Origin: Solibacillus merdavium
Lineage (GTDB): Bacteria; Bacillota; Bacilli; Bacillales_A; Planococcaceae
Length of the DNA stretch: 35,037 nucleotides
NCBI RefSeq assembly: GCF_014836935.1
Contig: NZ_JACSPW010000023.1
Span: 1-35,037 of the forward strand
Direction of reading: 5' to 3'
The stretch's first letter is position 1. The number at the start of each line of letters is the position of its first letter. The translations under genes were made by a program, and so were the position numbers. Below, one piece after another: positions 1-35,037 of this stretch. The notes beneath the pieces are model-generated. The model did no database searches. It was given only the letters and a program-made list of their open reading frames with translations, and had not been told where the DNA came from.

Positions 1-86
1 ATGTATGTGTCGAAAAATATTTTTTGGACACTCAAAAATGGCGTAAGCCATTGATATATCAACATTTATAGAGGGAGTGATCCATT

Positions 87-836
87 ATGAAACTTGACCA
101 TCTAGTAATAAATGTAGATCCAAATTACCAGCAAGAAAGTGAGGAAGTTCAACAAATTAAAAAAGCTGGCCTTCCCTATAATGTAAAAAAGGGTAAAGGT
201 ACTAAAGGGTTTAAAGCAACTAATATTTGGACAGGAAATGAATACTTTGAATTAATCACCATTACTAATAACGATGGCGGCGGATGGAGGCCTGAATGGG
301 TTCATGCCTATAATTCGGGACATAGAGGATTAATTTGCCTAATGATTGATGTAAATAATATTGATGCTATTGTTCAGCGTTTACAAAAAGAAGGAATTTT
401 GATTTCCAATCCTGAAAGAATTAAGATTGAATTTTTCTTTAAGTTATTTTCAAAAACGATGCCCTGGCAAAATAGCTTTTTGAATTTTTTCGAAAATATC
501 CCCCTTCAAATTGGTTTTCAACAAATGGATAGTGAAAAAATCCGAAAAGGGTTTGAAAAATATATGGTTCCTAATTCTAAAGAGAATAACATATCTGGCA
601 TTACACAAATTCATATTGCAGGCGACTTTACTATTTCCGACTTCCAAATGTTAAGAACTGTTTTTGAGCAAACACTAGATAATGAAAATCAACTAATAGT
701 CCAGTTAGAAAATTCCCAAAAAGTTATATTTGAAAAAGCTAAAGACTATTCTATAAAAGTCACATTAAAAAACGATATTAGTTCCTTTATTATGGAAACA
801 TGTAAAATTGAAGATATTTTAATTAACTTTGAATAA
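87..836 (+). CDS. VOC/glyoxalase-like protein
   Basis: 249-aa protein starting MKLDHLVINV, the usual opening of vicinal-oxygen-chelate (glyoxalase/bleomycin-resistance-like) proteins. The early HLVI strand, the GNEYFELI segment near residues 50-57 and the HRGLICLMIDVNNIDAIVQRL stretch around 80-100 fit the repeating beta-alpha-beta-beta-beta module. The second half (about 110-249) is more divergent, rich in Phe and Lys, and resembles the long Glyoxalase_3-type proteins. The ATG is preceded by GAGGGAGTGATCC, an acceptable ribosome binding site. No signal peptide or membrane segment is visible, so it should be cytosolic. The substrate cannot be inferred and no operon partner is visible. The family call is from motif appearance only. 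Confidence 0.6.
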   Translation: MKLDHLVINVDPNYQQESEEVQQIKKAGLPYNVKKGKGTKGFKATNIWTGNEYFELITITNNDGGGWRPEWVHAYNSGHRGLICLMIDVNNIDAIVQRLQKEGILISNPERIKIEFFFKLFSKTMPWQNSFLNFFENIPLQIGFQQMDSEKIRKGFEKYMVPNSKENNISGITQIHIAGDFTISDFQMLRTVFEQTLDNENQLIVQLENSQKVIFEKAKDYSIKVTLKNDISSFIMETCKIEDILINFE

Positions 837-953
837 TCTATAAAACTAATTACCTTATTACAAGTTATCTAGTTCTCCCCCCTTAAATACTTGCAACAAG
901 CTAGACGTCCCCTTTTAGTAAGGTTGTTATATAATAAAAAAAGAGGTGAGTAA

Positions 954-1430
954 ATGTTTTTTAGATCTAAATTAATCAAAAATGACAAGAAATATAGTGC
1001 TGAAATGTTATTTAAAGATGTGTCATCTGAAAAATGGGATAAAGACAATTTAACAAAAGCTAATTTAGATTTTTCAATAGATAGTGTTCGTCTCGTTAAT
1101 GAATATGCTGATCGATTAATTCAAACAGAATTCGGACAGCAGCTGTTAAAAGAACATCATGATAATTTGATAACACGCATCGGTGCCTATGTAGGGGAAG
1201 TAATTAAACATCACAAAGATGGTCAATATCGCTGGTTTGATTTTAACTCTATAAGAGAAAATACGGTGCATTTAAATAACTATTCAATAAGTGTACAAGA
1301 TGAGTCTGTTCTTTATTCTAAAAAAATGGATGATGTATTGTGCCCTATCTATGAGGTGAAGCAATATTTTGATGGGAAATCGAAATATTCCAATTTTTTG
1401 GAATATGTAGAAGTTACTATTAAAAAATAG
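954..1430 (+). CDS. Hypothetical protein, 158 aa
   Basis: Not recognised with confidence. The ATG follows AAGAGGTGAG at good spacing, so translation is credible. The protein is soluble and highly charged. A central stretch, LITRIGAYVGEVIKHHKDGQYRWFDF in two parts (about residues 78-103), has the GAY-GEVI pattern seen in several small DUF families of Gram-positive bacteria. The end alternates hydrophobic and charged residues (YVEVTIKK), suggesting a terminal beta strand. It stands alone between two other orphan genes. An immunity-like or regulatory protein is possible, but nothing here decides it. Confidence 0.5.
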   Translation: MFFRSKLIKNDKKYSAEMLFKDVSSEKWDKDNLTKANLDFSIDSVRLVNEYADRLIQTEFGQQLLKEHHDNLITRIGAYVGEVIKHHKDGQYRWFDFNSIRENTVHLNNYSISVQDESVLYSKKMDDVLCPIYEVKQYFDGKSKYSNFLEYVEVTIKK

Positions 1431-1518
1431 GTTTATACTATAGTTAATTAGAGTTGGTAGTGTGTCAGATTTATGATTTGGGCATTTTGGATTTAATATC
1501 TTTTAATAGGAGAATTAT

Positions 1519-2709
1519 ATGAAAAAGCTTATAGACACAGTTTTAAACAACATATCAAATGAACGATTTGAGAATTACTGGGAAGGATTTAAACCTGTTG
1601 CCTTTGCAATTTTTGATGATAGAGATGTCTTTTTATTTAACCATCCCAAATGTAACGAAGAACGGTACATCAAATTAGTAAAAACTGAAGAATTTCATGC
1701 TTGTACTTGTATATTATTTGAAGAAGTACCCACAGCTATTGTTGATACTACACTTTATGATTCATTTGAAGTCATCTATTCTTTAATAGTACATGAGTCG
1801 TTTCATGTATTCCAACATTTATCTGAAGAAAGCCGATACCCAAATGAAACAGTAGGATTTAACTATCCAATTGATTTTAAAAACATTCAACTACGTATTA
1901 TAGAAAGAAAAAGACTCTTTGAAGCTTTCACATCAACAGAATCTTTAGAAAAACAGAAAAAAATAAACGAATTCATCACACTTAGAGACATGAGAACCGA
2001 ATTATTTCCTGATTATGTGGAATATGAAAACTCAGTTGAAACTATTGAAGGACCTGCACTGTATGTTGAATATCAAGCGTTAACTGATATTAGTTATATT
2101 AATGAAGAAATAATTAAACACTTTGCTGAGCAATTATTAGATAACAACATATCAAACCTAAATATTCGAATTAGCTGCTATAATTCCGGTCTTTTTCTTT
2201 GTCTATTATTAGATGACATTTCAGAGAACTGGAAAGTAAAATTCTCAAAATCAAAGTTAGGCTTATATCACTTTTTAAAAAATGCAAACAACTATACATC
2301 TGCAGAATTAACTATTCCTGATAATGCGGAGGAAGTTACTCGAATTGTAAACAGCGCCCTATCAGATAAATTAAATATTTTCGAACATTTTTATAAATCT
2401 GATGGCATAAAACTAACTATTTCAGGAGCCATTAAACTTATAGGTTTCGATCCAATGAATATTACTCAATTAGATGGGCAATCATTACATCATAATTTTT
2501 TAAGCTTTAAAATCATGAATAAAAGTTATTTTATTAAACAGCCTGTTTGTACTACGTATGAAAGTGATTTTAGAGATGTTCAATTAATAGAACTATTTTT
2601 AAATCAACCACCTTTACATATTGGAGACCGGCTTATAATTGATAATTTTGGTGAAATTGAAGGTAGTGTTATTTCGGAAGAACGAAGCTCTATTCATATA
2701 ATGGTATAG
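1519..2709 (+). CDS. Putative HExxH zinc metalloprotein, 396 aa
   Basis: Residues 92-96 read HESFH inside a hydrophobic helix (SLIVHESFHVFQH), a textbook HExxH zinc-binding motif. About 80 residues on, IEGPALYVEY (E177) fits the third ligand seen as EGxAxY in gluzincin-type peptidases. This gives a plausible H92/H96/E177 site with E93 as catalytic base. There is no signal peptide, so it would act in the cytosol. The C-terminal 100 residues (about 296-396) look like a separate beta-rich domain of unknown role. The start follows AATAGGAGAATTAT, a good ribosome binding site. The peptidase family is not identified, and the protein could be a peptidase relative acting on an unknown substrate. Confidence 0.6.
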   Translation: MKKLIDTVLNNISNERFENYWEGFKPVAFAIFDDRDVFLFNHPKCNEERYIKLVKTEEFHACTCILFEEVPTAIVDTTLYDSFEVIYSLIVHESFHVFQHLSEESRYPNETVGFNYPIDFKNIQLRIIERKRLFEAFTSTESLEKQKKINEFITLRDMRTELFPDYVEYENSVETIEGPALYVEYQALTDISYINEEIIKHFAEQLLDNNISNLNIRISCYNSGLFLCLLLDDISENWKVKFSKSKLGLYHFLKNANNYTSAELTIPDNAEEVTRIVNSALSDKLNIFEHFYKSDGIKLTISGAIKLIGFDPMNITQLDGQSLHHNFLSFKIMNKSYFIKQPVCTTYESDFRDVQLIELFLNQPPLHIGDRLIIDNFGEIEGSVISEERSSIHIMV

Positions 2710-2866
2710 GCGTGTAAGAAGAACTACGACATTTTGGCTTTTGTGGACACAGCTAAATGTCTCATGAAGCCTTTTTGAGTGTTTTCGGTACACTGGGGAT
2801 ATCTCACGTACATTGAGCGTATTTTATCTTTTATTTAATAAAATTCGGACACAGTCGTTGTCAGAT

Positions 2867-3042
2867 TTTCTAATATAGTTCGAAATCATCTAATATAAAT
2901 TTATTTGTTCTAATAAAATCCCGATTTGCTAATATACCTTTAAGATGTTCTAAAATGAGGTCAATTTGTTCTAATATAGCCTTTCAATCTTCTAATATCA
3001 CTTCGAGTTTTTCTAATAACTCGCTCAATTGTTCTAATAAAA
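2867..3042. repeat. Nine phased TTCTAATA-type repeats
   Basis: The core CTAATA (one copy CTAAAA) recurs at 2870, 2890, 2910, 2929, 2950, 2971, 2992, 3013 and 3033, a spacing of 19-21 bases. The usual unit is TTCTAATATA or TTCTAATAAA followed by about ten less conserved bases. The spacing is close to two turns of B-DNA, so all copies face one side of the helix. The array lies in the 411-bp gap between the HExxH gene and the tusA terminator. Apart from this array and the terminator, I see nothing else in the gap. Confidence 0.8.
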
Positions 3043-3075
3043 TACCAACGAACCGGCTCCTTAAACCCACCCCTA

Positions 3076-3108
3076 CAAAAAAACAGCACCTCAAAATTCG
3101 AGATGCTG
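3076..3108 (-). terminator. Rho-independent terminator of tsuA-tusA
   Basis: On the minus strand CAGCATCTC, a short AT loop and GAGGTGCTG form a stem followed by seven T residues. It sits 12 bases after the tusA stop codon and ends the operon. Confidence 0.85.
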
Positions 3109-3120
3109 CCCGTAGAAAAA

Positions 3121-3345
3121 TTATTTTTTCTTAATCGTAATTGTCCAAGATGCTTCGCCTAATTGCTCATAGTTCGTCACTTCATGACCGTCTTCAGCTG
3201 CCCAACGAGGAATTGACTCTGTTCCTTGTGTACAGTCAAATTGTACTTCCAGCTCATCGCCTGTATTTAATTCTTTGATTGCTTCTTTTGCTTCGATTAA
3301 CGGGAATGGGCAAACCATTCCTAATACTTCTAATGTTTTCTTCAT
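3121..3345 (-). CDS. tusA: TusA-family sulfur carrier protein
   Basis: 74-aa protein with the family signature MVCPFPL near residues 9-15. The cysteine of the CPxP motif carries persulfide sulfur in TusA/YedF/SirA proteins. The rest has the two-layer alpha/beta pattern and the typical length of 70-80 aa. The start is the ATG at 3345, preceded by AAGGAGAG; a longer reading frame upstream overlaps the transporter gene and is not needed. It lies 13 bases after the YeeE-family transporter gene in the same direction, with its ribosome binding site at that gene's end. This pairing is the common thiosulfate-uptake arrangement, in which the carrier probably takes sulfur delivered by the transporter towards cysteine or sulfur-cofactor synthesis. 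Confidence 0.9.
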   Translation of the reverse strand: MKKTLEVLGMVCPFPLIEAKEAIKELNTGDELEVQFDCTQGTESIPRWAAEDGHEVTNYEQLGEASWTITIKKK

Positions 3346-3358
3346 ATAAAATCTCTCC

Positions 3359-4408
3359 TTATGCACGCGCTGCTGCACGTTGTTTTGACGGACGCACAAA
3401 TACGAAATAAGATGCTGTCCATGTTCCTAGAATCATAAATGTTAAAGCCGTCCAGCCTGACCAAGTCATCATAGACGTCATTACTAAACCATTACCAATC
3501 GAACAGCCTCCTGCAAGACTAGCGCCGAATCCCATTAAAATACCGCCGCTAGAGCTTCGTACAACTGTTTTTGTATCAGGTGTCCGTAAACGGAATTCCC
3601 CGCTCATTTTTGCTGCGAAATACGAGCCGAAGAAAATCCCTAGTACTAGGAACACACCCCAGTTAATAATATCTAAATCTCCTGTTACTAAAAACTGGAG
3701 AAGGTTTGCTGAAGGTGTTGTAATACCTAGGCCGAAAATACGTCCTGATGCCGCGCTTAACGGCCATGCCAATGTCGCAATTAATCCGATTAAGATTGCT
3801 GTCACATATGGATTCCAGCGCTTTTCAAATAAAATATGCGCTAAACCTGTTTTCTTTGGTTTTAAGCTTGGAATTTTTACACGAGGTTTACGTAATTCAC
3901 GGTAAACAACGAATGCTACCAAGGCTACAAACGGAATGACTAAAAACCAAACATTAATGCCAAATGTTTCTGCAATCGAATCTGTACCGACTACCGGTGT
4001 ACGTGCATCCACTGTAAATTGTGCTAATGGACCTGACTTCATGATAGCTGCCATTAACATATAAAACGCCAATGCAATCCAGCTTCCGATTAAGCCTTCC
4101 CCTGCACGATACCAAGTACCTGTTGCACAACCACCAGCAAAAATAATACCTATACCAAAAATAAATGCGCCTCCAATTGTTGCCCACAATGGAAACTGCC
4201 CTACTGTATACTCAAACGCACCTGCGCCAATTAGTACAAACACACCTACTGCCTGTACGGCAATGGCAACAAGTAGCGCATAAAACATGCGATTATCTTT
4301 TGCAATGTACATATCGCGGAAACCGCCTGTTAAACAGAAGCGTCCTCGCTGCATTACAAAACCTAAAAGAGCACCACAAAGGATACCCGTTAAAGCCATC
4401 TGTAACAA
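3359..4408 (-). CDS. tsuA: YeeE/YedE-family thiosulfate transporter
   Basis: 349-aa polytopic membrane protein with many hydrophobic helices. It has the conserved cysteines of the family: C25 in RGRFCLTGGFRD, C94 in AGGCATGTWYRAGEG and C302 in AGGCSIGNG. In characterised YeeE (TsuA) proteins the equivalent cysteines line the thiosulfate path. The likely start is TTG at 4408, because GGGGGA lies seven bases upstream of it; the ATG three codons later would be too far from that site. tusA follows in the same operon. A SigA-like promoter lies upstream at 4451-4480. I see no cysteine-sulfur riboswitch or T-box, so any regulation by sulfur supply would need a protein factor. Confidence 0.88.
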   Translation of the reverse strand: MLQMALTGILCGALLGFVMQRGRFCLTGGFRDMYIAKDNRMFYALLVAIAVQAVGVFVLIGAGAFEYTVGQFPLWATIGGAFIFGIGIIFAGGCATGTWYRAGEGLIGSWIALAFYMLMAAIMKSGPLAQFTVDARTPVVGTDSIAETFGINVWFLVIPFVALVAFVVYRELRKPRVKIPSLKPKKTGLAHILFEKRWNPYVTAILIGLIATLAWPLSAASGRIFGLGITTPSANLLQFLVTGDLDIINWGVFLVLGIFFGSYFAAKMSGEFRLRTPDTKTVVRSSSGGILMGFGASLAGGCSIGNGLVMTSMMTWSGWTALTFMILGTWTASYFVFVRPSKQRAAARA

Positions 4409-4450
4409 TATTATTCCCCCAATTTAAATACCTAGTTTCTTTATAGGAAT

Positions 4451-4480
4451 ATAATACAATATTTTTCAATTGGAATTCAA
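4451..4480 (-). promoter_or_regulatory. Probable SigA promoter of tsuA-tusA
   Basis: On the minus strand TTGAAT and TATTAT are 18 bases apart, ending about 42 bases before the TTG start. The match to the vegetative consensus is fair. The rest of the 285-bp gap up to 4693 is AT-rich, with a small AAAAAG/CTTTTT hairpin near 4650 and nothing else recognisable. Confidence 0.5.
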
Positions 4481-4693
4481 GCCTTTTGATTAAATATTTG
4501 TTATCTTATTAATTTAGTAGGTTTTAACATCAATTAAATATCCTTATTCTACTCCCAAAAAAGAACCATCATTTTTTACTGACATATGATACAAAGCAAT
4601 ATATTCTTCACATCGTGGCTTGAAGCATGTAATAACCTTCTAGAACAATGCAAAAAGTGTGACTTTTTCTTTCTTTATCAAAATTTAAAGTAG

Positions 4694-5398
4694 GTGAAAC
4701 AAATAAAAAATTCCTATTTAGAACTTCTCGCAGAACTTGGTATTGGTGGTGCACACCCTGGCGGAATTAAGCTAACAGAAGAAATATTAAAAAGCGAAAA
4801 TATTAACAGTACTTGTCACGTTTTAGATGCTGGCTGTGGTACTGGTCAAACAGCAGCTTACTTGTCACAAACTTTCCAAGCTAATGTGACAGCGCTTGAT
4901 TTTAATTCGACAATGGTTGCAAAGGCCAAACATAGAATGAAGATTAATAATTTACCTGTAGAAATTATAGAAGGCTCCATTGAAGATATCCCCTTACCGA
5001 ATCATCACTTTGATTTTATTATTTCTGAATCCGTCATTTCATTTGTTAATAAACCAAAAGCCATAAGTGAGATTTATCGCATATTAAAAAATGGCGGCCG
5101 GTTCATTGCTGTTGAGCCAACGTTGAACGAACGCCTTGACGTTACCCAAGAGCAAGAAATCATGCAGTTTTATGGTCTTGATTCCCTACTCATGGAAAAG
5201 GACTGGGCGGAATTATTAAAACAGATTGGCTTTAAAAATATTCAAATACAGCATCATACCACTATTGAATCGGAACCCGATTTTCATTACTCCAATGAAA
5301 TTGATCCAGTGCTATACGACGTCATGAAAAAACATTTGGAAATCATCTCAAAATACCAAGAAACTTTTAGTTACCGAGTTTATACATGTACAAAATAA
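4694..5398 (+). CDS. Class I SAM-dependent methyltransferase
   Basis: 234 aa. Motif I reads HVLDAGCGTG (about residues 42-51), followed by the acidic strand end TALDFN around 70 and SIEDIPLPNHHFDFIIS near 95-110, as in UbiE-like small-molecule methyltransferases. The N-terminal AHPGG-LT segment is common in uncharacterised Bacillales enzymes. The only usable start is GTG at 4694; the ribosome binding site is poor (AAAG only), so the start is less certain than the domain. The gene stands alone and ends at a clear terminator. The substrate is unknown; a small metabolite or quinone-like molecule is likelier than nucleic acid, given the close UbiE-type pattern. Confidence 0.8.
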   Translation: MKQIKNSYLELLAELGIGGAHPGGIKLTEEILKSENINSTCHVLDAGCGTGQTAAYLSQTFQANVTALDFNSTMVAKAKHRMKINNLPVEIIEGSIEDIPLPNHHFDFIISESVISFVNKPKAISEIYRILKNGGRFIAVEPTLNERLDVTQEQEIMQFYGLDSLLMEKDWAELLKQIGFKNIQIQHHTTIESEPDFHYSNEIDPVLYDVMKKHLEIISKYQETFSYRVYTCTK

Positions 5399-5400
5399 AA

Positions 5401-5430
5401 TAAAGCCACTTTGTCTAAGTGGCTTTATCT
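5401..5430 (+). terminator. Terminator of the methyltransferase gene
   Basis: TAAAGCCACT, loop TTGTC (with adjacent T-A pairing), then AAGTGGCTTTA form a strong stem just after the stop codon, followed by a T-rich stretch. Confidence 0.8.
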
Positions 5431-5606
5431 TATTTATCGATGGATTGGATCATATAACAACCGATAAAATTACTTTCTTAGCAGAACAGTCAGCTGAAGT
5501 ACGTACATTTCTAACATACCAAGATGATGTCACCAGCCAATCCTTAGATAATTTATCGTCATTAGCAGCGTTATTTCATTCTAAAGGAACAGGAGTGATT
5601 CAATAA
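5430..5606 (+). pseudogene. Remnant, possible IstA C-terminal tail
   Basis: A 58-codon open frame without a start codon runs to TAA at 5604-5606, where the stop overlaps the ATG of an IstB-like remnant. The overlap and the ACAGGAGTG ribosome binding site just before it are how istA and istB join in IS21-family elements. The residues themselves (for example TDKITFLAEQ, NLSSLAALFH) are not diagnostic. The call rests on position and on the absence of a start. Confidence 0.35.
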
Positions 5607-5728
5607 TGGACAAGTAAGCAGAAATGATTGAAATGTGTAAAGAACTGCGTTTACCAAGTATTCGCCATTTACTTGAACAGGAAGCCATATTTGAGCAGCA
5701 TACATCACCGGCTTTTAAAAAAGTTTAA
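5606..5728 (+). pseudogene. IstB-like transposition helper remnant
   Basis: Reading from ATG 5606 gives MDK, a stop at codon 4, then AEMIEMCKELRLPSIRHLLE and about 20 more codons to TAA. The C-K-x-LRLP-x-I pattern is the usual N-terminus of IstB, the AAA+ helper of IS21-family transposition. Everything beyond about 40 codons is missing, and no IS21 end was identified, so this is a decayed fragment. The following gap to 5880 shows nothing recognisable. Confidence 0.5.
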
Positions 5729-5880
5729 CATTTAATTTCCCTCTTAAATGGAATTAATTTTATCTTCTTTTCTGTCATTTCCCTTCCCCCAGTGCGACTC
5801 TCCCCTTCACAAAGGAAGTGTGGTCAAATTACACTCCTTATCTATTAAAGAGATGAATCTACTCATGTAAACCTGAAAGT

Positions 5881-5907
5881 AAAAGCGACCCTTATTTGGG
5901 TGGGTTT
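5881..5907 (-). terminator. Terminator of the grx-tRNA-yvrJ-orf69 unit
   Basis: On the minus strand AAAACCCACCC, a short A/T loop, and GGGTCGCTTTT form a short stem ending in T residues, directly after the stop of the 69-aa gene. The core is only about five pairs, so it is moderate in strength. Confidence 0.5.
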
Positions 5908-6117
5908 TTATTCTAGAGGAACTTCACATTCGCAATGCTCATATCTTCTTTCACATAAATTCTTTATCTTAGTAGAAGCTTTTACACTTTCTAATAAAAG
6001 GTCATATATTGCTTCTTTCTCTATAGCACCAATATTTTCACTTTGTAGCATTTTCGAGTAGAAGTTTGTCGTTTTTCTCGACTTACAATAACAATTCATC
6101 AATATACTGATATCCAT
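5908..6117 (-). CDS. Small cysteine-rich protein, 69 aa
   Basis: Not recognised. Starting at ATG 6117 (AAGGGGG seven bases upstream; the GTG at 6123 is too close to it) the product is MDISILMNCYCKSRK... and has five cysteines: a CYC pair near the N-terminus, NLCERR, and HCEC near the C-terminus. The middle is predicted helical and charged, and there is no signal peptide or membrane segment. The cysteine spacing could bind a metal or form redox pairs. It is the last gene of a leftward unit; the yvrJ-like gene ends 12 bases upstream and its stop lies next to this gene's ribosome binding site, so the two are coupled. Confidence 0.6.
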   Translation of the reverse strand: MDISILMNCYCKSRKTTNFYSKMLQSENIGAIEKEAIYDLLLESVKASTKIKNLCERRYEHCECEVPLE

Positions 6118-6129
6118 ATTCACGCCCCC

Positions 6130-6291
6130 TTATTTTTTAAGGTTTTTTATGACAGTGGATAGTTCCATTATGACTTTTTCTAAATGATCTAGTTTACGTT
6201 CAAACCGAACAAACAGGTATACCGTTATCGCAATCGGGAATCCAAAATTCCCTATTAAACTAATCCAAATAGGAATATTTTCTTGAGTCAT
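6130..6291 (-). CDS. yvrJ: YvrJ-family small protein, 53 aa
   Basis: The product reads MTQENIPIWISLIGNFGFPI, then AITVYLFVRF and ERKLDHLEKV. This is the YvrJ-family pattern: a short N-terminus, a hydrophobic segment beginning I-S-x-x-G-N-x-GFPI, then a charged helix containing a KLD core. The hydrophobic part (about residues 8-29) could span the membrane once. AGGGGGATAAA precedes the ATG. In B. subtilis yvrJ lies beside sigO-rsoA and, as far as I recall, is read by SigO; here it is about 0.7 kb from a SigO-RsoA-like pair, which supports both calls. The function of the family is unknown to me. Confidence 0.75.
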   Translation of the reverse strand: MTQENIPIWISLIGNFGFPIAITVYLFVRFERKLDHLEKVIMELSTVIKNLKK

Positions 6292-6407
6292 TTTATCCCC
6301 CTCTCTCGTCTTGTATCATCACCATCAAAACATCAATATAAGTAAGATGGAGACCTCCTGTATAAGGTTGAGAGGTTTCTTGCTGTACAAAAATACCTGA
6401 TTGATAG

Positions 6408-6478
6408 AGGCGGAGCCCGGAATCTAACCGAGGTTCAAGGATTTGCAGTCCTTTGCCTTACTGCTTGGCTACACCGCC
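6408..6478 (-). tRNA. tRNA-Cys(GCA)-like gene, degenerate
   Basis: The 71-base minus-strand sequence begins GGCGGTGTAGCCAAG, and the anticodon loop is CTGCAAA, giving anticodon GCA (cysteine). The acceptor stem pairs at six of seven positions (one T-T mismatch). The anticodon stem AAGGA/TCCTT is perfect. Two features are off: the D loop has CAG where GG is expected, and the T loop reads TTAGATT, losing the universal C56. CCA is not encoded. Overall length equals a normal bacterial tRNA-Cys without CCA. It lies between a glutaredoxin gene and the yvrJ-like gene, in the same direction. It may be a mobile-element type tRNA or a decaying one. Confidence 0.7.
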
Positions 6479-6497
6479 ATATCTTAATCAAAAGATC

Positions 6498-6533
6498 GGG
6501 AAGGTGAAAATCTATATTTTCAAAAACCTCCCC
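6498..6533 (-). other. Long hairpin between grx and tRNA-like gene
   Basis: On the minus strand GGGGAGGT, TTTT bulge, GAAAAT, loop ATAG, ATTTTC, ACCTTCCC fold into a 14-pair stem (one G-T). Only a weak T run (CTTTT) follows, so it may be a terminator, a processing signal or a transcript stabiliser. Confidence 0.55.
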
Positions 6534-6546
6534 ACCTTAGCAATCA

Positions 6547-6789
6547 TTAAATAGTGTCCAACAGCTGGTCAGGGTTAAAACCTTGAATATGCACCGTATC
6601 CATTCCTTCTGTTTTCACTTCAATAAATGGGATACCTTGCACATTTAAATCCTTTAAATATGCTTTATTTTGTGGTTTATCTATATTCTTGAATTCATAC
6701 GGAATGTTTTCTTTGTCTAACCAATCTTTAGCGTTAATACAATGTACACACCAATCCGCCCCATAGATTATTACTTCTGTTTTTGACAT
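6547..6789 (-). CDS. Glutaredoxin-family protein (CVHC)
   Basis: 80 aa, thioredoxin fold of glutaredoxin size. The active site CVHC lies near residues 14-17 in GADWCVHCINAKDWL, and the cis-proline segment is VQGIPFIEV around 50-58. It should act in the cytosol as a dithiol-disulfide reductase, with bacilliredoxin, mycothiol or thioredoxin-like partners rather than glutathione in a Bacillota host (inference). AGGAGGAGATTAAG precedes the ATG. It is the first gene of a leftward unit that continues into a tRNA-Cys-like gene, a yvrJ-like gene and a Cys-rich protein. Its upstream region carries the same promoter-like motif as the sigma gene it diverges from. Confidence 0.82.
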   Translation of the reverse strand: MSKTEVIIYGADWCVHCINAKDWLDKENIPYEFKNIDKPQNKAYLKDLNVQGIPFIEVKTEGMDTVHIQGFNPDQLLDTI

Positions 6790-6810
6790 CTTAATCTCCT
6801 CCTTGTCCCC

Positions 6811-6842
6811 TATAAAGAGAATGAAATCAGAATAGAGTCAAA
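6811..6842 (-). promoter_or_regulatory. Candidate alternative-sigma promoter of grx
   Basis: Minus strand: TTTGACT, then a 13-base spacer, then ATTCTCTTTATA. The spacer and downstream box do not fit a SigA promoter (no TATAAT 16-18 bases after TTGACT). The same layout occurs at 6911-6944 and, less fully, at 9672-9704. Confidence 0.5.
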
Positions 6843-6879
6843 GAAAGATTGTAAAAAAATAAAACTTTATATAAAATGA

Positions 6880-6903
6880 GAACGTAACACAGAACATACG
6901 TTC
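6880..6903. promoter_or_regulatory. 24-bp palindrome between divergent promoters
   Basis: GAACGTA and TACGTTC are perfect inverted halves separated by ten bases. It lies between the divergent promoter-like motifs of the glutaredoxin and sigma genes, ending eight bases upstream of the latter motif. It is a plausible operator for a dimeric regulator. Confidence 0.45.
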
Positions 6904-6910
6904 CTATATT

Positions 6911-6944
6911 TTTGACTATTTGTGTATTTTATTCTCTTTAATAT
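6911..6944 (+). promoter_or_regulatory. Candidate autoregulated promoter of sigO-rsoA
   Basis: TTTGACTATTTGT, then ATTTTATTCTCTTTAATA. It shares TTTGACT and ATTCTCTTTA at nearly the same spacing with the motif before the divergent glutaredoxin gene. No good SigA -10 box is present at the proper distance. Confidence 0.5.
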
Positions 6945-6963
6945 GTAAAAAGGGGGGATGAAA

Positions 6964-7536
6964 TTGGAGCCTAGTTATTCGTTCACAACTCAAGAAAGAG
7001 AAAAACTAAAAGAACCTATCGTATTAAATTTCTTAAAGGTTGAGGCCAACTATCAAAAATTTTCAGCATTCATTGAATCGCCAAGCCCAGAGATAAAAAA
7101 TGAACTGGATTCCGCTTTTAAAGCCTATTACAAACGGGCCAAAGTAATCGCTTATATCGACAAGCTCATACATTACTATTCCATTGACCTAGATAAGAGA
7201 ATTAATAAGTACCGTGCAACACAACAACTCATTCTAGACAACCCTATAAGCGAAAACGAAAGCGGAAACACAACTATGAAGGATACCCTGCCATCCTATG
7301 AACAACCTATGTTAGATTCCTCCCAGCTCCCTTTGGAGGAATTATTCGAAGACTTGAATCTATATAAAGCTTGGAACTCTCTTTCTGATAAACAAAAAAG
7401 GGTACTCACCCTCAAATACCAGTACAATTTAAAGGATGTAGAAATAGCGGATATCATATGCGAAACCAAGCAAGTCATTTCCTATAACCACAATAAAGCC
7501 ATAAAAGTTCTAAGACAATCCGTAAAGGATAGTTAG
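6964..7536 (+). CDS. sigO: SigO-like sigma subunit (region 4 protein)
   Basis: About 190 aa. The C-terminal 60 residues (LYKAWNSLSDKQKRVLTLKY, then DVEIADIICETKQVISYNHNKAIKVLRQ) form a sigma region 4 with its helix-turn-helix. The N-terminal 120 residues are helical and charged and show no region 2. A separate region-2-like protein follows immediately. This split is the layout of the B. subtilis two-subunit sigma factor SigO-RsoA. AGGGGGG touches the ATG at 6958, leaving no spacing, but sits six bases before the TTG at 6964, which I prefer. A candidate autoregulatory promoter lies at 6911. A phage-type small sigma factor is the alternative reading. Confidence 0.68.
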   Translation: MEPSYSFTTQEREKLKEPIVLNFLKVEANYQKFSAFIESPSPEIKNELDSAFKAYYKRAKVIAYIDKLIHYYSIDLDKRINKYRATQQLILDNPISENESGNTTMKDTLPSYEQPMLDSSQLPLEELFEDLNLYKAWNSLSDKQKRVLTLKYQYNLKDVEIADIICETKQVISYNHNKAIKVLRQSVKDS

Positions 7537-7547
7537 GAGGGATTTCT

Positions 7548-7748
7548 ATTTGTAAAATTGATGATGTTGCCTGTGAAAAAATAATTGATGATTTCGAACT
7601 TAGAATAAAGAAGGTTGTCAGTAATGTCCCGCATAATGACCAGGAAGATATGAAGCAAGAAATCAGAATTAAAATCATCGAGAAAATGAAAATGCTCGAT
7701 GAATTAGAAGTACCAGGATTTTTAGAATTCATTAATAAAAAGAAATAA
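7548..7748 (+). CDS. rsoA: RsoA-like sigma region 2 co-subunit, probable ATT start
   Basis: The 66-codon open frame contains VPHNDQEDMKQEIRIKIIEK (residues 28-47), which resembles sigma region 2 (acidic patch, then a QEI-x-I-K-I helix that contacts core RNA polymerase). The frame has no ATG, GTG or TTG before codon 35. AGGAGGG at 7535-7541 is seven bases from an ATT at 7548, so an ATT start is the simplest reading. Its ribosome binding site overlaps the stop of the region-4 subunit, implying coupled translation. The pair would jointly form one sigma activity, as SigO and RsoA do in B. subtilis. The short length and AT-rich codons are normal for the area. Confidence 0.6.
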   Translation: MCKIDDVACEKIIDDFELRIKKVVSNVPHNDQEDMKQEIRIKIIEKMKMLDELEVPGFLEFINKKK

Positions 7749-7796
7749 ACCTGCCTCTATTCTTTCTCTGCATGTTCAACAAGAGTACAACAAAAG

Positions 7797-7822
7797 CCCC
7801 ACTCTGATTTAGAGTGGGGTTT
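7797..7822 (+). terminator. Terminator of sigO-rsoA
   Basis: CCCCACTCT, loop GATTT, AGAGTGGGG and TTT follow the rsoA-like stop by about 50 bases. The stem is strong; the T run is short. The stretch from 7823 to 7983 shows nothing recognisable. Confidence 0.7.
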
Positions 7823-7983
7823 CATCGTCATGAAAGAGGGAGACGTGCGCGACAATTTCAAACCAAGAGATTTGAACACCCGCTGATCCTCCCAAAGTTA
7901 TTCTATATTTGATACATAACTATTTGTTGTCTGAACTTTTTATGGTTCGTTTATTTCTTTATTACCTATTTCTATAAAAGAAC

Positions 7984-8181
7984 TTGCCCCATCCCATACA
8001 ACACATTTGTAGCTATTTAAAGGACCCGAACCTCTTAAAAGACCTAGATGACAAAAAGTATTCAGGCAATGTTAAAGTAGAACTAGAAAAATACATGAAA
8101 TATTACAACACGAAACGAATCAAGGCAAAATTAAAACTGAGTCCGGTGCAATACCGAACTCAGTTCACCCAAGCTGCCTAG
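7984..8181 (+). pseudogene. IS3/IS150-type transposase C-terminal remnant
   Basis: From about 8053 the frame reads KYSGNVKVELEKYMKYYN, then TKRIKAKLKLSPVQYRT. The YYN-x-KRI-x-xKL-x-x-SPVQYR signature closes the integrase domain (OrfB) of IS3-family, IS150-group transposases. Only about 43 codons remain; the DDE catalytic core and OrfA are absent. The first 23 codons have no family resemblance and probably mark the deletion junction. Confidence 0.8.
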
Positions 8182-8193
8182 ATGAAATAACCG

Positions 8194-8218
8194 TGTCTAA
8201 CTTTTAGGGGTCACTTCA
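8194..8218. repeat. Right terminal inverted repeat of the IS3 remnant
   Basis: TGTCTAACTTTTAGGGG followed by TCACTTCA lies 12 bases after the transposase stop, matching the usual end sequence of IS150-group elements. No left end was found. The region to 8361 otherwise holds only a weak promoter candidate for the next gene. Confidence 0.6.
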
Positions 8219-8361
8219 AGCAGGCTGTGTTTTTTAATAGTACCTTGCTCTATTTACATAAACAGTCTTTTTACATAGGACATTTTCCTGTTGTTCATTG
8301 ATGTCACTTATAGTATTCTGTAGGTCATTATACTAGAAATTACCAGGGTGGTGGAGATTTA

Positions 8362-8649
8362 ATGAAAAACAATTATAATATCATCGTGCATGTTGTCAAC
8401 TTACTCCTTTTAGGAGCGATCGGTTTCCTCGCGTTTTTCTCTGTGGTAAATATTAGCCCAGTCCAAGAATCTGACATGTTTAAATTCGGTCTTATTGTTT
8501 TTCTGCTCGCCATGTGGGCAGTTAATTACTGGTTCCAATACAAGAAGCAAAAATGGATTCTACCAATAGCCGGTACCGTCCTTTACATCGCCATCGTTTT
8601 GTTCGTCTTGGGGATAGTTATGCCATTCCTTAACGAAATTGTTTATTAA
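8362..8649 (+). CDS. Small membrane protein, three TM segments
   Basis: 95 aa with hydrophobic spans at about residues 9-29, 41-58 and 66-90, separated by a short loop with acidic residues (SPVQESDMF) and a basic WFQYKKQKW cytoplasmic-type loop. Not recognised as a named family. GGTGGTGGAG precedes the ATG. The stop codon overlaps that of the convergent phospholipase-like gene by two bases, so the pair has kept a tight junction. B. subtilis SigO-RsoA is controlled by the membrane protein YvrL; this gene is the only candidate nearby for a similar job, but that is guesswork from position. Confidence 0.65.
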   Translation: MKNNYNIIVHVVNLLLLGAIGFLAFFSVVNISPVQESDMFKFGLIVFLLAMWAVNYWFQYKKQKWILPIAGTVLYIAIVLFVLGIVMPFLNEIVY

Positions 8650-9374
8650 ATGAACCCGCAACCTTTTAATAACGCGTCAGCTCGGATTCCAGTACGGATT
8701 GTAGTATCACCAGGTCCTTTTAATCCATCCATACATTTAATTAACTTTTTATGAGCGTCACATACTGAAATCCTAGGCATTGGACCTTGGAGATCCCTGT
8801 CATGCGTTACACAACAACGGTCAATCGCATTGATTGGGGTTCCTCCACCAGCGTTATTATAAATGCCACACGATTTCCCGCAATGCTCGTAGCGTTGACC
8901 TTCAAAGTAACAACAAGAACCAGAACTGATACAGCTGGTTGGATCATACATTATTTCTGCTAAGAGTTCTTCGTGCTCCTCCGCTACTTCTGGAATCTTT
9001 ACATAATCCTTATAGACATCATGCATTATCTCTACTGGTTGTTCTAAATTAAGTTCCCCATTTACATATTCCTTAGTGACAACTTTTGCACCGTTTTGCA
9101 CCCAAACCTGCACCACTTCTGCTGTGTCTGTTTGACTTTCCGACTTCGCTTCATATTGTTTTAAGATTACCTGGGCCTTGTTACCAAAGCTCATTAGCTT
9201 ATTGATTTCTATTACGGTACTTCCTTCATCTGAATGCGTAACCTTCACAATATCTGTATTTTCCGGCTCGCCCAGATTTAATTCGCTTAAAACGTCTGTA
9301 AACGCTGCTTTCGCAAAAACATCTTCATACTGTTCTTTTTCGTAACTCGGGATAAAACGTGAAAACTTATTCAT
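8646..9374 (-). CDS. Phospholipase A2-like Cys-rich protein
   Basis: 242 aa from ATG 9374 (AGAGGTG six bases upstream; the GTG three codons earlier lacks a site). Residues 1-140 are acidic and cysteine-free. The last 95 residues hold ten cysteines and the segment GGGTPINAIDRCCVTHDRD (about 176-194). This matches the phospholipase A2 catalytic core: a glycine-rich calcium-loop-like stretch, then D-x-CC-x-x-HD with H191-D192. No signal peptide is visible, so the N-terminal part may act as a prodomain or the protein may leave by another route. It follows a glutaredoxin-like gene by 27 bases in the same direction. Substrate and activity are untested inference. Confidence 0.65.
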   Translation of the reverse strand: MNKFSRFIPSYEKEQYEDVFAKAAFTDVLSELNLGEPENTDIVKVTHSDEGSTVIEINKLMSFGNKAQVILKQYEAKSESQTDTAEVVQVWVQNGAKVVTKEYVNGELNLEQPVEIMHDVYKDYVKIPEVAEEHEELLAEIMYDPTSCISSGSCCYFEGQRYEHCGKSCGIYNNAGGGTPINAIDRCCVTHDRDLQGPMPRISVCDAHKKLIKCMDGLKGPGDTTIRTGIRADALLKGCGFI

Positions 9375-9401
9375 TCCAGTCACCTCTATTAGTATTTTTT
9401 G

Positions 9402-9641
9402 TTAATTTTGGGAGTTGAAGCTCATGAGAGCAGTTTTTACTCTCTCATTGAAGCCTGCGTATGGCTTATTGTAAATCAAAGTAAACGGAACCCCTTGACC
9501 TTTCAGTTCCATCAACTCATCAAAATGCTTACGGTCAGAGACATCTTTCTCGGTATATTCAATATGGTTCCTTTTCAGAAAGTCCTTTAACTGGCCACTA
9601 TACCCACAACGCGCTTGCGTATACACGGTTACGTCATTCAT
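9402..9641 (-). CDS. Glutaredoxin-like protein with CGYS site
   Basis: 79 aa starting MNDVTVYTQARCGYSGQLKDFL, with the cis-proline segment QGVPFTLIYN near residues 52-61. The active site is CGYS: the first cysteine is kept and the second is serine, as in monothiol glutaredoxins. A start further upstream would lengthen it by 29 residues with no homology, while GGGGGGAAGAA lies right before ATG 9641. It heads a two-gene unit with the Cys-rich phospholipase-like protein, so a role in that protein's thiol state is reasonable but unproven. The promoter-like motif at 9672-9704 resembles the one before the sigma gene. Confidence 0.78.
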   Translation of the reverse strand: MNDVTVYTQARCGYSGQLKDFLKRNHIEYTEKDVSDRKHFDELMELKGQGVPFTLIYNKPYAGFNERVKTALMSFNSQN

Positions 9642-9671
9642 TTCTTCCCCCCCTTGTAATACAAAAGAGAT

Positions 9672-9704
9672 GCATAACCCTGAATAATCAAACGAATAGT
9701 CAAA
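9672..9704 (-). promoter_or_regulatory. Candidate alternative-sigma promoter
   Basis: Minus strand: TTTGACTATTCGT, then GATTATTCAGGGTTATG. TTTGACTATT-GT is nearly identical to the sigma-gene motif at 6911, and an ATTC follows at similar spacing; the downstream box is less conserved. Confidence 0.42.
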
Positions 9705-9737
9705 TATTTTTACATCGCACGTATTCATTGAGAATAC

Positions 9738-9760
9738 CGGCTCATCTTTAAGATAAGCCG
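9738..9760 (-). other. Hairpin upstream of the glutaredoxin-like gene
   Basis: CGGCT, one mismatch, ATCT, loop TTA, AGAT, AGCCG. On the minus strand no T run follows, so it could mark the end of the upstream beta-rich gene's transcript by processing rather than termination. On the plus strand a T run is present 13 bases later. Confidence 0.45.
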
Positions 9761-9779
9761 ATATTATAATGGTTTTTTT

Positions 9780-10103
9780 CTAGTTACTCATAACCCCAGT
9801 ACCGGTTACTCGGACATCATCCGTCGATTTCTCAAATCTTAGCCGATAAGCCGTACCAACCATATCTGTAAACTTTACCGTTTTCGTGCCGTTCCGTGGA
9901 AATGAAGCTGTTTTTACTGTAAACCACATACGCTGAGCTTGCGCCTGCAATTGAACAACGTATTCATCTGATCGACCACCTGAATTGTTAGCTTTCGAAT
10001 TGAGCGTCAACGTAATTGTTTGGTCGTTACCCTTATCATTAAACGTCCGACTCTGCCCCACTAATGTCTCTTTAAAATCATAAGTAAGATTATAACTTGC
10101 CAT
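9780..10103 (-). CDS. Small beta-rich protein, 107 aa
   Basis: Not recognised. The ATG at 10103 is preferred because AGGAG lies seven bases upstream; the in-frame ATG at 10109 is too close to it. The sequence alternates Thr/Val/Leu with polar residues throughout (QTITLTLNSK, EYVVQLQAQ, RMWFTVKTASF, DDVRVTGTGVM), so an all-beta sandwich is likely. There are no cysteines, no signal peptide and no membrane segment. It lies upstream of the glutaredoxin-like and phospholipase-like genes in the same direction, 138 bases away with a hairpin between. A structural or carbohydrate/lipid-binding role is conceivable; nothing decides it. Confidence 0.6.
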   Translation of the reverse strand: MASYNLTYDFKETLVGQSRTFNDKGNDQTITLTLNSKANNSGGRSDEYVVQLQAQAQRMWFTVKTASFPRNGTKTVKFTDMVGTAYRLRFEKSTDDVRVTGTGVMSN

Positions 10104-10394
10104 ATTCATTCTCCTTTTTTCTTATTATTGTGTTGCTATTTAAGAAAGAGGGTCGAACAAGGCTTTTATCAAAATCCCAGCCAATTTATATGTATTTTAG
10201 TGGTAGAAACGGTGTGAGAGATGAGCAGCAAGCACTGTCAAAAAGTGAGGGACTATGAGGAATTAAAATTAATAATTAAAGAGTAAGTTGTGCAGAATGT
10301 TTAAAAAGAATTTATTATGCTATAAGTAGTCCACTGTCCATTAAAATGACAGTTGACTTGCTGAAATTATAATCAATTATTAGGATGGTGAATC

Positions 10395-10675
10395 ATGAAA
10401 ACTTCAAGAGGACGCGAACTATTAACAGACAGTCAACGAACAGAACTAATTCAAACCCTGAAAACGACTGGCTTTCAGGCAGGTTGGTCTTACACACATT
10501 TTAAAAGAATTTCCCATAGTGTTATCCAGTACATTGCCTAGCAAATCAATGTCCAGCAGTAGCCATTCATTCTTATGGTCAAGGGGAGAATACATTATGG
10601 GATCACTTAAAAGAAATTACGAGTACATCCTCCATATGTTCATTTAAAAAGTTCAGCCATATTATTATTTGTTAA
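10395..10675 (+). pseudogene. Tn3-family transposase N-terminal remnant
   Basis: ATG 10395 opens MKTSRGRELLTDSQRTELIQ, matching the RxLLT-xxQR start of Tn3-family TnpA (DUF4158 region). The frame stops at 10541. In another frame, from 10571, SYGQGENTLWDHLKEIT corresponds to the Y-x(5)-T-x-x-HL-x-EI segment about 80-100 residues further along intact TnpA. So the gene is internally deleted and frameshifted, and nothing of the DDE core remains. The gap from 10110 to 10394 before it contains nothing else recognisable, apart from a weak sigma-motif look-alike near 10212-10242 on the minus strand. Confidence 0.55.
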
Positions 10676-10794
10676 TTTTATTAAGCGATATCATTAAAAT
10701 TCTATTTCTCCCTTCAAATTTTGATAAAAAGCTGTAATAAGTCTCTCTTTTTGCGTTTTTTACTGAAAATTCTATATTTTTTATAACCGAGGTA

Positions 10795-10823
10795 TACATT
10801 TATGATTCCTTTTATGCTATAGT
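10795..10823 (+). promoter_or_regulatory. Extended -10 promoter for the metE leader
   Basis: TGCTATAGT at 10815-10823 is an extended -10 element; the -35 box 17 bases upstream is weak. Transcription would begin about 20 bases before the riboswitch. Confidence 0.4.
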
Positions 10824-10845
10824 TTGTACAATTACATAACGTGTA

Positions 10846-11003
10846 AGAAAAGGTACGCACATTGTTGTGCGTTTAAAAGGGAAGTTGGTGCGAATCCAAC
10901 ACTGTCCCGCAACTGTATTACGGAGCAACTCTTAAAAAGCCACTGTTAAATAACGGGAAGGTAAGAGACGCGTTGATGTTAAGTCAGGAGACCTGCCTTT
11001 TTC
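10846..11003 (+). ncRNA. Cobalamin riboswitch upstream of metE
   Basis: The conserved parts are present in order: the P1 strand GAAAAGG, AAAAGGGAA, GGTGCGAATCC, the CTGTCCCGCAACTGTA core, GCCACTG, CGGGAAGG and the closing AGTCAGGAGACCTGCCT. P1 closes with CCTTTTTC. A hairpin at 11010-11041 (ACACC..CCTA/TAGG..GGTGT) and a terminator at 11100-11137 form the expression platform. By analogy with known B12 control of metE, bound cobalamin should stop expression of the B12-independent enzyme. Confidence 0.93.
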
Positions 11004-11099
11004 TAGTACACACCCGATACCTACGTGGAAATAGGTGGTGTTCTGTGCGAATAAAGCGTCAATTATAGACGTTTATTTTACTATGCATAGATAAGTCCT

Positions 11100-11137
11100 A
11101 AGCTGTTTCCAAGTCACATTGGAAACAGCTTTTTTAT
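11100..11137 (+). terminator. Regulatory terminator of the metE leader
   Basis: AGCTGTTTCCA and TGGAAACAGCT form an 11-pair stem with loop AGTCACAT, then six T residues, 36 bases before metE. Its position between riboswitch and gene marks it as the OFF-state terminator. Confidence 0.88.
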
Positions 11138-11172
11138 TTGGGTTATGTAAATACATTGAGGAGGCTTATCAA

Positions 11173-13461
11173 ATGAATATTGTTAGTAATGTTATCGGTT
11201 ACCCTTATATTGGAGCTAACCGAGAATGGAAACAGACTTTAGAAAAATTTTGGAAAAAAGAGATAGAAGAAGATGTATTTGAAGAACAGCTAAAAATTAT
11301 TCGCCTGAATCGCTTAAAACGTCAACAGGATTTAGGACTACAGTTAATTACTATCGGGGACTATACAAAATACGATCGTGTGTTGGATTTGGCGGTAATG
11401 TTTAACCTCATTCCTGAACGCTATAATATACTACAAAATGCCTCACCGTTAACTAAATACTATGCAATGGCACGTGGTACAGACGAAGTAATCGCAAGTG
11501 AAATGACGAAATGGTTTAATACAAACTACCATTACATTGTTCCGGAATATGAAAACCAGGAATTATTCTTAACAAATAACTACATCCTACAACAGTTTGA
11601 AGAAGCTAAGAATGAACTAGGCATCATTGGAAAACCAACACTTATCGGTCCCTATACTTTCGTTGATTTAGCAAAAGGTTATGACGAAAAAACCCGTGCA
11701 GCCTTCTTTTTAAAATTACTTCCGCTATACGCGGAAGTAATCCAACAACTTGTAGATGCTGGTGCTGATTGGATTCAAATCGAAGAACCTTCTTTCACAA
11801 AAAATCTTGAGGAAGAAGAGATTTTATTAATCGAAGAAGTGTATAAGCAGTTAACGGAAGCTGTACCTCAGGCAAATATATTGATACAGACTTATTTTGA
11901 GGCATTAACTTCATTTGAGCGCTTATGTAATTTACCTGTCGCAGGTATTGGCTTAGATTTCGTACACGGTAAGAAAGAAAATATGAAATCGCTTTTACAA
12001 TATGGTTTCCCTAAGGATAAAACGTTAAGTATCGGAATAATTAACGGTCGGGATATATGGTCCGTTAACTTAGCAGAAGCTGTTTCTACAATAAGTACAG
12101 TTAAGCAACTAAGTGGTGTTAATGATTTATGGATTAGTTCTTCCTGCAGTCTACAGCACGTCCCTGTTACAAAAAAATCAGAACAAAATCTTCCGCATGA
12201 ATTATACGATGCGCTTGCTTTTGCAGACGAAAAAATCCGTGAAATTGCACATATAACAAATTACATTCAGCATGGAACTTGGAGTAAAGAAGGTATCGTC
12301 GCAGATAGCATTAAAGTGATTGAATCTTTGGCAACACACGCTATACGAAAAAATGAGCAAGTTAAAGCTTTAGTTGAAGGAATTAAGGATTCCGATTTCT
12401 CACGTTCTGTCCCATTTAAAGAACGCCAAGTACTGCAAAAGAAATCGTTAAAGCTTCCTGATTTCCCTACGACAACAATTGGGAGCTTTCCTCAATCTCA
12501 ACTAGTAAAGAAAACACGTTCGGCATGGCGCAAGAAGGAAATTACAGACGAACAATACGATGCGTTTGTAAAGGAAGAAACGGCTCGTTGGATTCAAATT
12601 CAAGAAGAAATTGGGTTAGACGTATTAGTACATGGAGAATTTGAACGAACAGATATGGTGGAATATTTCGGAGAGCATTTGACGGGATTTGCCTTTACGA
12701 AAAATGCTTGGGTTGTTTCATACGGTTCCCGTTGCGTTAAACCACCAATCATATACGGTGATGTCGAATGGACACATCCAATGACTGTTAAAGAGGTAGT
12801 TGAAGCGCAAAAACTTACTTCAAGATATGTAAAAGGCATGCTTACTGGACCTATCACTATTTTAAATTGGTCATTCGTTCGCGAGGACATTTCAAGAAAA
12901 GAAGTGGCATTCCAGCTAGGTTTAGCGATTCAGCAGGAAGTAAAGGCACTTGAAGATGCAGGCATAAAAATTATCCAAATTGATGAACCTGCACTTCGGG
13001 AAGGGCTTCCTTTACGCAAAGAAAATTGGGATGAATATTTACAATGGGCGGTGGATTCGTTTAAGCTCGCAACATCAAAAGTTGCGGTAGATACACAAAT
13101 TCATACCCATATGTGCTATTGCGAATTCAATGATTTTATCGATCCAATCCGCGCATTGGATGCAGATGTTATTTCATTGGAAACTTCAAGAAGCCATGGA
13201 GAGCTAATTAATTCGTTAAAAGTTCATCCATATGAGCTTGGAATTGGTTTAGGCGTTTATGATATTCATAGCCCCCGTATTCCAAGTGTAGCTGAAATTA
13301 GTTCGATATTAGAAGAGAGTCTTGCTGTCATTCCTACAGAACAATTTTGGGTCAATCCTGACTGTGGTTTAAAAACGCGCCATGAGTCTGAAACGATTGC
13401 TTCATTAACGAATATGGTAGAAGCCGCTAAGCTATTACGCGCGCAAGTATTATCTGTCTGA
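11173..13461 (+). CDS. metE: Cobalamin-independent methionine synthase
   Basis: 762 aa, the family's normal length. MetE moves the methyl group of 5-methyltetrahydropteroyl-polyglutamate to homocysteine. The N-terminal barrel contains the IGANREWK segment, and the C-terminal catalytic barrel starts around LPDFPTTTIGSFPQ. Zinc ligands are visible in THMCYCEF (His and Cys) and in NPDCGLKTR (Cys). The start is ATG 11173, seen after GAGGAGG; an upstream in-frame ATG at 11119 falls inside the terminator stem and has no ribosome site. The cobalamin riboswitch and its terminator precede it, so expression is expected only when B12 is scarce. The gene is intact. Confidence 0.96.
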   Translation: MNIVSNVIGYPYIGANREWKQTLEKFWKKEIEEDVFEEQLKIIRLNRLKRQQDLGLQLITIGDYTKYDRVLDLAVMFNLIPERYNILQNASPLTKYYAMARGTDEVIASEMTKWFNTNYHYIVPEYENQELFLTNNYILQQFEEAKNELGIIGKPTLIGPYTFVDLAKGYDEKTRAAFFLKLLPLYAEVIQQLVDAGADWIQIEEPSFTKNLEEEEILLIEEVYKQLTEAVPQANILIQTYFEALTSFERLCNLPVAGIGLDFVHGKKENMKSLLQYGFPKDKTLSIGIINGRDIWSVNLAEAVSTISTVKQLSGVNDLWISSSCSLQHVPVTKKSEQNLPHELYDALAFADEKIREIAHITNYIQHGTWSKEGIVADSIKVIESLATHAIRKNEQVKALVEGIKDSDFSRSVPFKERQVLQKKSLKLPDFPTTTIGSFPQSQLVKKTRSAWRKKEITDEQYDAFVKEETARWIQIQEEIGLDVLVHGEFERTDMVEYFGEHLTGFAFTKNAWVVSYGSRCVKPPIIYGDVEWTHPMTVKEVVEAQKLTSRYVKGMLTGPITILNWSFVREDISRKEVAFQLGLAIQQEVKALEDAGIKIIQIDEPALREGLPLRKENWDEYLQWAVDSFKLATSKVAVDTQIHTHMCYCEFNDFIDPIRALDADVISLETSRSHGELINSLKVHPYELGIGLGVYDIHSPRIPSVAEISSILEESLAVIPTEQFWVNPDCGLKTRHESETIASLTNMVEAAKLLRAQVLSV

Positions 13462-13476
13462 TTTCACTAAAATACA

Positions 13477-13510
13477 GTAAACCACTAAGAACAAAACATT
13501 AGTGGTTTAC
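13477..13510 (+). terminator. Terminator after metE
   Basis: GTAAACCACTAA and TTAGTGGTTTAC form a perfect 12-pair stem 15 bases after the stop. The trailing T run (TCTTCC) is poor. Confidence 0.6.
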
Positions 13511-13560
13511 TCTTCCAATTATATTTCGATTGCTAATTCATTTAAGTTTAGTCATTGTAG

Positions 13561-13607
13561 GATAGCTATTTGTATTACTCTCCCCTTATTGTTTACAAAT
13601 AGCTATC
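13561..13607. repeat. Perfect 14-bp inverted repeat
   Basis: GATAGCTATTTGTA at 13561-13574 and its exact complement at 13594-13607 enclose 19 bases. It is not followed by a T run on the plus strand. It sits just before the second riboswitch and could be an operator, a trace of an inserted element or a weak leader fold. Confidence 0.6.
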
Positions 13608-13628
13608 TAAGAATAACTAAATTTTACT

Positions 13629-13788
13629 GGAAAAGGTTTAAATTTAACATTTAATTAAAAGGGAAGAACGGTGTGAATCCGTCGCTGTCCCGCAACTGTG
13701 ATTCGGAGCAACTCACAATAAACCACTATTGCCGAAAATGGGAAGGTGTGAGGAGCGTTGATGATAAGCCAGGAGACCTGCCTTTTCA
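13629..13788 (+). ncRNA. Second cobalamin riboswitch
   Basis: P1 pairs GAAAAGG with CCTTTTC. Between them are AAAAGGGAA, GGTGTGAATCC, the CGCTGTCCCGCAACTGTG core, ACCACTATTGCC, GGGAAGG and AAGCCAGGAGACCTGCC. Every core element of the class is intact. A hairpin homologous to that of the metE leader follows at 13794-13823, but here it contains a ribosome binding site. No usual B12-related gene lies downstream. Confidence 0.92.
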
Positions 13789-13793
13789 AGTAC

Positions 13794-13823
13794 AAACCAT
13801 TAACCTACGCGGATAGGAGGTTT
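13794..13823 (+). promoter_or_regulatory. Hairpin covering a ribosome binding site
   Basis: AAACC, five bases, CCTA, loop CGCGGA, TAGG, A, GGTTT. The 3' half contains AGGAGG, the ribosome binding site of the 36-codon ORF, so it is paired in this fold. The metE leader has the same hairpin shape at 11010-11041. Confidence 0.6.
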
Positions 13824-13828
13824 AGAGT

Positions 13829-13939
13829 ATGAAAGTAAATATTCTTCATGCTCATAGTGCGACAATTATACAAAGGTTTTCATTGCGAAAAAGAAAACTT
13901 CTCTTGTATTCCTTGTCTCTTTATGAAGCGACCATTTAG
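13829..13939 (+). CDS. 36-codon leader ORF after B12 riboswitch
   Basis: ATG 13829 follows TAGGAGG at proper spacing. The product MKVNILHAHSATIIQ... is basic in the middle (RFSLRKRKLLL) and ends EATI. No family is recognised. Its stop codon forms the first bases of the terminator stem at 13937, so the ORF fills exactly the gap between riboswitch and terminator. It may be a true B12-repressed small protein, a leader peptide, or the leftover start of a deleted gene. Confidence 0.4.
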   Translation: MKVNILHAHSATIIQRFSLRKRKLLLYSLSLYEATI

Positions 13940-13972
13940 CAACAACTTCAATTTACAATGTTGCTATTTTTT
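13937..13972 (+). terminator. Terminator after the 36-codon ORF
   Basis: TAGCAAC and GTTGCTA pair around a 16-base AT-rich loop, then six T residues. It lies 24 bases before the next gene and could serve as the platform terminator of the second riboswitch. Confidence 0.65.
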
Positions 13973-13995
13973 CGGGACTATAGGAGGAATATAAT

Positions 13996-14349
13996 ATGCA
14001 ATTGGACAAAGTACTTCAATTTAAGCAATTGATGAATGAAGTAATTTCAACACATCAAACAGAGGCAGATGCAAATACCATTAAAAGCATTAAACAACAA
14101 TTGTTAGCGCAATCACCAAATGATTATAAGGAAATTACAGCTGCCTGTTTTCAAAAGACAACCGACTTTTATATTAACAAACTAAAAGAATTTGTTTTAT
14201 TTAATAATCTGCATGAAGCTACAGAAAGTATAAAAAAATATGCGGAGCAACTAATTAATCAATCTCCACAAGAATATAAAGAGATCAATTATGCATATTT
14301 ACATGTAAAATACGAATTAATTGGTCTAGCCGTTGATAACAGCAAATAA
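13996..14349 (+). CDS. Unknown helical protein with internal repeat, 117 aa
   Basis: Not recognised. ATG follows ATAGGAGGAATATA. The protein is mostly helical, with two related halves: IKSIKQQLLAQSPNDYKEI (about residues 32-50) and IKKYAEQLINQSPQEYKEI (about 76-94). The shared L-x-x-QSP-x-[DE]YKEI core implies duplication of a helix-turn-helix hairpin unit. There is no signal peptide or membrane span. It lies downstream of the second cobalamin riboswitch and the terminator at 13937, so it may be B12-responsive. An open reading frame in another frame begins at its end and looks like a lost C-terminal extension. Confidence 0.6.
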   Translation: MQLDKVLQFKQLMNEVISTHQTEADANTIKSIKQQLLAQSPNDYKEITAACFQKTTDFYINKLKEFVLFNNLHEATESIKKYAEQLINQSPQEYKEINYAYLHVKYELIGLAVDNSK

Positions 14350-14489
14350 AGTTATTAAATGAAAAATGTTTTAAATTGAAGCCTCTGCAAACAATAAAAG
14401 AGAATGGTCATATTATTTATTTTGAATTCTTAATTGATGAACAGCCGCATTACATAGCGGTAGATATTGAAACTATTGATGCTGAATAA
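14340..14489 (+). pseudogene. Frameshifted tail or truncated small ORF
   Basis: An open frame starts just after the preceding gene's last codons and runs to TAA at 14487. It contains KLLNEKCFKLKPLQTIKENG and then HIIYFEFLIDEQPHYIAVDI, which reads like a natural folded protein end. There is no ATG or GTG and no ribosome binding site; only a TTG at 14376. It may be the old C-terminus of the 117-aa protein separated by a frameshift, or a fragment of another gene. Confidence 0.3.
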
Positions 14490-14558
14490 TTGAAATCACC
14501 ATGATCTATTGATAACCAGACGTCAACTATCATCATTTTCATTAAGTAAATAAATTAA

Positions 14559-14593
14559 GGAACAGTCTCTCATTCATTATGTAAGACTGTTCC
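14559..14593 (-). terminator. Convergent terminator by glsA
   Basis: GGAACAGTCT and AGACTGTTCC form a 10-pair stem with a 15-base loop, seven bases past the glutaminase stop. T-rich tracts lie on both sides, better on the plus strand, so it may serve both directions. Confidence 0.65.
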
Positions 14594-14599
14594 TTTTCT

Positions 14600-15520
14600 T
14601 TATAAACAAAACAGGTCGAATTCCTTTGATAACTGTGTTAAAAAGGCAATGCCAGCGACACTATTGCCGACTTGATCGATTGCAGGACCATAAATCCCTA
14701 TTCCAATTGGACCTTGTAGGTGCTCAATTGCCCCATTTTTCACAACTGCGATTATCGCTCCGGACACACCGCTTTTTGCCGGTAACCCAATGAAAGCCGC
14801 GAACTTCCCTGATGCATTGTACATTCCGCAGGTGAACATTAATGCTTTAGCAATATGGATCACTTCTTTACTGCAAGTGGCGGTACTCTTTTCACCATTA
14901 GTCGCAAAATAAAGAGCCATTTTCGCTAAATCCTCTACATTGACCGATATGGAGCAGAGCTGTAAATATACTTGCAATGCTTCCTCTACGTTTGATTTTA
15001 AAAACCCATTTGCCTGCAAAATATAGGCAATCGCGCGGTTATAATCGGCCGCATGATATTCTGATAAATAAACTTCGTTGTCGATGTGTACTTTCTTCCC
15101 TATAATTTGCTCTAAAAATAGAGTTACTGATTTCACCTTTTCGTACATCGTTTCCCCTGGTAATAAAGATGCTACTGTAATTGCACCTGCATTAATCATC
15201 GGGTTAAATGGCTTATTATTGTGACTTTCTAAACGGACGATAGAATCAAAGGAATCACCTGTAGGTTCAACATCAACATAACGCAAAATTTCCTCGATGC
15301 CATGGTGATTCATTGCCACCATAAAACTAAATACCTTTACTACACTTTGAAGCGTAAAAAGTTGTGTACATTCACCAAAATCTATCTTATCTTCCATTGA
15401 TACTAAACTGACAGCAAAAGCATCCGGATTAGCCGTAGCAAGAGCCGGGATATATGTCGCAACCTTACCTTTAGCCGTCATCTGTGCAGCATGTTCATAA
15501 ATTCCCTGTAGTTTTTTCAT
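14600..15520 (-). CDS. glsA: Glutaminase (GlsA type)
   Basis: 306 aa, the usual length of the serine-dependent beta-lactamase-fold glutaminases (B. subtilis YbgJ and YlaM are about 310). It converts glutamine to glutamate and ammonia in the cytosol. The catalytic S-x-x-K tetrad is in FTLQSVVKVFSF near residues 56-66. The NPMINAGAI segment (about 106-114) and the KSGVSGAI segment near 259-266 are family signatures. The ATG at 15520 has only a distant GAGAGGTGGG, so initiation may be weak; no better start exists. It stands alone, convergent with the 117-aa gene. Confidence 0.92.
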   Translation of the reverse strand: MKKLQGIYEHAAQMTAKGKVATYIPALATANPDAFAVSLVSMEDKIDFGECTQLFTLQSVVKVFSFMVAMNHHGIEEILRYVDVEPTGDSFDSIVRLESHNNKPFNPMINAGAITVASLLPGETMYEKVKSVTLFLEQIIGKKVHIDNEVYLSEYHAADYNRAIAYILQANGFLKSNVEEALQVYLQLCSISVNVEDLAKMALYFATNGEKSTATCSKEVIHIAKALMFTCGMYNASGKFAAFIGLPAKSGVSGAIIAVVKNGAIEHLQGPIGIGIYGPAIDQVGNSVAGIAFLTQLSKEFDLFCL

Positions 15521-15671
15521 TTATGGCTACTAGCTACCCACCTCTCAATACTATCTATTACGAATTCTTCCCCATTTTATCCGTTATTATAAAACCTTAA
15601 AAATCAGATTATGGAAACCTTGATTATTCATTAAGCGTCAATTGTTAAAAATAACCAAAGGAGTTCCCACA

Positions 15672-16127
15672 ATGAGTTATATTATGAATTTACGAAAGAA
15701 AGTTGGTACTGCTCCCCTTATTATGGTTGGTGCTTGTGTGCTCATTTTTAATGAACATAAGCAATTACTAATGCAATTAAGGAAAGATAATGGTTGCTGG
15801 GGACTTGCAGGTGGATCGATGGAACTAGGGGAAACATTAGAAGATGTAGCTATGCGTGAAATGTACGAAGAAACTGGGCTTACAGCAAATCGTCTACAAC
15901 AGTTTGGTATATTCTCCGGCAAAGAATTATATTATCAATACCCCCATGGAGATGAAGTATATGTTGTTGCCACAACTTTTATTTGCGACGACTACTACGG
16001 TTCATTGCGTTATGATTCCGATGAAGCGATAGATTTAAAATTCTTTTCTTTGGATGCTTTGCCTGAAAAAATCAGCCCCCCTGACCAAGTAGTAATCCGC
16101 AAATATATAGATGCAAATGTAATATAA
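15672..16127 (+). CDS. NUDIX hydrolase
   Basis: 151 aa from ATG 15672 (AAAGGAG nine bases upstream). The Nudix box G-x5-E-x7-RE-x2-EE-x-G is complete, in GGSMELGETLEDVAMREMYEETGL split around residues 47-70, so it should bind Mg2+ and hydrolyse a nucleoside-diphosphate-linked compound. The N-terminal LRKKVGTAPLIMVGACV is typical of Bacillales enzymes of the YjhB/MutT-like kind. The substrate cannot be told; no partner gene is present. Confidence 0.9.
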   Translation: MSYIMNLRKKVGTAPLIMVGACVLIFNEHKQLLMQLRKDNGCWGLAGGSMELGETLEDVAMREMYEETGLTANRLQQFGIFSGKELYYQYPHGDEVYVVATTFICDDYYGSLRYDSDEAIDLKFFSLDALPEKISPPDQVVIRKYIDANVI

Positions 16128-16151
16128 TGCTTATCAGCTTGTTTTCTTGAA

Positions 16152-16187
16152 TTTCAAAAGGCTACTGAAATTTCCATTCAATAGCCT
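16152..16187 (-). terminator. Terminator of the rsbQ/GGDEF operon
   Basis: Minus strand AGGCTATTG and CAGTAGCCT (one G-T pair) with an 11-base loop, then TTTTGAAATT. It separates this operon from the convergent NUDIX gene. Confidence 0.6.
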
Positions 16188-16201
16188 CTTCTATGTTGAT
16201 A

Positions 16202-17182
16202 TTATGTCATCAATTCATATTGTGTAGCGTGGTTCCGTCCATTCCGCTTCGTTGCGTAAAGCGCCTCGTCTGCATGTTCAAAAATGGATTTTTCTGTATC
16301 CCCTTCTTTAAACGTAGCACACCCTATACTTACCGTCATTCTTCCTATTGTCGGCCAAATCGTTTGCTCAATCTTTATATTTAGATTTTGTGCAATTTGA
16401 ATTGCTTCATCTTCAGCGGTTTCGCCTAATAGTAAAACAAATTCTTCCCCACCAAATCTTGCGGCGGTATCATTTTCACGTGCCGCAGTATTTAAAATCA
16501 GCGCCAATTGAGCCAATACTAAATCTCCAACTGCATGCCCGTATGTATCATTTACTTGTTTAAAATGGTCAATATCCAGGACGAGTAATGAAAAAGGAAC
16601 ACCTTCCTGATTATATTTTATTACATGATGAGTAAGCTGTTGCTGGAACCAACGCCGATTTGCAATTCCTGTTAAGTTATCTGTATTTGAAATTTCCTTA
16701 AGCTCTTCATTTATACAAATTAGTTGTTCTTGTTTTTTTTCAATTTCTTTGTTAATTCGGTGAAGATCCTCAAATGCTATAGTTTTTTCTTTATATGCCT
16801 CTTCCAACAGTTTCTTTGCATGACGAACTTCACGCTCATAGTCAATTCTTTTTTTCATTGACATAAAAACAAAAGACACGAATACTTCTTCTTCCGATTG
16901 AAGTTGCTTTACATTAACTAAACACGGAATCGTTTGCCCTTCTGTATTTTGTACATGAATAAACAACTCATCGACCAAACGATAAATCGACATATTCGGA
17001 TATAGATAGGAATGAAAAATTAATTTACTACTTGAAGAAAATAATTTTTCAATATGTTTTCCGATTAGATCTTCCCGTTTGAAATTTGTCCACACTAAAA
17101 ATGTTTCATTTACATTTATAATTGTATACTGCATATCGGTTTCTATATATCCACAAGGTAATTGAGATAATCGACTATCCAT
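16202..17182 (-). CDS. PAS-GGDEF diguanylate cyclase
   Basis: 326 aa: an N-terminal PAS domain (about residues 5-110, starting LPCGYIETD), a coiled coil (about 112-163, Glu/Lys-rich), and a GGDEF domain (165-325). The signature is GGEEF at 244-248, an active form, and the inhibitory I-site REND (R235-D238) sits exactly five residues before it. It should make c-di-GMP with product inhibition. The upstream gene, 13 bases away, is an RsbQ-type hydrolase. In B. subtilis RsbQ acts through the PAS domain of RsbP; here that PAS-plus-coiled-coil input appears joined to a cyclase. AGGGGAG precedes the ATG. Confidence 0.9.
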   Translation of the reverse strand: MDSRLSQLPCGYIETDMQYTIINVNETFLVWTNFKREDLIGKHIEKLFSSSSKLIFHSYLYPNMSIYRLVDELFIHVQNTEGQTIPCLVNVKQLQSEEEVFVSFVFMSMKKRIDYEREVRHAKKLLEEAYKEKTIAFEDLHRINKEIEKKQEQLICINEELKEISNTDNLTGIANRRWFQQQLTHHVIKYNQEGVPFSLLVLDIDHFKQVNDTYGHAVGDLVLAQLALILNTAARENDTAARFGGEEFVLLLGETAEDEAIQIAQNLNIKIEQTIWPTIGRMTVSIGCATFKEGDTEKSIFEHADEALYATKRNGRNHATQYELMT

Positions 17183-17195
17183 TTATATTTCTCCC

Positions 17196-17999
17196 CTATC
17201 CTCGCTTTAAATATTGTAAAATGATTTCTGCAGTTAAATTTGGAGCACTTAAATGCGGGTAATGGCCTCTTGTATTTAAAATAACTAATTCACTATCCAA
17301 TATATGTTCATTTAAATAGTCCCCTACTTCAATTGGGACAATGCTGTCATTCGCACATTGCAAGATTAATGTGGGAAGCTGCAACTCACCTAATCGTTGA
17401 CGATAGTCACTAAAGAAAGTTACTTCAGCGAACTGTCGTGCAATACTAGGATTGGTCGAAACAAAAGTTCTTTCAAGTGTTTTGGTTAAAATTGAGTCAC
17501 TGGATTGATCCATTGCCAAAGGTGCCATATAGCTTGCCCAGCCTTCAAAATTCATTTCCATCGTTTCCAGTAGCTCTTCAATTTCGTTGCGGCTGAAGCC
17601 CCCTGTATAGCTTCCTTCATTTAAATAGCAAGGAGATGGTCCGATCATAATTAATTTTGAAAAGTATTGTGGTCTTTTAATTGCTGCAAGCATACCAATC
17701 ATCGAACTTACGGAATGTCCAATAAAAATAACATTTTCAAGTTGATATGCTTCAATGACATCGATGACATCTTGTGCATAACCATCCAAACTATTGTATT
17801 TTATAGAATCGTACGCCAAAATATCAGATTTCCCAGCACCAACATAATCAAATAAAATAATTTTATATGCTTCCTCCAAGTAAGTCGTTAAAGAATGCCA
17901 TAAAGTTTGATCGCACCCGAATCCATGGCCAAATAATAACACTTGCTCGCCTTTCCCAATCACTGTTACATTATTTCTCTCTGCAATATTGATTTTCAT
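17196..17999 (-). CDS. rsbQ: RsbQ-like alpha/beta hydrolase
   Basis: 267 aa, very close in pattern to B. subtilis RsbQ: HGFGCDQTLW (about 25-34), ILFDYVGAGKSD, LDGYAQDVIDV, GHSVSSMIGMLA with nucleophile S96, MIGPSPCYLN, LILQCANDSIVP with D218, and TRGHYPHLS with H246. RsbQ makes or delivers a hydrophobic signal to the PAS domain of its partner; in B. subtilis this activates the RsbP phosphatase of the general stress pathway. There is no RsbP here; the gene instead heads an operon with a PAS-GGDEF protein. GAGGT precedes the ATG. Confidence 0.88.
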   Translation of the reverse strand: MKINIAERNNVTVIGKGEQVLLFGHGFGCDQTLWHSLTTYLEEAYKIILFDYVGAGKSDILAYDSIKYNSLDGYAQDVIDVIEAYQLENVIFIGHSVSSMIGMLAAIKRPQYFSKLIMIGPSPCYLNEGSYTGGFSRNEIEELLETMEMNFEGWASYMAPLAMDQSSDSILTKTLERTFVSTNPSIARQFAEVTFFSDYRQRLGELQLPTLILQCANDSIVPIEVGDYLNEHILDSELVILNTRGHYPHLSAPNLTAEIILQYLKRG

Positions 18000-18073
18000 A
18001 ATGACCTCACTTTTAATTAGTTATTATACTTTTCAATAAGGAATATTTTCCAATAAATTTCTATATTAACAAT

Positions 18074-18106
18074 GAAAAAAGCGCTTTGTCAAGTTGACAT
18101 CGCGCT
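18074..18106 (-). terminator. Terminator of the 26-aa protein gene
   Basis: Minus strand AGCGC, G, TGTCA, AC, TTGACA, A, GCGCT and six T residues. It follows the stop of the small gene by about 35 bases. Confidence 0.8.
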
Positions 18107-18140
18107 GAAAAATTACTATTTTAATAAAAGCTTTTTGGCA

Positions 18141-18221
18141 TTATTTTGCGACATTTTTTAATACAAAGTTACCGATCGATAAATAAACAATAACTGTTGC
18201 TCCCACTATAGCATACAACAT
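18141..18221 (-). CDS. 26-aa single-pass membrane peptide
   Basis: MLYAIVGATVIVYLSIGNFV followed by LKNVAK. One hydrophobic span covers most of the peptide and ends in basic residues, a common form for small membrane regulators. GGCGGTG lies five bases before the ATG, and a strong terminator follows, so the unit looks transcribed. No family is recognised, and no toxin-antitoxin partner is visible. Confidence 0.5.
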   Translation of the reverse strand: MLYAIVGATVIVYLSIGNFVLKNVAK

Positions 18222-18375
18222 TTTAACACCGCCTTAACAGTTGATAATAATTATCAATTTCATTATAAATCGTTTCAATTTTAGCGTCAATGACTTTTCT
18301 TTTGGGTTTTTTGTATACACATACTAAAGTAACGTGATAATATGTAATAAAAGTCATGGTAAAGGGGGAATTCAT

Positions 18376-18837
18376 TTGAGTACTTCTAAGCATATTCAAA
18401 CCATTTTGAATGGTACAATACATTCATTAAAATCTATAATACCTGTGAATATAGATGTAAAATCTCCTTCTATTGCAACAGAACCTTATGAACAAAAAGA
18501 GATGGGTGTACTTATAGGGTTAGTCGGTGATTTAAAAGGTCGCGTAATAATAGATGGATCTCCGGAAATTTTCGGTTCAATTGGCTCAGCGATGTTTGGC
18601 ATGCCTTTAGAAGGTCCCATGTTGGAATCATTTACAGGTGAGCTTGGAAATATGATTGCTGGTAATTTATGTACATATGCAGGACAATATGAATTGGAAC
18701 TCGATATCACACCTCCTACTGTTATGGTAGGTCATACTAAATTATATGGGTTCCAGCAAGCATTTATTATACCCGCAACAATAGAAGGTATTGGAGAAAT
18801 CAATATTCTTTATACAATTGATGTTGAAGAAGAGTAA
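18376..18837 (+). CDS. cheX: CheX-like chemotaxis phosphatase
   Basis: 153 aa from TTG 18376, which has AAAGGGGG at proper distance; the longer frame upstream has no ribosome binding site. The catalytic E-x-x-N helix of the CheC/CheX/FliY family is seen as FTGELGNMIAGN near residues 93-104, with GLVGDLKGRVIIDG before it. CheX removes phosphate from CheY-P. Only one E-x-x-N helix is present, as in CheX rather than CheC. It stands alone between unrelated genes; its terminator overlaps the end of the next convergent gene. Confidence 0.88.
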   Translation: MSTSKHIQTILNGTIHSLKSIIPVNIDVKSPSIATEPYEQKEMGVLIGLVGDLKGRVIIDGSPEIFGSIGSAMFGMPLEGPMLESFTGELGNMIAGNLCTYAGQYELELDITPPTVMVGHTKLYGFQQAFIIPATIEGIGEINILYTIDVEEE

Positions 18838-18847
18838 TATTAATAGG

Positions 18848-18880
18848 CCTATCCACTGAAAAGAGTGGATAGGTTTTTTT
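18848..18880 (+). terminator. Terminator of cheX
   Basis: CCTATCCACT, loop GAAAAG, AGTGGATAGG and seven T residues, a strong rho-independent terminator. Confidence 0.9.
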
Positions 18881-19784
18881 AGATAAATAATACAAACAGA
18901 ACAATATTTGCCATAAATATTCTTTGTATATGATATTTCCAATTTGGCTCTTGTTTTTTTATTAAAATGTGTAAATATACAGTAGCGGACATAAAAAAAG
19001 TAAATATTAATAACAGCGTCAGCAAATGATTTACACCAAGCCACTCATTCATTTTATGGATACAAAAAAATGCAAGTCCTAAACCACTTAAATTAATAAG
19101 CGATGAGTTTTTTTCAATTGTTCCTCTCTTATTTGATTTGATCGCTGCATAAACAAATATTAATAATAAAATTGTCAGCAACCCAATTTTCCAAGGCGGA
19201 AATTCGTTTTTTCCCATATAAATATGCATCCAGTAGAACACAAATTGTTCATGGCTTTGTTGCGCTAATTTAGTTTGCATCATTGTATTCGGATTAACGA
19301 AAAATCCGTCCTCATTTATTTCTTTTAAATATACACTTTCCCCGTTCTCTAATTGAAATAAGTAATTTATTGAGGTAGTATATTTTGTTAAATCCCCATT
19401 AAAAGGTAACCATTCACTATTTTTAAATAACAGCTCAAATTCATTTAATACAGCCGGATCTGTTGTAAATATTTTATCAGTATAAAAGGGTGAAGTTAAG
19501 TTGTACATTCGATCAGCACGTTTACTGTAAAGGTAGTAGGCTTTCGTTACTTCCCCAAGCTCGAAATTTGTTAGTTGCTGCGACTGTATAGATTTTGGGG
19601 ATTCTGTAATTGTTTGAGAAAATACAAATAATAATAATCCAAAGAGCACGAGTGTTACACTGTACGTAAACTTTTGTTTTTTCATGTAATCTTTATTTCG
19701 CTTATTTAATTTTAGAAGTTGGCTATTCTTTGTTTCTTCATCAAGGGTTTTTCTCTCTAATGATCTTAATTTTGAATCAAGCAT
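18879..19784 (-). CDS. Membrane protein paired with an ECF sigma factor
   Basis: 301 aa. Residues 1-38 are charged and cytoplasmic, followed by a TM segment (about 40-58), a roughly 140-residue external region, and four more hydrophobic spans (about 199-218, 233-249, 256-277, 287-301). The ATG overlaps the end of the sigma gene by eight bases, with GGAGGGGAG just upstream, so the two are translationally coupled. That layout is standard for a sigma factor and its anti-sigma factor, but the protein has five spans instead of one and no recognisable zinc anti-sigma motif. Anti-sigma activity is inferred from position only. Confidence 0.65.
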   Translation of the reverse strand: MLDSKLRSLERKTLDEETKNSQLLKLNKRNKDYMKKQKFTYSVTLVLFGLLLFVFSQTITESPKSIQSQQLTNFELGEVTKAYYLYSKRADRMYNLTSPFYTDKIFTTDPAVLNEFELLFKNSEWLPFNGDLTKYTTSINYLFQLENGESVYLKEINEDGFFVNPNTMMQTKLAQQSHEQFVFYWMHIYMGKNEFPPWKIGLLTILLLIFVYAAIKSNKRGTIEKNSSLINLSGLGLAFFCIHKMNEWLGVNHLLTLLLIFTFFMSATVYLHILIKKQEPNWKYHIQRIFMANIVLFVLFI

Positions 19785-20274
19785 CTCGCTCCCCTCCTAG
19801 CAGCTCATTCATTTTTTTCATCCCGCGCTCTGTGGCATTTTTTACTTTTGCTTCATTCCACCCTAATATTTGAGCACTTTCTTTAATGGAAAATTGTTCT
19901 ATTTTCCGTAATACAATTGCTTCACGGTAATGGTGAGGTAACTTTCCTAATGCTTCATAAAGCTCATATTGCTCATTTTTCGCTTCTAGCCATTGTTCTG
20001 GTGAATATGTATAATCGATTTGTTCATGCTCATGTAGAAACGGGATAAATTTCAATAGTCTTTTACGGCGAAAATGGTCATAAACGAGATTGCGCGCTAT
20101 TTTTGAGAGCCATGTTTTTTCGCTTGATTCACCACGAAATTGGGGGTTGCTATTGATTGCCTTTAGAAAGGTTTCCTGTGTTAAATCTTTTGCCAGCTCA
20201 TCATCCCCAACTAAAAAATAAATAAACTGGTAAATGCTATCACTATAAGTGACGTACATGCTTTTAATCGGCAA
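19777..20274 (-). CDS. ECF sigma factor, SigX-like
   Basis: About 165 aa. Region 2 is seen in MYVTYSDSIYQFIYFLVGDD, then ELAKDLTQETFLKA and SSEKTWLSKIARNLVYDHFRR. Region 4 is seen in LPHHYREAIVLRKIEQFSIKESAQILGW and VKNATERGMKKM. The order and many residues match B. subtilis SigX. The start is probably TTG 20274, with AAGGAGGTGG upstream; the GTG at 20328 gives 18 extra residues without a ribosome site. The membrane-protein gene overlaps its end. No clear ECF-type autoregulatory promoter (TGAAAC/CGTC) was found upstream. Confidence 0.88.
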   Translation of the reverse strand: MPIKSMYVTYSDSIYQFIYFLVGDDELAKDLTQETFLKAINSNPQFRGESSEKTWLSKIARNLVYDHFRRKRLLKFIPFLHEHEQIDYTYSPEQWLEAKNEQYELYEALGKLPHHYREAIVLRKIEQFSIKESAQILGWNEAKVKNATERGMKKMNELLGGERDA

Positions 20275-20477
20275 TTCGTTTCCCACCTCCTTAAACATAT
20301 AGACGGATGAAGATTCAATTTGACTCACTTTATTTTAGCAAAAATTCAAAAATTGGGTTCATCACCATAAGTCGGGGATACAAAATTGAAAAAATAAGAT
20401 TAGATTTAGCTAATAAAATCAGTTCTGCTGCACTAGCGGGGTGTTTAATCAAGTGTTTTTGAAGCTTTCGTCCATTG

Positions 20478-20625
20478 ATACTACGTTCCTTCTGGGGTAG
20501 ACTTTCCGAGCGGCGTGGCTCCAAAGCTTTGTGACGAAAGCGTCAGCGACAGGAGCAACCCATTTTCCGCGCACGCTTCATCGCCAAGGAGTCCGTCCCT
20601 ACACTTCGCATAACTCTTTTTCGTT
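20478..20625. repeat. Degenerate Bacillaceae dispersed intergenic repeat
   Basis: A GC-rich patch in AT-rich surroundings contains TTCCTTCTGGGG, TTTCCGAGCGGCG, GACGAAAGCGTCAGCGACAG, TTTTCCGCGCACGC and CGCCAAGGAGTC. It resembles the worn CGCTTTCCGCGG-type intergenic repeats frequent in Bacillaceae. It does not code for a protein I can support, although short frames cross it. Confidence 0.5.
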
Positions 20626-20666
20626 GAAGAAATTATGTTGGGGGCTTCAGGGAGATTGAATTGCGT

Positions 20667-20863
20667 AATAAGGGAAATAGAGGAAGGAATTTCCGTTATT
20701 TCGAAAATAACATAAAAAATAGTGAAAATAAGGGAAGGAATTTCCGTTATTGGCCTAAAAAACATGAAAATTTGGGATTTTATTTAAAATAACGGTAAAA
20801 CGTTCCCTTATTTATCCCAAAATGAGCAAAAACATTTAAATAACGGTAAAATCTTCCCTTATT
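20667..20863. repeat. Four 25-bp near-palindromic repeats, two inverted
   Basis: Units at 20667-20700 (with a 9-bp insertion) and 20727-20751 read AATAAGGGAA..TTCCGTTATT. Units at 20788-20812 and 20839-20863 are the reverse complement in layout, AATAACGGTAAAA..TTCCCTTATT. Starts are 60, 61 and 51 bases apart. Each unit also has palindromic ends (AATAA/TTATT). Outside these repeats the 817-bp gap from 20275 to 21091 holds only the degenerate repeat and a terminator. Confidence 0.75.
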
Positions 20864-21051
20864 AAAAACTAATGCTTTGATGGCGTATTATTTTTTTAGC
20901 AATTGGTTTTATCACTGTCTTGCCGTAGCCCATCAACCAATTAGTGGAATTTTATTAGAAAAGCAATCCCAATTATGATAATGAGCCAAAATTAGTTTAG
21001 ATAGAAAAAACGAAATTCCTCCGTCTTTCTTGATACATTGAGAACTAGAAA

Positions 21052-21083
21052 ACAAAAAACCCGTCCGAATAAACGAACGGGTT
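21052..21083 (-). terminator. Terminator of the ypvA-like helicase gene
   Basis: Minus strand AACCCGTTCG, loop TTTATT, CGGACGGGTT, then TTTT, directly after the stop codon. Confidence 0.88.
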
Positions 21084-21090
21084 AAAAACA

Positions 21091-22992
21091 TTATTGTGGC
21101 TCTACTGCCAAAATGTCGACAAAGTTTGATTTTACTTTTACTTCTTCATCATTTAATAAAATATGAATATCACCATGATCATTCGAAGTACGAATTAAAC
21201 GGCCCATTCCTTGTTGAAGACGAAGCTGCATGAATGGCAACTCAACTTCTTCAAAAGGATTTTGTGCAAATGAACGTTTCGCATCGAATAACGGATCATG
21301 AGGTGGGAATGGCAAATCGAAAATAATAACGCGTGTTAACGCTTCTTCCGGTAAATCCAATCCTTCCCATAAATGATAGGAGCATAATGCCTGAATTTCA
21401 CCGTTTTGGAATTCACGGACAATAGCCGATAGTTCACGGTCGCCCTCGAATGCAATATTCAGTCGCGTCATTAAACCGACATTAGCTTTAAACTGATTCA
21501 TCGCCTGCTTTGATTTAAACAGAATTAACGTTTGCTTTTCATCTTTTAGAAGCTGCTCAACTTTTGTAACTTTGTCAGTTTGAGAAAGTTCATGCAAGTA
21601 AATTTTCATCACTTCTTCATAATCAAACGGTGATGGTACACTAAAGCTCTGATATTTTTCAATACCTAAACTCGCAGCAATATAGCTGAAATCTTTTTTT
21701 ACAGATAACGTTGCAGACGAGAATACAATCGGCATTTTTTTCGAGAATAATGTTTCAGATAGCACGTCTGTAATAAGGCGTGGCATTATTACTAATGTTT
21801 CTTCCCCATCAGTATCCTCCAGCCAATCAACCGCATCGCCCTGTGCAACGAAAATGCGCATTGCTGCTACGTAATGCTCTAAAAACTCTTCCGCCATATT
21901 GAGCTCGTATTCTGGAATCATGTAAAGCTCTGATTCAAATACTAATTCCTCCAACAATTGATCCACATCTGCTATAACACGTTCACCCATTTGAATAAGG
22001 CGCTCTGATTTCACTATCCGTTTTCTGTCTTCCTCTGACTTAATCACATCTTCACGCAATTGGTCAAAAAACAGTTCGTGATGATCTTGTAAATGCTCCA
22101 TTGCATATAGTGTACGTTCACGCACACCATCCACCATTAAACGCTCCAACAACTCTACAATTGTATAAGCTTGCACTTTATTTGTTAATGCTTTTTGGGC
22201 TGCATATTCCAATAAATGACCTTCATCCAATACCATCATCGATACTTCCGGTAATAGAGGCAATTGCCCCTCACGCTCACGGGACTCCTTCGTTGCTAAA
22301 TGCTCCATTAAAAAGTCCTGGGAACAAATTATAAGGTCTGTTGATTTTCGGTAATGAGCACGATGCAATGTTTGGCCACAACGATTGCGTAAGTCACAAA
22401 CAGCACATTGCATAATGGAATTGTAATTAACTTTTTGCCAATCTTCGTCCGTCACTAGCGGGTAATCCGAACGCTCTCCGTAAGGCTGTACTGCAATCAT
22501 GCTTCCCTGTGCATATACACCATCCGGAATAGAAAAAGCAATATCATCAATCCAGTCTTCCGTTTCCGTTTTTTCCGCTTCTTCAAAACGCTTTAAACAT
22601 AAATATTGATCACGTGATTTTGCAAGACGGACATCGATTTCAAGGTCCAACACATCACGCAGTTTATGAATATCTCCGCCTTCTTTTACTAGCTGATCGA
22701 TTAATGTTTCATCTGCACAGGCGATTAAAGCTGGTTTTCCTGTATAGCGTGCGTATGATACAGCAGGTAATAAGTATGCAATTGTTTTCCCTGTCCCTAC
22801 ACCCGCTTCTGCAAATAATACGTTCTTTTCTTTTAATGCTTGTTCTATCTGGTAAGCCATGAAAATTTGTTCATCACGGCACTCAAAGCCTCGTTCTGGT
22901 AGCTCATCATATAATACGTCACCGAGCCAATCACCTAACGAATCAAAGAAAGTTTTTTCTCTTGAAAGTTCAAAAGGTAAAGATTTTCTCAA
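21091..22992 (-). CDS. ypvA: DinG/XPD-type ATP-dependent DNA helicase (YpvA-like)
   Basis: 633 aa from TTG 22992, which has GAGGAGG nine bases upstream; a longer frame to 23151 crosses a leader hairpin and has no support. Walker A AEAGVGTGKT at about 61-70, the DEAH-type box DEGH at 256-259, and four cysteines (C132, then CAVC at 196-199, and C205) match the iron-sulfur cluster of XPD/DinG helicases. The C-terminal motifs FSSATLS, FKSKQAM, YHLWEGLDLP and QGMGRLIR are all present. It should be a 5'-3' iron-sulfur helicase acting on DNA repair intermediates. Its place next to the RlmL-like gene matches ypvA beside ypsC in B. subtilis. Confidence 0.88.
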   Translation of the reverse strand: MRKSLPFELSREKTFFDSLGDWLGDVLYDELPERGFECRDEQIFMAYQIEQALKEKNVLFAEAGVGTGKTIAYLLPAVSYARYTGKPALIACADETLIDQLVKEGGDIHKLRDVLDLEIDVRLAKSRDQYLCLKRFEEAEKTETEDWIDDIAFSIPDGVYAQGSMIAVQPYGERSDYPLVTDEDWQKVNYNSIMQCAVCDLRNRCGQTLHRAHYRKSTDLIICSQDFLMEHLATKESREREGQLPLLPEVSMMVLDEGHLLEYAAQKALTNKVQAYTIVELLERLMVDGVRERTLYAMEHLQDHHELFFDQLREDVIKSEEDRKRIVKSERLIQMGERVIADVDQLLEELVFESELYMIPEYELNMAEEFLEHYVAAMRIFVAQGDAVDWLEDTDGEETLVIMPRLITDVLSETLFSKKMPIVFSSATLSVKKDFSYIAASLGIEKYQSFSVPSPFDYEEVMKIYLHELSQTDKVTKVEQLLKDEKQTLILFKSKQAMNQFKANVGLMTRLNIAFEGDRELSAIVREFQNGEIQALCSYHLWEGLDLPEEALTRVIIFDLPFPPHDPLFDAKRSFAQNPFEEVELPFMQLRLQQGMGRLIRTSNDHGDIHILLNDEEVKVKSNFVDILAVEPQ

Positions 22993-23016
22993 ATGGATGT
23001 TCCTCCTCAATATGAA

Positions 23017-23046
23017 GCGGAAGGAATAATCACCCATTCCTTCCGC
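23017..23046 (-). other. Leader hairpin before ypvA
   Basis: GCGGAAGGAA and TTCCTTCCGC form a perfect 10-pair stem with a 10-base loop. On the minus strand it ends about 13 bases before the GAGGAGG of the helicase gene, without a T run. It could shield the transcript or affect translation. Confidence 0.5.
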
Positions 23047-23235
23047 AAATCCACGCTTTATAATTAAATTTGGCCAATTCAATTCTGCCTCGGCAAAATT
23101 GTGTCCGGATTTTGGATTTTCCCCAAAAACCCCCCTAAAAATCCACAGCATTTAGGAAATCTGCCAAATGAAGAAAAAAAATTCTGTACTCATCATTATA
23201 CATCTAAATACATAAAAAAAATACTAATATGCAAC

Positions 23236-23271
23236 AAAAAACTACATTAGTTTAGCACCAATGTAGTTTTC
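23236..23271 (-). terminator. Terminator of the rlmL gene
   Basis: Minus strand AAAACTACATT, 12-base loop, AATGTAGTTTT and further T residues, beginning just after the rlmL stop codon. Confidence 0.85.
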
Positions 23272-23274
23272 ATA

Positions 23275-24414
23275 TTAATTTTCACGCTTAGATTTTTGAC
23301 CCCAATATTGATACAGATCTGTACGAATAAAACCGTTAAACAATTTACGCTTTTTCGTTGCTTTTTTACCGTAATGTACTTCAAATTCTTCCATTGATGA
23401 CAGCATGTAAACTGACCATGTCGGATAATTTTGCATCACTTGACCAAATTGGCGGAGCATTTTTTCGATTTCTTCCACTTCACCAATACGTTCTCCGTAT
23501 GGCGGGTTTGTTACGATAACTCCATCTGTTAGCTTCGTAGTAAAATCTGTAGCCTGCATTTGTTTGAAAGTCAACAAATCTCCAAAGCCTGCTTCAAGAG
23601 CATTTTCCTGAGCAATCGCTACCATTTTATGGTCAATGTCCGTACCAATAATGTTAAGTTCCTGATCATAGTTCGCTAAAGTATCCGCTTCATCACGCGC
23701 TTTATCCCATATATCCTGTTTCATCCATGGCCAAGACTCGGAAATGAATTCACGGTTATAGCCTGGCGCAATATTTTGGCCGATCATTGCCGCTTCCAAA
23801 GCAATTGTCCCTGAACCACAGAATGGGTCTACGAATGGACGGCTTGGAGACCATTTAGAAATTTTCACCAACGCTGCTGCAAGCGTCTCTTTTAAAGGCG
23901 CCTCCCCTTGCGTCGTTCTGTAACCGCGTTTATGCAAACCGACACCCGATGTATCAATCGTTAATGTTGCTACATCCTTTAAAATCGAGATTTCAATTTT
24001 GAATGTTGGTCCCGATTCATCTAAAAATCCTAATCGCTTGTAGGCTAATTTCAGACGTTCTACAATCGCCTTTTTTGTAATGGCCTGACAGTCAGGTACA
24101 CTAAACAAAGTCGACTTAACGGACTTGCCTGAAACCGGGAAACTTGCATCCACTGGTAAATATTTTTCCCACTGAACCGATTTTACCCCTTCAAATAGTT
24201 GGTCGAATGTTCTTGCCGGAAATTGGGCAACGACGATTTTTACACGGTCTGCTACACGCAACCATAAATTCGTGCGGGCAATCGCCATCTCGTCACCTTC
24301 AAAATACACTTTTCCGTTTTCTACTTGTGTTTCATATCCTAATTCACGTACTTCTTCTGCTACGATTGCTTCTAATCCCATCGCTGCTGTTGCTACTAAT
24401 TTAAATTTTGTCAT
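23275..24414 (-). CDS. rlmL: RlmL-type 23S rRNA (guanine-N2) methyltransferase (YpsC-like)
   Basis: 379 aa from ATG 24414 (AAGGAAGG upstream, inside the end of the previous gene). The N-terminal 160 residues form a THUMP RNA-binding domain (KFKLVATAAMGLEAIVAEEV onwards). The methyltransferase domain has motif I DPFCGSGTIALEAAM (about 196-210) and the catalytic NPPYGER (about 291-297), which marks exocyclic amino-group methylation. Length fits B. subtilis YpsC (about 385). The preceding PAS-GGDEF-EAL gene ends four bases upstream, so the two share a transcript although their functions are unrelated. Confidence 0.9.
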   Translation of the reverse strand: MTKFKLVATAAMGLEAIVAEEVRELGYETQVENGKVYFEGDEMAIARTNLWLRVADRVKIVVAQFPARTFDQLFEGVKSVQWEKYLPVDASFPVSGKSVKSTLFSVPDCQAITKKAIVERLKLAYKRLGFLDESGPTFKIEISILKDVATLTIDTSGVGLHKRGYRTTQGEAPLKETLAAALVKISKWSPSRPFVDPFCGSGTIALEAAMIGQNIAPGYNREFISESWPWMKQDIWDKARDEADTLANYDQELNIIGTDIDHKMVAIAQENALEAGFGDLLTFKQMQATDFTTKLTDGVIVTNPPYGERIGEVEEIEKMLRQFGQVMQNYPTWSVYMLSSMEEFEVHYGKKATKKRKLFNGFIRTDLYQYWGQKSKREN

Positions 24415-24418
24415 GCTT

Positions 24419-26161
24419 TTAAATCCTTCCTTGATGCTCGACTTCCCAAAATTGAATGAAGTCAATTAATTCTTTCATTGGCAATGGTCTGCTGTAGTAA
24501 TATCCTTGAATAAAGTCACAGCCCATTGACTTTAATAACTCAACCTGTTGGCTCGTTTCCACCCCTTCTGCAACTACTTTCATTTGCAGGCGGTGTGCCA
24601 TTTGAATAATTGCATCGACAATAGCTTGTTTGTCATCCAGTGAGCATATATGCTGAATGAAGCTGCGGTCAATTTTTAATACATCTAACGGGAAACGTAC
24701 TAAATAACTTAATGAAGAATAGCCTGTCCCAAAATCATCAATTGATAGCTTAAATCCTAATTGTTTCAGCTTCACTAATTTACTAACCGTCTCCTGTGCA
24801 CTATTCATAACTGTACGCTCTGTAACTTCGATTTCGAAGCATTGAGCAGATGTATTATTTCTTTCTAAAATTGTCTGGACCGACTCTAAGAAGCTTTGCT
24901 GCTGGAAATGGATGCTAGATACATTAACCGCTATCGGAATTTTTGGATACCCTGCCGCAACTAATTTATGGTTTCCTTCACATGCCAAATCAAAAATAAT
25001 TTCACTTAAAGAAATGATTAAGCCCGATTCTTCGGCATGTTCAATGAATTCTGCGGGTGAAACGAAGCCGAGTTTTTCACTGTTCCAACGCACTAGAGCT
25101 TCTATGCCGACAATATCATTTGTTACTGTATTTATTTTCGGCTGGTAGACCAGTGTAAATTCACGATTTTCAATTGCTTTGCGTAATTCACTATCCAACT
25201 TCAAAACTCGATTTGAATCAGTTTTTAATGCTTCAAAGTAAAAGGAGAAACAATTTCGCCCATTTTCCTTAGAGTAAGACATCGCACGGTCAGCACGATT
25301 TAATAGTTGCTCTGGTGTCATACCGTCCTCAGGATAAATACTGATTCCCATACTCGTTGAAACATAAATGTCTTGATCGTGGATTTTAATCGGTATTTCG
25401 AAAGCCCGGATCACCTGTTCAGCGAATTTTGCCGCTTCTCTCGGATGTTGTATGTTAGCCAATGTAATGACAAACTCATCCCCGCCAAAACGAGCTAAAA
25501 TATCCTTGTTTTTAAGCAAGCTATTTACACGTCTCGCTACTTCCACTAATAGTTGATCTCCAATAGCATGTCCAAGTGTATCGTTAACTTGCTTGAAGCG
25601 ATCCAAATCCATGAAAAGAACAGCATGTTGAGTGGGTTGTGCTTTTTTTGCGGTCATTTCCAGCAGAACTTTCATTCGTTCGATAAAGGCAAAACGATTA
25701 CATACATCTGTCAATGAATCATGCAGTGTTCTTTTTTCGAGCTCATCTTCAACAATTTTCCGTTCCGACAAATCCGTAAAAATACCACAGTAATTTGTAA
25801 CTTCACCAAGTTCATCTTTTATTTCTATTATTGTCAGCCATTCAGGGTATAATTCACCTGTTTTGCGTCTGTTCCAAATTTCACCTTGCCAAATGCCATC
25901 TCTCTCAATCTGATTCCAAATATCGATATAAAAAATTCTATCATGTACGCCGGATTGTAAAATAGAAGGCTTTTCACCTTGAACCTCTTCTAATTTATAG
26001 CCCGTTACGAATTCGAAAGCAGCATTAATTGATAAGATCTTTTTATATTTATCCGTTATCATAATACCTTCAGCAATATTTTCAAAAACCTTTTCGATTA
26101 ATTCCTTTGAAAAATGGGACAATAATAGCTCTTGTACATTTGGTCTTTTTGATTCCTTCAA
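24419..26161 (-). CDS. PAS-GGDEF-EAL c-di-GMP signalling protein
   Basis: 580 aa. PAS domain (about 20-135; ENIAEGIMITD, then FTDLSERK), GGDEF domain (145-310) with intact GGDEF at 226-230, and EAL domain (320-575) with EAL at 354-356, DDFGTG at 475-480, the catalytic lysine in LKIDRSF (K497) and AEGVE around 531-535. Both cyclase and phosphodiesterase sites look intact, so the net activity cannot be read off. The I-site position has KNKD instead of R-x-x-D, so product inhibition is probably lost. No membrane span is present. The start is TTG 26161 with AAGGGTGAG upstream. It is the second c-di-GMP gene in this window. Confidence 0.9.
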   Translation of the reverse strand: MKESKRPNVQELLLSHFSKELIEKVFENIAEGIMITDKYKKILSINAAFEFVTGYKLEEVQGEKPSILQSGVHDRIFYIDIWNQIERDGIWQGEIWNRRKTGELYPEWLTIIEIKDELGEVTNYCGIFTDLSERKIVEDELEKRTLHDSLTDVCNRFAFIERMKVLLEMTAKKAQPTQHAVLFMDLDRFKQVNDTLGHAIGDQLLVEVARRVNSLLKNKDILARFGGDEFVITLANIQHPREAAKFAEQVIRAFEIPIKIHDQDIYVSTSMGISIYPEDGMTPEQLLNRADRAMSYSKENGRNCFSFYFEALKTDSNRVLKLDSELRKAIENREFTLVYQPKINTVTNDIVGIEALVRWNSEKLGFVSPAEFIEHAEESGLIISLSEIIFDLACEGNHKLVAAGYPKIPIAVNVSSIHFQQQSFLESVQTILERNNTSAQCFEIEVTERTVMNSAQETVSKLVKLKQLGFKLSIDDFGTGYSSLSYLVRFPLDVLKIDRSFIQHICSLDDKQAIVDAIIQMAHRLQMKVVAEGVETSQQVELLKSMGCDFIQGYYYSRPLPMKELIDFIQFWEVEHQGRI

Positions 26162-26299
26162 TACAACTCACCCTTATTTCCTAATAGAACAATAATTCAT
26201 TTACCCTGTATGACATAAATGTATGTATTATGTATTTTTTATAAGTAATGATTACTAACTTTTGGTGCTGAATCTTCATTTTGCCAATAATTTTATCTA

Positions 26300-26336
26300 C
26301 TAAGAAAGGCTCTCCAAAAAAAATGGAGAGCCTTAT
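26300..26336 (-). terminator. Terminator of rnpB
   Basis: Minus strand AAGGCTCTCC, loop ATTTTTTTT, GGAGAGCCTT, then TTCTTAG. It lies about 20 bases after the rnpB 3' end. The stretch from here to the EAL gene at 26161 shows nothing else. Confidence 0.8.
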
Positions 26337-26352
26337 TACATGTTTAAGAAAA

Positions 26353-26749
26353 GCATCAATAATCAATAAGCCATGTTTTGTTCCTAAGTACTCAAACAGC
26401 TTTCGCCTCGTACGATTAGGTAGTAATCATCTATCTACGGTCAAAATGACCGTCCCTCCATCCGTTCAATTCCTTCTGGAGAGTGCCCCTACCATAATTT
26501 GGGTTTCTCACTCATGGGGTTTACCTCGTTCCACCTTATAGCTTTCACTATAAGCTCCGTCACTGTGGCACTTTCAGGAAGTTTCGTCCATATCTAAAAG
26601 ACTTAGGAGTTCCTTCCGCCGTCAAGAGAAGCTCTCTTGCCTTACCTTATTTTTTCAGTAAGCACGAACACTACGGGCATCTCAGCACCGTGTGAGCATG
26701 GACTTTCCTCTACGATACGAAATCGCAGCGATTACTCGAATATTGATGT
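26353..26749 (-). ncRNA. rnpB: RNase P RNA, B type
   Basis: The minus strand closely matches the B. subtilis RNA in all conserved parts: GTAATCGCTGCG, TAGAGGAAAGTCCATGCTC, ACGGTGCTGAGATGCCCGTA, AAAGTGCCACAGTGACG, GGTGGAACGAGGTAAACCCC, GAGAAACCCAAATT, GTAGATAGATGATTACTACC, TACGAGG and GAACAAAACATGGCTTA. P1 pairs CATCAATA with TATTGATG, which sets both ends to within a few bases. The RNA (about 397 nt) is the catalytic subunit that removes the 5' leader of tRNA precursors. Several short reading frames cross it and are not genes. Confidence 0.96.
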
Positions 26750-26806
26750 ATTTATAAATTATACTTTATACTTTTAAAAAATACAATATCGCTATAAATA
26801 GTTTAA

Positions 26807-27109
26807 CTATTCGTATAGTTTACTCCCAAAAACATGCTTTTCTAAATTAGAAAGGCGTTTTAAAATATCGAAATTTGTACTATTGGCTGTAGGTGGTGGT
26901 GCAACAACCGACGATTTACGCGTAGAGTTAGTCAACTCCTGCTTCAAACGTTCATTTTCCTCTGTTAATGTAGCGATTTTGGCTGTAAATGTATCATAAT
27001 CTTCACGAATCAAATCCAAAAATTGATCTACCTCGTCCACATTATAGCCTTTCATGCTTTTTTTGAATTCTTTTTCCAATATATAGTCAGCAGTTAATTT
27101 AATATCCAT
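26807..27109 (-). CDS. gpsB: Cell division regulator GpsB
   Basis: 100 aa. The DivIVA-like N-terminus reads [20 protein letters not shown], then [16 protein letters not shown], with the membrane and PBP-binding groove residues typical of GpsB. A coiled coil (about 40-65) follows, then a Pro/Thr/Ser linker, and a C-terminal trimerisation helix ([16 protein letters not shown]). In Bacillales it moves PBP1 between side-wall and septum. The ponA gene for that PBP is 5 kb away in this window. GAAGGACG precedes the ATG. Position beside rnpB and mrfAB matches B. subtilis ypsB. Confidence 0.95.
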
Positions 27110-27206
27110 TATTCATCGTCCTTCCGTCACGCAACTTCTTTATCTTATTATAGCATAGGTCAGACGTTTCTTACGAATACATGTGTCAAACAAAACGAAA
27201 AATTTT

Positions 27207-28478
27207 TCAGTCCTTGTTCGAATTATTTTTGTTCATTTTATTGTCTAATCGGCCGAGCCTTTTATGCCAATTTCTCTGCTTGTTTAGAAGCTGTGTTTCT
27301 TTTATGAACGAAATTTGCTGTAACAATTCGAGCCCTTTTTCAGAAAAAACCATTGCTTGTTCATAATCTTTTAGCTGATGTTCATATAAAATTGCTAATT
27401 GCTCATATGCCAGCAGCTTTTTTTCACGGGTTATTGTCGGTAATGCAGATTGGAAAGATTCAATTGCTAACTTTACTTCCCCAACCCGTTTTAGCTCATA
27501 CGCTAAATAAAAATGGGCATAGCCTGTTTCTTCGGCATTGAAGTGTTTTGTCACTTCCTGCAATATTTCCGCACTTGTCTGTTGCTTTTTCAAGTCGCCA
27601 AACCACTTTCCGATATTCGTATACGTAGTAGCGGATTCAGTCGAAATCGCATCAAACAATAAATTAGTCGAATGAATGTACAATGTAATAAGGGAGAGTA
27701 AATCCCATTCATTATGCAACAGGACTTTCATTAATGTTTCGGCATTGCCGCTTTTTATTGCGTCAAAATAAATGATCGGTGCTAAATGACCTGGAATATC
27801 GCCTTTCCGGTAAAACCCAAGCTTATCTTGCTCTACTTGAGTAAGCTTCATACGAGATAAGTCATCTTTCCAAAGTCGCTTTGAACTATGCAATAAGTCA
27901 ATTTGACGTTGCGTTTTTAGCGGTGGCAAATGTTGTTTGTTTAACGTCCAGCGTACTTGCAGCTGTGGCCAGTCAAAACTTTTCCCGTTATAGGAAACAA
28001 TCGTGGCATCTTTCTGCCATAATTTCGATTCAAATAGGAACGCTACTTCGTTTGATGGGTCGGACAAAACGTATTGCGTAAGAGTAAATTGTTCCTCTTC
28101 CTCATCAAATTGTAAAAAGCCTAATAAAAAGATATGCGTCCCCGCACCTTTAAGACCGGTCGTTTCCGTATCAAAAAATACAATCGTCTCCTGCTCATCA
28201 ATCGCAAACGGGTGGTCATCAGCTTCATATTTCCACCGTTTCAGTGCATTAAAAAGTTCGCCAAGTCTATAATCTCCGTGCTTATAATCTAGGGAGTAGT
28301 GTACTTCCCTTTTAAAAAGCATCCCAAATTCATTTTCAATCCACTTTAGTCCTGCCTGCTGCCATTGTTCGCTATAAAATGGTGGATCCGGTTTTATGAA
28401 AGTAGGCTTTTCTTGTTTTTGCCCTGTTTTTTTACCAAGCAGCTTTTTCATTTGTAAGAGCTTATTTTCATACGACAT
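27207..28478 (-). CDS. mrfB: MrfB exonuclease (YprB), DnaQ-like
   Basis: 423 aa. The exonuclease domain starts at IVFFDTETTGL (about residues 98-108, ExoI D-x-E), with further acidic motifs in IVSYNGKSFDWPQL and HNEWDLLSL (ExoIII-like). From about 295 on, TPR-like helical repeats (AHFYLAYELKRVGEVKLAIE, YEHQLKDYEQAMVFSEKGLE). In B. subtilis MrfB works with the MrfA helicase to repair mitomycin-C adducts, apart from UvrABC. The helicase gene ends four bases upstream, and both run in the same direction. The ribosome site before ATG 28478 is weak (GTGAAG), consistent with coupling to mrfA. Confidence 0.9.
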   Translation of the reverse strand: MSYENKLLQMKKLLGKKTGQKQEKPTFIKPDPPFYSEQWQQAGLKWIENEFGMLFKREVHYSLDYKHGDYRLGELFNALKRWKYEADDHPFAIDEQETIVFFDTETTGLKGAGTHIFLLGFLQFDEEEEQFTLTQYVLSDPSNEVAFLFESKLWQKDATIVSYNGKSFDWPQLQVRWTLNKQHLPPLKTQRQIDLLHSSKRLWKDDLSRMKLTQVEQDKLGFYRKGDIPGHLAPIIYFDAIKSGNAETLMKVLLHNEWDLLSLITLYIHSTNLLFDAISTESATTYTNIGKWFGDLKKQQTSAEILQEVTKHFNAEETGYAHFYLAYELKRVGEVKLAIESFQSALPTITREKKLLAYEQLAILYEHQLKDYEQAMVFSEKGLELLQQISFIKETQLLNKQRNWHKRLGRLDNKMNKNNSNKD

Positions 28479-28482
28479 GTCT

Positions 28483-30759
28483 TCACATCATTTCACTTAT
28501 TAAAATATCCAAAACTTTTAAAACTTGTTTTTTGCTTTCTCCTATACTATCTTGTGCTCCGATACAGGATGGACAACCTTGCTGACATGGACAGTTCGTC
28601 ACATGTTGGGCAGTTCGTTCAAGTAAGGAAAGCAATATATCATACACACGTTCACTTAAACCGATTCCCCCTGGATAGCTATCATAAATAAACAACGTTG
28701 GCTTTTCATTATGTACTGCCTTTACTTGAGGGACTACTGATACATCGGATCGATCACAATGAATGAATAGCGGAATGAAACTGCCCATCGCATAGGCTGC
28801 ACCGGTTAAAGCATCCGTTAACTGCTCCTCAGTCCAATCATTCGGTAATTCAAAGCTCATCCATGTTGCATTTGTATGCATTTCCATTGGTGGAATCGAT
28901 ATTGGACCTGAACCGATATTATCATGCGTATTAAATCGAATTTTTTTGAAAATGGTTGGAATTGCTAAAATGCTGACATCACCAAAGCTTACAGTAGCAT
29001 TTTTAAAAGGTGCAGATTTATCTTCACTTAATACTTTTAACTCGACAGCTAAATTAGCATCAGTAAAGTAATCAACATCCACTTCACGTACAAATGCTTT
29101 TTTCTCTTCCCAATCCAATTTTTCGACTTGGAACTGAAGGCCCTGATGTAAATAAATCGCCTCTTCATGCAAAAGCGTCATTGCACTATACGTATCCATT
29201 TCTCCGATAACTTTTGTATTTGCCGGTGTTGAAATATCAATAATAACGACATTTTCCTGTGCCGCTGAGCGTAAGGATATTTCATGAGCCGGAAATCGGT
29301 CACTCATCCAATGCCATTTAGTGCTTGTACGCACGAGTACACCTTCGTCTTCTAAATAGGCGAGTAATTCCTGTATCTCAAATTCTCCATAACTATCATC
29401 CATTGAAAAAGGAAGTTCAAATGCAGCACACTTCAAATGCTCCATCAATATTAGAATGTTTTCGGGATTAATACGTGCTTCTTCAGGGGAACTTCCGAGT
29501 AAATAGCTAGGATTTTGTACAACATATTGATCCAATGCTGTAGATTGGGCGACATATACTATAAGAGCCTCATCCTGCCGTCTCCCTGCCCGCCCTGCTT
29601 GCTGCCATGCACTGGCAATGTTGCCCGGGTATCCTGTCATAATGCAAGCTTGCAATTGACCTATATCTACGCCCAGCTCAAGTGCATTTGTACTAACAAC
29701 CATTTGAATCGAACCGGAACGCAAACCTTTTTCTATTTCACGTCGTTCGCTCGGCAAATAGCCCCCACGGTACCCTTGAATGGACTCATCCATTATTTTT
29801 TTGGACGTTAGCGATTTTAAATAAGTTACGAGCATTTCGACACGCACTCTTGATTTCGCGAATATAATCGTTTGAATACCTGCTTCAAACAAACGCTTTG
29901 AAATGTCACGTACCTCCAATACCGCGCTTCGTCTAACTCCAAAAGTTGGATGTACAATTGGTGGATTATAAAAAATAAAAGTTTTCTTCCCTACAGGTGC
30001 TCCCGATTTTTCTATTAGCTCATGCTTACTATTCGTCAAACTTTCCGCAAGCTCTTTCGGGTTTTTAATCGTCGCACTTGTACAAATAAAAATCGGCTTA
30101 CTTCCATAAAATTCACAAATACGTAGAAGCCTTCTTATGACGTGTGCAACATGTGAACCGAAAACGCCTTTGTACGTATGTAATTCATCAATAACAATGT
30201 ACTTTAAGTTTTCGAAGAGTGAGACCCATTTCGTATGATGCGGTAAAATACCCGAATGCAGCATATCTGGGTTGGTCATCACAATATGACCGGCTTTTCT
30301 TATTTTTTGCCGAATACCAGGTGCGGTATCTCCATCGTATGTGTAGCTTAAAATATCTTCTTCCATTAATTCAATCAGCTCATTTAAATCTGATTTTTGA
30401 TCCTGGGCAAGCGCTTTTGTCGGGAACAAATAGATTGCTCGGCTCGATGGGTCTTCCAAAATCTTCTGGAGAACCGGTAAATGATAACAATATGATTTTC
30501 CAGAGGCGGTCGGTGTAATGGCAGTAAAGTTCTTTTGCTGTTCGGCAAAGTCATACGCCTGGCGTTGATGTATATAAAGCTGATGAATGCCGCGCCCATG
30601 CAAAGCCTTGACGATTGACGGATGTAAGCTTGACGGGAATTGTGCATACTGTGCCTGCTTTTCTTCAATTGTATGCATGGCCACTATATTTTGTTTTAAT
30701 TCCTCATCATACTGCCATTCCTCGACAAGCTGTGAAATCGTTTTTTTCTTACTGAACAT
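28483..30759 (-). CDS. mrfA: MrfA helicase (YprA), DEAH-type with C-terminal Zn site
   Basis: 758 aa from ATG 30759; the TTG six codons earlier would use its own ribosome binding site as codons. N-terminal helicase lobe: ITPTASGKSYCYHLP (Walker A variant) and DELH box in VIDELHTYKG. Second lobe: STNALELGVDIGQLQ and QQAGRAGRRQ. The C-terminal DUF1998 region has the four cysteines NCPCQQGCPSC, a probable zinc site. It is the 3'-5' helicase partner of MrfB in mitomycin-C repair. Its start overlaps the end of the yppE-like gene by 11 bases. Confidence 0.92.
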   Translation of the reverse strand: MFSKKKTISQLVEEWQYDEELKQNIVAMHTIEEKQAQYAQFPSSLHPSIVKALHGRGIHQLYIHQRQAYDFAEQQKNFTAITPTASGKSYCYHLPVLQKILEDPSSRAIYLFPTKALAQDQKSDLNELIELMEEDILSYTYDGDTAPGIRQKIRKAGHIVMTNPDMLHSGILPHHTKWVSLFENLKYIVIDELHTYKGVFGSHVAHVIRRLLRICEFYGSKPIFICTSATIKNPKELAESLTNSKHELIEKSGAPVGKKTFIFYNPPIVHPTFGVRRSAVLEVRDISKRLFEAGIQTIIFAKSRVRVEMLVTYLKSLTSKKIMDESIQGYRGGYLPSERREIEKGLRSGSIQMVVSTNALELGVDIGQLQACIMTGYPGNIASAWQQAGRAGRRQDEALIVYVAQSTALDQYVVQNPSYLLGSSPEEARINPENILILMEHLKCAAFELPFSMDDSYGEFEIQELLAYLEDEGVLVRTSTKWHWMSDRFPAHEISLRSAAQENVVIIDISTPANTKVIGEMDTYSAMTLLHEEAIYLHQGLQFQVEKLDWEEKKAFVREVDVDYFTDANLAVELKVLSEDKSAPFKNATVSFGDVSILAIPTIFKKIRFNTHDNIGSGPISIPPMEMHTNATWMSFELPNDWTEEQLTDALTGAAYAMGSFIPLFIHCDRSDVSVVPQVKAVHNEKPTLFIYDSYPGGIGLSERVYDILLSLLERTAQHVTNCPCQQGCPSCIGAQDSIGESKKQVLKVLDILISEMM

Positions 30760-31117
30760 CGTCTTCACCTTCCTCAATCTTGGAAACGAGTAGCTTTAAT
30801 GTATATTGAGCGGATTGGATCGACTGGATAAAACGTTTTTTGCTCGTCCCTTTATAAAAAGACTGTACAACAAATTGCTCCATCGCATCTGCTGCATGGT
30901 CAATTTGCTGTACATATAAATTTTTAGGATACGTGCTTTTTATCCAATGAGCTGCAAGTTGCTGCCAGTTTTGAATGCGTGTATGGACGATGTCGACATG
31001 GGGTTTGACATCATTAAAAAAGTCAGGCTCCATGTCCAAACGTCGCATTTCCTGGAAACGTTGTAAACACGCTTCACATTCATCTATTAATGTATAAGTC
31101 TCTTCTAATAATTGCAT
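30749..31117 (-). CDS. yppE: YppE-like DUF1798 protein
   Basis: 122 aa from ATG 31117 (GAGGTG upstream). All-helical and charged; MQLLEETYTLIDECEACLQRFQE and a later IQNWQQLAAHWIKSTYPKN-like segment fit the DUF1798 family, whose B. subtilis member YppE is about 123 aa and lies in the same region. The biochemical role is unknown. It is followed by, and overlaps, mrfA, so the order yppE-mrfA-mrfB is one transcript. The overlap suggests a link to DNA repair, but only by position. Confidence 0.75.
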   Translation of the reverse strand: MQLLEETYTLIDECEACLQRFQEMRRLDMEPDFFNDVKPHVDIVHTRIQNWQQLAAHWIKSTYPKNLYVQQIDHAADAMEQFVVQSFYKGTSKKRFIQSIQSAQYTLKLLVSKIEEGEDDVQ

Positions 31118-31153
31118 AAAAAGCACCTCGAATGATTTCGTCTGTATTATCGT

Positions 31154-31366
31154 TTAGTGTATCAAATTCTCATCGATAGTACTACTTATATGCGAACACG
31201 TATTCTTTACTTGACTCTTAATTTCTGCTAAGCTAACTTTTTGAGAAACCATAATTAAATTTGTTAAGTGCTCGATCTTAATCCTTAATTGTTCTCGTTC
31301 CATTTGCAATGATAATAACGTTTCTGCCATTTCAACTTGTTCGATTAAGCGTGATAATTTCGACAT
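31154..31366 (-). CDS. Small coiled-coil protein, 70 aa
   Basis: Not recognised. ATG 31366 has AGGGGG seven bases before it; a longer frame up to 31426 lacks one. MSKLSRLIEQVEMAETLLSL and then MEREQLRIKIEHLTNLIM have heptad-like spacing and strong helical propensity, suggesting a dimeric coiled coil. Two residues near the end are Cys and His (NTCSHI). It lies between yppE and the divergent recU promoter region and runs with the yppE-mrfAB genes. No function can be assigned. Confidence 0.6.
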   Translation of the reverse strand: MSKLSRLIEQVEMAETLLSLQMEREQLRIKIEHLTNLIMVSQKVSLAEIKSQVKNTCSHISSTIDENLIH

Positions 31367-31547
31367 ATAATGCCCCCTTTTCACAATGATTCTTGCTTTT
31401 TTCTTAGAATCCTTGTCATGTGGCAAAAATAGTGTTCATTCGGCAAAAGATGTTATAATTTGCATAGCTTTTTTAAAATTATTAACGAGTACTCTGTTTA
31501 TGATACACTATTAAAGTATTATTTCTGCTAGGAAAGAAGGTGATTCC

Positions 31548-32216
31548 ATGGTCATTCGTTACCCAAATGGAAAGCTCTATCAAAGTGCGCCTAAGTTGGA
31601 AAGTACTCAAGAACCTACTGAACATTCAACGGTTGCAAAAGAAGCAAAGAAAAGGGCCATTTCCTACAGTAACCGTGGAAAAAGCTTAGAAGATGACCTA
31701 AATGAAACAAATATGTTTTATTTACAAAGGAAAATGGCAAATATACACAAGAAACCTGTTCCAATTCAAATCGTCAAAGTAGATTATCCGGCAAGAAGTG
31801 CTGCAGTAATTAAAGAAGCTTATTTCCGCACCCCTTCTACAACGGATTATAATGGCGTATGGAATGGTTATTATATCGATTTTGAAGCAAAGGAAACAGA
31901 TAATAAAACATCCTTCCCATTAAAAAACATCCACCCTCACCAAATGACCCATATGGAATCGGTGACAAATCAACGAGGAATTGCATTTTTCATCATACGG
32001 TTTAGTTCATTAAATCGGAATTTTGTCATGTCCTATAATGATGTAGCCCTGGCATTTCAAAAGATGCATGAGGGTGGCAGAAAATCAATACCATTAACCG
32101 TTTTCGAGCAACAGGCTATCGAAATTAATGAAGGCTATTTACCAAGGCTCGATTATTTAGATGCGGTCAAAAAGTTAATCGCAATCGGGAATGTTTGTGA
32201 AAGTGAGGAGAAATAA
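31548..32216 (+). CDS. recU: Holliday junction resolvase RecU
   Basis: 222 aa. The nuclease core is seen in STTDYNGVWNGYYIDFEAKET (about residues 96-116): D in TDY, then E and K in FEAKE are the metal-binding catalytic residues. SNRGKSLEDDLNETN near 41-55 and FPLKNIHPHQMTHM near 122-135 are family signatures. RecU cuts four-way junctions in recombination and helps chromosome separation. AGAAAGAAGGTG precedes the ATG. The next gene, ponA, begins two bases after the stop, and its ribosome binding site is inside recU, as in B. subtilis. Confidence 0.95.
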   Translation: MVIRYPNGKLYQSAPKLESTQEPTEHSTVAKEAKKRAISYSNRGKSLEDDLNETNMFYLQRKMANIHKKPVPIQIVKVDYPARSAAVIKEAYFRTPSTTDYNGVWNGYYIDFEAKETDNKTSFPLKNIHPHQMTHMESVTNQRGIAFFIIRFSSLNRNFVMSYNDVALAFQKMHEGGRKSIPLTVFEQQAIEINEGYLPRLDYLDAVKKLIAIGNVCESEEK

Positions 32217-32217
32217 A

Positions 32218-34884
32218 GTGACGGAAAAAAGAAAAACACGCGAGGAAATTAAACGCGAACGTCAGAAAAATAACAGATCGGTAAAAACAAAAACTTCAGC
32301 TGGCAACTGGGTTAAGCGCATTGTAATGGCAATCGTTCTAATCGGTGCTTTAGGCTTTTTAAGTGGTGCTGCACTATTTGGATATTATGTAAGTAAAGCA
32401 CCCGAACTAGATGAGGAATTACTGAAAGATCCTATTTCATCTGAATTTTACGATGTAAATGGTGAACTATTCGCTACAATCGGAGCAGAAAAACGTAATT
32501 TTGTAAAATACGAAGATATTCCACAGCAAATGATTGATGCGATTATCGCAACAGAAGATTCACGATTCTTTGAACACTTCGGAATCGACTTTTGGCGTTT
32601 AGGTGGTGCTGTCATAGCCAACGTCCGGGACGGATTTGGGGCGCAAGGTGCCAGTACGATTACACAGCAAGTTGTAAAAAACTCATTCTTTACAAATGAG
32701 AAAAAGCTGGAACGTAAAGCACAGGAAGCTTGGCTTGCGATACAATTAGAGCGTAAATATAGTAAGGAAGAAATTTTTGAAATGTACTTTAATAAAGTAC
32801 TAATGTCTGGCAGAATTCATGGTTTCGGTACAGCAGCTAAAGAATTTTATGGAAAAGAATTAAGTGAATTAACGTTAGCAGAATCTGCTCAATTAGCAGG
32901 TATGCCGCAAAGCCCTAACAATTTCAATCCATACAAAAAGCCGGACCGTGCTAAAAAACGCCGTAATATCGTATTATCACTTATGGTTCAGCACGATAAA
33001 ATTACCGAAGCAGAAGCTGCAGAAGCAAAAGCGACTCCTGTAACAGGAGGTTTAATTCCTGAGGAAGATCGTGTCGCAAACAGCACAACAAAATATCCTG
33101 CCTTTTTGGATGTGGTTATGTCTGAAATAGAAAAAAACGGCGATGGTGAACTGCTTTCAGAAGGTATTAAAGTATATACAACATTGGATCCGAAAGCACA
33201 AGCAATTGTAGAAGATTTAATGAACAATGATAGTAACTTCCCTACTGAACAAATCGAGGCGGGCGTTGCAGTTATTGATACACAAACAGGTGAAGTTCGT
33301 GCGATCGGTGGAGGTCGTAATTATACAGGATTTAACTATAACTACGCAGATGATTTACAAGATCGTCAGCCTGGTTCGACATTAAAGCCTTTAATCGATT
33401 ACGGTCCAGCTTTTGAATATTTAAAATGGTCAACAGGTGAAACAACGGTCGATGAAGAAATGACTTATAGTGGTTCAAAACAAGTTATCGGAAACTGGGA
33501 TGGAAAATATTTAGGGACAATGACTGTACGTCAAGCACTTTATACGTCACGTAATATTCCAGCCGTGAAAACTTTCCGCGAAGTTGGTCCAGAACGGGCA
33601 CAACAATTTTTATCAAACTTAGGCATTCAATCAAAAGGATTGACTGAATCAGAGGCAATTGGCGGTGGACGTGTAAACATTTCACCTATCCAAATGGCCG
33701 CTTCCTATGCAGCATTTGGTAATAACGGTATTTACAATACTCCACATTCTATTAACAAAATTGTATTCCGTGATGGTAAAACATCAAAAACATATAAGCC
33801 AGAATCTAAACCTGCCATGAGCGATTATACAGCCTATATGGTAACTGATATTTTACGAGACGTAGTAAGCAACAAAAAAAATGCATCTGCACCGCGTGCA
33901 AGCGTTTCTGGCGTTGATATTGCAGGTAAGACAGGTACAACAAACTACTCTTCCGATGAATTTAAAAAATATAATCTGAAAAGCAGTTCCGTACCTGATA
34001 CATGGTTTGCTGGTTATACAACCAACTATTCAATCGCCATTTGGGGTGGTTATTCAAAACGTAAAGATGCCATTACGACATGGGAAGAGCGATGGTTGCC
34101 GCAAACTTTATTTAAATCAATTATGACTGATTTAAATCAGCATAATCCATCATCAACATTTAAACAGCCAAGTTCTGTTGTATCAGCTTCGGTTGTCATT
34201 GGGTCAAATCCATTAAAGCTTGCTAATGAATATACACCTGCCAATCAGCGTACTACAGAGTTATTTGTTAAAGGAACAGAGCCTACTGAATATACAGAGG
34301 AATTTGTACCTCAAACATTAGAAGCGCCAACTGGTTTACAAGCGACATTTAATGATGTGGCACAGCTTGCTGATGTAACTTGGTCACACCCATCACAAAA
34401 TGCTGAAGATGGGGATACGAATACACAAGATCCAATCACATATGAAGTATCAATGGCAGTAGATGGCGGTTCTGCAACTGTTCTATCAGTTTCAGGCGAA
34501 ACCTCTCTGCAAGTACCAAATATTGAACGTGGAAAAGAATATACATTTACAGTTACAGCCATTTCTGGTGATCTACGGAGTGAACCTGCTTCTGTAAAAC
34601 TATTCCTTCCAGGACCACCAGAGACTGAAGAGCCTGAGGACCCGAATGATGAGGTTGAAAATCCAGGTAGTCCGGAAAACCCTTCACAGCCAGACAATGG
34701 CAACGGGAACAACAACGGCAATCAAAATCCAGGCAATGGGAATGGAAATAATGGGAATGGGAATGGGAACGGCAATACAGTAGAGCCAGAGTCACCAAAC
34801 CCTGAAACATCACCACCAAATCAGCCTACCCCGCCTCAACCAGGCGGTGGCGAAACAAGTCCTGAGGATTCAGATGACGATTAA
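32218..34884 (+). CDS. ponA: Bifunctional penicillin-binding protein 1A/1B
   Basis: 888 aa from GTG 32218 (AGTGAGGAGA upstream, overlapping the recU end). Basic cytoplasmic N-terminus, one TM segment (about 31-57), glycosyltransferase domain (GT51) with E113 in ATEDSRFFEHFGID and GASTITQQVVKN, then transpeptidase domain with S387 in STLK, SRN at 444-446 and KTGTT at 571-575. All catalytic motifs are intact. It polymerises and cross-links peptidoglycan outside the membrane. A fibronectin type III-like domain follows (about 702-796). The last 90 residues are low-complexity: Pro/Glu-rich, then an Asn-Gly run encoded by tandem AATGGG-type hexamers (34735-34782), and an acidic end. Confidence 0.96.
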   Translation: MTEKRKTREEIKRERQKNNRSVKTKTSAGNWVKRIVMAIVLIGALGFLSGAALFGYYVSKAPELDEELLKDPISSEFYDVNGELFATIGAEKRNFVKYEDIPQQMIDAIIATEDSRFFEHFGIDFWRLGGAVIANVRDGFGAQGASTITQQVVKNSFFTNEKKLERKAQEAWLAIQLERKYSKEEIFEMYFNKVLMSGRIHGFGTAAKEFYGKELSELTLAESAQLAGMPQSPNNFNPYKKPDRAKKRRNIVLSLMVQHDKITEAEAAEAKATPVTGGLIPEEDRVANSTTKYPAFLDVVMSEIEKNGDGELLSEGIKVYTTLDPKAQAIVEDLMNNDSNFPTEQIEAGVAVIDTQTGEVRAIGGGRNYTGFNYNYADDLQDRQPGSTLKPLIDYGPAFEYLKWSTGETTVDEEMTYSGSKQVIGNWDGKYLGTMTVRQALYTSRNIPAVKTFREVGPERAQQFLSNLGIQSKGLTESEAIGGGRVNISPIQMAASYAAFGNNGIYNTPHSINKIVFRDGKTSKTYKPESKPAMSDYTAYMVTDILRDVVSNKKNASAPRASVSGVDIAGKTGTTNYSSDEFKKYNLKSSSVPDTWFAGYTTNYSIAIWGGYSKRKDAITTWEERWLPQTLFKSIMTDLNQHNPSSTFKQPSSVVSASVVIGSNPLKLANEYTPANQRTTELFVKGTEPTEYTEEFVPQTLEAPTGLQATFNDVAQLADVTWSHPSQNAEDGDTNTQDPITYEVSMAVDGGSATVLSVSGETSLQVPNIERGKEYTFTVTAISGDLRSEPASVKLFLPGPPETEEPEDPNDEVENPGSPENPSQPDNGNGNNNGNQNPGNGNGNNGNGNGNGNTVEPESPNPETSPPNQPTPPQPGGGETSPEDSDDD

Positions 34885-34936
34885 ATTTTAAAAAAGACTG
34901 ACTGGGACGGTTATAATCAGTTCTAGTTCACAAAAA

Positions 34937-34961
34937 AAGAAATTGCACTTTGCAATTTCTT
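34937..34961 (+). terminator. Terminator 1 after ponA
   Basis: AAGAAATTGCA, loop CTT, TGCAATTTCTT. The stem is 11 pairs and is followed by TCAG, so the plus-strand T run lies inside the stem. Confidence 0.6.
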
Positions 34962-34971
34962 TCAGATTGTC

Positions 34972-35011
34972 GACAAAAGGCATCGAGAGCTCGTCTCTCG
35001 ATGCCTTTTGT
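34972..35011. terminator. Second, longer palindrome after ponA
   Basis: GACAAAAGGCATCGAGA and TCTCGATGCCTTTTGTC form a 17-pair perfect stem with a 6-base loop. T-rich flanks on the 3' side (CATTTCTTTT). Probably a bidirectional terminator shared with a gene beyond the window. Confidence 0.7.
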
Positions 35012-35037
35012 CATTTCTTTTATCAAATTAGGTCCCG

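Follow-up and report, generated by a model that had tools for sequence, protein, structure and literature searches.

The window analysed here, a stretch of 35,037 nt from Solibacillus merdavium, encodes a putative two-part RNA polymerase sigma factor next to several small genes preceded by a common motif. Which promoters such a factor would read, which signal would turn it on and what purpose its targets would serve are the questions raised by this locus. The initial annotation proposed that a SigO-RsoA-type pair acts on its own promoter and on those of neighbouring target genes. The genes of the pair are as follows.

6958..7536, + strand: SigO-like sigma gene, with sigma region 4 in the C-terminal part (ATG at 6958)
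7548..7748, + strand: RsoA-like gene, sigma region 2-like partner (NF041489 sigO_reg_RsoA, 1.7e-13, under the cut-off)

Pfam recognized only region 4 in the sigma protein, with a weak score (0.04, under the cut-off), and both the NCBIfam models and the solved sigma factors match best in its C-terminal part. A TTG codon at 6964 suits the ribosome-binding site better than the ATG at 6958. The RsoA-like gene has no ATG, GTG or TTG start in the sequence, and ATT at 7548, with an AGGAGG 7 nt upstream, is its likely start. The EDxxQE core is conserved in its product, which is 45% identical to the RsoA of locus L222, where oxdC and rsiO adjoin sigO. Since it scores 50.4 bits against the NCBIfam equivalog (48.2 in the genome search) for a cut-off of 100, we regard it as a relative of RsoA and set aside a SigO-RsoA ortholog in the strict sense. 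The RsoA profile had no match among solved structures. A transposase-like fragment, judged by eye, is found near the pair at 7984-8181.

At E 1e-3, relatives of the sigma protein (P0001) were detected in 61 of the 151 related genomes, a number that falls to 37 at E 1e-10; the weaker matches may represent different sigma factors. Plasmid records with a relative number 27, seven of them from B. subtilis. In sequence terms, such pairs are thus more widespread than the few Bacilli to which they had been ascribed. No sigma relatives were present in 50,697 phage records and none were confirmed in viral contigs, and the idea of a phage regulator was dropped on this basis. A defence system was likewise discarded, as seven proteins had no PADLOC match. 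To delineate the family, we used 80 loci from 159 matched stretches in a scan of genome contigs and 40 of the 42 places beyond the window with E values up to 5e-11, weaker places being left out; 10 of the 27 plasmid records were read. Merging 12 loci whose sigma sequence is identical to another reduced 121 loci to 109. RsoA-like and YvrJ ORFs are present in 107 and 94 of these 109 loci, respectively.

The following predicted promoters were found in the window.

6911..6939, + strand: SigO-type promoter of the sigma gene (autoregulation), TTTGACTATTTGTGTATTTTATTCTCTTT; motif match, L090 and L179, family spacing peak
6814..6842, − strand: SigO-type promoter of grx1; motif match, L179 counterpart before the divergent glutaredoxin gene
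9664..9692, − strand: SigO-type promoter of grx2 and the phospholipase-like gene, TTTGATTATTCAGGGTTATGCATCTCTTT; corrected register
10145..10173, − strand: SigO-type promoter of the beta-rich gene; motif match
6849..6877, + strand: possible SigA promoter upstream of the sigma gene, TTGTAA-17-TAAAAT

The motif TTTGA-N18-CTCTTT occurs four times in the 35-kb window for a mean expectation of 0.08 (0 of 100 shuffles reach four), a figure that is partly post hoc since the register was picked after the four regions had been seen. Nine matches are found genome-wide, four of which are inside one 3.4-kb stretch of the window; the reversed pattern, used as a control, gave three forward and four reverse matches. 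The five outside the window are chance-like, with a possible exception located 76 nt before a 203-aa ORF. TTTGACT by itself occurs in the window at chance level (7 versus 7.5 expected), and TTGACT-N11..13-ATTCTCTT was found nowhere in the 3.78-Mb genome beyond the sites at 6911 (+) and 6842 (−). The four sites precede the start codons of the sigma, Grx1, Grx2/phospholipase-like and beta-rich genes, with 24, 24, 22 and 41 nt, respectively, between the end of the site and the start codon. The first two sites are those initially annotated, TTTGACT-N13-ATTCTCTTTA at 6911 (+) and 6842 (−). The third is real, but its register needed correction: no adequate second half is found at the required distance from TTTGACTATTCGT at 9704 (−), and the site of equal spacing begins 12 nt downstream, at 9664-9692 (−). 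Similarly, a fourth site had been placed near 10242, where TTTGACAGTGCTTGCTGCTCATCTCTC (−) does not match, but a matching site was found nearer the gene, at 10145-10173 (−). The earlier registers of both sites were dropped.

Two relatives provide an independent test of the motif. It is present in identical form three times in Sporosarcina luteola (L090; 0.02 expected) and three times in a Bacillus arachidis plasmid (L179; 0.04 expected), before the sigma gene and before genes for Grx, PLA2-like or small cysteine-containing proteins. In L179, a divergent glutaredoxin gene is preceded by the motif of the window. Across the family, the motif GGTT...[CT][ACT]CTTTA upstream of the sigma gene shows a spacing peak at 24 nt, with 33 of 109 loci compared with a background of 0.8. 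Using strict heads and with duplicates removed, 24-nt sites are found before 42/122 sigma, 8/23 Grx, 17/104 YvrJ, 5/18 PLA2-like, 4/22 S8-peptidase and 9/21 tRNA-Cys genes. Other spacings yield means of 0.73, 0.27, 0.57, 0.23 and 0.20 for the first five classes (maxima of 4, 2, 9, 3 and 3), and at most one for tRNA-Cys. The strict site is absent before approximately two thirds of the sigma genes. With looser heads, the YvrJ, PLA2-like and S8 genes are not clearly separated from other spacings, unlike with strict heads, and a scan of the family motif limited by context missed most sites. Conservation beside homologous genes, which the initial annotation had named as a test of its proposal, was thus found in L090, in L179 and in the 24-nt peak of the family, in support of a SigO-RsoA-type pair that acts on its own promoter and on adjoining target promoters. 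It is very probable that the two-part sigma factor uses the repeated motif as its promoter.

The initial account was nevertheless incomplete, as it missed a probable SOS switch as well as the tRNA-Cys, YvrJ and phospholipase-like cargo as a recurring cassette. The former is an exact box close to the sigma gene.

6892..6903, no strand assigned: SOS (LexA) box, GAACATACGTTC, 7 nt upstream of the TTTGA of the sigma promoter; the only exact match in the window

The exact box stands before the sigma gene in 70 of 109 loci for 0.4 expected, a count that treats related loci as independent even though several are close relatives; it is present in 19 of 47 representatives at 50% identity. In controls, 11 scrambled palindromes gave 0 to 3 occurrences and other gap lengths 0 to 1. 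All 10 plasmid loci read, from the 27 plasmid records, harbour the exact box, and the same box type precedes the genome's own lexA. The exact box is absent in 39 of the 109 loci, 29 of which have none even with one mismatch; one locus (L155) has only 141 bp of upstream sequence. Genome-wide, the core of the SOS box is no commoner than its reversed control (24 versus 26), and the meaning of the box therefore rests on its position and conservation. The possible SigA promoter at 6849..6877 would be blocked by LexA at this box, but it is weak evidence since such pairs are about as frequent in the region as expected by chance (16 versus 15.7). Based on these sequence features, the two-part sigma factor seems to be turned on by DNA damage. 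An improbable alternative is that the promoters are SigO-type and autoregulated but respond to envelope or acid stress like B. subtilis SigO, with the box being incidental in this strain. Passages of PMC10141391 describe SigO as responsive to acid stress and induced by cell-wall antibiotics, and loci with a true sigO have a similar promoter layout and no LexA box. Against this explanation stands the recurrence of the exact box beside the sigma gene, including in all plasmid loci read, and the OxdC and RsiO/YvrL proteins of L222 have no relative in the 35-kb window, the only tblastn match spanning 22 aa (E 0.82).

The candidate target genes of the window are the following.

6547..6789, − strand: glutaredoxin 1 (Pfam PF00462, 2.2e-9)
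6407..6478, − strand: tRNA-Cys (GCA), in the grx1 unit
6130..6291, − strand: YvrJ-family small membrane protein, holin-like (Pfam PF12841, 6.1e-17, above the cut-off; PHROG holin, 5e-5)
5908..6123, − strand: ORF71, small cysteine-containing protein, in 17 of 109 loci
9402..9647, − strand: glutaredoxin 2, start at 9647 (Pfam PF00462, 6.3e-9)
8646..9383, − strand: cysteine-rich phospholipase A2-like protein, with CCxxHD and glycine-rich loop motifs
9780..10109, − strand: beta-rich gene product, protein of unknown kind, under the fourth promoter

The PLA2-like protein contains both the catalytic CCxxHD motif and the glycine-rich calcium loop that define the secreted-type phospholipase A2 superfamily. 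The CC and HD residues are invariant across 11 relatives, and a profile of these relatives matched solved PLA2s with a best E value of 7.8e-9. Pfam PLA2 models remained below the cut-off, and a single-sequence structure model was unusable (mean pLDDT 39). Megacin A-216 of Bacillus megaterium is an inducible phospholipase A2 bacteriocin, and thus also a PLA2-type protein in an inducible Bacillus system; a search of the plasmid records with the PLA2-like protein of the window yielded no Priestia/B. megaterium match. PLA2-like relatives are found in 11 plasmid records, each of which is one of the 27 that contain a sigma relative. The beta-rich protein has no family match in Pfam, NCBIfam or PHROGs, and searches of the other 150 genomes and of plasmids yielded no relative.

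The homologous loci contain 23 distinct tRNA genes, of which 21 encode tRNA-Cys; nine of these 21 lie directly behind a sigma-type promoter. As L097 and L107 overlap on one contig, a recount removed the doubled tRNA-Cys and PLA2-like genes and L097 was dropped from the co-occurrence test; among 118 loci, each of the two genes is present in 19 and both together in 11 (Fisher p 3e-6, uncorrected for kinship). In the window, the tRNA-Cys gene has no promoter of its own, and the promoter at 6814..6842 (−) probably serves it together with yvrJ and ORF71 downstream of grx1. With a T.T mismatch in the acceptor stem and an A in the T-loop where other copies have C, this tRNA may be decaying; that of the Virgibacillus cassette L098 is regular. 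The damaged appearance of the window tRNA, the homologs on plasmids and the transposase-like fragment would fit a pair belonging, as regulator, to a mobile element in decay or to the remnant of a prophage, the shared sites being relics devoid of present function. Nevertheless, the protein frames of the named cassette genes are open, the four sites hold exact spacing at good distances from the starts, and the phage records and viral contigs provided no confirmed sigma relative, which makes this scenario very improbable. The same regulator might instead control a redox-stress regulon rather than a bacteriocin or lysis cassette, as two glutaredoxins, a tRNA-Cys and cysteine-rich products might suggest. 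We consider this purpose unlikely, given the SOS boxes and the fact that a holin-like and a PLA2-like protein, S8 peptidases and an amidase occur together with such genes on plasmids.

We thus favour, with good though not full confidence, a LexA-gated, self-amplifying SigO-RsoA-type cassette whose output is probably a bacteriocin-like, cysteine-rich phospholipase. The motif with its position and conservation, the conserved LexA-type box, the genes present and the link to tRNA-Cys are seen in the sequence; the binding of LexA, the activity of the sigma factor, the sequence of events and what each product does are inferred in the following circuit. In uninduced cells, LexA bound to the box at 6892-6903 would hold the sigma operon off. 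Upon DNA damage, removal of LexA would allow a basal promoter to yield some sigma and RsoA-like proteins, encoded at 6958-7748, which would jointly read the motif and open the TTTGA-N18-CTCTTT promoters, including their own, in a positive feedback. The other targets opened would be the grx1/tRNA-Cys/yvrJ/ORF71 unit, the grx2/phospholipase-like unit and the beta-rich gene. These steps would probably lead to the bacteriocin-like phospholipase; its synthesis would be aided by the extra tRNA-Cys and the glutaredoxins, and its release by the holin-like YvrJ protein. More tentatively, it is quite possible that this is an SOS cassette of Bacillales plasmids and chromosomes whose own two-subunit sigma factor transcribes a dedicated tRNA-Cys, to meet the decoding demand of a phospholipase-type bacteriocin, very rich in cysteine, that is made upon DNA damage. 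In that case, the SigO-RsoA pair of B. subtilis would represent a domesticated branch, having lost the SOS switch and acquired oxdC as a target.

The SigO-RsoA (YvrI-YvrHa) system of B. subtilis similarly combines neighbouring sigma4-like and sigma2-like genes, yvrJ alongside and a self-directed promoter; its known operons, according to passages of PMC8103513, are oxdC-yvrL, yvrJ and yvrI-yvrHa. In three genomes with RsoA above the cut-off, [AG]GTTTAC...CAYTTA sites, the halves 22-24 nt apart, precede sigO and yvrJ, and GTTGAC...CACTTA precedes oxdC in the two of them read for this gene. The layout of these sites closely resembles that of the window sites, but the -10 half is CTCTTT in the window instead of CAYTTA. 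The window also differs by its LexA box, its RsoA-like protein under the equivalog cut-off, and its Grx, tRNA-Cys and PLA2-like cargo without oxdC/yvrL, whereas the neighbours in L222, of the SigO-RsoA type, are oxalate decarboxylase and RsiO.

The proposed circuit resembles in its logic that of SigN (ZpdN) of plasmid pBS32, which has a SigA promoter repressed by LexA and a self-activated promoter. In contrast, SigN is described in PMC6751061 as weakly homologous to ECF sigma factors, the passages concerned mention no second subunit, and its regulon differs. None of the seven B. subtilis plasmid records with a sigma relative matches pBS32 in size, which is roughly 84 kb. The logic also resembles that of UviA. 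On the Clostridium perfringens plasmid pIP404, the bacteriocin BCN5 is SOS-induced, with a LexA site, and the putative alternative sigma factor UviA has a small neighbour, UviB. UviA is however a TcdR-type sigma factor, and the relevant passages of PMC4459074 and PMC10467148 name neither a tRNA nor a PLA2-like cargo.

The usual example of a two-subunit sigma factor is a single chromosomal pair, SigO-RsoA. Judging from the loci read here, such factors may form a wide family tied to the SOS response, on both plasmids and chromosomes, with a single promoter grammar by which targets can be found. We found no statement of an SOS-wired two-subunit sigma family with a sigma-driven tRNA in the open-licence literature searched. 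A tRNA gene under an alternative sigma factor, beside cysteine-rich products, would represent, if true, an unusual case of decoding capacity induced with its client protein. Lastly, the 67-aa (L090) and 69-aa (L179) ORFs considered as relatives of ORF71 resemble each other and a pBS72 ORF rather than ORF71.

The initial annotation had TTTGACT, followed by ATTCTCTTTA, before the sigma gene and its neighbours, and took this to indicate an autoregulated SigO-RsoA-type regulon. Its first two sites lie where it placed them and are the sole matches to TTGACT-N11..13-ATTCTCTT in the 3.78-Mb genome; the third was 12 nt out of register and the fourth was wrongly positioned. Alignment of the four upstream regions gave the common form TTTGA-N18-CTCTTT, which matches exactly at four places in the window:

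6911-6939, forward strand, exact match
6814-6842, reverse strand, exact match
9664-9692, reverse strand, exact match
10145-10173, reverse strand, exact match

The mean was 0.08 in 100 shuffled windows, none of which contained four. The sites end 24, 24, 22 and 41 nt from a start codon preceded by a ribosome-binding site. Genome-wide there are nine matches, four of them in the window. Since the reversed motif yields three forward and four reverse matches, those outside the window are compatible with chance.

The sigma protein has 192 residues, with similarity to sigma region 4 in its C-terminal part. The ORF that follows has a hit to the NCBIfam model ‘sigma-O factor regulator RsoA’ (1.7e-13, under the curated cut-off) and is 45% identical to RsoA of L222, a true sigO-rsoA locus. 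No ATG, GTG or TTG start was found for this ORF (7548-7748) and an ATT at 7548 is well positioned, 7 nt after AGGAGG, so that translation likely begins at a rare AUU codon.

Of 151 related genomes, 61 have a relative of the sigma factor at E 1e-3 and 37 at E 1e-10; hits of lower significance may belong to different sigma factors. Relatives also occur in 27 plasmid records; none was found in phages. The window, 40 loci from related genomes and 80 named ones (of 159 matched stretches), minus 12 duplicates, make up 109 distinct loci, among which RsoA-like ORFs occur in 107, YvrJ ORFs in 94, ORF71, a small cysteine-containing protein, in 17 and glutaredoxins in 13. The YvrJ protein of the window (6130-6291, reverse strand) scores above the Pfam cut-off and also matches a PHROG holin family. 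The genome of the window harbours a second sigma-YvrJ-RsoA set (G000:C33:165973-166470) with its own GAACN4GTTC box, GAACGAAAGTTC; several other members of the genus share this gene order.

In 33/109 loci, GGTT and [CT][ACT]CTTTA lie 24 nt apart in front of sigma, against a background of 0.8, and every other spacing occurs in at most three. With a strict head, the same spacing recurs before other genes.

Strict-head 24-nt sites, duplicates removed (in brackets, other spacings)
Sigma: 42/122 (mean 0.73, maximum 4)
Glutaredoxin: 8/23 (mean 0.27, maximum 2)
YvrJ: 17/104 (mean 0.57, maximum 9)
PLA2-like (phospholipase A2-like): 5/18 (mean 0.23, maximum 3)
S8 peptidase: 4/22 (mean 0.20, maximum 3)
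tRNA-Cys: 9/21 (any other spacing at most 1)

With looser heads, the YvrJ, PLA2-like and S8 genes show no clear excess over other spacings. The predicted SigO-type promoter class is conserved in the family. The nearest relatives, L090 (Sporosarcina luteola) and L179 (a Bacillus arachidis plasmid), carry the window form itself, three times each (0.02 and 0.04 expected, respectively):

L090: before sigma; before a 67-aa ORF upstream of tRNA-Cys; before the PLA2-like gene
L179: before sigma; before glutaredoxin; before a 69-aa ORF

The 67- and 69-aa ORFs are akin to each other and to an ORF of pBS72; comparison ruled them out as relatives of ORF71. These two belong to a wider set of small cysteine-containing ORFs in the sister cassettes, the last two listed being very rich in cysteine:

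L090 2651-2854 (reverse), L179 3695-3904 (reverse), L180 7155-7352 (forward): a 65-69-aa family, mutually related but not related to ORF71; the first two lie immediately downstream of a window-type promoter
L090 1248-1412, reverse strand: 6 Cys in 54 aa
L179 2678-2854, reverse strand: 8 Cys in 58 aa

True sigO-rsoA loci (L222, L223 and L224) were defined by RsoA scores above the NCBIfam cut-off. L222 also has oxalate decarboxylase and anti-sigma RsiO genes as neighbours, both above their cut-offs. The divergent sigO and yvrJ sites of the three loci read [AG]GTTTAC-...-CAYTTA, with halves 22-24 nt apart; the two oxdC upstream regions examined have GTTGAC-...-CACTTA at almost equal spacing. No exact LexA box was found at these three loci, in contrast with the window.

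There, GAACN4GTTC occurs as a single exact copy at 6892-6903, with 7 nt between it and the sigma promoter; boxes of this type also precede the genome's own lexA. In 70/109 loci the 300 bp preceding the sigma domain contain an exact box (expected, 0.0038 per locus); 80 have a box with at most one mismatch. The eleven other half-site arrangements were each present in 0-3 loci, and boxes with a different gap length in 0-1. The exact box is present in 19 of 47 representatives at 50% identity and in all ten plasmid loci read from the 27 records. Against the box as a switch stand the 39 of 109 loci without an exact copy, its absence from the true sigO loci, and the lack of genome-wide enrichment of its core (24 versus 26 for the reversed control). 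Upstream of the box there is a weak SigA-like pair, of a kind that occurs at chance density. In L090, rsoA (766-969, reverse strand) lies apart from sigma, with a one-mismatch LexA-like box about 30 bp before it, a predicted natural two-input arrangement.

Most likely, DNA damage would remove LexA, the sigma factor and RsoA would then be made at a basal level and amplify their own synthesis by positive feedback, and the cargo would be made last. A LexA-gated, self-amplifying logic is shown for SigN of pBS32 (PMC6751061), and similar logic is described for UviA bacteriocin plasmids (PMC4459074, PMC10467148); the proposed circuit resembles both, but its sigma family differs.

A tRNA-Cys gene (6407-6478, reverse strand; ARAGORN and Rfam) lies between the first glutaredoxin gene and yvrJ. 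Among 119 loci, 21 of the 23 distinct tRNA genes are tRNA-Cys, with one Ser and one Arg. The loose pattern places a 24-nt site 51-57 nt upstream of the mature 5' end in ten cases, the strict pattern in nine. The window copy lacks one of its own. It may be decaying, judging by an acceptor-stem T.T mismatch and an A in the T-loop where other cassette copies have C, and is still above the Rfam threshold. The genome has an additional tRNA-Cys inside an ordinary tRNA cluster. tRNA-Cys and PLA2-like genes, each in 19 of 118 loci, co-occur in 11 (p 3e-6, uncorrected for kinship of the loci). The observed motif is confirmed in part, and the proposal of an autoregulated SigO-RsoA-type regulon is strengthened and extended: the cassette is a variant of the SigO-RsoA kind, linked to SOS by its sequence, with tRNA-Cys in the probable regulon.

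As for cargo, the 245-aa protein (8646-9383, reverse strand) belongs to a cysteine-rich family with a CCxxHD motif; the family profile hits phospholipases A2 of known structure (best E 7.8e-9). All 11 plasmid records with a PLA2-like relative are among the 27 with a sigma relative, the genes being 0.4-4.3 kb apart. Other cassettes encode S8 peptidases or an amidase; a single open frame in L044 (4470-5597, forward strand) matches both S8-peptidase and ORF71 profiles and is possibly a fusion. Megacin A-216 is an inducible phospholipase A2. From the PLA2 similarity, the holin-like YvrJ, plasmid carriage and the SOS boxes, we infer that the cargo would be a bacteriocin.

Other features of the window are:

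7984-8181, forward strand, what looks by eye like a remnant of an IS3-type transposase C-terminus
10834-11014, forward strand, cobalamin riboswitch (Rfam), followed by a gene that we take to be metE-like
13617-13799, forward strand, cobalamin riboswitch (Rfam)
26362-26743, reverse strand, class B RNase P RNA (Rfam)
8362-8649, forward strand, 95-aa membrane-like protein, no hit to any family above cut-off

A perfect TTGACA-16-TATAAT (8399-8372, reverse strand) runs antisense to the start of the gene for this last protein.
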